Assembly: GCA_026419785.1 (NCBI GenBank)
Contig: JAODTK010005632.1
Span: 62,001-126,000 of the forward strand
Reading direction: 5' to 3'
Source: Sclerodactyla briareus
Lineage: Eukaryota > Echinodermata > Holothuroidea > Dendrochirotida > Sclerodactylidae
DNA length: 64,000 nt
Positions within the stretch are counted from its first letter, which is position 1. Each line of letters starts with the position of its first letter. The notes under the pieces are model-generated. The model did no database searches and was not told the origin of the DNA. It saw nothing but the letters and a program-made list of their open reading frames with translations. The translations under genes and the position numbers were made by a program. Shown one piece after another: positions 1 to 64,000 of the stretch.

Positions 1-660
1 CGTACAATTATACCATAAGTTAAAGGGACGTTATACTAATGATGAAATTCTCAATTCAAAGCATTTGGATGCTAAATCAGTGGTGCTGGGAGTAAAAAAA
101 AAGACAGAAAAAAATCACCTCCAAGCTATTCATTGTTGGTGCTCAGTTGGAGATAAAAATGGTTTCACCACGGTGCTGCCTAGCTGAGCTGTGTTAAAAA
201 ATAGGTGTCGAAAATTAAAAAGTGTCGTCAACTACTTAGATGCGATTTTGTATGTCTGTTACTATTTTCAGTGGCGTTACTTAGTGTACTCCTCTCAGTA
301 GGGTACATCTGGCCAAGCTAAGCGCCCGCCTTTAGGTTCGCTCACTCTTCGAACCTGACCCTTTTACATGTATGGCTCCAACGATATTTGCTCAGAGGAG
401 ACGAGCATGTGACGGAGTAAAATGCACAACCTAGAATGCACTCAGCTAAGGGGACCTTCGGTGATCCCACGTACCCCTGTCCTGAGATGCAATTCCAAAT
501 GGCAAAAGGTCTAGTATGCCGTGGAGCTGAAAGCACCAGGAGAGCCAACCAATACTCACTTTTTTGTGTAACTGCATGAGCTAACTGGTTGAATAGTGTC
601 TATTTTTGTACTCCAGTTTATCAGCTATAATTTACACACTCCCGTGTACCCAACCATTGA
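1..660. other. no gene recognised
   Basis: I see no supported gene here. A 68-codon minus-strand open frame (342-548) is rich in cysteine and begins with a hydrophobic stretch (LALLVLSA), but it has no recognisable domain and could be chance. Confidence 0.4.
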
Positions 661-862
661 GCCGTATGCACGGAGCTGGTTTAGCGGATGTTTAACTTGA
701 ACCTGGGTTATTTCAAGTTAAACCCAGGGTTAAAACAACCTCGTATGTACGAAGCTGGTTTACTAACCCTAGGTTTAATTGAAACCGGGTAGATTAATTC
801 GTATGCACGAGGTAGTCTATCTAAACTTGTGGTTAAATTAGCCGAAATGAACCAATTTCGTT
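661..862. repeat. degenerate TTAAACC/GGTTTAA repeat, about three units
   Basis: The block CGTATGCACGRAGCTGGTTTA starts at 663, recurs at 742 and recurs more degenerately near 800. Each copy is followed by GGTTTAA/TTAAACC-type sequence that pairs with itself; for example AACCTGGGTTA is answered by an inverted copy about 15 bases later. Similar sequence reappears around 2630-2765. This looks like an old palindromic, MITE-like or tandem element; its family is not identified. Confidence 0.5.
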
Positions 863-1994
863 AAACCTATACCAAGGGGGTATTTTGAAGTGTAGATTAA
901 GGAGGAAATGGTTTTTTTTTTGGGCCTTTAGGCTATTTAAGAGCGGGAACATCAATGTGGACACCAACAACAGAGAAGGTTAAACAACGGAAACAATCCA
1001 AACACGTTTTACATCCCCTGATACATTCGCACATCACACGTCGCACTACAATTGAAACTTCTGTAATGTCTGCAGTGGCTGCCCGTTCCTTAGGATCTGG
1101 TTGTCCCAATGTCCGATACCTCGTTCATATTGTTTCATCCAAGGTGGCAGACATCATTAGCCTGCCTAATGGGAAGAATTCCAGGTGGCGGTTTCAGATA
1201 AATATATGTCACGAAAATTGGTGAGGGCTTGAAAGGATTCAGCTCCCCAAATTGCGAATTAACATGTGACGATTTTTGTCCCTTTTTTTTGGGGGGGGGG
1301 GGGGAAGGTTGGAAGGCTGGCCAGAACTTAGCTTATTGGGAAATAATAAGCTGGACGAACTTGCGTGACATACAAGATAATGGAATAATCATTCGAAAAT
1401 TGTCCCTACATCTTGGCAGCTGTGCTATAAGCCTCTCCAAGAAACTTTCGATAAAGCTTGCCCAATATGAGTTATTGTCGAGCGCCGTGTACTCCAGCAA
1501 GGTGGCATTCCTATTAGAATATATTCCAGATTATTGATATAGCTTCCATCGTTTAGAATGATTCTTTATAACAGATGCATTGCAAGTGCGGCGCCAGCGG
1601 GAACACCTCCCAATACGGGGATCACAGCGAAAAACGCTGGCATAAAATACGACGCGAATCAACATTTTATTTTCATTTTTGCGGGGGGGGGGTGGGGTGG
1701 TGAGTGTTACGCCCCTCCAGATAACCCTTCCACCCCCTTGTTGCACTGTCTGGGCCCGGAAACAGCACTCCTCATTTCTGACGACTGTCGTTGTGCTAAA
1801 CACCCTATTGAGAAGCTGTTCCTCCCCCTCCCCTCTCGTCTGGGTCATCCTAGCGTTCGCCCCTGCTTTAGGAATGATCTGCTGTGGTATGCTAATGTAC
1901 TAATATCCCACCTAGCCTATAAGTTGCAAGTTCATACGGTCATCTAGAACACACAATTCTGTTGTTAGAATGATCATCAATTAGTCTAGCACGT
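863..1994. other. non-coding, G-rich homopolymer
   Basis: There are two short open frames (955-1224, 1229-1537) without recognisable domains, a run of 14 G at 1291-1304 and further G/C-rich runs near 1680-1700. Nothing here supports a gene. Confidence 0.4.
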
Positions 1995-2440
1995 TTACGC
2001 TCCTTGCACGGTTAGACAGGAACATGATCTCTGTGGGTCATCTGCAGCCTCTCCAGGGTCGCCCTCAAAATCAGGATCACCCCTGAGGACACGGGCCAGT
2101 TGCAATGATGACAGCGAAAGCTGTTCGTAATTTGGTTCATAGTCCTCATCGAACAGAGCGTTGTACCGTTCAAATTCCGAGGGAATCAGCGAATGTATTT
2201 TCCCGGTCTGTATCAGTAGGCGGCTTTGGTGGCGGACCACCTCCAGTTTGGCTTCGTTTGTGCGAGATGTTTCTCTTTGCCACGACCTTCATCCTGTTTC
2301 CATTACTCTTTTATCTGTTTGAGATTCCTCGTACCCCCAAACTTCGCGTTAAATGATCGTTCTGTATTGCTCCATGCGGTGGCTTTTCTTTTATTTGCTC
2401 CACTGTCGCTTCGTTTTGTCTCATATCTTTCACAGGCAAC
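1995..2440 (-). pseudogene. Myb/SANT-like DNA-binding protein fragment, broken
   Basis: Read on the minus strand, this segment resembles the Myb/SANT-like proteins (NAIF1/MSANTD type) that occur as host genes and as companion ORFs of Harbinger transposons. The SANT-like part reads AWSNTERSFNAKFGGTRNLK and is followed by a basic stretch. The family's Gly/Pro linker (TGGGPPPKP) comes next, and then an acidic tail beginning IPSEFERYNALFDEDYEPNY and ending at a stop at 1995-1997. The SANT block, the linker and the tail lie in different frames, and a stop interrupts the sequence after the SANT block, so at least two lesions separate them. The usual N-terminal part is not visible upstream. In the family the protein binds DNA. 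Here it is most likely a dead transposon-derived or retroposed copy. The family call rests on motif order and spacing, not on a search. Confidence 0.65.
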
Positions 2441-2956
2441 CTAATTGAATCCAGCTCTGGGTCCAGTTTTTCTCCAGTGCCAGGTACAGTGTTCTCCTAT
2501 AGCGCAGGTCCACTCCCCGCATTGCCCGCGAAGTAAAACTTCTTGCATTGTGACTATGCGCTGTGTGGTGTTTTCCTACAAAGGGACCGGACAATAGTTC
2601 CCAGGCATCTAAATATAGATTCCCAGGGGCCTGTACGGGTTAAACCGCAGCATAGTCTCAAACTATGGTTTAGTTAAACTCCGGTTTTGTTAACTCGGAT
2701 TAGTCATTACAAGTCTTCTACCTTTGTGCTACGGAATTATGTTAGGCCTGGGTTAACCAAACTACAGGGTCGAGGCGAGTCATGTCCTCGTTATGATGTC
2801 GCGGCGTAATGATTTCTCACACCATTCTAGCAACAGAAGAAACTTGAAATTCTCGAGGATTTCCACGCGTCACAGTCATTTATATACATTCAGGTTGTGA
2901 TAATTATCCATGACGGACACAATTGACTAGACAATCGCATTTACCTTTATTCATAG
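2441..2956. other. intergenic; second TTAAACC-rich patch
   Basis: No coding signal is seen. The stretch 2630-2765 is rich in GGTTTA/TTAAACC words like those at 661-862. The 3' edge provides the acceptor (TTTATTCATAG) used by the Ig-like exon at 2957. Confidence 0.4.
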
Positions 2957-3293
2957 TTAACCCTGTACCACCTCATTTGGTAGTGGATGGCTGCAGTCAT
3001 GACCAATAAGGTGTTCTGGACGTTCATGACGAGAGTAATTTCACTTGCTCGGTCCTCGGTATCCGACCGGAAGTTCAACTGGAATGGCGTGTTCTCGAGG
3101 CCAATCCTGCGGTTTTTTTTCTCCCATGATCAACACAGAGTCGAACGTATCGGCAGTGCTTACAACATCTTTTTGACATCAAAACTCATAGTCGAACCCC
3201 ACACAGAAGAAACGTCACTGTAGAATGCCGCATCAAGCCATCCGACAAACATCCATTCACGTTATCGTCAAAATTAGATCTTTCGTTTCTAAG
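2957..3293 (+). pseudogene. Ig-like domain exon, broken
   Basis: The acceptor is TTTATTCATAG and the donor is AAG|GTAAGTA. The frame starting at 2959 gives an Ig B-to-C strand pattern, ESNFTCSVLGIRPEVQLEWR, with a Cys and the core Trp at typical spacing. The downstream frame gives AYNIFLTSKLIVEPHTEE and then VECRIKPSDKHPFTLSSKL, matching E, F and G strands with the second Cys. Lesions: TAA at 3007-3009 where a Tyr or similar would fit, a one-base gain in the T8 run at 3113-3120, and a compensating shift near 3200-3222. The domain would be extracellular and might bind ligand; no ligand can be inferred. It could be either a V-like or a C2-like fold. Confidence 0.65.
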
Positions 3294-3535
3294 GTAAGTA
3301 GGTAGCCTGTTCTATTTTCATTGCTATGACTTGTTACTATGTTATCCTTTTCTCGCATTCAACTATCTTGTTATCACCAGTGATCAAACTGCACTGAAGA
3401 AGAGCTGTTATTGCTCGGGAAGCTTGCAACAAAAACATAATAACTGTTTCATTTACACTTTCCTAGCAACAATTGATATTCGTATCATCTAAGATCGAAA
3501 GAACGATGATGAAATTGATGAAAAATGGGTACGAA

Positions 3536-3590
3536 CAGATTCGAACCACAACGGTTGTCGAGTACCAGATCGACCACCTCCCTTAAGGAT
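3536..3590 (-). repeat. tRNA-derived SINE fragment
   Basis: The minus strand has an A-box-like GGTCGATCTGG and, about 20 bases on, a B-box GGTTCGAATCT. It is too degenerate and too short to be a tRNA gene. It sits in the Ig-to-TM intron of the receptor remnant. Confidence 0.4.
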
Positions 3591-3663
3591 GTCGCCTATA
3601 AAAATTAATGTGAAATATCTGAGCGAGAACCTATAGTGCCAATCTGGGTAAATTATGGACAGA

Positions 3664-3773
3664 TACACTCTAAATTAAACATGTTGGATATATTTTTTCT
3701 TTACCCAGTCCGGGTAATATTTCACCCATATTGAGTGAACGTTTACCCCGGCATTAACATTTTTTAGAGTGTA
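3664..3773. mobile_element. 110-bp MITE with TA-flanked inverted ends
   Basis: The ends are inverted copies: CACTCTAAA on the left and TTTAGAGTG on the right, each bordered by TA. This fits a Tc1/mariner-type non-autonomous element with a TA target duplication. The interior is non-coding. It lies in the intron between the Ig and transmembrane exons. Confidence 0.55.
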
Positions 3774-3799
3774 GGCAAAAAATCGGAAGTTGTGAAAAT

Positions 3800-3880
3800 G
3801 TCAGGCTCTACTGGGATTCGAACCGCGGACTGTGCGCTTCAAATGGAAGCCAACTGGTAGTCTCAAACCCGAGGAAACCT
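3800..3880 (-). repeat. tRNA-derived SINE fragment
   Basis: The minus strand carries a good B box (GGTTCGAATCC) preceded at tRNA-like distance by an A-box-like CAGTTGGCTTCC. No complete cloverleaf can be drawn, so a SINE or tRNA relic is more likely than a functional tRNA. Confidence 0.45.
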
Positions 3881-4181
3881 GATAACCTGTCACCGGACAT
3901 CTATCCTTGAACAATGCTAGTTCTACTGTAACCAGCAAGACAGTGACAGGTACAGGCTACGATTTCCGATTGCCTCTAGCGAGATATATTTAATAACGCT
4001 TTCTAAAATGAAAGTACACGATTCTAAATCACACTTATTGTTCATCCAAACCTGTCGAAATTCTCGACTGGGACATTCAGTGTCCAATGTTGGATGAATT
4101 TTCAAGATGTGCAGAATGGTCGGTAAATTTTGAATGTAAAGACCACCCACCGCCACATTACAATCGGTTCCTCGTTTTCAG

Positions 4182-4286
4182 GTGAAGACGATGTCCCTGA
4201 CTCTATCGGTTTATGGTGGATCGCTATAATCGTGGCACTGTTGCTGGCATTTTTCGGAATTGTAGTCTCACTGAAGTTATATATTG
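4182..4286 (+). pseudogene. transmembrane exon of the Ig-NACHT receptor
   Basis: The acceptor CTCGTTTTCAG ends at 4181 and the donor GTAAGG starts at 4287. The 105-base exon is fully open: a short acidic stalk (GEDDVPDS), a hydrophobic helix IGLWWIAIIVALLLAFFGIV, then SLKLYI. It starts needing one base from the previous exon and ends with one base (G), which joins the next exon as GAT. A single membrane span between the Ig exon and the basic juxtamembrane exon fits type I topology. This exon has no lesion, unlike its neighbours. Confidence 0.7.
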
Positions 4287-5519
4287 GTAAGGCTGTTGCG
4301 ATTACTTTTTTTTTTTTTTTATAGAATTAATTGCATGACCTCTCCCCAATCTTCCTTTCCAACGTTATGATTGACACTGAGACAATGATACGATGCGGAT
4401 ATGACTACAACCTCAGTCAACTAAAAGCGACATGCACCATTCTGGATTATACAATTATCAACCAACTTCTATTATATAGTTTCCACTGACGTATTCCGGG
4501 TGAACAATAAGTTACTGAAAATCACGCTGAATGGTAGCGGAGGCTGATCAGCACATAACAACACTATTAATGACGGGTCCCAACCCCGTGAAACATTTAC
4601 TAGCGTTGTAACAATGAAAATAATCGTCTTCTAGTCTACGAAGTGAAATAACTGGCCGTAGCATGGTATAGTTTTCCTCTTCCTTGAAAGAGGGGGAGGG
4701 GGGTCTGACAACTGAGGTCACCGCCACTTTGATGTCAACTGGTTCAGCTGTTATAGAGTGTCATTATTTTTATTTAAAACGGGAAATGGATGATGACGAT
4801 CGAGACAAATAACGAATGTGGTGTCGAAATAGACAGCTCCTCAACAACATTATAATTTCATCTAGCGAACCTTGTGTAGTACCGTTATTCGTTCCCCTCA
4901 TCGGTTCATACGACCTCTATTGTAACTGAACTGATCGTGTACGGAAGAAAGTGATATTATTCGTCTCTCTCGAGACGTGATTAATCAAGTCAAGTCATTG
5001 AAAAACATAGGTTGGCCAATGAACTGGAACAAAAGTAGACGAATGGTCGGATTATCAGCGGCTAAATTCACGAACGTTGACAACTGAATCCGTCACAAAA
5101 TAACCCATTATTTTTCAACGGGCTGGGCATCGAACCTCTTCAATCCTGTATATTCTACTATTAGACTGTATGTGATGAGATTGGTCAGGCACAGATAGCA
5201 ACATCTCCAATGCTATACTTTTCAGTCTTGCCAATTCAAACTCTTAGTAGAATGCGACAAACATAAAACAACAACGAATCCAAAGTATACGGTGTGAATC
5301 AGTCAACGCTGTAACCATACCGGCCTGACAGCACACGGCATCTCGTACATTTACCTTCTACTATTCAGATACACGTACTGTTAGCGTATATAAAGTTAGG
5401 GTAATCATTATCGCCCGCTAGCGGCACCAATAGCTGATAAATTTTGCTTCTCAACATAACATTAATTACATGGTTAGCACCGCCAATATATGTCTTCTAT
5501 TATGTTGTTTCCCACGCAG
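4287..5519 (+). other. intron, nothing recognised
   Basis: This is intronic sequence between the transmembrane and juxtamembrane exons. It contains a T-run at 4307-4320 and no further recognisable element. It ends in the acceptor TTCCCACGCAG. Confidence 0.5.
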
Positions 5520-5565
5520 ATAAGAGAAAATCGTCACAGAATACGCGACCAGTCGTGGGGGAGAG
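5520..5565 (+). pseudogene. juxtamembrane exon of the Ig-NACHT receptor
   Basis: This 46-base exon lies between the acceptor CCCACGCAG and the donor GTAAGC. With the G carried over from the transmembrane exon it reads DKRKSSQNTRPVVGE plus two bases. The basic cluster straight after the membrane span fits the positive-inside rule for a cytoplasmic segment. The two leftover bases (AG) join the A at 7120 to give Arg and place the NACHT exon in the frame where its conserved N-terminal motif is read. Confidence 0.6.
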
Positions 5566-5897
5566 GTAAGCTATGAGAAAACGATTTTCCGGAGTTCAAT
5601 TATGAGTACGTCTTTCCGTTAACTTGACGTTAGAAGCGATATCTTTATTGGTAGTATAAATGTTTCGTAGGCGAAGTGGGGAAAGTGAAACATCTGGGTG
5701 AATCGGGCGATTCAAAAACCGCCTACTATTGGTTAAAAGTCCGAATTCTTGGTTCAACACATCATCCGTTCCCAATATCAGTTAAATATTTTAGCACATT
5801 TGAATAGCACACAACGATTGCGGTGTTACAGTGCTAACACCAGACGAGTAATTACTGAAAAAGCTACAAGGGTTGGCAATATGGTCTCGGATATATA

Positions 5898-5966
5898 GTG
5901 CAGGTCTTTAGGTTTTTAGTTAGACACTGTATACAATGTCTAACTAAAAAACCTTAAGACCTGCAC
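5898..5966. repeat. near-perfect 69-bp hairpin in an intron
   Basis: The left arm (5898-5926) and right arm (5937-5966) pair over 29 bases with one mismatch and one bulged base, around a 10-base loop. It could be a young fold-back element or a microRNA-like precursor on either strand. Both arms are AT-rich in the centre and begin GTGCAGGTCTT. Confidence 0.75.
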
Positions 5967-7119
5967 GTAAGTTTTCGTAAGGTTCTTGACTATGTTTTAC
6001 ACTCATAATAAAATATTTAGATGGAAATCGAAGAGGGTTTGTAATTCACGTTGCCAATTGTGCAATTTTGCATACACTATAGAAGCTATACGCTCAGTAC
6101 GTACCCCTCCATTGCGTAAGATTGTTACTTATCGCGATACATAATGGGCCTAGGTCGATAATTGTGTTAAATACTCGACATATATCACGATAAGGTAATA
6201 TCACCTTTCGTTTTGGGTTAGGCGAATCAGGCCTACACTCAACGCTATGCCTTCGTCTTCTTGTAAAGCCTAGCCTATGACGACGCAGTGAAATGGAGAT
6301 TTCTCTATTTGACAGAATAGAGCAATATCTCAATGTTGAAGAATCGAAGTTACTGTAGTTAATGTACTGTATTCCGCCCAACGGTCTTGTAAAATCGGTA
6401 CTTTCGCACTCTGAAAAATACATATCCCGTGATAATCCATCACGAGGTATCAAAGTAAATCACTGCACTCGAATGAACCAGCCCGATCGAGCTGACAACT
6501 TAACGGCTAATAGGTGTATGTATGTGTGTACGTTGCGCCAGCCCATCGGTAATACTGAGACAGTGTCGCTCGCAATGTTCAAATGTCATCTCTCGGCTAT
6601 ACTTTCCTTAAATCTGATCCATGAAGGAATAGTGAAATATTTGCTATAGCGTTTTTGTAATTCCCTAAATGTTATGAATAATTGTCGAGTATTTGAAAAC
6701 CAAAACATCAATTTCACGGAACGCTATGTTAACTGGCCTACACAACACGACCTGCGATATGTTCAACATTTTGGACAACCGTTCACCAATTAACAGTGTT
6801 GGGAGATAAAAAAAATAATCACCTGAAAAGGTCCCTTTTCTGTCCATTCTTTGGATTAAAAAATAATGATGATGATGATAATATAATAATATTGAACGAT
6901 GATTATTGGTGCAGAGGCATCCGTTAACGAAATTTTATTTAAACTTCTTATGCTTTTAAGGGAATTCCCGATGCTAATTCCGTACAACGGGTGGGTACAG
7001 AATCTCACTGCAATGGTCACTTTGTATCGTCCTGTGAATCATGTCTCCGCGAAAATTAATCCAAATTGAATGGGGGGGGGGGGGATAACATCTGACATCT
7101 TGTTTGGTTTCTTTTACAG
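5967..7119 (+). other. intron, nothing recognised
   Basis: This is the intron before the NACHT exon. It holds a short GAT repeat near 6867-6880 and a G12-like run near 7073-7084. The long minus-strand open frame at 6094-6453 has no domain and no splice context. The intron ends with a strong pyrimidine tract and CAG (7119). Confidence 0.5.
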
Positions 7120-8602
7120 ATTCTTACGTCAGTATTAGTCGATCACTGTAACTAAATACAGAGTTCCCTACGACCAGGTACAACCGATTCATACCTCAAG
7201 GACGACGTATTGCGTCGATAAATATTGTTGAAGAGGTATCGAGTACCGGGAAATAGCGCATGATGTCTCTGGTTGAAGAAAGGACCGCTGCATTCCTATC
7301 ACGGAATATTCCATTGTAGGTACACTGCATTAACAGGTGTATTATTGAGGGGGACCCTGGCTACGGAAAATCTACGTTGGCTCTTCAGTTCATATATGAT
7401 TTGTGCAATGGCAGTCGAGTCTCCCCATCACATGAGGTAAGGTACTAGTATTCTTCGACTGAGACATTTGAGAGGAACACATTCATTAGCTGAGGCCATC
7501 AAGCACATCCTCTTACCACAAGACACGACTCTGAACGAAGGGGAGACGTAGGCAGTATCATAAGAGCTGAACCTCTTTGGCGTTGGTGTTAGATGGTTAC
7601 GATGAATGCCTGATCAGAAACCAAGATACGGTCATATCACATCAATTATCAAGAAATAAATGTTTTACAGAGTGCCAGAGTAGTGTTAACTACAAGGTCA
7701 TCTCATTTGCCGAAGTAGTTTGCATCGGAAAGCATTCGGATCAGTTGAGGGGGTTTGACGGCAATGCACGGGAAGAATTACATTCGAAAAGCTGTGGTTG
7801 GTGACGATACTGGAGCATTGGCTCGGATCTCTAAGCAACTACAAAAAAGCCCTGTACTCAGCGATCTCTTCAAGTCCCGCTTTTCTTTGTAATGTTTGCT
7901 CATATTCCCTAGAAAACTATTAATTGTATCTTTCCAGTCTGTCACAAGCTTCTTTCGGTATATGATTCATGCCCATAGCCACATGAGAATAAAATTCTAG
8001 TGAGGAGGCGAGTCGTTGCGAAGGACGAAGGAAAACCTGGCGAGTTTGGATCAAATCGCATTTATAGCGCTCACATGTGAAGATCAACAGAACGTTTTGG
8101 GACGAAAGTAATCTCCTAGAGCAACTTGGTGAAGACTTTTCTTCCGACATTATTCTCGCATTGTATTTTGATTGAGGGGAGAGGTATCAATTAGGCGCTT
8201 CCTCCTCACATGCTGAGCACAATATTATGAGACGAGGTACACTTCTATTCACCACAGGTTTGTTTTGTGAATGGTAGCGCTCACCACTTGTCCTAAATTG
8301 CTATTGCTTCGATGTTCTGACTATCAAGAAATTTGCCAGAGCATGATCCGTTTGATGACCTCGAATATTCATACCGATTTGCTGTCGGAATCAATAGCGA
8401 CTCGACACGAAGAATCCTCTATGCATTGCATGGATGTCAGGGATGACAACGGACCGCCATTTGTGTATCCTGGAAAGAAACTGTAGTACTGGAAGAACTT
8501 GCAGATGGTAAGGATATTGTATCCCATATGTAAAAATTGACAAAAGTAACATCCGGCCCTCAGAGGTCACTGTAACAACTTCTCGAAATCGCATCGTGAA
8601 AG
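7120..8602 (+). pseudogene. NACHT NTPase exon, heavily frameshifted
   Basis: Conserved NACHT-family pieces appear in the correct order in all three frames. They are KYRVPYDQVQP and TTYCVDK (7154-7222); Walker A IIEGDPGYGKSTLALQFIYD (7341-7400); LAEAIKHILLPQDTTLNEGE (7486-7545); Walker B LVLDGYDE (7583-7606); RKAVVGDDTGALARISKQL (from 7785); VPLFFVMFAH (7874-7903); VTSFFRYMIHAHSHMR (from 7942); LLEQLGEDF (about 8118); LFCEW (8260-8274); and FDDLEYSYRFAVG (from 8351). The Walker motifs are intact locally, but TAG at 7136, TGA at 7229 and many frame changes kill the ORF. In the family this domain binds ATP and drives oligomerisation for innate immune signalling. A weak donor (AG|GTAAAG) closes the block at 8602. 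No LRR repeats were recognised downstream. Confidence 0.85.
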
Positions 8603-11439
8603 GTAAAGTATTTAACACAATTCGAGACTATCGTGAATTTAGTGCAGGTGCTTCATTCCAGGATCATATCGGGCCAACGCCTACGCAGGACATTTCACAA
8701 TGCTTCGAGTCGGGGCGTTGCCAGAGTTCCGCCCGTTTGTTGCGACGACTAACAAAAAAGGCATTGGGTAGATTCAATCTGCTATTTTGGATAACGCTCG
8801 GCTATCATTTCTGAGATTATTCCGTATCACAGGTTTCTCCGACCAGCATCAAACTATCCTATTTCGAGGTTTCCTCTTTCGTATATAATAATATAAAATA
8901 AAACTACATCGTAGAGGAGGTAACAGAACAGGTAGAAGTGTTTTAGGGTAAATACTTACAACGGTAGTATTTACCCCAAAATCGATAGAGCAACTTTTAC
9001 GCGCACCAGCCCAGGAATAAAATATTCGGCATCTCCTACCAAGTGCCCTAGGAATCCATCCAACCTGGGCGTACCAGGGACTCGTATGGATCAAATACTG
9101 CAAAGTAGAGCCCAAAAACCCAGGCCGGAAACAGGCAAGGGGCAGCAAATACCCTGCTTGTCTAGTATAAAAATGCAGTCATATTAGGCACTACTTATAT
9201 AGCAACCAAGGCCAAAGACAAGGCAACCCAATATAGAATTATAGCGACAATCCCCGCCAAAATTGTTAGCACAAAACTTCCCGTAATACCGTATTTAAAG
9301 ACTGGACAGTCAATTTGGCCGGTTTGGACGGAGACCATGTGGCAGACCCCCTCCGCCCGTGTCAATGTGGGGAAATATCTAGGATAGAATGACAATAATG
9401 ACATTCAACATTGATCGGGGGCGCGGGGGTTTGGCATGAACGTGCAGTTTTGTTCCAACTACTTTTGGCGGGGACTGTAGGTTTATAAACTACCAATGAG
9501 CGCTCAATGGTTGGCCTAAGCCTAGCCTAACCTAGAGAAGTTGGAGGCCCTAGAAGCTGCTTATAAACGTGGCAATTTGCTCTTATAATATTTAAGAAAT
9601 ACTTGATACAACAGTTGGTAGTATTCTCTGCCTCTGGCCTAACCGTAGATTCCTTGATGTAGCACTGTATAAAAGTTGATCTGCACTGGCTGGCTTTCCA
9701 AGATGGAGTGACCATGTACTGCACAGCTGTATACACAGCTTCCACATATCAAAATCTTGACCTCATTAACATAAAAGTCAAATTAACATATGATGAATAT
9801 TCTCTGTATATTCATTCGAAAAGTTGTAGTTAAAGTCAGTCAGATAAAGTCAACAATACAGAGTCACATTAGAAAATTACTGATTTCATTGAAATTATTT
9901 AGGACCTCCAGTGATTACCAGTAGCAATTTGTGTGTATGTACAATTGTGCAAGGTAATATTTCAACGTCGTTTTGTAATTAGAGGTAATTGGAGCAGTAG
10001 CCTAGAAGAGGAGGGGGGGGGGGCGGAGGGGGTAGGGGGTAGCCGTCTGGAGAGTTCACAAATTGTGGGTCATCTAGAAGTACAAAATAGCAACGTTCGT
10101 CCCGCATGCATTTTCTGATGCGTGTGTTGCAGGGGCATTAGGAAAATCATCGCGAAATGATGCTAACTAGGCTCCGAGACAACCAAAGAGCAGTTTGATC
10201 GCGTAATGACTGGTATTAGCATGTGGAACCGAGATAACCCGGGCCAGACATTCTGTTGGCTGCGCGTACCCGTCAGATCCCAGTTACCCGGATACCCCTC
10301 CCCCTTCCACAAAAAGAGAACTATAAGTTAACCACCCAGCCCCCCCCCCAAAAAAAAAAAAACAAGCTCTGATGTACACAATTCAAACCAAGTGAACAAT
10401 ATTCTTGAGACTCACAGCCATCACAAATGACTGGTGCGAGATATGTGGAGTTTATGAGGTTAGCTCGTGGGGCATACTAGTAGGAACGAAGTAGGAGTAA
10501 GTAGGATAGGAATTGTGTATGAGTAAATGTACTTTGGAGATGACTACGGGCAGACATGGTGGGTAGTGGATTTGGTGCACCAAAGATAATATGACATGCT
10601 CACCCTCAGTTACGTACTTCAGAACCTCCAAAAAGTATTCTACATGGAATTGCCTGGATTGGCTGTTCAAACATGCAGTTGTTGAACGTCAAGTGGGCAG
10701 TGGTAGCAGACGACCTAACCTTGGTGAGCGCTTTCTTGGCCTAGTCTACCAGGTCGATTTTGCTTAGCTTCAGTTCGAATCCTCCGGGTTTTTATAAGTC
10801 TCTCTTAGGCCTGCAGGAAGGAGGTTCGTCAGGGATGGTATAGGCACAATGAATAGTTAGAACGATCTTTTGCTGAATTGAATCTTCTCGAGATTTTTTC
10901 AAAATGTTCATTCTCAGTGAGTCTGCAGTGAAGGGTATTAGGCCAACGCGTTCATTTCTCCAAAGATGGTTGTTGGGCGTGATTTTGGTCTCCGATGTTG
11001 AGCCTCCCCCAAGTAGGAAAGGTTCCTGAATAGGCTGAATTCGCAGGGCTGAATTCGCAGCTGTGTTTATTCTGAGCACGGCGAACGTGCAGCTCTCCTT
11101 CGTACATATTTTACCATTTTGAAATGAATCAGTTGGTGGAAATCCCTATAATTACTGCAGTATTCGAGTTCGAGACGATCTAGTACTTCGTAGGAGATAC
11201 TTTGGCTTGATCCTCACAACTTTTAAACTCCTTTCAGCAGACCAAGATGGCTCAGCAGGCTAGGCTCCAGATGCGAATTGGTGGATGTGTCTTGATTATG
11301 ATAAATCCTTTGACAATCCAACACCCAAAAAATGGTGGTGATCCACTACTCGAGGAACAGAGCTTCTCATTCATATTGTTGGAAGATCGCCTATATCAAA
11401 TGAATCGTGGAGCATTTCGAAGAGTTGAATCGCTTTTTC
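8603..11439. other. non-coding, no gene recognised
   Basis: There is no convincing coding block. The first 150 bases could be a very decayed continuation of the receptor's C-terminal region (weak). There are G/C and A homopolymers at 10012-10022 and 10342-10363, and a faint tRNA-like A/B-box pair near 10735-10790. The last kilobase adjoins the minus-strand LINE and may hold its unrecognised 3' end. Confidence 0.4.
8942..8980. repeat. short inverted repeat
   Basis: TTTTAGGGTAAATACT is followed after about 8 bases by its near-perfect reverse complement, AGTATTTACCCCAAAA. It is a small palindrome of unknown role. Confidence 0.5.
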
Positions 11440-11475
11440 TAGTGACCTCCCAGGCACGAAGGCGTCGATATCTCG

Positions 11476-11796
11476 CTAGAGGACGTCACAGTCGCTTGAA
11501 GAAGATATTTTGCTATAAGACACTGCAACTTGGGTTGGAAGGTTATTAATATATATGAGGCATTATAAAAGGCCCAGTACTTTCCCTTGTGGAACCCCAG
11601 TTCGATGGTGTTTAGTTGATCTCTCTCCCTAGAGGACGTCACAGTCGCTTGAAGAAGATATTCCGCGCTACACGACGCACTGTAAACAGACGAATCTTAT
11701 CCAAGAAGAAGGACCTTAATAAAAGCATTAAAAAAAGGCCCAGTACTGTCCCTCGTGGAACCCCATATTCGATGCGTGATCTAGCCGATCTCTCTC
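11476..11796. repeat. 153-bp tandem duplication inside the LINE
   Basis: CTAGAGGACGTCACAGTCGC starts at 11476 and again at 11629. Both units continue through AGGCCCAGTACT and GTGGAACCCCA to GATCTCTCTCC. The duplicated segment contains the reverse-transcriptase GVPQG motif on the minus strand, so the element carries that box twice. The units differ by substitutions and small indels, so the duplication is not recent. Confidence 0.8.
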
Positions 11797-13366
11797 CATC
11801 AATCTAAGAGATAGTAATCCAGTCTTTAAAATCCACCCTGATTCCCATGTTCTGACGAAGTATTCTTGGTAGAAGGTGGTGGAGGACTGTGTCAAAGGCT
11901 TCGGTAAAATCCATGATTATCAGGTCAACTTGACTTCGGTCTAAAATTCTTGCATAGTCTTCGATATGTTTCGCAGGATCCCTTTTTGCAGAATCCATGC
12001 TTTGCTGTCTGGAAGTATGATTCATGATATGGCGGTGTATGATATGTTCTAATAGTTTGCAGCAGATGCATGTCGGGGAAATTGGACGATCGTTGGCTGG
12101 GCAAGATCCGTCACCTTACTTGGAGATTGGAGACATGTTCGCATCAAGCCAGCCAGTCAATCTAATGATTCCTGGAGCAAAAAGCAAAAGTAGCGAACAC
12201 ATCTTGTCGCTTGCTCTTTATAAAATTCCAGAAGGGTCTATTGTTCTCATATTGTAAGCTAGTACTGTTAACGTTTTCATACAGAACGTGTACTGTTTCC
12301 TAGTCTTCCAATCGGCCTGGCGCTTGGGACGCTTGAGCTTCTCCCACAAGAAGCCATCAATGGCTTTACGAGCCTTTTGATAAAGTGACTGTCTATTCTT
12401 TTACGGATTGAGTTGCGTCCGTGATCCAAGGGCTGCTAGGTCTATAGGAGCTAAGCTCAGTCGGTACGTGCTACTCTATGGCTTTATTCGGAAGATGTCC
12501 ACCAGAAGTCTACATCTATTTCCAAGGAGGTGCGATTTAAGAGATGTTGGTACCAAGCCTCCATTTCATGGGTGATTTGAGTGAATTTATTCTTCTTGAA
12601 GAGGACAATCCTTCTCCGGGGAAATTTTACGAATTTGGCTTCGATACGTGCATCAATAACAGACACCATCATCATGGTCGCTGATTCTGGCTTGGACACT
12701 CACTTTGTTAACAGAGAGGACAATTCGTGAGTCGAAGGTCAGGAATGTTCCTGTCTCTAGTGGTTACACCTACTCCCTGTCCATGGCAATATCAGGTATC
12801 ATTTTGATCGGCCCTGGATACATAGTCGCAGTTTGAGTGAGTTTGTCTCCCACTCAATATCGAGGAGAATGGTATCACCTGAAAGCCATGTCGCTTCCTG
12901 TTTGGGAATTTTCTCGATGATAATTTCCAGTTTGTTCATGTAGGGCATTGTCTGTTTGTCAGGCTCCATATAATACACTAGTAATGTCACAGGGGTCACT
13001 CTTCTGACTTAAATACTCCCACAAACCACCTCACAATGACTTTAGATTTCCCTTTCTTCTTGTACATTATAGGCTATATTATTTGCTAAGAAGACAACGC
13101 CATAAGAGTCCAGTCTATCTTTGCTATAAACATCAAGTTTGATGGGAAGACCTCGCCGGGGCGATACCGTCATTAGACGAGACTCTACTACTACTAGAGT
13201 TCCTACAATCTGGGTCATCAGTGTCAATTAGGTTTTGGAAATTTAATAGTTTGGCCCGCAAGCTTTGGCATTCATGGTCAGTATCTCTAAGGACTCCTGT
13301 CTCTGTCGATTCTAGACAGGCTGTTTAATGGGAGTTGAGTAACAGGTTGGACAGTCACTGACCGTA

Positions 13367-13392
13367 GGCCTGGCCTGGCCTGGCCTGGCCTG
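13367..13392. repeat. GGCCT pentanucleotide microsatellite
   Basis: About five uninterrupted copies of GGCCT. Confidence 0.9.
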
Positions 13393-13490
13393 CATGGAGT
13401 TATCAATGGTCGATAGTGTTGCAAAACTATCGGTAGTACTAGTGCCCTGGCTTCATCCAAAGAATGAAGCACATTTGGGAAGGGCACACC

Positions 13491-15925
13491 TACAGCAAGT
13501 CCAGGAATAAGATGAGTGGGAGGTTGTAATCCAGGAAACGGGATTGGGTCACGCCACTGCCAACCTAGCGCTAACCTATGCTGTTTTATATGCTAACCAG
13601 TTGACCAACTTCCACACAGAGCTTATCGGGTAGAGCAAAACAGAATGCTGGCTGTGGTCCCATCTATTATTAAGTGGTGGGTTGGGTGCACTGTTAAGTC
13701 GGTTGATTCACTCATACCATGATTACCAGAAAGACTTCTCATTTACATTGAATTCGATTTTTTATTAATAGATCGGAGTTGTAATGCTGTTTTCAAAATA
13801 GGACCATGTGTGCTCGGTACCCCAGTTAACGTATATTCATGATTAATGAGAAATGTTTACCCCAGCATTCAAACAGTACTGCAGCGATTCCACTCAGGAC
13901 GAGCTCAAATCCGAGTCCAGAGCAACGTTTCCGAGTCCGAGTCCGAGTCCGAGTCCGAGTCCGAGTCCGAGTCCGAGTCCGAGTCTATGTAAATCTTGAC
14001 ACATTCGATGTTATTAATGCACCGTAATAAGGACTTCACGGGAACATTCATCTAGCTCTAACGAAGGAAGCTGTATTATTATCTATATTCTTAAAAGGCA
14101 AAGAAGTTCTCAATGGACTGAAGTAGACCGTATCATTCGCATGAATATGAACTATATTGTTGTGACGCTTGCACTGGTAGTGCCATTGATAACAATTGAA
14201 TCTATGTTGTATGTACGAGTTTGAACCCTGGCTGAGCAACCGCATGTTGCAGCTCATATTGACTGAAGTGATACACGCTGGCATCATAAGGGTCTAACCA
14301 CCATCACCCAGGACCGCCTTGAAACTCAGGATCTCTTGGCACTATACAAGCTAGAACTGGATTGCAGTAGTGGGCATTACTTCTCTGGTATAATTCTACA
14401 GTAGGGAGAAAATAACACAAACTCGATAATTAGACTTATCTGATTATGTTAAATCCACATTCCAACTTGATTTCAAATGTTGCCTGATCTTCATTGATAC
14501 AAACACCCTATGGCACTAGCATATCATATTGTCATGTTTAATTGTATCATAGAGGCTAAAAGGCCTGAGCGTCATTGAATATTCAGAGATGACCATTGTG
14601 TCATATGACATGCGCGTACACACACACCGCCAACATTGGGACAGTGCAGTGTCAGATGATACCATACCTTCAGTTATATATGTGTCTTGGTTTATATTAA
14701 CCTGGGTGGATCGTATTGGGATTCCATTTCAGATGTTACTTAGTAAACCAAAACCAGGTTGGTGATAATTAAGTGAACGACAAATATCCATCAAAGTCAA
14801 ACAAAATGTTGAGAAACACATACTGTGAACATTGCTGATCTTAAAACCATAAGATGCAAAAAAAAAAAAAAACCTCAATTAATTCAGTCTGAGCAATTAA
14901 TAAGATATATTTTCCGTCTAATTCTGAAGTATTCTGCAAAAACAATTTGACAAAGTTATGGACTCGCATTCGACTCTCCACATTTAGAAAACATCAGAGA
15001 AATTCCGAACAAAATCTCTAAAACCTATGGGTCATATCCCCATTCTTCCAAATCTGATGAGCTATATATGCCTGAGAGTCTGTGAATCTCAATGACTGAA
15101 TAGGCGGCAAAGAGAATTCCATAAAAAAAAAAAAAAAAAAATTCCCTAGGAGATCGAAAAGTTCTTTCTCCCTTGAATTGACGAAAATGAACAAAAATAT
15201 TGTAGGACTTATCTCTGGACTCATGCTGGAAAAGCCTGAGTTCTGATTCCGGACATTGAGTTCGACCCTTGAAGACGAGTACGAGTCCAATGAGCCCGAG
15301 TCACGATTCCGGAATCATGAGTCTTAGAGTTCAGACTTGAGTCCGATTCCGATCTTGTGTACTACAGCACTGCTGTCAAGTAACACTTCGCTCAGCCCCA
15401 GGTACATCGTAGGCCGCCCGGAACATGCTTATAGCAATGAGCATTTTCCTGGTATCAGAGTCTCAATCAAACAATGGCTAACCGATGTCCATATCCTCTC
15501 CCAGCATGCTCAAGTTGACTAGGAAGAGCCATGGGAGCGGTACGCATGCGTGGCTCGGCGGCAGATATCATCTCACGATAAATCGATATTGTGGCTGCTG
15601 CATCGGTAACTTTTTATATCATCGTGACATTCCGTATCTATATCATATCGCATTGGACGATCTCCTATCGGAACGTCCAGTGGTCGTCGCCGTCGTTTCA
15701 CTTGCTGGTCATACTCAGACAGACCCCCAGCCAAAAAGGATACACATTATTTAAATCAGTGATTATGAACCTGTCACATTACCAATTTTACGTGACCAGC
15801 TTGTACAATTGACAGGCCATATACGTTTCTAGACTTACCAAAATCGTTTTTAAAAACCCGCGGTATAAAGTTTTTCTACGAGGATTTTCATCAGTGATTT
15901 ACCCTCTATTTTGCCAGACTAACAA
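13491..15925. other. non-coding with GAGTCC-type repeats
   Basis: No gene is recognised. Degenerate GAGTCCGAGTCC words occur at 13900-13990 and again at 15240-15360. A-runs are at 14859-14873 and about 15123-15140. These look like microsatellite and retroposon tails. Confidence 0.4.
13931..13985. repeat. CCGAGT hexanucleotide microsatellite, about 9 copies
   Basis: Uninterrupted CCGAGT units. Translated it gives alternating Arg/Val, an artefact of the repeat rather than a protein. Degenerate copies of the same unit recur near 15280-15360 and 23200-23240. Confidence 0.95.
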
Positions 15926-16415
15926 TACCACTCACAAGCTCTCCAGTTCAACTCGGCTCACAAGTCCTGGGCTAATAAAGGGCTTGCAAACTGACCAATT
16001 TGTTCGATCAGGTGTAATAAATTGTGTTTAATCGACAATATCACGGAACCAATTGCTAATTGACAGGTGCACGGGGATTTCATGAGCTTATCGAAGTCGT
16101 TTCAACCCAGCCCTGAAAGTTTTTAGCCAGTATATGGATTTCCAAAGTGGGCAAATAGTTTAGTTAGCATTTTTATTACAACATGTTTTTACCACCACAC
16201 CTTGAACTATACCCCGCCTATTCTAGTGTGGGTGGCAAAAATTACACAACATTGTGTGAATATACACAACCAGCATGATTTATACAGTGTGACTTATGTA
16301 ATTTCTTTACACAACACCAGAATAGGTGTGCTTTTTTATGGGTGCACAAATAGTTCAGAAGGAGAGTACCACTCACAAGCTCTCCAGTTCAACTCGGCTC
16401 ACAAGTCCTGGGCTA
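15926..16415. repeat. 49-bp exact direct repeat flanking a 392-bp insert
   Basis: The sequence TACCACTCACAAGCTCTCCA and the following 29 bases occur identically at 15926-15974 and 16367-16415. The second copy overlaps the 3' end of the DIRS-like fragment. The intervening sequence includes a MITE-like palindrome. A 49-bp duplication is too long for an ordinary target-site duplication, so local duplication or recombination between DIRS-related copies is likelier. Confidence 0.85.
16215..16328. mobile_element. MITE-like element with imperfect inverted ends
   Basis: The left end CGCCTATTCTAGTGTGG is mirrored by ACAACACCAGAATAGGTG at the right, and the inner sequence (ACACAA words) is also partly palindromic. 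It is non-coding and about 114 bp long. Confidence 0.5.
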
Positions 16416-16722
16416 GGAGAAAGCTCACAAAGTATCGATTGTTGTACTCCACAAATTGATTGAGTTCTTTCAGATTGAGAATCAGCCGGAATGTGTCATC
16501 AGGTTCCGGCTGGAGAAGACTGGGAATAATAACACCCCCTCGCATTGGTCTCTGGTTTACGACACCTTTCGCTTGAAGTTTAGCCACTTCATTCGTTGGA
16601 TTTGGACATGATTTATTTTGCCAACGCAAATTGTGGAGTTAGAGATGACAGAAGACTGGAACTCAATCTGATAGCCCTTCACACATTGTAAAATGGCTGG
16701 GTCGGGAGTGAGTTTCTCCCCA
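16399..16722 (-). mobile_element. DIRS-like reverse transcriptase fragment
   Basis: The minus strand reads GEKLTPDPAILQCVKGYQIE and then, after a frameshift, KLQAKGVV and FRLILNLKELNQFVEYNN. This order (Thr-Asp-Pro...Ile-Leu...Val-x-Gly-Tyr, then a Lys-Gly-Val turn, then the Arg-Leu-Ile-Leu-Asn-Leu-Lys strand) is characteristic of the N-terminal part of DIRS reverse transcriptases. DIRS elements integrate with a tyrosine recombinase rather than a DDE integrase; no recombinase or split inverted terminal repeat is visible here. Only about 100 codons are left and the YxDD region is missing. Confidence 0.65.
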
Positions 16723-16920
16723 ATAATGGTTTGAAAAACTTAGGCCTATGTCACAACGATCAAATGAGCCACGATCAAACGACAGCCGACGGGTTGTTGG
16801 AGCGGCAAATTATTAATACAATGTCAGCCTTGCATGGCAACCTTTTTATCTCTTCGGTCCCGAAGACCAGAGGAGATATTGTCGTCAGTTTAAACCATTT
16901 CACCTATATATACGTTGATG

Positions 16921-16945
16921 GTTGCCATAGCAACGGTTGCTATGG
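16921..16945. promoter_or_regulatory. palindromic X-box-like (RFX) site
   Basis: GTTGCCATAGCAAC matches the RFX X-box consensus (GTNRCC, 0-3 spacer, RGYAAC). It is followed at once by GGTTGCTATGG, so the whole block is palindromic. A third half-site (GCATGGCAACC) lies near 16832. Sequence match only; no gene start is recognised beside it. Confidence 0.4.
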
Positions 16946-19900
16946 TACAATAGTGGTGGTTAGGACTCATCCACTGAGGGGTCCCTATGGTGGGTGCCCC
17001 TGGGTGTTGGGTGAATGATGTGGTCACTCGGAACGGTGTTAGTGAGGGGTCCGGGATTAGGTTTAGTGTTGGTAACAATTAGAATTTGGGATACTACTCC
17101 CATTGGAATCTAACCCTAACTCTACTGTCTAACAATAATCTCATGGGCATCCATGTTTAGACATGCTATACATTATTATAACCGATCAATGCTAATCCCA
17201 GACATCCTCGCCTATGTTACAGCTAGCAGTGTGAATTTACCTTTTAAGCAACAGTCTCCTGGCCTACGTTATAGCGAGTAACTATAGGCTGGCCCATCTA
17301 GGTTAGTTGGAACTTCACATTGAGTGTTATTGCCCTAACTTAGTCAAAATAAATACTGTTTTGGACAAAAATGGCACCGCCGGCAACCTTCACGTCCCCC
17401 CCTCTTCCTGAGAGCCAGAGCAAGTTATCCAGATATATCCTCAATCCCTCACCACCTCTGTTCGCCAGCTAACACCAACCCAGCAAGAATCCTCTGATGT
17501 TTCTCGCTGATGGCTGCTTGAAGCCAGCAGACACGTCAGGCATACTGTCACAGGATGAAATCCAATATCATAATAGAGGAATACTTTGGGGAAAATACCT
17601 GAAAAATACAGCCATTTCATTAAATGACACATTGTCACAGACGAATTTGTAACTTTCAATCAGGCAGGCAGACTGTATCCAGCGAAGGAGGCTGAGCAAA
17701 ATCTGGCCCAAGGGAAAAATGTGGGTCCATTTGTTTTGAGGAAAAAAAACCCTTGGAAAACTTTGGGCGGATGTCTCATCAGGGTGTGAAAGTGGTGGGT
17801 TCCTTATTCAGTGTTATTCCTCCGGAGAAATTACAAATTGTCAGCACAGTCCGGAGGCAAATAATGAAGGACCTCAAGAACAAAGAATCGAAGGAGAGGG
17901 AATGGGGAAAAGCATGGAGAAATAGTGGAACTTTCCCCCCCCCCCCCAATCCAGTAGATTGGGAAGTTGGGAATAAATGAAATATTCTCGAAAATTTACA
18001 TGAGCCCAAATGACATTGAGGGTAAATGGGGTATAGTGAGGTACGGGGATGTCTACTGTTATGAAGCCCATCCCACTCACCCCAATGTTATCTCAACTTA
18101 GAGGTCCCTTCCCCATCCCCCGATCCACCCCCCCCCTCTCCCGTTCCCTCTCGGAGCGAGAAACCCTGGGAGGAAATGTAGCCTAATGATATTTGAAATA
18201 TGTTTTTGAGAATGGACTGCACAAGTATTTGGTGACCCCATTCCACTAATACGGGATTGAAATCTCTAGGAGCCAATCTGAAAGAGTCCTGACAACATCA
18301 AATTCAATTATCAAAAACCCAAATCGTCTTGGAAGACTTGGCGAAGAAAAGGCTCGCACCGGAATTCTAGAAGTCTAGGTTGAGTATAGAGTTCTAGACC
18401 ATTATTCTTATCTCACCACTTCACACTTATGTGCACAACTGATGTTTAGCAGCTTCCCAGGCGGATTTCCCTACAAACCAGAACGTGTTTAAACCATGAT
18501 TGTTGTGTTAGAAAAGTTTTATAACCACTAATCTGGTGTTTGTAGGAGTTCTTGCCAGTAAAAACTTTTCTGAAGGTTTGTGAACTTCTGAAGACTGCAT
18601 TCTTTTCAGTGATGAAGGTGAATTATTTTTGTTAAAATATTTCAACTCCGGGCGGGTCCCCCCTCGTCTGTCTATTGATTCTCTACCAAGTTCCAGGTTT
18701 ATTCCGTCATATGTGACATTCGTTCATTCTGCTATACGTTTCATACACTATTCAGTATCTATTCCCAAGATTAAATCTATAAACCCGATCACCACGCAGG
18801 GCAGTTCCAAAAGAATTGTAAAGGCACTACTTGGTTTTAAGGATACATGATAAGTCCGAGTATTTTGGAGTAAATTGTGGAAAGAAACAATACATTAATA
18901 CATTACTTTTTAAATTATGTACTTATGTTAAACTTTTTTCAGAGGGGAGGCGTAGACCCACGCGGCCATGGGGAAAACATTCCGTTACCAGATTATGTTT
19001 TATAAAATTGACAGATTGTGAAAAAGTTCGGAACACCATTCAACCATAATCTCGGGCACAATTTGGTCACTTAAGTAGGTAATATCGCGAAGAATGGACG
19101 GTGTCGTTCAAGTGAGGTCGCGACTGGAACTCGTTTTTTTTTAAGTTCCAGTCTATTGGAAACTGATATGCATTGACATATTTTCGTGGTGGTCTGAGGT
19201 ATAAATAAAATCGTCTCACGGTATACCGGAACTTATTCTGCAGTGACGAACAATCGTGGCGACATAACGTTGGGATGGCGAGCAGCAGCCGAGCCAGCCC
19301 TAGGCGAGAAGCATAGCAGCATATTGAAATTCCACCAGCATTCACCTCGTGCCGGCTTCTGACACTTTATATGATATTCTACAACCCCAAGCTATCAGTT
19401 ATTGTGAATACAGATTCCGATTGGGCTAATCACAATCACGTGGCCATACGTTCTTATTCGAAGAAGAGAACAGTTATTTTTGCGATAAACAGCCGCTGCT
19501 CAGAGTAAAGAGTAACACACTAATCGAATACTTGCTCGCTTTACTGGTCTTAAGAGGGCGTATGCTTCAAACGGAATCCCCAAAAAAGGGCGGTCGAAAA
19601 ACGATCCCGGAACGTTCATGGTCGCACGGGCAAACCCCCCCGCGTTCGGCTACGTGGTTTGTACGTGCGTCTCGGTTTAATACGCACAGCACGCACTGCT
19701 AATCGTTTGTGTATGATACACAATGCACTCCCATAGTATCTAATGCAATAGTAACCCTAGCTGCTTATTTACGTTTTAGAGATACAAAGATATAGATCTA
19801 GGAGACATAAGATATCTCTAATCGTTTGGTTTAATTCCAATTTGGGGTGTAGAATACAATTAAACTAAGCATGGCCAACTTTTACAGTTCATAAACAGTC

Positions 19901-22900
19901 TCGATTCTGAATTTAGCTTAATACGTACTCGGCTTCATCTCGTCCATTATTTAGCTAAATTCAGGTTTTCGACTGTTGTTTTTTGTAAATGTCTCTCAGT
20001 TCAGTTCAAACTTCAACTAATAGTTGCATATGTTGTCAAATGCACTTATGTTTCATGGGAGTACCCCTTTACCCATATGATGCCACTGAGTACTAGAGAT
20101 CTCAGGATAGGCCAGGGCAGGCAATATACTCCACACCACAATCTCGAGCTCAGTGATGATTGTGATGGTCCTTTTCGGTTTTTTGGAATTGGAGAAGCCC
20201 TCCGACCCTCACATGTATCTCTAATTGACCATGTATCACTTTATGATAGCCGTCGGGTAAATGATCTCTCCGAATAAATGAGTATGTGGAGCTCGGCAGT
20301 CGATCCAACGATATCGGAAGTTAGGTCTAGGTAAACCCCCGTCCACCGCATTTTAAATGGTGTTAATTAACAGTTAACAACGCTTTTTTGTTCAGACTAA
20401 AATCATCAGCAGGTGTTTGTATACAACCTCAACTGTAATTAACAATCAAAATGGTAGCTGGGAATGCATTTTTTTCATATTGTACCACAAACAGTTGATG
20501 TAATAATCTCTTCCGGAATAAGTTCGTATGAACTTGTCATTCGTTATTATTATAGGGTGACGGAGTTTGTCAAGTTATATCTGTCGATAACAAATGAATC
20601 CGACAAATAGGTGGTAATGTGCTTGCTTTTTTATTCAAACATTGTGGCCTCCAGTTCTCTTCTGACTACCCCAGACATATTTATCGCAGATTTGTTAGCG
20701 CTATAGTGGAAATAACATAAAAAGTTCTAGAAAAGCGGGCTATGTAGTATGCTACGAGTAATTGTTATTTGGCAAATTCATACACAGCCTATGATTTTCA
20801 ATTAGAATGGGTAGAATGTATTTCTGAATGAGAAAGTACCCAATAACGGCCAGGTGTATACGGAGGCTGGTAATTCTATTAAAGGAGCTTTGCCGTCTGT
20901 TTTTAATGACTGGGCAACCAGCGGGACCAGCGTCCTTCGAAAGGACATCACGATCGAACAACTCTGCGTCAGTGCAATTCGAACTCATGGATACGGTTAT
21001 ACGTCATTATGGTATGTCAAGGCAATAGTTTGAGCGATATGTTTGCTGTAAAACGCAAACGGACGCGTCCTTCATTCTCTGAGTGGACTGCGGACACGAT
21101 ATTGCTGTTCAGTGTTGATAACACGAGGATTATTTCAGACGTACAACGACATTACGGCATGCTTATACATTACCAGTTAAACTTACATTACATGCTGGAC
21201 TTCTCATATATTATCTGATCAAATTATACCATATTTATGTTTTCAGGACGATGAGATCATTGATTGAAATGTTACGGAATTATCGATATAAACGTTCCTA
21301 CATTTATCGGTGAAATGATTAATACAAAATCTGTTTTACACTGATACAGGTATATAGTTATAGTGTACTACCATTGATTTGGGACAACATTGTTGTTACA
21401 AAATACTACATTAGTCGGCAAATATTCGTACCTATCGGGGTAGTTACATAGTATCCATCAATTGTTGGCATCAATTTCGGTGGTAATATACTTCAGGACC
21501 CGTCCCATACATGTCAGTTGGAACACAGGATCATGTTATTTGGCAACAGTCGACGTGTCGCTATAGATCATTCCCTATCACACTTGGAAGTAGTATCGCT
21601 AATGGCAGAAATAACTGGGGCTAAAAAGTGAATAACATTATACCATGCATGCATAAATGATACTAACGATGGAAGCAGTAGTTAAACTTGATTGCGAGGA
21701 AATCCTACTAGGATTACCAGAAATTAAATGAATAACGCGCGGTATATCGTATATAGCGAACAAAAGCAAAATTAAGGTATGAAGTCTCCATGGCCAGAAA
21801 GTTGTGGATAGTATACCTCCAAAACGTATTATTCCACTATCTTGTTCCCACTGTATTATACGTATCGAGTATAGTCTAGTTCATCTCTTTATTTTTTTTT
21901 CGCACATTTTCTGTATTGAAGTCACACGATCGATTATTTTTCATTTTCATCGAATCAGATAAACAAGCAAAGAGAAGATTATCCGATCCAGCAGTTGTTG
22001 ATTATCTTCTATAAAATCTAAGAGTGTTTATCAGTTGAGCAGATATTCATTGATCGAGCACCCCCCTCCCCCTCCCCACCCAAGGAATGAATATCTTTTC
22101 GCTACTGTTCCCACTCTGTACTGTGAAAGACGAACTGATAATGTGTAACCAATTATGTGTTGTTTCTTCTCCCCTGATTGGTTTATTACATTCATAATTT
22201 CTGTTATGGTTGGTGTTTTTCAAGTTCACCTCAAGATTTATTAATTTATCAACCACCTCATTTATTTCTGAGCATCATTTCTCAGTCCATCGCTTATTCG
22301 AATTGGTCAGTGGCTTAACAAATTTTTCTTCACTTTGGTTCAATTCACACTTTGCACCCAACTTTCAGGTGACACATTCAGAGGGGTCCCAGGGGGGATC
22401 CGTAATATTTGTCAAAAATTCCGACAATTTCGCTAATTTCTGATTCCCTCGACTATGTTTTCCACTTTTCACGAAGTGATGAAGATGAGCAGGATGATAT
22501 GATTACTCCAGTCGAATGTTTCATTTCATACCAGGCTAATAAGAGAAAGAAGAGCTGGAGCTGGGTTATTTCTTCAGCACCATCGCTGATGAGACACAGA
22601 CAATCACCCTCGCATCAGGCTACAATATACTCTACTTGCGACGTTATTACCTGAAATTCGGTTCCACTGAATCAAGTCCCTGATATGTTTGTCAGATACT
22701 CTCATATGGCCAATGAATTGCCACAAGATGAAAGGTTGGAGTAAGTATGTATGGTTAAATGATCCATATGACTACAACTCCGTGTTTAGTTATTAGTATG
22801 ACATTTTTAGATCACACCTGCAGTCGTGACGCACATGGCCATCCGCCACTTTACGAGAATATCTAAATGACAATATCGAAGAGTTAATTTTGAATGGGCT

Positions 22901-24095
22901 TTTTACAGGATAGTCATTTTCTTCTTTCTCGTCTATTTTTCACCTGGTTTGATCAACTCCCTCACCAAGTCGTCGAGTATCCTCATTTCCAACATTGGCA
23001 AAGACCTAGATTTCACGAGGGTAGTCGAAACACAAATTACAGGAAAGAGGTGAATAAGCGGTGGTGTAGAAGAGTATAGGACGGTGGGTTGACGAGCACG
23101 GCCAATGTATGTTTATCCAGTGCGGAACTGGCCCGAGTGAGGATGGGTTTGACTGGGATGCAGCAGAAATTATTTTGAAGATCAGTGACAGAGGAATGAG
23201 TACGAGTACGGGTGTCAAGCTTGAGTACGGTTATGGGTATGGGCCGGGAAACAAGGTAAGGTTAACCACATTGAATAAGCAGTGAGTAATGAATAAGGGC
23301 AGAATGCCAAAACAGTTGTATAACCTAAACGCTATGTGGTCCTAAACAATCAGTGTTACTTTAAAAGGTCATCGATTGATTCATAGCAAAACCCCTCGAC
23401 CACTGATCAAACTAATGTATGAGCATACCATCAGATGCAATCTGGTGTGCAGTATGTATTTACCATGAGGTAAAATTATTATGGATGGGTCATTGCTAGA
23501 AAACCTAATCGTTTGTGGGAGTAAGCCCTCACGCCCCATAGATCCACTCCTGTGAAGGGTATATCAATAAGATCGCATTGGAAGAAAATACTGATTTAAA
23601 CACTATTAAATACTATAGCCGGTATTATGTGCCATTCTGGCAATATAGAAAACAGGTCTTGAAAACGCGAATGACAATTTTGTTTCATTTCCTCCTATCG
23701 AGTTGAACTGTCCAGATATTGCCGGAGGAAATGGTTCGTTGCACTGGTTAGTATTTATGCCCTACGATTTGACATGGTTTAAACGTAGCTCATTAAAAAC
23801 TGGTGTCGTATCTTCCCCTAGTCATTGCTCAGAAAAATGTATCTTTCATAACATTTAAACTGATGAACTGATGATAATTACAATTATTTAATTTTTTCAT
23901 AGATTTTTGGTCAACTTTGCATATGTATTATAGAGAATAGTCGGTACCGACCATGGCTCTAGGTGCGATTCTAACTTAAACAATATCCACTGCGTGTTTG
24001 TAGGTAATTCAAGATTCCATGTGAAACATTATTCTAGTGGCCATCTTAATAGCACGGTAGGAGCTACGAACACGACTAGAAAAAACAACAAAAAA
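16946..24095. other. gene-poor region, nothing recognised
   Basis: No ORF shows a recognisable domain. Homopolymers are present (C run about 17934-17947, C run about 18127-18136, T runs). The segments 17441-17659, 18629-18850, 20752-21028 and 22210-23079 are open for 60-80 codons without family features. A large composition of unknown intergenic or intronic DNA. Confidence 0.4.
20362..20443. repeat. 82-bp inverted repeat
   Basis: GTTAATTAACAGTT at the left is answered by AACTGTAATTAAC at the right, giving a small fold-back, MITE-like structure. No flanking target duplication was recognised. Confidence 0.45.
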
Positions 24096-24358
24096 CAGTA
24101 AGGACGCAATTGTTCAACCTACTGCGCATGCCGACAACCTCAACCATTTTCCGTACTACGTCGCGCAATGACGGGCGTCACTCACTTTTCATTTTGTCCC
24201 TACGACGTTACTTGACCCATCACTGGCATCATTCCCCATGCTAAACATGGAATTCGGAATTCTCGTTCATATTCGCACGCGCAATCGTAAAAACGTGCGA
24301 ATCTACATCACGCAACTGGCACATTGACACGTCGTTGAAATCTAAAGTGTCCTTACTG
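24096..24358. mobile_element. 263-bp MITE-like element, TIR CAGTAAGGAC
   Basis: Exact 10-bp inverted ends: CAGTAAGGAC at 24096-24105 and GTCCTTACTG at 24349-24358. The interior is non-coding and CpG-rich compared with its surroundings. CAGTA-type ends suggest a hAT-like or similar cut-and-paste family, but I could not find an unambiguous target-site duplication. Confidence 0.5.
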
Positions 24359-25149
24359 CTGGAAGGGGACGGGGTTCTACAACATTACGTCATACGTTGC
24401 TGTTGCCGTCGCCGTTGTGAAATCTCAAGCTCCTAATGTCTGTGCCAAGACGTGAGGCGATAATTTCACTAAGGTGCAGCGCGCATCTGCGGTGTACATC
24501 CTGGGGCACTATACAAAACAAATGTATGGGACACTCGTTGACATTCTTTGTCACTCGGTCTAAGTGGATCAAATCCACAGGGGTGGGTGCGGTGTCAGTT
24601 TCACCGCACATTAAGGCTCACATCTCAAACATTGAGTTTACCACGTTGGACGACCACCTGACGCTAATAATATTATATTTGGATGATTAAATCGTGTGTT
24701 AAGTTATACCTCATCACCAATGAATTGATTACGCATGCCTCTCAAACGCTCGGCAGGTTGTTCAAACTACATTACTTACGAACTCATAATACTCAGTATC
24801 AATAACGCTTTGCAAACGAACATTCCGGGTTCGGAATCCACAGTCACCGGACGTGTTCCTAGGTGGTTGTACTTGCAGTTGCGATGGGCGAGGTCTTCAT
24901 CTCTACTTCGTGGTGCAGTGAGTTTCGAGGTTACTGGTTTATATCACAAAGTAAGTCCCCGTCAGTCGGGTGCTAAAGCCTACACTTGGACTTGAACTTC
25001 GCTCCTCCAGGTTCCGAGAGTGATCGGGTTCTCGGATGTCCTTTCGAAAGGAACGAAAAATGGTGTTCCGAAGAGTAGGTTGATTGGTAACTCCCTGTTC
25101 GATATCTCAGAGTACTAGTCAGAGTTCCTTCCCTTTATGTTGTCGGTAA
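24359..25149. other. non-coding, nothing recognised
   Basis: Open frames at 24390-24690 (both strands) and 24735-24995 lack domains. No splice-supported exon was found. Confidence 0.35.
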
Positions 25150-25219
25150 CTTGCGAATTTATGTCTTCGACGTGGAAAAGCGCTATATAAGAACGATATA
25201 TTATTATTATTATTATTAT
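25150..25219 (+). mobile_element. 3' tail of an L2-like LINE or SINE
   Basis: The motif GAAAAGCGCTATATAAGAAC followed by an ATT trinucleotide run is typical of L2-clade 3' ends. Nothing diagnostic of reverse transcriptase is visible directly upstream, so this may be a short SINE that shares the tail. Confidence 0.5.
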
Positions 25220-25679
25220 CAGTGCCACGTACTGTTTGACGATCATTTGAATATTACCAAAATAATCATTACTTTTTCGCCAGATTGTTTTGCTTCTGAG
25301 AAATGCAAATTGACCGGGTCCGATGACAGGGAGTACTGTACCTCAAATCATGTACAATGCATTATTTGTAAATAAGAGAGATAACACCCTGTTAAGTGTA
25401 TGTCCCGTTTACCATTATTATCATTAGGGGAAGGTGGTGTCAGACATTCAACCATATCTGAAAATGCGCAGGCCACAAAATGGGCCCATTGCAAATGACA
25501 CCTTTGAAGCTACAAGCTCTACAATTTATCAACTCGGTGGACGTCCGTCTGCGCCAATTACGAAGCCTTGATTATATTAGATGCTTACCATTTCGGATCG
25601 TGTTCGTTGTAACTTCAACTTCGTTTCGCAATAGCCTGAAAAAGAACACCTGCTACATGTGGTCAGGGGTTTTCTCTTC
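25220..25679. other. non-coding, nothing recognised
   Basis: No coding or repeat signal was recognised. Confidence 0.35.
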
Positions 25680-26125
25680 ATTCCACATTTCGGGCAAGTT
25701 GATGTCCTTGCCCGACCCATGGTTTACGGTGTTTCTGAAGATTACAGTGTGCTCTGAGGACCGTAACCCATATTTGATTGATTTTCTTCCAAGAGATTGT
25801 TGAGTCCCATATTTCAGAGCAGGTTGATTTCCTTGCTCGATCCATGGTTTCTGTGTTCCTAAAGATACAATGTCCCATGAGGACTCGTTACCCAATATTA
25901 AATTGATGAATTGTTCAGGTGGCATAGAAATCCTCCTGTTTTAGTAGTGTGGAGGATTCGGAATATTGCGCCCGACTCTCTCCCTTTCTACTGTTCTGAA
26001 GATTACAATGTCCCATGAGGACCTGTAACATCAGATAAAGATGTTCAGGTGGCACATGGAATCCTCCTGTTTTGTAGTGTGGAGGATTCGGAAGTATTTG
26101 CACCCAACTGCGCCCGACTTGCTCC
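25680..26125. repeat. minisatellite, about three 110-180-bp units
   Basis: The words CTGAAGATTACA, GTCCCATGAGGAC and ATCCATGGTTT recur with variation at about 25735, 25860 and 25990. The longer segment TCAGGTGGCA...ATCCTCCTGTTTT...GTGTGGAGGATTCGGAA occurs twice, at 25915-25975 and 26045-26095. The open frames here on both strands reflect the repeat, not a gene. Confidence 0.7.
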
Positions 26126-29100
26126 CTTTTCAGATTTTGGTTTGCAACAAAATTGACAATTACAAAACGGTAGGTTTGGTTTTCTTGACTGGGGAAGACT
26201 CCAAAAGCCATTAAAACAGCTGCCGAAGGTCAATACAATACAAGCTAGCAGAGCAACCAGGAGGCTATGATGAGTGGACTTGCCTGCGGAAGTAGGCCTT
26301 GAAAATGCCTCCCACACAAAGGGATTCATTCAAATCCTAGCAGCCCCACCAACCTGCATTGCACAACCAGTGCAGCTGGTGGTGCCCAGTGACAGAACCT
26401 GGATAAATAAGATGGTCAGAACCCAGGATACACAGGGAACTCGTTTATAGCTTGTTCCCTGCACCTTTGTACTTTCCCAACTCTCATCCTCATTCTATCT
26501 GCTTCAACCGTTCTCCCCTTCAGTCGCCATTTGTGACAGGCGGGGAACACCGCAGGCCTTTTCCTACAACCCCCAGCCCCCCAATCTATTACTTCCCGTT
26601 ATTTTTTTTTCATTTTTTCTCTGGTCTCACGAAGATAGGAAACCAGTTTCTGTCGCAGATGTCTCCAATAACCTGGGCGAATGTTCTGCTGCGTACATTA
26701 TTTAGAGGCCATCCAATAAAATTAATATAGTGTCACCAAGCTCCGAGAAAATAACAGTAACAGAAACAGTATCAGGTACTTTAATATGTGTCACTGAATA
26801 TTTATCGAATCAATTCATTGCTGATATTATTGTTCGGAGTGGATTAGCCTAAACGTCGGTGCCCCGGACTACTGGACCTCCTCGAGGACCAAACACGCTA
26901 CCTTTTTGTCCGTAGACACTGCATAGCCAGGCTATAATAGTCATGGTGATGCGAGAGAAACCCATAAATTGATTAGCCCATACTTTTTGGAACCGTCGGG
27001 TGGGTGCCTGTTCACACAGTCAACGGTATATCACACTAATAGTCTACGATGTCACACCGCTAGTTCGCAATATTAGACGACAGTTTGTTACACCAAAATA
27101 GTCCACGATGTTTTTACCCCACTAGTTTTCGCACTATGGGACAAGGGGTATACTTGCTGTGTACCTCTCATCACCTGGGAATTGTCGGGCTGAATTTGAC
27201 AGTTCACGTCGCTTATTCGTTAGACTTTTATAATGTCTGACTTAGGGTCTGACAAAGGAGCAATATCGAAAACGATGCTGTGTGGTTGCCAAACACTCAC
27301 TGAAATCGGGTTGATTCGGATTTAATTGGGGTATCGATTCAGGCGAAATATTCTACAGTAAACGCGGTTCGTTTGGACATTGCTCGAAACTGATTTAGAT
27401 AACCTTCAAACTTAAAGATGTAAAAATAGAGATGAAATTAAACCTAGCAGACCAATTTCTAACGAATTGTTCTTCTTCTTCTTCTTCTTTTCTTCTTCTT
27501 CTTCTTCTTCTTCTTCTTCTCTGCTTCTTCTTACAGACGGAAAGTACATGTATAAAACACACACACACACAATACACCTGCGTGACCGCATATATACTTT
27601 TTGCCCTAGCGAGGAATCTTAAATTATGTTCTATTCGAATATACTGTTGCCACATCTCAGCTTGTTCATCATGTCGGGCGCGCGGATATAAATAGGTGGG
27701 ATGAAGATTGCGACACAAATTATATGCGTGTGTTTTATATCGTGTCGTGTGTTGAATACTGGAAGGCTCAAAAGAATGTAGTTCGTGGCTATTGACATAA
27801 TCACTAATCAAAATCGTTCGTCCTTGCAAATTGCTGAAAACGTGATTATTTTGATGATTTTGATCTCACCCAGCCCTTTCGAGATCAATGGTATAATAAG
27901 ATAATGTGTCAGTTAAATAACGATATTTCGTTCATTTTTTTTCCGATCCGGGCTTGAGTTGCCGGATAACGTCGACTCGGGATTGATTCCTCCTCTACTG
28001 ACACAACGAGGATTACTAGGTCTGTATGAAGTAACATTTAGTGATGATATGCCTCGCCTATCTCTATACATGTTCCTTGGATATATTATTAGTATCAGAT
28101 ATCTTCAGACATCCAGTGCAAGTGTCGTCCTGGGATGATCTACCGGTGGCAATTCTGATTGTGTCTGTGGGTCCGCTATGTCAGCATCTCCGCCCTCACA
28201 CCCGCTACCCCGTTGCTGTCCCAACCTGCTCACAGTGTCTGGCTCATCAAAACAAACCGTATTAATAGAACTAAATAATGACAGTCCATATTGAGAGACC
28301 AAGGGAATTTAGGACATCGGGCTTGTTATCGTACAATGATTAGTGGACCTTATCATGAGTAACATCATGTGGTTCATTTGCTAATGTCTTGGGCAAAACA
28401 ACCTATCCTAGTTTTAACAATACCAATTCGACAGGCTATTAGAGGATCCGTAAGGCAACCAATTAGGCACGATGTAGACCATATACGCAACTGATAGTAG
28501 ACTTTTACCTGCATCCGGTAAACGATTTCTTGGTGACTGTTTTACACCATTATTCGGTAGTGGTAACACAATGGTAACTGCTGATATTACGATCATCTTC
28601 ATTTAAATGCGTCGAGATCTCCATAACACGACCTGTAATCATAACCCCCACCCCCCACACACACAATATATACACGAACACACGCACACATATTGATATT
28701 TCCTTGAGTCTACTACTTGGATTGTCGTCAATTAAAAGGAACTTGGATGAAAATATACTGCCAACCAGCATTTAGATAAATTGAGACAAAATGGATAGTT
28801 CGTCATTTTTAAGTCAAATAAAATTTGGCCTAATAATAAGGTTGAAAAGTATCGTTTCAAATTTACATATTAGCCCCCCTTACGATATTCAGTGGTGAGT
28901 CATGCAACATTCGCCGTCGCTTGTTCGCTGGACGCTAGCAGACGACATCCATCCATCTTTAACTACAGGTAGTCAGTGGATTGTCATTGCCACAAAGGTT
29001 TGTTCGGACTTGAATCAGCTCTAGGCAACGGTACTGATACGAAATGCTGCGCCTCTCTAACGTAAACTGTGGTAGTTTGCAGTTTCTGCCATTCAGTGGA

Positions 29101-29404
29101 AAGAAAACTACTTCAGTTCCGTTCCATAGTTCTTATTTTTAGACGTTTAAAATCCGGATTTGATTAACGCGTGTTGGACAGTGTGTCGAAGTTTACACAT
29201 CTTCACCAGCGTAGGAGCCAAAATACCATGTTCTTACGCAAATTAATGACAATTCAAGAGCATGTATTCGAGGTTTTTATGGTATAATATAGCTAAATTT
29301 CTTGACTTCTATGTTGTTATTCATGCATACAATAAGTAAATATTCTGTGATAGAATATGAATCATAATTTTCAAACGATCATATACTTCCTCCTGTCCCG
29401 TTAG
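26126..29404. other. non-coding, microsatellites only
   Basis: No domain-bearing ORF. A TTC repeat (27470-27532), a short CA run (27559-27572) and a C/CA-rich stretch (28648-28690) are present. A minus-strand frame at 28105-28302 is acidic and open but has no recognised family. Confidence 0.4.
27470..27532. repeat. TTC trinucleotide microsatellite
   Basis: About 20 TTC units with one interruption. They generate poly-Leu, poly-Ser and, on the other strand, poly-Arg/Glu/Lys tracts in overlapping frames. Confidence 0.95.
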
Positions 29405-29555
29405 AATTTCATGCTTTCCCGACGATGGATTTTGGCACCGGAATGTGGAAGGTATTTATTGCCGATATGCTGTTTTCATGCCAGCTACATACCGGGCATG
29501 CATAGATGGCAACTGCTCATGGTATTATTATAGTAGTCAAGCGGATGCCATCCAG
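29405..29555 (+). CDS. candidate orphan exon, Cys/Tyr-rich
   Basis: A 151-base open block lies between a pyrimidine-rich acceptor (CTTCCTCCTGTCCCGTTAG) and a GTACGTG donor. The phase-1 frame reads ISCFPDDGFWHRNVEGIYCR, then ACIDGNCSWYYYSSQADAIQ, with four cysteines and many aromatics, which suggests an extracellular module. I do not recognise the family; an Ig-like or lectin-like fragment is possible. No partner exon is seen nearby, and a CR1 fragment begins 140 bases downstream. Confidence 0.3.
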
Positions 29556-29693
29556 GTACGTGTAAACATTGGTCCAACTGGCTGTTCAGCCAATAGCAAA
29601 ATTACGAAGAGCATTAAAACAAGTCTCAGATGGGCATTCGGACTGGGGGCCGTTGACGGAGGGCATCGTAGGGTAGAAAAATAAGTGTCTGAG

Positions 29694-29975
29694 AGATTTG
29701 GAGTTTCGACCCGAAAAGTTGAAAGCGTCTCGTTTTGACATCATTGGAGCTCAGACGAATTCGAGGTGATGTGGTTCAGGTTTCAAAGGTGTCCATGTTC
29801 TCGGTGTCCTTGTCCTTCGACTACTTCTTTGATTTTTCGGATGGTTACCATTTAGGGAATCTTCGTCTCAAACTCGTGGCAAGCGTGGCATGTGAGTATT
29901 CGGACTATTGTTTCTCTCAGAGAGTTAAGAGTGATCAAGAAAGTGAAACAGCTTCTGAAGCGATTTTATTTAGAA
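29694..29975 (+). mobile_element. CR1-like ORF2 C-terminal fragment
   Basis: The plus strand reads LRRIRGDVVQV, then FDYFFDFSDGYHLGNLRLKL and SDYCFSQRV. This matches the C-terminal end of CR1-clade reverse transcriptase proteins (R-R-x-R-G-D-x-I-Q-V-F-K followed by FF...LR...KL...FFSQRV). It aligns by eye with 42800-42960 and 62385-62610 of the other CR1 copies but is more diverged. It lacks all the catalytic boxes. Confidence 0.65.
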
Positions 29976-30419
29976 ACAATCCTCATTAAAACGGACTTGT
30001 CGATAAGCATATATAAGGTAGGAGTATAACATCAGTGTGCTGACTGTTAGTATAGGAAACGCCAGCTTTGACAATATAGGAATTTCACATAAAGAAGGTT
30101 GGAAATACATATACTGTCGTGCAATAGGCCCTCGCTTAGTGTTCCTACTGGAGCTCCGCATCGAAATCTGAACCCACCAGGAAATAAAACATTCTTGATT
30201 CCTGACACAAATAGCCCTTCCCTTATGAGAGGTCAACATATCCCTGGTCGACCGTGAACCACGACGGCATCCGTATATGCGCACTGTCATCTGAGGCCAA
30301 AATCCCTGCTCTTTCAACGTTGTACACTCGATAAAAAGGCTGATACAGGAAACATCCGGACTGAATTGTCCGTTTTCCAGAACAAGGTTTGTTCTTGAAA
30401 ACAATGCCAGCCAGAGAAT

Positions 30420-32420
30420 GTTGAAAACCCCTGGAAGACTTTAAAAATACGCTCCAGGTGGTGATGAATAGGACATCTTACAAAATTGATCACCAGTGAG
30501 AACAAATTACCATGGTTGCAACGAAAGAGTGTAAAGGTCATTGAGGCGTAAACAAAAGGCCACAATAAGGCAAGGGTAGGCCAGAGGGTGATGACTGGGA
30601 ACATTTAGGGACCTCAGGAGAACTCTCACAAAGGCACATAGACCGCACAAAGAAGATACATCGGACAAATTTGTATGGACTCAAAGAAGAAATTCTGGTT
30701 CTTTCGTGAGCAGACTAAAAAAGGACCCAACTGACTTCCGACCATTGGTGATTCAGGGTCTTTTGAGAATATGATAATATGTCAAACAGGCCGAGTGCGC
30801 AACATAGCAGTTGAAGTATGTTTTCAATAAAGAAAACATGGGAACCATGCCACGCCTGGGGTGTCAAATCTCCATCGAGACGATATCCGCAGTTACTGCC
30901 TAGGGAGTGAAGAGATGATCTAAAACTGAACCCGAACGAAGCCAATGCCCGGATGGCATTACCCCCTGGATCTCAAAGAATTGGCAACAGAAATTGCCCC
31001 GGTACTGACCATCCATCTTCAAAAGCCTCGTTGGACACTGGGCGCCTGCCTTATGACTGGAAAGTGGCCAATATTTCGCCTATACATAGGAACGGCCACG
31101 CCTGAGGATGTAATTATCGGACCAATTCTCTTTGAACTTGTTATTAGAAAAAGGTTCGAAACACATAGTTCAATCGCACCAAAGGGGCATTACGAAACAC
31201 ATAATATCCTGACACCACAGCAGCATGGTTTTTAGAGTCAATATTCTTGTGAGACCAGGACAAAAACTATTCACGGACTCGACTTTTCCCTAAATACAGT
31301 AAGCGATGATGTCATAATTTAGGACTTTCGAAGGCCGTTGACACGGTCCCCAACAAAACGGCTTCTTTCCAAAACTAACGCATTTACGGAGTAGACGAGA
31401 GACTGCTGCACAGTGTGAATTTCAAACTCATTAAGAATCGTGAGCAACGGAGTGTTTTGGGTGGCAATTTTCCAATTGGGCGGACGTTGACTCCGTTGTT
31501 CCACAAGGAAACAGTTTTCTTGGAGACCATGTTGTTTAAACACCTACATCACTGAACTTGCCAAACCATTTACACTAGACTGTTCGACTTTTTGCTGAGA
31601 CGTGTCCTTTATAAGAACATTCAATCAAACAGACCCAATCGCTCCCCCAAAGCGACCTGAATCCATGTCCTCTTGGGCTGAAACATGGCAATGAAATTTA
31701 ACACAAAAAGGTGTTATGGGATTCGTATATCTGCTGGACCTTATTCCAGTAAACACCAATTATACTCTTAGTGGTACCATATTAGAGAACACATCCTCAT
31801 ATTACCTTGGTGTTGATATCCAATAATATCTGAACGGGAACACCATTAAATCGGATAATCTGGCGGCAAATAAAACGCTTGGTTTTGCAAGCGGAACGAA
31901 ACCACAAACTCTGCACGCGGAAATAAAAAGAAGTGTAAAAGACCTCATTCGTCCCTCCGTCGAGTATTCTCCTTCGGTCTGGGACACCCATAATAATGAC
32001 CTCATCCAAAAGGTCGGAAGAAAAATTAAAAGGGCACAGTCAGAAGGGTGCTCAGTGACTATGACTGGGAACACAGTGCATCCACTCTTGTCCAACAGCT
32101 TGACTGGGAGAAGCTTTCTAACAGAGGGAGATAAATAGTCGTCCATTTTCATAAAGCCATAGAGGGGCAACTAGCCATACCGATTCTCAACTAACCGGCA
32201 GCGACCCAACGAAGACCCCGCGTTCAAAATTAAAAAATATCATTATATCGAACATCATACACGTCGGGACTGTTACAAATACTCATTCATCCCACGAACC
32301 ACAAGAGAGTGGAACAACCTCCCATCGAGCATCACAGCATTAGAAGACTCGGATCGCTCAAAGCTGCTGTCTGGGGCAATACGAACGACCATTTGGACTG
32401 ATTACCTTTCAACCTATTTT
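30420..32420 (+). mobile_element. L2-like LINE reverse transcriptase, decayed
   Basis: Recognisable plus-strand blocks appear in order, in changing frames: WEDFKNTL (about 30430); NEANARMALP-type text that restores to the A.GPDGI box with one base change in frame (30930-30970); DTGRLPYDWKVANISPIH (31036-31090); HNILTPQQHGF (31199-31235); a degenerate first catalytic box near 31320-31350; a thumb region with NKTLGFASGTKPQTLHAEIK (31868-31930) and PSVEYSPSVWDTH (31950-31992); and finally EWNNLPSSI (32307-32333). These are successive blocks of an L2/CR1-type ORF2. The YxDD box near 31585 is unrecognisably mutated. The upstream limit is uncertain. Confidence 0.8.
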
Positions 32421-33184
32421 ACCCCGCTCGTTCGGTTTCTCGCGGGATGTTTGGCAGTAGTATCACCGAAAAAGAGAAAGAATGAAGAAGAAAATGTGAA
32501 AGATTCCACGGACGGGGGTGGTGGCCAGACGGCCCGACGGGAGGATTATACCTAGCCCCCCCTCCCAACCCCCGCTCGATCCCGAGATGTTAACGCGGGA
32601 CTGCTGGGAACAAGATCTCGGAAGATTTCAAGCAACAATCAACGTCGTTCCCAGTACCCAGTCAGGTAAATTCTGGGTCAAGAAGAGGGACATAGATATC
32701 TGTGAGCATGGGCTAAGGAAGATATAAGTAGCAATCAACGACGACCGTATGCAGTAGGGCTGCAGAACCCTATATCCTTCGAAACAGTTAGATCAGGAAA
32801 AGCCAAGAGAGATAGCCATTCTAAAAAAAAATCAGGATAAAATGGAATCATCATCAAGGATTTTAAAAATAGGGCATGGAGTTGTAGATATACTAGAAGA
32901 CCGTAAACCGAGAGCCAAGTCGATATCCTGGGAATACAAAGAGGTTAATTTGGATTGCAAAAGAGGGAAATGTTCTACAAAGTTGTGAAAGGTTGTTCAA
33001 TGGTGGTTGCGAGAAAGTTTGATATTTAGTTTGGATATTCACGACCTAGTGCAAGCGAACCATAATTAGCCTCATTGAGGGTACCCCAATTGCTGAAAGG
33101 TTATAGTTAGAAGCGTGTCTCTCCAACAACCACAGGTTGCTACCACTCGCATATATTACCATGATTGATTATTTCCTTTTTTAG
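32421..33184. other. LINE 3' flank and unrecognised sequence
   Basis: The first 130 bases may be the LINE's 3' region (lysine/glutamate-rich frame KKRKNEEENVK). The rest has no recognised feature until a T-rich acceptor at 33184. Confidence 0.35.
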
Positions 33185-33313
33185 GAGCATCAGTCGAGAG
33201 CAGAACGGGCAGTGAGGGTCTTCATAGACGAGGACAAGCCCGGTCAACAGCGTGGAGTGAAAGAACTGATGACGGCATCGTGCTGGAGACTGTGCGCCTT
33301 CAATCCTAAATGA
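33185..33313 (+). CDS. candidate terminal exon with two open frames
   Basis: A pyrimidine tract (TTTCCTTTTTTAG) precedes a block open in two frames up to closely spaced stops. One frame reads EHQSRAERAVRVFIDEDKPG and ends at 33313. The other contains STAWSERTDDGIVLETVRLQ and ends at 33309, and would fit a receptor's cytoplasmic end. I cannot tell which frame, if either, is used. No upstream exon is recognised. Confidence 0.25.
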   Translation, partial: EHQSRAERAVRVFIDEDKPGQQRGVKELMTASCWRLCAFNPK

Positions 33314-33539
33314 GTCGTCAAGTGTACAATGTAATTGGTTTCATAACATTATAACTCCAGTTGACGCACTATTGTGCTCCATGCAGTAGCAAAATTTTAT
33401 CAAATGGGCGGGAGAGGGGGAGATAACAACGTTCTGGATTGTTCTTTATCGGGGAGAAAAAATGCAGAGAGAAATGTATCCATGGATTGGGCAGGGGGAT
33501 AACTAAGCATTGCTCAATCTTGAGTTGGCCAGTCAGTCC

Positions 33540-33725
33540 CCGCTGCCGCGCGAACCCGGGCACGGGGGCAAGAGCGAGGCACGGTGAGTGAGACAGAGGG
33601 ACCAACTCGCCGCAGAAGGCATGGGCGGAGGAAACCCCCCCCGGCTCGGGCGTTCGCGGCCGGCGGCGGGAGCATAGCCGAGGAGACGCACGCGCGCGGG
33701 CGCCCCGGCGCTGTCCCGTCCGCCT
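33540..33725. other. GC-rich, CpG-dense island
   Basis: About 185 bases of strongly GC- and CpG-rich sequence are embedded in AT-rich DNA, with abrupt edges. The long open frames on both strands here are explained by the scarcity of stop codons. It could be a promoter-type island or an inserted fragment from a GC-rich locus such as a ribosomal DNA spacer. I could not match it to a conserved rRNA segment. Confidence 0.6.
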
Positions 33726-34419
33726 TCCAGCAAATGTCATTAATGGCAATACACAATGTCAAATATTGATACTGAATCAGGGCTTTTCACCGAGGCATAA
33801 CACAACCACACAAGAACTGAAACTGAGCTCATGAATATCACTCATTTGAACTCATTTTTTTTGAAACACGAAGAAAATCTTTCGACGAAGCCTCAAAGTG
33901 ACGGTAGAACACCTGACTAATTTTGAAATATTGATTAGGGAAAACTCCTGGTGGGGTGAATCGGGGGAACATATATGACTGACTCGGGATGCGAGAATCA
34001 CTCCATCGACAGATTGTATATATACGCAAGTATAGTGGGGCTGTTCCATAAAATGTCCCCTGCTGAAGCATGGCCAGATTAGATCATACGCTAATCTTGA
34101 AAACAACATGCGCAACCAAAAAATAATGAACATGGCACACCAGAACGCGAACTGACCGAAAGAGCGAGTGTTAGGCTTTGAGCGCCGCTGTGAATGTGGA
34201 GATCAATACAATAAAACGCATACTTGCGGTATATTTTCTTTTAAGTCAGAATTTGTCATGACGTTTGTTAGTGCATGGAATGTGGGAAATACGCGAAGCT
34301 CCCCTTTGGGCTAATAGAATATCAACGGCGCGGTATTCTGGCGAGTGTAATAATTCGTGAAACTACTTAGTCAATGAAACGCAGAAAATCATGAACGAAA
34401 TGTAATGTATCGAAGAGCA
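33726..34419. other. non-coding, nothing recognised
   Basis: No domain-bearing ORF or repeat was recognised before the next LINE. Confidence 0.35.
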
Positions 34420-35812
34420 TGTATGGTCCCACTCCCAAAAGGTCCGTCAATTACTTGCATGAATGACTCGCGCCCTGTCGCATTAAATCAGTGGTATGAA
34501 ATTTATGAGAAGCTGTTTTGAATTCCATCAGATCTCTCCTCACTCATGATATGGCCCCCCCTCAATTGCGTACACAAAGGTCGAGTACAGAAATGCGATA
34601 CTTTTCTACTCTTACTCGACAAGGCCTACTCTCATCTCGAAAACCCTAGAGCCAATGTGTCATCCCGCATTATGTACTTTGACTTCTCCTCCGCCTTCCA
34701 CACAATTCAACCCCATGTTTTAGTCAAGAAACTAATTGACCATGAAATGTAATACCCCCATCATTGATTTGGTGGATACTCGACTATCTCAAGAAAACGT
34801 AACCAATTTGTCCGATTGAACAGTGTAGTCAAGTCTGGGGTAGTGACATAACCAAAGGAGCTCCCCAAGGTACAGTTTGGCCCCTTTTCTATTTACCACT
34901 ATACACGTCTGACATCCGTTTTACTCATTCCTCCTGATCTATTGTTAAATATGCAGGCGGACACGCATTATTGGGCTTAATGTTCAATGATGATGAGTCC
35001 ACGACTGATCTCAAAATAAATAGGTTCGTGGATTAGAAATGATATCGATTTTAGAAGTGTGTGCACCGGGTCACATAATGACCACCGTTCAATTAACAAT
35101 GATGAAATTGAAAGAGTATCGCGAATATAAATATTCTAGGTTGATGGTATTGATGATGAGTGAAATGGAAGGAGGGCAGTTCGGACGTTGGTGAACAAAG
35201 GCTAAAACCCTGTCTGTACTGCTTACGTAAACTGAACATTTTCAATGTTTAATTCAGACATACTGATATCTTTTATGACTCGGTATCTGTTCACTCTTGA
35301 CATACTGTGTTGGGCTGGTAACTGTGACACAACTCACATGAAAATAATGATGAATTATCAGCGTGAAGGCAAGATTGTTAATGGAGTTCTGCCATGTCTC
35401 AACACGCTCTATGAGCGCTAGGGTGCGAACGAAATTGAAATCATTGAAGACCGCGGCATCCAATTTATTGCAACGTGATGAAGTCTATCCATCGTAGTGG
35501 AAGAGATTGAGGGCGGTAAGGTAATGTATAGAACTGACAAATATCGCTCTTCATCAGGTAGTGCAGTTAGCCTCCACAATGAATGAACTTTACCAGGTAG
35601 AGTTTTATCTCCCTACCCACACGCTCGTACATTTTCACATTTTGCTAATGTTTTACGCGAATATCATACGTCTTCGTTAGCCTTTTAGTATTCCACAACT
35701 GACCTGTTCTCATAATGTGTATCTGTGTTTTAGTATTGTCATATATGTTACTGCAGACTTGTAATTATTCCGTTTATCGAGGATCCAATAAAGTATCTAT
35801 CTATCTATCTAT
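34420..35812 (+). mobile_element. Rex/CR1-like LINE 3' half with TATC tail
   Basis: Plus-strand reverse-transcriptase blocks: LLDKAYSHLENPRA (about 34610), MYFDFSSAFHTIQPHVL (34672-34722, the box with the first catalytic Asp), GAPQGTVWP (34857-34883), then YAGGHA (34950-34967) where the YADDTA catalytic motif should be, and a C-terminal region to about 35470. The element ends with a long 3' UTR, AATAAAG and a TATC tetranucleotide run (35793-35812), a usual type of 3' end for this group. Both aspartates of the YADD box have become glycine, so this copy could not polymerise even if its frame were whole. It lacks the endonuclease half and is probably 5' truncated. Confidence 0.8.
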
Positions 35813-36189
35813 GGTTGTGGAATGATCAATGGGCCCTCCACAGCAACCAGGCAACAGTCTGGGAATTTTTAGGCAAAGCAATCCGGGACCTTTGTACTTC
35901 AAGGAGGGATTACATGTCCGTCATCATGCTGTCTGTGCTTTATGCTCTGTTGTTGACCGGCACCACGAGGGGTCGAGATTATGTAAAACAATCAAACAGC
36001 ATGCTGACTGGTCTCGTCGCAGGACCAGCAATCAACGCGATTTGATTGTTCATAATCATGTAATAGCTCCATACACCCCCACCATGTCAAACACCGCGCG
36101 TGGTCACTCCGTAACGGAGTTTTTCAGTTTTCAGGGTCTCGAACAATCACTTTGCGTGCAAGTCAAGATGTTTGTGTTTGCGTATTGAG
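35813..36189. other. flank between LINE and inverted repeat
   Basis: There are two overlapping open frames (35815-36188) without a recognised domain. No repeat structure seen. Confidence 0.35.
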
Positions 36190-36800
36190 ATTGTTATACG
36201 ACCCAGTATGTAAACAAGTGACCAGAAGTAACAACTTGGTCCAAAATGCAACAACTTTTCGACCAAAATGTAACAATTTGGAAAGGCGGGGTCCAGAAGT
36301 AACAAGTTCTACCCAAAATGTAACAATCTGAGGACTGTTTTCAAAACACAACACGGCTATGGGGGGGTTACCACTCGCCCTAGAGGAGGCTGTGGGCGTT
36401 CATGCATGACGAAATGGCGCAATAATAGTGGGGTAAATTTGGGGCCCCTCAGAAATCACATAGTCGACTCTAACCGTTATGCCGAGTATTATGCTGAAAC
36501 CCCGAACTCATAGCATGTTTCGTTTCCTGAGTAATGGGCGAGGGCTTCAATTAGGGCGTCGTGTGGGCGCATATGTCATCCCTTGATCCAACGAGACGCA
36601 AAACATCTTTTTTGGGGTATTTTGTGGCCTGATTTAATGGTATCTCTCACATATGACGTGCCTAGTTCTACTGCAATGGCGCTAGGCGTACTCTATTACT
36701 TATATGGGCGTTGCACCGCCCCTAAAATTGGTCAAATTGCTTATTACAGCCTAATTAGTCCAATTCAGTTTAACTAGCTTGTCGTGCTTGTTATATATTG
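36190..36800 (+). repeat. left arm of a 0.6-0.7-kb inverted repeat
   Basis: This segment matches the reverse complement of 43930-44664. It starts with TTGTTA...GACYCA, followed by degenerate CCAAAATGTAACAA subterminal repeats. Then come TTTTCAAAACACAACACGGC, GCCGAGTATTATGCTGA, GGGCGTCGTGTGGGCGCATA and GCCTAATTAGT. The arms differ by many substitutions and indels. Either they are the terminal inverted repeats of one large DNA element, or two copies of a smaller element in opposite orientation. Confidence 0.75.
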
Positions 36801-38619
36801 GTTGATTTTCCAATGGAATTGAGGAAACCCTACTCCCCAGGGGAAACTTTTCAGCCTGAATTGCTCCCAGAGGAAAGGGGCTGACAATTTTTTTACGCAG
36901 ATAGAGCACTCGAAATACCACTGAACCATGTTCTTGTTTTTGGCGTAGAACGTCATCAGTGGGCGCAGCATCCCCTGACGCAAGTCCATTTTTCACTATT
37001 AACGGTCGGGTTGGGAACCGTTTACAGCTCTGCGAGGGTAATTGCCTGAAATGAAATGGATTTCGTTGATTTATCGGCTGTGAAAATGCTCCATGCATTC
37101 GAAACAAGGTCTATCGATTTCCTCGTTATATCAGTGCTATGAACTGGCAACGTTTTGTCAAAGAGCTTGACATTATCTGTTTTAAAAAAATGCACCTGAT
37201 ATTAACCCTGACCTAAAATGGGGTTTTGTGAACATTTGCATTGGGCGCCATTTTGTTTTAGGGTGCCACGTGCCCCCCCCCCAAAAAAAAAATCTGGGGC
37301 GACCTAGATCTGTAATACCTATGAAATTAGAACTTTAATACGTAACTTTATTTTTCATCCCCTTAACCCCTCCCCTAACACCACCCACTTTGGTCACGTG
37401 ACCTTCACGGGTATTCGCATTAACGTCATTTGCTAAAATTTCAATGAATTTACTTATTTTTTTGTACATTAGTGTTACTGGGGGTGGGGAGGGGGTCGGT
37501 GAATCCACTTTCATGCTGATTACGATATGGGACCCCTCGTGCCGTACAGATTTTTTTCCGTAAGGAAGCGCCTTATTAGTATTTTGTGGGGGCGTACTCG
37601 CTAACGGTAGCTCCGATCGAACTAAAATGCCTGGAATCCCCAGAGGTCGGACACAGTGCGCAAATTAATGTATGAATAGGGAGTGTATAATTTCCATGAT
37701 GGTATCAACCGGGGACTTGTAAAGCTCATAATGAGATAAAACAAGTGCCGTCTTGTACTGGCGGACAGCCAAATTCCCCGGTCGGCCTAATACACGGTAT
37801 GTTTTCGCCATTTCTAGTTATGTTTGTTCACATATAACTGAACCTCTACTGACATCGTCATAACCATGGAATGACTAGGAACTTTGTCTACCACATTGGC
37901 CTAATATTTGCTAATCCGTGCCCAGCAACAAGTCTTTTGTTTGTTTGGCAAGCAAAACTCATTCCTAAGCCTGTGGCAGTGGACAGTGGAAACAACAACT
38001 CCCACAGAATTTGAATAGCTGACATTGTTGACCATCATAGTTATAGTTGGAACACTCCTCAAGTTACAATTCAACAGCATTTTAGGTTGTGTGTGGGGTG
38101 GGGAGGGGGGCCAGTTCCCTATGGCCAATGAAAGCTATCTGTGCCCACATATTTCTAGGTCACCAATAGAATTGGCCGAGGGATGTAATGTAAAACAAAT
38201 CCTGCAGAGGCCAGGACTAATGTAAATAGGGCCGAGAGCGAGATGTGATAAAAAGGACAAATCATCTTCCCCTTTTTGGGAAATAGGTTTTATTGTTAAC
38301 TAGGCTGCAGACATGGAAACTTCTGACAGAGATAAGGTAAACACTGTCAGCAGCAATTTTCCGAGCCTCAAACGGCCTGAAACATGCATTTGTGAGCAGT
38401 AGTAATTGACATAATGAACATTGCGAATCGAGCATGTCGAATCAAAAGGTGCAAATTTAATCATGGGGACGGATGTCCGGACTGTATGGGTCTAATAGCG
38501 GTCCGCCCGCCATAATTTTTCAGCTCCATCAGTCTTGTATGGCTGAGAAAAGGGCATTTTGGACTCTACAGTACTGATAAACCAAAACGAACCATTTTTG
38601 GTATACGCGTTTTTACTTT
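36801..38619. other. interior between inverted repeat and CR1, no gene recognised
   Basis: A 118-codon minus-strand frame (36751-37107) has no recognised domain. C- and G-rich runs occur at 37274-37283 and 37479-37500. If the inverted repeats are one element, this and 43152-43929 are its interior; no transposase motif was seen. Confidence 0.4.
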
Positions 38620-39366
38620 TTTGAAATCACAGAAATCCCCTCGAAAATATGAACACCAAATGGCAACACCAACGTCAAGACGTCCTCGAATTATTCTCTC
38701 AGTTTACAAAGTATTTTGCTTTCCATTTTCGTCATTATTCCTAGTTGCTCTCGTGAGTGGTTTGTGTTCTCTGTTCGTATTTCCAGTGGTGTTTGAGCGG
38801 TTTTGAGTCTCTCAGCGTGAGTTGTTCACATTTGGGGCTATTTTGCTCTAGGCCAATCGTTCCCCTCCCTAGCAAAGCCTCGCTTTCTGCGTCCGTACCT
38901 AGTGTGTAATTCGCTGGTCATAGCGTATGAATTAAACTTGGTGTGGATGCCGCTGTGGTGGAGTGTTGAGGTGCTATTGTATTTGCGTAAATAGGTCGTT
39001 TTGTCTCTTGCTTTTGTTTGCTCCGGGGGCCGTGTGCAGGTAGCACTTCTGGCTTCTTTGTCCGACAGTATTGCTTTTTTTTCTCCGTCAGTGGGTTAGT
39101 GCGCTTGCTGCTGTGTGTGGTGTATTTTCTATCTGATTAGTGTTGATAGTGTAGGCTATATAGTTTCTGTACATTTTGGACCTCCTATAATGTATTCTTA
39201 TTTTGTAAGTGCGACCGTGGTTAAAATGGAAACGTGAGTTAAACGAGTTGTTTGTGAGTGTTTTCCTTTTACTTTATTCTTTCTTTTGCCATAAGTATTT
39301 TTGTCACTGGTAAGCCCCCCTACTTTTTATTTTCGTACTTTATTTCTGGTCTATTTATATGCTGTT

Positions 39367-40440
39367 ATGGGAGGGAAGGATAGGCTGCTAGCTTGTCAGG
39401 GTTGTGATATGTGGATTGAGTTATCTGAAGTCAGGGTGAGTTTTAAGGGGGTGAGCTTTGAGGACACTTAAGGCGGATGGGTATCTTTATAGAGTGTAAG
39501 AAGTGTCTCGACTAAGCCGAGCTAGGGGATGGGTATATTTATAGATGTGACGAAGGTTAGATAGCCGAGCTGAAGCGAGGTTGGGCAGTGATGTCAGTGG
39601 AAGAGGTTAGGGGGGGTTGCATGCGCCGATTAGAACGGAAGTAGTGGTTGATCCTGGCCTTGACACTAGTAATAGTGTTGTGTGTGGCAGTTGAGGGGAG
39701 GCGGTTGCAGGGGGGCAGTTGGAGTGGGGGGCGGGGGCGAGTACAGAGGGGGGGCGGCAGTCAGAGCGGGTGGTTTCAGTCGGGGTGGAGGGAAGGGAAG
39801 GTGGACTTTTGGGGGAGGGATAAGTTAAAAGGGAAGTGTTTGGGAGTGGCGGATTCGATTGTCCGTGTGGGACAGGGGAAGTAGTCGCGTGGATAAGCTG
39901 AAGCGTACGCGCGTTTGTCTTCAGGGGGCTAGGGTGGAGGATATTAGTGGAGGGTAAACAGGATCGGGGGGGATGAGGGGGTGGTGGCTGTCGAGATAGG
40001 CACTAATAATCTCCGGGGTTTGACAGTCAGGACTCATAAGATACGATTACGTGAACGTGCGCAGCTGAAGTCCACTGGTCGAAAGTCGCTATTGTGCATT
40101 TACCTAGGTTTACGGTGCGTTGCAGGTCGGACGATAGCGGGTCTCACTAGGTGGTTAAATTGGAGTGTGCTGGGGAGGGCGTTCAGTTTGTGGAGTTTCG
40201 TGTTCTGGGGAAGGAGGGATATTTTCGCTAAGAATGGTCTTTTCACCTTAATGGTGAGGGGGCTTCACTGTTAGCACGTTGGTCAAATTTTCTGCGTGAG
40301 GGTGTTAAACTAAAATTCGGGGCGAGGGTTGTTTTAGGTTGTCGTAGGCTTCCTGGCAGGGTTGTAAATAGTAAGCAGCGCAGTGGGAGGTCTGGCGAGG
40401 TCAACAGTAGCGATAGATATGTTAGCCAGCTGTCGTTTTT
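39367..40440 (+). pseudogene. CR1 ORF1: zinc-finger-like start and SGNH-esterase-like region
   Basis: The frame from ATG 39367 begins MGGKDRLLACQGCDMWIEL. The C-x2-C-x2-W pattern recalls a PHD-type finger, which is known at the start of some CR1 ORF1 proteins. Further on, in other frames, are VADSIVRVG (about 39847), equivalent to the GDS block of SGNH hydrolases, and VVAVEIGTNNLRG (39979-40017), equivalent to the GTND-type block. CR1 ORF1 proteins with an esterase domain are established; their role in retrotransposition is unclear. The catalytic Ser is present, but the preceding Gly reads Ala. Stops (for example soon after 39460) and frameshifts break the ORF. The C-terminal half is only faintly visible. 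Confidence 0.6.
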
Positions 40441-43060
40441 CTGTGCTAATGTTCAAAAGTATCAGGAACACGTTTGATGAGTTGCAGAGTATAGGACAGG
40501 AAACAAGCCTGACGTCCTTGGATTACAGAGTCGTGGTTGAACAGTGATATTCCACAGCCGAAGTTCCAACTTCCTGGTTTTTTGTTTATAGGCAAGATAG
40601 GATAGATACCTCTCCGTGGCATTGGTCGGTGGAGTTTGTTGTAGGTGAGGTCTGACTTGAATATTTGAAAAGGCCGATATTGGTGTAAGTTTTGGCAACT
40701 CGGTTTTGGTGTGAAATTCCGCTAACTATCTGGTATTCCACAGTCTTTATTAGTGGCGTTGTTGTACCTTCTCCAATTTTGATCTGAAGACAACAACTCT
40801 TTACTTTCTACCATGCTTTTGAAATTTCTGGGACGAGTACAATTATTATGGGTGATTTCTTGGTCCAATGGGACTAGTGGCAGTCATGGATCTGGCTTTC
40901 AATGTCAGCAGTGATTGTTCCTTTCTCAGCATGTAACATTTCCTACAGAAAGCATAATATTTTGGATTTAGTTTGAGCAGTGATCAAGAGTCTGTAGATA
41001 AGGTAGAGAGATTGGTAGGTAAGCTCGGTGCAAGTGATCACGAATTTTTTAGCTTTCAATGTGTCGTGTTCTGTCAATATCCACGCGGTAGAGCGTGTTC
41101 CTGTTGCGAGGAGGCCGATGTGGAGGCATTCCAGGTTTTGTAACAAGGTAGATTGGCATAAATTGGTAGGAAAGTACGAATGCTGTTTGACTCTTGGATG
41201 GTTCATTGAAAGGTTAAGAGGTTATGAAATTTACGTTCCTTGGAGGGAAACGCGCAGTAAGAACAAGAGGCCTTCTGGGATGAAAAGGGAAGTTTTTCTC
41301 GCCATCAAACGTAAGCGACCCTTATGGCGACTTTATCGTTCTTCGGGTCGGGTGATCATGAGGAGCATTCAAAAGTTCAGCCAAAAGCTTGTCCAGCGTT
41401 AGTTTCTGAGCTAAACTTATTCGAGAGCAGATTGCCTCTCATATCAAGGAGAATCCTCGTGCATTTCTCTTATGTGAGAGGGAAGCAGAAAGTCAAGGAA
41501 AACATTGGTCCTTTGATAGATTCCAACTCGGGTTGTACAATCAGCGATAGCCAGGAGATGGCTTAGGTTCTTAATAATTACTTCTCGTTTATGTTTTTAC
41601 TCATGAGAATGGATTAATTTGGTGACAGTTGTCGGGGTTCCCGCAGGAGTAGTGGTAATAAATGGGGTGGTTCGTCTGTTAAGTAAGGAGACACTGCAGA
41701 AGCCCAAAAGTGATAAAGCTCCTGGTACTGACGGAGTTATCATTTCTTACTAAAATCCTTGCCGACGAGTTGTTGTTCCCTTAGCTCTTATTTTCAATAA
41801 GACTACAATAAGGTATTGTTCCGGATGATGGACGAGAGCAAATGTTTCTCCTATTTTCAAGAAGGTAAACGGTCTCTTTCTTGTAATTACAGGCCAGTCA
41901 GTCCTACTAAGTGTAGTCTGAAGGAATGGAAATCAATCATTCGGGATCATATGGTTGATTATTTCAATGAGCATAGTTGTTAGAGCTTCTCAGCATGGGT
42001 TTGAGGAAGTCGTCGTGTTTGACTAATCTCTTGAAATTTATGGAAGATGTTACATGTTTTCTGTTGCCAACGGCAATGCTGTTGATTATAATTTTCTGGG
42101 TTTCAGAAAACTTTTGACAAGGTCCTCATGAGCGTCGCTCGTCAAAGGTTTTGGAGAGCTTTGGTATTGAGGGGAAGTTCAAGTGGACGTGAGTGGCTCC
42201 ATAAGATAAGGAACAACGAGTTGTCATGAATGGGCGGTCGTCTTCTTGGCAAAGGGTCACTAGTGGGGTTCCCAAGGGATCGGTTCTTGGGCGCTCCGTT
42301 GCTGGCGTAGAATGACGATCTTGAAGCGTTATGTTTAATTCCAGGGTTAAAGAAGGTTCGCAGACGGATTACTAAGTTGTTCGGGAGGTCGGTTCGAATG
42401 ATGATGCTGCAATTGTTCAAAGGGATCTGGATATAATTTCCAAATGGTGTCTTCCGAAATGGCAAATGTTTTTCAATGTCGGGGGGAAAAGTGCAACGTA
42501 TGCATGTTGGTTTCACAATAGCAACGTTCCTTCAAGTTGAATGGCCGCATATCAGGAGGTGTCCAGAAGAAAAAGTCTTGGGTTGGTTTCATTCTCTTTG
42601 AATGGTCAAGCAGTGTGCCGAAGATGCTAGAAGAGGTAACTGGATTCTTTGATTGAGACGTCACTTCAGTTCCTTGATAAGATATTGTTGTCAGGCTGTT
42701 TAAGCAACTGGTTGAGACCGACACCTAGAGTATTCTGTACAAGTGTGGAATCCCTACCTGCAAAAGACAGCAGGGTAACGGTTGACAGAAACGTTCAGGT
42801 TAGGCAATAGAATGACACTGTCTGGAAAAATTATCTTACGAGGAAAGATTTTCCAATGTTACTGCAAATTGAGGCCACTGTTCAAGCTCGTGGCAAGCGC
42901 TGCGAATGGACATCGTAACTATTTCTTCTCGCAGGAGGATCAATGAGTGAATTGTTTTCATGAAACTGTTGTTTGCTCTAAGAGTGTGAATGCGTCAAGG
43001 AAACAGTCTTATTATTTTTTTTTCAGAAATCACGGGCGTCGTAGTATTAGTGTGGTTTTG
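40441..43060 (+). pseudogene. CR1 ORF2: endonuclease and reverse transcriptase, broken
   Basis: The start resembles the CR1 AP-endonuclease (FFCANVQKYQ, then KPDVLGLQSRG, 40430-40530). Reverse transcriptase blocks follow: DKAPGTDGV (about 41710), CNYRPVSPT (about 41885), a box near 42100-42120 that should carry FDKV, GVPKGSVLG (42256-42282), and a shifted FADDTK-like box near 42355-42375. The thumb and C-terminal end (FFSQRR...NEW) lie at about 42930-42955. Stops and frame changes occur throughout. The normal job is target-primed reverse transcription at a nick made by the endonuclease. Confidence 0.75.
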
Positions 43061-43151
43061 GTCATTTTTCTTTCCTGGAATGGTGTGGCTTCGGGGTAGT
43101 TTATGCAGGATATATGCTTCCTGACCTCATTCACTAACTGAACTAAAATAT

Positions 43152-43929
43152 GATCGCGTAGAGAAACTAGGCACGAGAAATCGATTGGTGAACTTTCAGG
43201 TCGATACTATCATTTTTGGATGAGTAGTGGTTGAAAAAACAACTGACGACAGGCATTTTCAAGTTGAGCGTCACAATAGGCCAATAGCATTACCGGCTAT
43301 GTCCCAGCACGATAAATGCAATGAAATCAATTCCATTTCAGTGCACGAACCCTCTCAGAGCAACAAACGGTTACGGTCCTAACGGGTATAGGAAAAAAAT
43401 GGGACGTTCTACGCAAAAAATAACCAACATGTTCGATAGTATTTTCAGTAGTATTTCCAGCCCCTTTCAGTTGGGAGCCTATTTAGGCTTGACAAGTCTT
43501 TGTAGTATATCTAGTGCTTGTATATAATTAATTACGATTTGACTTATACCGTAAAAACGGATTATAATACATACCTGAATATTAATTGGCGCGCATGGGT
43601 GTGATGAAGCAAGTTTGGTGAAGGTTCCTCACCCGGCGTTCAATGGACTACGTTTAGGTCGGGGTATTTTCAGTTTTCCCCCTAACCCCTCTTAAATCCC
43701 CTAACCCCTCTATAATTATTTTTCAAAATGGGCAGTACCCGAGAAAACGAAGAAAATAATGTAGAAATAGTCCAAGACGACCTAGGTAAGCTCGTTTAAA
43801 TACAAAAGCTACATGAATTAATTACGTGACAACATGGCGACTTATGTGCAATGCCGAACGGGTTCGTGGGGGCAGTGGCGGGGAAACCCCACAATTCGTT
43901 CAAATATGAAACAATATTTAAAACAATGA
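43152..43929. other. interior sequence before the right inverted-repeat arm
   Basis: No domain-bearing ORF. Pyrimidine-rich tandem CCCCTAACCCCT words lie at 43678-43710, just upstream of a possible start exon (43728). Confidence 0.4.
43728..43785 (+). CDS. candidate first coding exon
   Basis: ATG in a good start context (TTCAAAATGGGC) opens MGSTRENEENNVEIVQDDL, then one base and a donor (CTAG|GTAAGC). The short, acidic peptide with an immediate strong donor looks like an initiating exon, but no downstream exon is recognised and it points into the right inverted-repeat arm. Chance is a fair alternative. Confidence 0.25.
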
Positions 43930-44664
43930 ATGGCAAGCCTAGTTAGACTGTTTATGAACTAATTAGGCTGTATTCGGCAATTTGACCCATTCTAGGGGAG
44001 TAGGCAACGGCCTATATAGGCAAATAGGAGTACGCCTTCGTGCCATCGCAATGGAACTAGGTACGTCATATTTTGTAAAGTACCACCAATTGAAATCAGA
44101 GCCACCGAATACCCCAGATAGGATGTTTTTGCGCACTTGTTGGAGCAGGGCTGCTTATGCGCCCACACGACGCCCCAATAGACGCCATCGCCAAAACTCA
44201 GGAAAGCAACATGCTATTGAGTTCGGGGTGTCAGCATAATACTCGGCATAAAGTTTAGAGTCGAACTATTTCATTTCCGAGGGGCGTAAATTTACCCCAC
44301 CCAAGGATTGCGCTATTCCGTCATGCATGCGCCTTTGGGTCTGAGACTGCAGTCGAAGTTAGCCAGACTCCGATAGCATCCTCACCAATTTGCACGCCAT
44401 TCCGACGCCCACAGCCTTCTCTAGGGCGATTGACGTAACACCCCCATAGCCGTGTTGTGTTTTGAAAACATTCCTCAGAGTGTTACATTTTGGTCAAAAT
44501 GTTGTTACATTTTGGACCATCTTCAAGAGTTGTCACATTTTGGGCGAAGTTGTGTACATTTGGCCCCACCGTTCAATGTTCACATTTTGCGTCGAAAGTT
44601 TTTTACATTTTGGACCAAGATTGTTTACATTCATCAATTGTTACATAATGAGTCGTAACAAGGC
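43930..44664 (-). repeat. right arm of the inverted repeat
   Basis: Reverse-complement counterpart of 36190-36800. The subterminal repeats are clearest here: ACATTTTGG-type words recur about every 20-35 bases between 44480 and 44625. The outer ends (TAACAAG on the right, TTGTTA on the left) correspond, but I see no clear target-site duplication beyond them. Confidence 0.75.
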
Positions 44665-46331
44665 GCCTACGTGACGCCACACGTGCTGATTTACGTAGTG
44701 GTCAGCACTACTCAGTTATATATTATTTTTTAAGTTCGCCTCCCTTCCTCTATTAAATGGGCTAGTAATCATGTTATTTTCCAATTTTATACATGAGATG
44801 CACAATTTATAGCGTTAGAATATGCTAACGGCAAGGCAATATACCGAATTTCGGAATAGTTCACTAATTATATTCAAACTTCTTTGATTACAAGATAAAA
44901 GCTGAGCAAACGACACGTACCACGATAATAACTATATAGGGTAGCTTTAATTTAAATCAGGCATATGTTTGTACAGATACGGTCACCTGGAAGAAACAGC
45001 AATCATCATATATAATACTTTTATCTTATATTGTTTAAAACAAGCAAATTTTCTGTTAATGTCAAGTGTAGCCCCGGCCCTCTATGAAGAGTAATGAGAG
45101 AGTGTAACGTACTCCATGACTGCTATGAACGCTGTGCTCTGATGATAAGTGTATGACGTTTTTTTTTTTCATTCCCCCTTGAATCATTCATATGTCTGCA
45201 CAGTTGTAACAATTTTTTTGGGAGCCTCTTAGACCGCTAAGCAATTCATAAGCAGAATATAAAGTCAGTTCTAGACTTGGCTAATGCCACATCGTATAAC
45301 CATCGTCAACTAGCGGCGCTTGAAGTCCCTCTCCACTTGCGGCACTGTAGCCTAGTAGTTTCCTATTTGTTGTTGTACTAAGCTATCTCCGAGGCTCGAA
45401 ACAAGAAAATGTTCCGTATAACAACCGGGAGACACGTGATTTTGAACTTTTCCATAGACTAGCATTTCACTGGGCGGGTACTCTTATCTCCTGAACCAAT
45501 CGCTCTTGATTTGTTTTTACTGCAGTGTCCTGGGTAACGTAGAAAACACCCCTAAATGTTAAATAATCTGGGAACAAACTGTTCGAGATTAATCTTTATA
45601 TATTCCGCAAACAGTGAGTGGATGTTATTCAATTGCACCGTAGATCAAATGTGCTCCATGTGTGATTTTTCTTCGGATTTGACGACTTGATGGATGTGAC
45701 TGTCATCAATCCTTAAACAACATGAAAGTCAGTTCAAGGTCACAGCAGTCAACTACTTAGTTGTGCAATAAACGTGCAGTAAATTGGGCTTGTTTCACTT
45801 GCACTTCTCCTCTCTGTTGAAATAAGAATAATATTATTTAGAAATGCGAGGCCAACAAACACGTTGTGTTGTCACCTCTTTCAGTACATATGAAACGGCA
45901 TCGAATACTTTTTCTTCCTTGATACGATCAAACATATACATTCCAAAAAAAACTCGGTCGCGTAGTTGTGAATTATTTCGGTTTTTGACAATCATCTCTG
46001 GCCAATATTTTTTACAGTTTTAGTTTTCTAATTCAACGTTTCCAAGCACTACCTTACATGACCGGTGTAGTTCTGCATAGGCTATTGTCACAAACAAGAC
46101 ATATATTCCCTACTGTCTCACGATAATAGACGTCGGAAAAGACAAATCCCCCAATAAAATACATGTGAGTTTCCAGGATTATTTAACCAGGACATGGTTT
46201 GGGTATGTACCTCCGCACAAAGTGTTTGGTAGGGCAATTCTCTTAGTAGGATGTGAACATACATGCAGCGTTATCTGCTGAAAGATATAGTTCGAATATT
46301 TGTGAGACTTTAGTTACAGTAAATACCACTG

Positions 46332-46437
46332 ATAGTATAGTATAGTATAGTATAGTATAGTATAGTTATAGTATAGTATAGTATAGTATAGTATGTATAG
46401 TATAGTATAGTATAGTATAGTATAGTATGGTATAGTA
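46332..46437. repeat. TATAG pentanucleotide satellite
   Basis: About 20 units of TATAG with two small irregularities. Confidence 0.95.
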
Positions 46438-46523
46438 AACCCAAAAGTATGTTTTGCACTGAATGACTAAGGATTAATTGTATTCTATTCAATTACTCTC
46501 AATGGATTTTATTCCAGGCCTAA

Positions 46524-46547
46524 TTTTTTTTTTTTTTTTTTTTTTTT
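46524..46547. repeat. T24 homopolymer
   Basis: An uninterrupted run of 24 T; it may be the tail of a minus-strand retroposon. Confidence 0.9.
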
Positions 46548-49500
46548 AGGGATTCAATTGACAAAATGAGATTGCCAAGAGTTGCCTTAACCGGAAAACA
46601 AACTGCTTGAATGAAGATTGAGATAAATAGTTCACTCAATTGGTGTTTTACAATTTGAAATGTGCTCGTTGCATATTGCATGAATACACTAATCGTTTTA
46701 TTCTGGTTCCTGACTGTTAATTTCAGTTGCTAAGAAATGTATTCATGCTGGATCCTGTTTCTTTAAGGTATATCAAATGAGGGAGGTAGTGATACGAATA
46801 CTTTCCATTATGCAATGGACCCATCTCTTCATTTTACACTGATTCACACGGCCGGCACGAGGAATAACGTGTTATCCAGGCCTCCAAGATTGGGATGTGT
46901 CCGCCTCGGAATGGCTACTGCTCAATTGAGGAATACAAGTGAAACGAGTGTCAATCGACATCATGCTATACCTATACCGTATAATGTATTCCAATTCATC
47001 ATGTTAAAATTGTTATCTGAGCTAACCCTCATTCACACCGTCGCTGAGGACGCACAGTCAATCATCCTTACATCAGGGCGCCCATACCTGTCCTTACAGA
47101 CGTTAACCGATATTGATGATTACACACGCCGATATCAACCTCGAGATGTTCGTCAGGCGTACTCTTAGAGCCAAGAATCTGTACAGAGATGACTGAATTA
47201 CAGTGAAGTAAAATAGACATGGAAAATGAACACAAATAATGTGTCGCTTGTCTAATGTTCGACAGCATACCAAGCCTACGTATTATTTAGTGTCATCTAC
47301 CCAATGGGTAGCTCAAGTGACCGTATTCGTGCTTCAAGCTTTGTTAATATAAGGCGGTCACAATATGACCAGGTAGTTAATACTCATGAGGCCATGTCTA
47401 TGAGCCCGTCCATTCGAAGGTCTTAGGGGTGTTCACATGAAGGTATCGAAAAAGTTTTCACGCCCCTCACTAAATTCACAGAGTCAGTTATATGAAAGTA
47501 GCGGCAAATAATTCATTTAACTGCAATATGAAGACAATATATTGTCCGTAGTAGAGGTTCGAGTTCGATAATTATGCAAGGACAATTATCAGAATGTAAC
47601 AAACTGTATTGTATATGTAACCCAGGCAAGGTAGCTGCCTATTCACAACGATCAGGACTGATGTTGGCATTTACACAGCATAGCCCATCTATGTTTATTT
47701 TACCTTTTTCCCGAATATTTTATAAGAGATTGATAGGCATTTATGACGAAAGTTTAGTTTGGGTAAACATTATGACTCAAACCGACAAACAAAACGGTCC
47801 TTTATTAACGAATATGACACGCCTAAGGTTTGATGGTACTTAACAATGACGGTGGCTGCCTATGCACGGTACCATCGCGGGTTATTGTAGAGAGAACTGC
47901 AGCACGATACAGAGTGTAACATCAATAAGAGGTGGGATGGGGTGCCCGAACTAGACAACGTGTGTGGTCTTTGAAATTCTAGCTTAAACTGGCTGGAGCT
48001 GCGAAGCTATATGCAATGAAAAGCACGTATAACTAAGCACGACGAAACGATGTAGACATTTTTAAAGTATGGATGAGTTGAATTGTATTGAAGATTTCTT
48101 CAAATAAAAATCAAAGAGTGGTTTACTACGTGGTTCAGCATTGGCGGTTATTAAGTTCGCAGTTGCTGTTACTAATCGTATTGTATGAGGATTCCCATTA
48201 ATTTTCAAAAAATAGCCCAATATCAGGACCGGGGCCCTTGGATATGAGCACGCGTCACATGAACTATAGGACAATAGGGGGTTCCGAATCAAGACCCGAT
48301 CCACTACTGATTAAAGGACCATGTATAACTCCAACAATGCAATACCAATACTCTCAGTATATGTTCTCAAAAGAAGCATGAGAGTAGGCTCTATAATACA
48401 GCGCAGTGTTACTGACAAAAATACCGTAACAACGTTTGGCAAACACAGGTGAAAAACCATATCAATCTAGCTATGACTATATAGACACGAGAGGAAATTG
48501 GACTATAGCTGCGATAACAGGTGAGTTCAACTACGGTAGTTAGCACGTCATATACCGTCATAGGCATGGAAACCGCAATAAGATCTCGCAAATAGACTTG
48601 TTCAGGCAAAAAATCCAGAAACGTGCCTATTTAAGCTGATGAGATTTTTAGGAAAAACAATCAAATAGGTGATTCTAGAAGATAATTTTGTGCTGGATGT
48701 GAATATCTCGTTTGTGTTTCTCAAATTGGCCTATTGGCCAATAATTAGGGTCAAGATTCCTGATGTCGATAATTTGCTTTCCTTTCAATATCTTATACAA
48801 CACTGAAATTATTCGAATAGAAGTTTCACACAACAATATGCCCTGATTGTCAGCATAGGCAATTCCAATCTAAGTACATGTTTCGTGTAGCCTATATCGT
48901 GTGACCTACAACTCGAAGGTTAAGAATTGGCATGCATAAAAACAGGCAGGCTTAAGATAATTGAGAGATAAACCGTTTTCCTCCCTGAGATTACAGATTT
49001 GCATGCATTTGTATGAACGCCCCACCCACTATAACTCACTATACAGCTGGCCTTTCATTTTCCCTAAAACTTTTTTTCGATCTCACTAGAAGAAAAAACT
49101 ATGCCGGAAAGCAATAATTGAACGAGAGAAAGAGAAAAAAAAAATCATGTACGTGGATCCTCTAATTAATTATAGGGATATCGTGAGTATAGGGATCACG
49201 ACCGGAGAAAAGTCATTGTCGGTAACCTACAATCCTCAGTGTACAAAATAGATGGGACAAATCGATTCCCCCGACCAACGTTGCATGGGGGTAGAAGGGG
49301 GGCCAGGTATACGATGTTAACTCTATTCGCGTGTGGAGTATACTTGTAGTATCCCATCGTCTCCTTGTCCAGTATTGGCTGAGCTCTGTACAAGAGTTTG
49401 GGCCCAGGATGTTTGGGTTTGGGTTTGGTTCTGCTGTCTACATCAAGAGGACGGTATCGTACGAGCATTCTTCGAACAAGAAAACCCCCCCTGAAAGATC

Positions 49501-50508
49501 CGTTTTTTATTGTGAAAATATGTCACCGATGGCCAGGTCACGGGTGCTGTATTGATCTCGGAAGACTGTTGCCGTTACAGTATACACCTCATACAGGCAG
49601 GTTATAAAAAACATTTCCTTGGTTAACGGCTCGAAATACATCATCTTATATATTGGTGTGACGCTTAGCATCCGAGTGGGCTCCGCTTTCCCGAGCACAT
49701 TCGAAATAGACTTTGGGGAATAGGGAGGGGGCCAAGATTGGGAGATTCTGGTCCGCGCATGGTTATGATCCGGGTACATTGAACAGAGGTCGAGACCAGG
49801 CCTTTATTAGTGCTAAATCCAAAGGACGTTGTCGCACCACATTCTGTTTTTTTCCATTCAAATGATATAGATAGGTTAATATTATGACACATCAACACGT
49901 ATGCCTCATATACATCAGACAGTGCATGTCCCCCACGTCGGTTGTCTTATGCGACATACAGAATTGTCCTACAAGGTTTCGTGAGCTGGAGTGTTTGCAT
50001 TTGCACATGATAGATCCCAACTCCACACCAGTGTATTTCGCTTTAACAGTATTTGTACATTAATTCCAGCCCAATCAATTCAGAACAGGTATAATGGAGC
50101 CAGCATTGGGACAGTGTTTGGGGTGGTGGTATCAACAGGCATACATAATATTTGGTGTAAGACCGAGGCTTTCCAGCTTTCCAGTTTCAAGCAGATCAAA
50201 TTGGTAATAACACACATTCGATACGCCCAGACCCTGTTCCTGATCCAGCCAATGATCTTGTGGTTAGCAACCTAATGCACTACTCCCTTCTCTCAACATA
50301 CAATAGTGTATATTTCTTCACGATATCGTGAATTATTACTATCCAACTCATGACACTTGTATTTATTGCATTACACCATGTGCTACAAAAATGCGCTGAA
50401 ATCCATCTTATTGTTCTTAATGTTGCCTCCTGGAATATATAGGTTCTGAAGAAGGGTTTTGCATATAACATGAAACCAGCTTCATTTGTTTCATTGTTAT
50501 TTCCTCAG

Positions 50509-50585
50509 ATTTTGGCTTCGCAACAAGCCGCCTGATGTCCCCCCAGGGAGGATTCCTCCAATTCCGAAGCAAAGAGGGTTACAAG
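50509..50585 (+). CDS. candidate internal exon, family uncertain
   Basis: A 77-base block lies between TTATTTCCTCAG and AAG|GTGTGT and is open in two frames. One frame, after a carried-over G, reads DFGFATSRLMSPQGGFLQFR and could recall a protein-kinase DFG/activation-loop exon. The other reads FWLRNKPPDVPPGRIPPIPK, proline-rich. No catalytic-loop exon upstream and no APE-type exon downstream was found, so neither reading is secure. Confidence 0.25.
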
Positions 50586-53500
50586 GTGTGTATCGACCCT
50601 TCTGACGTTTATATGCTTCATTTATTCTATGTTGCTCAGATGTAACTACGACAAATATCAGCCATTCAGGCCGCCAACTAACTTGAGGCTTGTTTTGAAG
50701 GCCAATGTGCAGTCGATCCTTGGATGGTAATGATTGTTTTCACTTTATTTACTAATTCTCTTATAAAAACTATTGGATCACTGCATGTATACAGATGGGT
50801 GCTCGATATTTTTTGCTGATTCATGAATACAAAGGGTGACTGAAGATGAGAATATAACAATTGGTTTAATTGTTCACTCGGAGTAAGTGTAAGTTAGGTA
50901 TATAGAGTACGAACTCACAGTATAATCGGTCGGCGTGCCAACATGATGGTCGTTACAAGAGTGTCGCTGTAACCCGGTTATGTTTATATACTTTAGACCG
51001 TTAACTAACCTTGGACAGGTTTGGTTGGATCAGTTTCGGCGTTAGTTTCAAAATATGTTGACACACAGCTCAACAGGTCATATTTAATATTCTACTCGGA
51101 GAATCATCCTGCTGCAAAGCCACTCTATACTTAGTGTCTCAAAGATACCTAGTAGGTCGTTGCGCCTCCACCTAGTGTTATATGACGATTTGTGGTGGAT
51201 AGGCCAATACCGACGTGCATCATTCATGCTTCTGTCATAAAAATGAAGGTCAATCAAAATTATTAATATTAGGTAATGGTCAGTTTGAGAGAGATCCTCT
51301 TATGTCATAATTCGATAGCTTGGCACACATGATATTTAAATAACTATTGTCCAGTGCTCCTTAAATGTGAAACAAATGCTTGAGAAGAAGTGGTATTATG
51401 ACGGAGCAGGCGCTATATCACAATCAATGCGACTCAGCTGTAACAGGAGTTTAGACAAAAACTACAGGAATAGTACAAGCTGAATCCATCGACCTATTCT
51501 TACGGAATTTTGCTAATCCGATTATTACTGGGTTGACATGTGAATGCGACGAAATACTATGATGGTAATTTGACATTTATAAATGAGAAAAGCATTGTTT
51601 ATTTGCGTGATGAAATTATTAACTTGAATAACTCAATGGTTCTTTTAACAAGTAGATAACTTTACTGTAAACAATACGATATAAATCATAGTGTAGTGAT
51701 AATTACACTCATAACGAAACGCGTAGGCATTCTTGACTGCGCGCCGTTTCTAAAGAGTAAATATCTACTGAGGTCAACAGAGGCCGACCCAATTGGAATC
51801 ATGCGCACGTGATACGAATTGATACCAAGGTTGACTAATGATGAAATTTTCGAATCTCAGAAGACGTGATTTTCATACCACGATAAGCTATTGGAGAAGA
51901 AGGTAGAGTTAGATTATGGTGTTATTTTTCTGCGTTATCTATGAAAAACAATGTAATGGTTGATCCGAGCTTAGACACGAATCAGACGCGGTGTCATTGC
52001 TACAAACACGACTTATATTTCAATACTGCCACAGTCATGGGGTTTACGTCGAATACTGCTACAACCATGCAGCGGCAAAGTCAAACATTTCTACACCATT
52101 CGAGGAAGTCGCCAGTTCCATTAGAAAGCAATACTCACGACGTTTTCATCCTCTGTTTAGTTCGGTGGGGAGGAGTAGGTACTCTCGACCATCAGCTTGA
52201 TCTCACGGATGGGCAATGGAAGGTTAGGTTAGGTATTTTGAAGCAGAGAAGTGATGGATTATTCAAAAACGTCCTAGCCCCAATATGTACCTGACAAATG
52301 TTCAAACTCGCATCATAGTCAGTCAGAGCTCTACTGACTAAGCTAATCAGCCTCACTCATATATTATTCCCGTTGCTACAACGAGTGTATAAAAATTAGT
52401 TTTTTTTTCAAAAGTCTGTAGTATTCGCAAAATGGATCTATAGGACCACGTCACCAGAGGGGGTTGACTATGCTATACACCGTGTACATGTACGTCGAGT
52501 CAAAAAGGACATGCTAGTGGCCGATTGCTTGATCACGATAAATGCAATGCTAATCGTTTTTTTTCAGTCAGGGTTTATATTGTAGTGTCTTCATCAATCA
52601 ACACCCAATCATGTGACATTGTAATGAAATGTCAACGGTAGCGAGGAGCTGCGAGGATGAGGCGACCCCGAGACGACTCAACTAACTGTACAGCCTTAAA
52701 CCAATGGGCACTGGACAATTCTTTTAATGCTATAACGTCTCTGGTGGGCTTAATAACACTGTTGTCAACGTTTAGGTTACGTGATTCAGAAACTATGCAT
52801 TTGCAAACTTCCGATGACTGGAAGAAGCGTACTGAAACGGGGCGAAATAGTTCCTACACGGATCATATACATATATGCCGTGACAAGGCAAATCGTTCCA
52901 GTAATAATTATTCAATAACTGAGAAAGCATTGGTGTGTTAAGCATTCATTGCAAAGTCAAATGATGGTGATGAGACAGAGGGCTTTATTTCTGTTGCCAA
53001 CAAAAGACGGAAAATATAGTCCTGGGTAGTTCCGTCATTTCCTCGAACCAACATAAGCGAACACAGACATATGAAGTTACCCTGGTCCAATGATCGCGTT
53101 GAAATTAAAATTTAGAATTGATTATTCCACATTTGTTACGCAGTTTGAAAATTAGATAATAGGCTATATTTTTCTGTCAGAAATTTAGGATGCTACAAAA
53201 GGGACACGGCAGCAACAGGGAGGATATGTGGCCCCTGAACGAATACATTGATGCTTTGCCCTGGAAAGGAAATGAAATAAAAATCATAAGAAGATAACGA
53301 GAAGTGATTGTACTATCGGTACTAGTCAGATAGTTGTTTTTAGGGCAAGGGACCTCAAAGTTGGTGATAAAAGAAAAATCCTGGAACTGATTGACAGTCG
53401 ACCAATACTTGACAATAATATGACAAAGAATATTAAGACAGTCTGTAAACGAGAACTGGAACATAAACGCGGATACTTACGGAATTGAAACGAACGACAA

Positions 53501-53842
53501 ACGGCCACCATGTAGAACAGCTAACCCTGAATTGAGCCAAGGGGGAGTATTTGGAGAAGAAAAAATACCCTAAAGAAGACTAGTGGCATTGTATTCTTTA
53601 GGTTTACTTTTATGAGAGGGAATATCACTATCAATAGAAGTCAAGCAGACTGCTACTATTGGAACAAACCTCAACAACCCGTATGTATCACGACATTGAT
53701 ACATTTTGTGTGTTATGAAGCAGTTGGCTGGTAATGAAAGCGCCACTGATGTGAATCGTTGGTAAAATTATTTCCCATGTAGTGGTTTTTTGTATACATT
53801 AAGTTATACATGTATACAGACATCATTACTCTTCCTCATTAC
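50586..53842. other. non-coding, nothing recognised
   Basis: Open frames at 51941-52294, 52657-52941 and 53177-53464 lack domains and splice context. No repeats of note. Confidence 0.35.
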
Positions 53843-54152
53843 GCAGGCGCGGTTCCTAGAGGAAATATTTCGGGGGGCTAATTGTTTTGTAGACTATCTA
53901 AGCGAGCGCGCCACCATAGGTTGGGCGCGTAGCGTACAATAATTTTTTTAAAATCTCCAGATCACCGGAAACCGCCCTCTCTCGCTTCCATCTGGGTTTT
54001 GGATAATCCTCTCCCATTTAGAGCATTACTCAATTATTATTATAATTAAATTAAATAGATCACATCGAGGATTTTTTTTTTTTTGGGGGGGGGGGCCTTG
54101 GGGGATTTTGGGGGGGGCTGAAGCCCCCCTACCCCCCCGTAACCGCGCCTGC
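53843..54152. mobile_element. 310-bp MITE with inverted ends and 7-bp target duplication
   Basis: The left end GCAGGCGCGGTT is the exact reverse complement of the right end AACCGCGCCTGC. The 7-base sequence TCATTAC occurs directly outside both ends (53836-53842 and 54153-54159). The interior is non-coding with T, G and C homopolymers near the right end. The autonomous family cannot be named from this alone. Confidence 0.85.
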
Positions 54153-57100
54153 TCATTACATAAGAAGCATAACATTGAAAACAATGCATTGAACAGTTTC
54201 ACTTGGCTGCTTGAGGAAGCAGTAGCTGGTAATGCCTGTATGGAAGCGACGTCGTGTAGTATACTTTTTGTTACAAACATTACAATTAGTGATTTATTGA
54301 ATATAGGTAGGAAATGTTAACAACTCTTCGTCTGATAAGAACAAAACGATTTTGTAAAATATACCTAAATTAAGAAGCCTTAGGACATTGTCGTCTGGCA
54401 GCAAATGGCGAGCAAGCGACGGCATCTTTCACATGACGTCACGCCAAACCGGCCTCGGTGCAATCATTATCAATAATGTATATCGCACAAAGAAATGTCA
54501 ATAACACAAGAACAGGGACGTATAAACTGAACTTTTATGTTTGAGGGAGTACGTCTATCCTTTTGGTACGTTTTGAAGCACTATGTTGCCATCTCGAGTG
54601 TTAGTTTGAGCTTCCTCCAAATACACATCATACTCAACGGCACAGTCCATTATTCCTCGGGTGTGCTGAGACGATAATGTCTCTTTCATGAGCTTTTTGC
54701 CCCCCCCCCTGTTTGTCCTCCGAGCCAATATATCACTCGACGGTTCAAATGCGTTGCTCAAATCTGTCTGAGGTATAATGTACAATATAGTTTTGATGCG
54801 ACTTATCGAATTCACTCGCGTGAGAGACGAAATAGCATTTTTTTTTCTATTGATGTCATAGTATATTATTGTAACTTGATGTAGCGTGCCTATCTTGAGA
54901 GGTTTTCCTGAGCTTTTCCCAGAATAATTTGCAACAGTCTTAAATTGGGAATAGTATACTCAGTACCATAATTGGTACTTTCGATAGCCTGGGTTTTACC
55001 GGAATAATACCTATGCACGTGAGGGGGGGTTCTCTTCTATTCCTGTTTTCAGGGCAGATTTTGCTGACCAAAGACTTGAACAGAAGTCTCTCTGCATTGT
55101 TGCGCGGCAGACACTTTTGCAACTAACATGGAAAATGTTTCACATCATCACAACATTTCCCTAAGAAAAAGACCAAGGTAATGACATTCCAACTAGTCTC
55201 ATATAGGTACAGTACACTTGTGTGAAATGCTTCAATTGGACGGTTTTCAGCTGCAGAGCAGTGTTTATTACTGGTGTTGTCACGGAGCTGGTACATTAAT
55301 TGACGTCCACTTTATTGAAGAAAAATGCAGCAGTCCTCCCAGAATTCTCTATTGCCCGCATGCATTCATGCATGTACGAATTCCGAACATAAAAACAACT
55401 GACAAACCATATATATCATAATTTTGCTGTGTCCAGCCTATGAGGAAAGGTTTAGAGTTTTCGTCGAAGTTCTTAAATATTTTGGTTAGGGCCGTATTGT
55501 CACTGTTTTTACTTCGATATTTTTGTTGACTTTTCATGTTCACATATAGTTAGTTCTATTATAATAATGTATGATAAAGTTGGACATGAAAATACAGGAA
55601 TGATACCGGAGTTGTAATGACATGAGATCGGTAGGGTGGCTGTACTCCCTCTGAATAAGACCAAGCAATCATACATACACAGTACGGCCCCGAGTGGAAC
55701 TATACAAAGAAAAAGTGACTACTCGCTTGTAACCTCCTGGTATTTCATTGTAACCTTTAGTTTATACTTTATGTTATATTTTCTTGTTTTCTACTATATA
55801 AATTGATTAGTAATTGATGAAATGACTTACAGGAAAACCATGTACATTCCTGAAAATGGATCAAAGCGTAGTAATCTGCGGAATTAATTCCATCAATGTG
55901 CCAAGAACTATCATGAACGAAAACACTGTCATTCTCAATAAAGAGTTCATGAAAACGATACTTACAGCCCGTTTCGCACGTTTCCATCGATACATTTTAG
56001 AACAACAAGGAAAAAGCAAAAAATGTTAGAAAATGTGGTCAGGATCATATTCTCAATATGGGAGATCAACCACGGTTATTGACTCGAAATAGTCGGGGTG
56101 ACGCACACTAACACCTATTTCAATGATCTTTTCAACTCTGTCAACTTGCTTAAGGAATAGAATGGAACCGGTGTGACTTTGCCTAAATACGTCTTTCTTC
56201 GACACAATATAAAACTGCCTGGAACCTTTCGGTGATAAGCAATGATTTGTCTATAGGTGGAATCTAAGAAGAAAATTTACACTCTTCACTGTAAATAGCC
56301 ACAATAGTAACCACCCCCCCCCGCACAACCCAACGGTAAAAAATCCATCTGAATAATTACTGCGGAATCAGTTCAGTCATTTTCTGTCATCCTCTCTTTC
56401 ATGTCTTTTGCTTCCTTGTAAATATGCCTCTGTTTTTAGTCATAGCCTACGATAAACATAAGTGGGTTCTAAAAGGTCTCGTTTAAACTTGTATTATGTA
56501 CCATGTTTGTATGCTTGAAGGTATAAGACCAAAAATAAATTGACTGAATTGAATAATTTCCCAAAGGACTGCTTCGCAAAAAAGAAAGTGCGGCCAATTG
56601 TTAGTTTATGTGTGTGTTTCTCCTTACAGCAAAAAATGCAACCTATACGATTAATCGTTTAGGAAATTTGAATATATCGTTGCCCTCAGAAGAAGAACAT
56701 AGGTCTTTTGTCTCTATGAAGTAGTGAGATGATCGTGTCCAGTCCTCCGTCGCCACCCTACAGCAGTGAAAAATGGGTAAAATGTCCTCAACAGGCAACA
56801 CATCAGTCGTCAAATAAATTCCCATGCGAACACGAGTAATGTTCCAGGGAGTTTGTGTCCGGCTATGTCCGAGTGACCGGACCTTGACCTAATGTCAGCC
56901 TCATTAAAGAAATCGGATGTGCTATAAAGTGGTCATCGCCGAGTGGTCATCGATACATGACTGAGTTTGTCTCCCATGATCTTAAAATTTTCGTAATCGG
57001 ATTCAAGAACATGTATATGTAGGACTGTATATGAGTCCAGACGAAAATGTGCATTGCCTAATTTATGTGATACTCCAAACTCATTTGAAATCTGATTATT

Positions 57101-57799
57101 AAATTCTTCAACATTATATGAAATTCTACGGAATGTAGTGCATGTTATCAGCAGCCGCACTAAGACCTTAACAACCCGTATTGCAGGGATATAGTGTTTT
57201 TACAGTTCATCACTGAGTGTATGTGTAGATTCTGGGGGGTTCCAGCACCTGTCAAACCCCACCCCCCCTCCACGCCGGTTCAACTCAATTTGCACAAGGC
57301 ATTTCCAACTTAATAGGAGGCGATAAACTGACTTTTATTGTGTTATCTTTCGTACCCTTTTCTTAGAAACGGGGAAAACGGAACCTTTCTTGAATGCGTG
57401 CTTAGAAGGAACACTCCATGGTAACAAAGTTGCCAGGAGGGGAATTAAACCTTTCAACATCAAACGGCATTAGGTACTTCATATTTGCTCACCGCCCTGT
57501 AGGTAGAGAATTTGTTAACATTTCTGATCATGCCGGCCAGCAAATGAATCTATGAGGGTATGGTTCCGTGCGTATGTGTGTGTGATGCGTCTCGGTTGTC
57601 TGTATATGTGGCGTGTGGCTTGTCACCTCTTCTCAGACAACGATATCTAAACGAACGCACAAAATGGCATCAAATTCGACATCCATTAGACCCGTGGCTT
57701 ACTCATGTGGTGAGGATGGAATCCCATTGCAGAGCAAGTCCAATAACTTGTCAGCAACGAATATAATGATGACAAGTAGATATGGGTTCATATAATCAA
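54153..57799. other. gene-poor region, nothing recognised
   Basis: Short open frames (55218-55421, 55769-55987, 56933-57160) have no recognised domain. C-rich runs occur at 54700-54709, 56312-56321 and 57260-57270. AATAAA at about 56534 has no associated gene. Confidence 0.35.
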
Positions 57800-58810
57800 T
57801 GGTGAGAATGAACCCTATTGCTTTTGGTGCCAGGTTCAAGGTCATTGGAAGGTCACCCATCGGGTAATCCTTCTATATCTTGGCCGCCACGAACCATTTC
57901 AGAGCAATGTTGAATGGATAGTTTCGTCGTCTAGGTGAAATCCAACTGGTAACCTACTTGACCTCATTGACCATTTTGAACTAATAGACCTAACAAACAA
58001 CCTTGTGACTTTCGGGGTCATTTTAACCGTGACGACCAAAGCACTTCACTGACGCCAAAAAACACGTTTATCACACGCTATTCCCAGATATGTCCTCTGT
58101 AAAAGGGGTGAAACAGCCTCTGAAAACACTGATAAATTTAAATTCTCACCTATATCTTGGCACGGAACATTTTAGGAGGTAGGAGTAATAGAGAGTTTTC
58201 GTTCGTCTAGATGAACTAAATCTGGTGACATACTTTGACTTCCTCTGAACCTTTGACCTCATCGAACCTCATGACTCTGTGAATTTGGTCAGATAAGTTC
58301 AATTGCAATGAGTCTCTGTAAGAAGGCGACGAAAAAGCTTGACAAGTGATTGCATTGTGTTAGTTGTAGATGGGGGTCACTTGGCAAAACAGCAAAATAT
58401 CGGTCAGCATGCTAAAACGCTAAAACGAAGCCCATACTTGGTATGCGTGTTTTGGGGTCAGGTCCGAGGTCAGCAGGAATCAGAATATGGCAAATCCTGA
58501 AACACAAAAACAAGTCCAGAATGCTTGATCTGATCGGGCTTCGATTTGGTTTTCTAGCATGATTCTTATGAGGAGTTCGAGAAGCCTCCTCCTTTTTGTT
58601 GTAGATAGCAGTCATGTTACTTGAAAAAGACACACATTTGTGAATATTTGATATTCTGGCCCAATTCAGCTTTATCGGGTAAAAACAATAACTCGACCAG
58701 TTGTGGAAGGCTCAAGCTCATACTCATGTTTCTATTGATAAGGAACAAAGGTCCTAAGTTTTCAAGTGGAATTCAGGGTCATTTTGGAGGTCAGAGGTCA
58801 CGTTAACAAT
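57800..58810. repeat. degenerate tandem repeat rich in AGGTCA/TGACCT
   Basis: Related phrases recur every few hundred bases: TTCAAGGTCATTGGAAGGTC (about 57835), CTATATCTTGGC (57881 and 58151), TTTGACCTCATCGAACCTC (58252), TTGGGGTCAGGTCCGAGGTC (58451) and GGGTCATTTTGGAGGTCA (58776). These look like old tandem units of about 230-300 bp. No coding signal. Confidence 0.5.
58788..58800 (+). promoter_or_regulatory. perfect DR1 nuclear-receptor-type site
   Basis: AGGTCAGAGGTCA is two consensus half-sites spaced by one base, the DR1 arrangement bound by RXR/HNF4-type receptors. It lies in a repeat that is rich in AGGTCA, so it may simply be part of the repeat unit. Confidence 0.3.
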
Positions 58811-60966
58811 CCTCCAGAATGCGTGGTCTGAAAAAATGGGATATGGTGAGAGATCCGCGCGAACGACTAGGAACATTAGCAAATATCATACATTATAACA
58901 TACTTGACCACGTGATTTGAGTTAAAATCGTCATCGAAGCCTTCCCAGGTGTTCCCCTTAAGAAAAAATAGACCCTATTATATTCCCGTTCTTCGGCCAA
59001 GATTAGGAGTTCAGCCTCCGTTGCTGCATTCATTATGCTCTTTTCTGGAAGTACAAATCCGTCCGTTGAAACTCAATTTGACGGTACCCACGAAAAGTGT
59101 GGCGACCTTGCAAGGCCGCCGTCAGTCGAAACATCGCTGGTCAGATTACATAAATTTAGAGCTGCCAGGCTGGTTGTAGCTTCAAAACGGTTGGTGTTTA
59201 TCCCTTGTAAAAACCTCAGCATTGAGAGTGAAGGGGTCTGTTGGTGTGGAAGGACAATGGAGAGGTTGATGAGGTGCCACATCAATTTGTAGGGCCTGTA
59301 GGGCTGACAAGCGCCTTGCCATTTGAAGAGAAAAGGTTAAGACTAGCATAGGACTATTATGTATGAATGATGTAATAATGAGCTCATTCCGATTGATTCG
59401 AATTTCTGCTCTAACGGTGACTATCCGTTCGAAAATGGGGCAATTGAGTCAATAATTAGGCCTAATTCGGTCTTTCCAAAATAGTATCTCGAAAACCTAT
59501 ACCAAACTGACATGGAACTTTTATCATTTGGACAAGGCAAGGACAAGTTCTCATTTGGTGTAGCTTTTGGGGACATGTGTTGGTTTACATACTATTTGAC
59601 CTCATTTCCCACCGTTTTGGACGATGACACGCACAAACTTTATCTGTAGAAGCCAGTGAAAGTTGCAGACCAGTATCATGTTTTAGTGAACATCTCAGAT
59701 GGTTCTTGTCCCGCAGGCAAACTACCACGCCTATACTTCGACGGGTGTGGAAGGTTAGGGCCCAAAGACCAAAAACAACTTTGGGCCCGACTTAGGGGCA
59801 AATTGTTATCACTTCCTGGGTCAATAACTTGTCGCCCAAAATTCAAGGTTGTCTGCTCTTTCAGAAGCTAGCAACATTCCTTTATCCAATTCACAAGCTA
59901 AAACGCCAATAGCGCTGTTATCCAGAGCACTATGACAATTGTTTGACTGATAATCAGTGCTGTTGCCGGAAAATTTGAGAACGCCCACCCCGTTACCGTG
60001 GCCGGAAGCAACGGAGACTGCATTTTTTCGGTGAATACAAACAGTGAGTTTCTTTTCTATTTTTTTTTAATCGAAAGGTAATGTTAGGAATGTCATCATT
60101 CATATAATGCCCCAGCAGGCCTAGAATACTTGACCAAAAAATATAGGAGACTGTGAAATGTATAGGCTGCTAGCCTAGCTAAACAACGTATTGGGCTAGA
60201 CCTCCATTTGCTCTGTACGGAGACAAGTTAGGGTGATGATCCCTGTTATTCATTTTTGCTTGAAAAGGCATGGGAACCCTGTCCCCGAACCACACAGCGG
60301 ACTATACAGAGGTTTGATGTTTTAGTATATTCTAGGCTATATGGTCAGGTCTGGGGCCTACGTTTTTCCTCAACAATTTTTACAGTGGAGTCCAAAACGC
60401 ATTTTTGTTCTATTTCCAAGCTCATGGTGGGTCAAATACACTAGTGTGCGCTGATTGAGTACAAAACCTTTCCTTTTCATTCTGGCCGAGGGTCAATGCC
60501 TCAAAGTAAGGAGGCACTTTGTCAAAACGCGTCACACAGGCTCGGGGAAAAACGTCTGGGGTTCTTCGGTTCAAAATGTTCGAAAGTTTTCATACATAGT
60601 CCCAGCCCTGTCAAAAGGCTCAGTACTGGCCGTCTGAAGAATCAACGACGGTAAAATACAAAAGTGTCGCTAGAGAGCGGGTCTGTAAACATACACAATC
60701 TCTTATGTATAACTTCTTGACTATCGTATCGATGGGAATAACGCTTGGCGCCAGTGTGTTCAAATAAACTAGATGGGCCCTCTATTATCAAAATTGTTTG
60801 AAATGTAAGAAAGTTTCCCCAAAACAAATGTTCATGTTAGATGAAATCGGAAGCAAAAATTATATAAACAATGCAATTTATGGGACTCAGGCTAATTTGC
60901 ATATTTCTGTGAATTCTCATTTCCCGTGTAATGTTTTTGTTTTGATGTTATGCAATTGCCTATGCA
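58811..60966. other. non-coding, nothing recognised
   Basis: No domain-bearing ORF. A 10-bp-arm hairpin (GGGCCCAAAG / CTTTGGGCCC) sits at 59758-59788. A CpG-richer patch with GCCGGAAG (about 59990-60045) precedes an AG|TGAGTT sequence and could be an old first exon, without further support. Confidence 0.35.
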
Positions 60967-62792
60967 GATTGCCTCTAATATAAAGGAGAATCCTCGTGCA
61001 TTTTTTTCGTGTGTGAGGGGGAACGAGAGGGAAGAGAAAGTCAGGACAGCAGTGGTCCTTGATAGATCCCGGACCGGGTAGTACATCAGCGATAGCCAGA
61101 GATGGATACGGTTCTTATAATTATTTCTCGTCTGTTTTTACTCTGAGACTTGGATAAATTTTGGTGGACCTAGTTGTCGGGGTTCTCCGCTAGTATTGGT
61201 AATATGGTGTGGTCGCCTGGTTTAGTAAAGGAGGAAACTGCAGAAGCTCCAAAGTGATAAAGCTCTGGTCGACGGAGTTTATCCTTTGTACTAAAATTCC
61301 TTTGCCGACGAGTGGCTGTTCCACTAAGATATTATTTCAATAACCCGACTCTACAAGAAGGTAGGGTTCCCGGATGATGGGGAGAGCAAATGTTTCTCCA
61401 TTTCATAGAAAGGTTAAAACGGTCTCTTCCTTTGATTACAGGCCAGTCAGTCTTACTAGTGTGTCTGCAAGGTAATGGAACCAATCATGCGGGATCATAT
61501 GGTTGATTATTGCAATGAGATAGTCTGAGTAGGGATTCCAGAGGGTTTAGGAAAAATCGTTAGTGTTTGGACTAATCTCTTGAAATTCGGAGATGTCACA
61601 TGTTCTGTTGACAACGGCAATGCTGGTGATATAATGTCCGGACTTTCAGAAAGCTTTTTGACAAGGTTCCTCATGAGCTCTCTTGCTCAAGTTGTGAGAG
61701 GCTTGGCACATTGAGGGGAATGTCTGAAGTGGATCGGAATGGCTTCATAATAGGGGGAACAAAAGAGTTGCATAAAGGCGGTCGGCTTCTGGCAACAGGT
61801 CACTAGGGAGTCCCCAGGGATCAGTTCTTGGGCCTACTCTTTCTGACGCGTATATTGACGATCCTGAAGGATCTGTTCATTCCAGGTTAAGAAGTCGCAG
61901 ACGATACTAAGTTGTATCGGGGGGTCAGTTTGATGATGTGCTGCAATTGTCAAAGGGATTGGATATAATTTCCCAAAATGGTCTTCCGACTGGCAAATGT
62001 TTTAATGTCGACAAGTGCAAAGTTTGCATGATGATTTTCACAATCGCAACGGCTTCCTGCAAGTTCGAATGGCCAAATATCCAGGAGGTGATTTCGAAAA
62101 AGACGCTTGGGGTTTGTTTGATTCTTCTTTGAAACATTCCAAGCAGGTGCGAACTGCCAGAAGAGGTAATTTGGATCTTGCTGATTAGACGTCACTTCAG
62201 TTTCTTGTAATGATATTGTTGTCAGGCTGTTAAGCAACTGGTAAGAACGCCCCTAGAAATTATCGTACAAGGTGGAAATCCTACTTTGCAAAAGACAAGA
62301 AGGTAAGTGAAAACGTCAGCCGTAGGGCAACTAGAATGATTCACTGTCTCAAAAATTTATCCTACGAGGAGAGATTAAGGGGTCTTGGTCCAAACTACAA
62401 GGGAGCGGAGGGAGAATTCGCGGTGACTTGATCCAGGTTTTCAAAATTGGCCATCGGATCGATGGCTGTCCTTCCACTACTTTTCCAATAATTTTCGAAT
62501 GTTACTGAAAATAGAGGGACACGTATAAGCTTCTCGGCAAAGCGCTGAAAATGGATCGTGACATTGTAAATAATTCTTATCGAGAGGACTGGATCAATGA
62601 ATGGAATTGTCTTCTGAAAAATGTTGTTTGCTCGAGAGTGTGAATGCTGTCAGAACAGTCTTGATTTATTTTTCAGGGAATCACGGCGAATTTTAGTCAA
62701 GTTTTAGTTCATTTTTCTTTACTGGGGGTGTGGCTTCGGGTCGTTATGAGGATTATGTCAGTCCTGACCCTGTATTCACTAAAACTAAAATG
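60967..62792 (+). mobile_element. 5'-truncated second copy of the CR1 family
   Basis: Sequence from CAGATTGCCTCTAATAT onward parallels 41430-43151 throughout. Examples are AAGGAGAATCCTCGTGCATT, GATAAAGCTC...GACGGAGTT, GGGATCATATGGTTGATTAT, CAGGGATCAGTTCTTGGGCC (the GVPQGS box) and the 3' end ATTCACT...ACTAAAAT. The catalytic-box region (CGCAGACGATACTAAG, about 61894) is closer to FADDTK than in the longer copy. It begins inside ORF2, between endonuclease and reverse transcriptase, as expected for incomplete reverse transcription. Many one-base deletions break the frame. Confidence 0.85.
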
Positions 62793-62875
62793 AAAACAAA
62801 CTAAATAATTTGCGACACCTAAATGTCCGAAAAATTTTCATTTTGCGCAAAGTATAATCGTTCAATAATGTTGCG

Positions 62876-64000
62876 TTGGTGAGATACGGTATGACTGGTA
62901 AGGCACTCGAGTGGTATGCTAGCTACATGTGTGGTAGAAAAGTCTGTTATATTGATAATACTATGTCTTGCCCTACCATTCTTGATTGTGGTTTACCCAG
63001 GGATCTGTCGTTGAGGACCATTGCATTTATAATGCGTTTTCAGTGCCCCTTCAAAGGTATTATTGCGGCCCACGGATCAGACTGTCTTCTGAGCTGACAT
63101 GACACCCTGCAGCTCTATTGACATGTCGACTTTATGACCGGGGGCAGTGCTTGTGAGTGAGATGGAAGAATGTAGCAACATTAGATCACGGTGCATTCCA
63201 ATATCTCGTGCTGAATGCTAGAAGACAGAGTTTATCTACTTCTCATCATACTTTTGTAATTCTTCTTTGGCACCCTACCATCAAAGTCGCAATTCTGTCG
63301 TTGAACTGTATTCCAAGCTCGCAATTTGGGAATGATTATGGACTCTTCCTTTTAAAATGTCAATAGTCATGTGGCAAACCATTCGTGAAGTTTCCCGGCC
63401 GGCAATTAGAATGACTAGGGAACATTCGCAGTCTTAGATCAGAAGGCCACCACCATGCTGATTCAGCTGATTCAGGCTGGATACTTGTAATTCCTTTTAT
63501 TTGGTCTCCTGACATCTTATCATCAGCTTCACGCAAAACATTGCAGAGAAATTGCTTTAGATCCTTCTACTCATCTATAAAGCAATCACTACAGATGCTC
63601 CTAGTTTCTCTCCAGGCTTGTTCAGCTGCATGTTCCTCCAGATCTCCAAGTCATCTTCCAAGCAACACCTTAAATGTCATGGTGCCTCATCCACCAAGTT
63701 CTACGGTGAACCGTTCTTCCCTCGGCTGCTCCTCAACATTGTGGAATACCTTCCTGACTCGTCCGGTCTGCTGTCTCGTCTTAAACGTTTCCTCTCACTC
63801 ACCCTTTTCCCTGTCTGACGATTCTCCTGTTATGTTTTGTTTTGTGTTTCTCTCCCTGTTTTTTCCGGCCTCTTGCCTATTCTTTTCTTTTCTGCTATGT
63901 GTTTTGTTCATTAAGTCTGTGAAGCGCCTATAAGGTTTTTTGCATTGGACGCTCTATCAGTCATCTATCATATTATTATCAGTAAATTATCATACTTGTC
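62876..64000 (+). mobile_element. L2-like LINE fragment, continues beyond window
   Basis: The plus-strand frame from 62876 reads RYGMTGKALEWYASYMCGRK and then, after a one-base shift, the GLPQGS-type box (about 62990-63010). A degenerate ADDTQLY-type segment follows near 63095-63120. A C-terminal block (YGEPFF...NIVEYLP...LKRFL, 63700-63800) and a 3' UTR with AAGCGCCTATAAGG (about 63924) match the L2 style. The large inverted features and full 5' part are missing. The tail probably ends just past 63980, where ATTATTATCAG is seen. Confidence 0.7.

Follow-up and report, generated by a model that had tools for sequence, protein, structure and literature searches.

AjNLRC4 of Apostichopus japonicus is described, in the available portion of its report, as a membrane receptor of coelomocytes with Ig domains outside and a NACHT domain inside, which mediates the phagocytosis of Vibrio through actin (PMC8699970). 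The positions given there are an Ig-like domain at 31-132, an Ig domain at 251-353, a transmembrane (TM) segment at 483-503, the NACHT domain at 600-757 and a second TM segment at 776-795, and CARD and LRR are reported as absent (PMC8699970). In the same species a single protein, AjNLR-new (PIK48001.1, 1197 residues), carries Ig, TM and NACHT; according to the accessible part of that paper TMHMM puts NACHT outside and Ig inside, and binding, antibody and localisation assays are presented in support (PMC13133943). From the genome of Chiridota heheva, NLRs with extra domains, including an Ig V-set, have been described that are reported to be absent from sea urchin NLRs; the available text of that paper does not contain the word ‘transmembrane’, and neither a TM segment nor a mechanism was met in it for the Chiridota heheva NLR (PMC8913654).

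Here we present a summary of a set of Ig-like, TM, juxtamembrane and NACHT exons from the holothuroid Sclerodactyla briareus, located at 2957-8602 of a stretch of 64,000 nucleotides (C2875:62001-126000, in the following the window), together with its relatives in the genome assembly searched (319 Mb, 3171 contigs). With good confidence the set forms the 3' portion, about half, of an Ig-TM-NACHT receptor gene that has decayed and that belongs to the family typified by AjNLRC4. A preceding sequence-only reading of the window had regarded receptors of this kind as an unusual class; the class is not new, since Ig-TM-NACHT receptors were published in 2021 and 2026 for A. japonicus, as far as the accessible parts of the two articles show (PMC8699970, PMC13133943).

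Organization of the locus

The Ig-like, TM, juxtamembrane and NACHT blocks share one orientation, as had been stated in the sequence-only reading (Table 1). Exon edges were read by eye, and each exon has splice-like edges. The paralogue C1995 possesses the same exons in the same order and on the same strand, plus additional upstream Ig-like exons, of which remains are present upstream of the window. A blastn comparison of C2875 with C1995 delivered four colinear blocks and one 37-base match. Because two of the colinear blocks are located on C2875 outside the window, the gene starts upstream of it; these two blocks had gone unnoticed before. A signal peptide was not found at the window locus.

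Table 1. Exons of the window locus (positions in the window) and upstream blocks matching C1995 (positions on C2875)
Feature	Position	Strand	Identity of blastn block with C1995	Evidence
Upstream block 1	C2875:54998-55282		70.5% over 295 columns	blastn
Upstream block 2	C2875:57294-57904		62.3% over 645 columns	blastn
Ig-like exon, last and C2-like domain of the ectodomain, frameshifted	2957..3293	+	71.8% over 439 columns	match to C1995 Ig exon, blastn, weak Pfam C2-set_2
Transmembrane exon, outer flank acidic, inner flank basic	4182..4286	+		match to C1995 TM exon, hydropathy, phase 1 at either end as read by eye
Juxtamembrane exon, short and basic	5520..5565	+		acceptor and donor present, similar basic C1995 exon by eye
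NACHT exon with helical stretch before and further region after	7120..8602	+	72.3% over 1608 columns	Pfam, PDB NLRs, blastn, queries from relatives

A read-through of the window NACHT exon in hand-chosen frames, a choice that inflates its scores, matched Pfam NACHT with E 6e-15 and NLRC4 of the PDB with E 3.5e-7. Without frame picking, the open frame of the relative C2175b matched the window at 7348-8090 (E 4e-16) and, in another frame, at 7742-8596 (E 9e-6). The Ig exon of C1995 matched the window at 2959-3196 (E 3e-22) and its TM exon, which occupies the corresponding position between Ig and NACHT, at 4181-4264 (E 1e-3); C2074 has a TM segment at this position as well.

Taken alone, the window Ig piece reached E 0.086 with Pfam C2-set_2 and 0.0058 after frame correction, both below the cut-off, as is the counterpart exon in C1995 (0.088); the counterpart Ig exons in C2074 and C981 gave no Pfam Ig match. 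The best 19-residue hydropathy of the window TM piece is 2.88, and its only Pfam match is a sub-threshold one to FtsX (E 0.0013). The juxtamembrane exon is the least supported of the four parts; a short basic exon occupies the matching place in C1995 (L009 9897-9949), its likeness to the window exon being judged by eye only.

Pfam searches at E 0.001 of 139 of the 169 listed window ORFs, in which frames are broken and exons short, returned RVT_1 only and no LRR or CARD. A weak Ig match at window position 38772 (E 0.009; 0.025 in a second search) was judged to be due to chance because no TM or NACHT match follows downstream.

Relatives in the same genome

Queried with the NACHT exon, the genome yielded at least 51 matches at E up to 0.01 among the best candidates scored, and at least 6 among the best candidates scored with the Pfam NACHT model alone; since only the best candidates were scored, the window NACHT itself appears in neither set. 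With the Ig exon as query, 18 matches were obtained (E up to 1) and merged into 14 loci. At 10 of these 14 loci, or at 9 of 13 if the window is left out, a NACHT match follows downstream on the same strand at a distance of no more than 20 kb. Three of the ten linked loci (the second C981 locus, C22 and C3143) have weak NACHT partners, and at C2360, C407, C2545 and C1955 no NACHT match on that strand was found in this range.

Together with the same exon order in C1995, this linkage bears out the earlier proposal of a gene family, and sequence comparison supports Ig-TM-NACHT as such a family in this genome. The genome search for relatives, which had been expected to be intact, recovered Ig, TM and NACHT in the same order but no frameshift-free NACHT among the 24 loci measured.

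In a tree of the 24 NACHT loci the window groups with C1995 and C2984 (0.998), joined by C2485a and C2485b (0.847); the Ig-linked loci C981 and C2074 are placed elsewhere. An Ig of the family was found upstream of 7 of the 24 NACHT loci and none was found for the other 17. No Ig or TM match was obtained in the approximately 6 to 10 kb searched upstream of C2983, C2898, C2175 and C2011. The architecture published for A. japonicus is here a multi-copy genomic family with a common order of exons, and at least one of its members is probably dead.

Probable decay of the window copy

Compared with the C2175 reference, the measured part of the window NACHT carries 17 frameshifts and 4 stops (21 lesions), versus 4 frameshifts and no stop in C1995 and one frameshift and no stop in C2175b. 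Under an alternative explanation the window copy would be a live member of the family, its frameshifts being assembly errors. At least one frameshift was indeed present in each of the 24 measured NACHT loci, and all of the three last exons of actin that were read (approximately 540 bases each) are frameshifted, with a protein that is otherwise nearly perfect. The assembly therefore carries indel errors, and part of the damage in the window is an artefact. Still, a live gene is an unlikely account, given the lesion counts above and the distribution of substitutions over codon positions.

As an assembly control, matches with internal stops were counted for HSP70 (6 of 14), kinases (11 of 39), tubulin (1 of 7) and actin (2 of 16), with a mixed outcome. 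Such a count misses frameshifts between matches, and the three actin last exons were for this reason read by eye. They contain 1, 3 and 3 lesions, one of them a garbled stretch, or 7 in 1620 bases; from this by-eye count about 4.5 lesions would be expected in the window NACHT, versus the 21 observed.

In nucleotide alignments the density of indels of non-3n length is 43.6 per kb for the NACHT of window and C1995, 4.7 for the C2175 pair and 16.9 and 14.5 for two actin pairs. The C2984 Ig exon is just as indel-dense (55 per kb), which speaks for assembly error. The indel background of the actin pairs exceeds the by-eye actin count. Homopolymers account for 23 of 63 non-3n indels between window and C1995 NACHT and, in the two actin pairs, for 6 of 9 and for 2 of 8, a share that is uninformative on sequencing error.

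Changes found in the window only, determined with four outgroups that are not independent of each other, numbered 29/26/31, 28/28/24, 27/27/29 and 26/25/24 at codon positions 1/2/3; the corresponding changes found in C1995 only were 18/14/34, 20/10/31, 13/8/21 and 16/9/24. At positions 1 and 2 together the window exceeds C1995 (P 0.018, 0.007, 0.0002 and 0.004), whereas position 3 shows no difference; with a Fisher test applied to position class the contrast is weaker (P 0.07, 0.015, 0.12 and 0.06). Substitution errors in a live gene should raise all three positions. Sequencing error alone should raise position 3 too, and saturation at that position cuts power.

Loss of constraint in the window copy is the best reading of these substitution patterns. 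The lesions in NACHT, along with changes that are flat across codon positions, agree with the previous description of the window copy as a dead member of its family, and it is a probable pseudogene. Because actin last exons are broken in this assembly too, it may be that family members with few lesions, for instance C1995 and C2175b, are live. Frameshifts in this assembly are no proof of a pseudogene without a control.

Splice phases and probable unity of the gene

The junction from Ig to TM exon is of phase 1/1 in C1995 and C2074, and two bases are missing there in the window. From TM to juxtamembrane exon the phases are 1/1 in the window, the C2074 TM exon ends in phase 1, and C1995 is off by one base. 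The junction from juxtamembrane to NACHT exon is off by one base in the window and in C1995. Agreement of phases at two of three junctions, noted earlier, is supported by this by-eye reading in comparison with the relatives.

The one-base offset before NACHT in both copies would also suit two adjacent genes, Ig-TM and NACHT, that were duplicated as a pair and are never joined by splicing into a single protein, and the nominal P of about 1e-27 for Ig-NACHT linkage treats related duplicates as independent. An arrangement of this kind is nevertheless very improbable: in the window and in C2074 the TM exon reads as ending at a phase 1 splice donor, the distance from Ig to NACHT varies from 3.2 to 14.6 kb over the ten linked loci, and AjNLRC4 and AjNLR-new are published, in the accessible parts of their papers, as single proteins carrying these domains. 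That unrelated exon-like pieces resemble Ig, TM and NACHT merely by chance, as the below-cut-off Pfam scores of the Ig and TM pieces alone might suggest, is refuted by the matches of same-genome relatives in the proper order (3e-22, 1e-3 and 4e-16) and by 72% DNA identity with C1995 across the Ig and NACHT exons.

Ectodomain, topology and proposed receptor

The two-domain upstream exon of C1995 passes the Pfam ig model with 24.9 bits (cut-off 21.8), and the first Ig-like exon of C1995 has no Pfam match. As read from the sequence, the upstream exons would encode one V-like domain followed by a C-plus-V-like pair. The resulting order V-C-V-C is a reading and no measurement, because the last Ig domain is below the cut-off or unmatched in the window, C1995, C2074 and C981. 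By hand count the C1995 ectodomain comprises approximately 440 to 450 residues ahead of the TM exon, leader excluded.

According to the positive-inside rule, basic residues flanking a TM helix lie on the inner side. In both window and C1995 the flanks of the TM segment are acidic on one side and basic on the other, the acidic flank facing Ig, so that Ig is placed outside and NACHT inside; the charge pattern fits the type I membrane protein predicted in the sequence-only reading. The motif VPLFFVMFAHI, located 179 residues past the Walker A strand, has a hydropathy of 1.38-1.63 and aligns with CFIPLV of NLRP3. Added to the start of the AjNLRC4 NACHT domain at 600, this offset gives 779, which falls within the reported second TM segment at 776-795. 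The helix at this place is what we take to be the NACHT GxP helix. The second TM segment of AjNLRC4 is, judging from this position, hydropathy and alignment, probably a buried NACHT helix and no true TM segment.

On balance we lean towards an expanded family of single-pass type I proteins with a V-C-V-C ectodomain, in which the second TM segment of AjNLRC4 would be the buried GxP helix and the outside NACHT of AjNLR-new would be doubtful. For AjNLR-new, a signal peptide predicted as a TM helix could perhaps explain the outside NACHT. The binding, antibody and localisation assays of AjNLR-new count against a single-pass type I reading. The published topologies merit re-examination, in view of one clear TM segment and a NACHT helix that predictors could take for a second.

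The intact form is most likely a single-pass type I surface receptor. It would consist of a signal peptide, four Ig-like domains (V-C-V-C by reading), one TM segment, a basic juxtamembrane part and, in the cytosol, a NACHT domain as ATPase switch; no LRR was detected in the 139 window ORFs searched. By analogy with the published work on AjNLRC4, the Ig domains would bind microbes, the receptor would then oligomerise, its NACHT part would contact actin, and the microbe would be engulfed. In the window copy this function has probably been lost.

Comparison with known receptors

Vertebrate NLRC4 and NLRP3 are cytosolic and possess an LRR sensor and a CARD or PYD effector. The window family resembles their PDB structures in the NACHT core, including the CxxPL stretch that follows it, but differs from these cytosolic, LRR-sensing proteins by a TM exon upstream of the NACHT exon. 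The NLR of Chiridota heheva, as far as its available description goes, shares the combination of NACHT and Ig in a holothuroid (PMC8913654). In contrast to the topology given for AjNLR-new in the accessible part of its report, the charge flanks of the window family predict the opposite orientation (PMC13133943).

Seven oligonucleotides of AjNLRC4 (six primers, one siRNA) had no match at up to 4 mismatches in the window and the family and actin loci compared; of four actin primers compared with the same loci, actR was found in the C1260 actin at a single mismatch. The AjNLRC4 primer EX-F had no genome-wide match at up to 3 mismatches. Searched for COX1, the assembly gave no match at E 0.001. 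In the available portion of its report AjNLRC4 differs in that its authors count two TM segments, versus one clear TM segment here, and in that the window copy is broken (PMC8699970). The order of Ig ectodomain, TM segment and NACHT is common to both; the length of the ectodomain and the places of its Ig domains, as read from C1995, agree with AjNLRC4, which has 482 residues before its TM segment, and by hand count the spacing from TM to NACHT is approximately 92-95 residues here versus 97 there (PMC8699970, available portion). It is on this architecture, compared by way of the published description, that the window family can quite confidently be assigned to the AjNLRC4 type.

Assembly quality

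Indel errors are present in the Sclerodactyla briareus genome assembly (G000). All three actin last exons read as a control for assembly error, at loci L054, L055 and L056 (G000:C1260:170250-170900), contain frameshifts, and apart from these the actin protein they encode is near-perfect. The assembly may also be incomplete, because a COX1 search of it returned no match and its 14 HSP70 matches are confined to two contigs.

Repeats and further features

The near-palindrome of the probably decayed Ig-TM-NACHT receptor gene is located inside the intron separating the juxtamembrane and NACHT exons and matches itself at 91% (blastn); a separate repeat search, at the settings used, did not list an inverted repeat. 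The fragment resembling reverse transcriptase was recognized by reading. An RVT_1 match (E 4.7e-4) was obtained for one of the 139 window ORFs scanned.

Coordinates of repeats and other features (window positions unless a contig is given)
Feature	Location	Strand or orientation	Size or similarity
Near-palindrome	5898-5966		~70 bases
Reverse-transcriptase-like fragment	~11804-12115	-	
Repeat pair	36401-36809 and 43902-44329	inverted	~80% alike
Repeat pair	41427-42850 and 60964-62376		~80% alike
ATAGT microsatellite	46332-46437		~21 copies
NACHT locus L001	G000:C1315:212402-212887		open frame of 369 residues

At L001, a locus elsewhere in the assembly, the NACHT match lies within an open frame; this NACHT resembles the Ig-TM-NACHT receptor family of the window only distantly.
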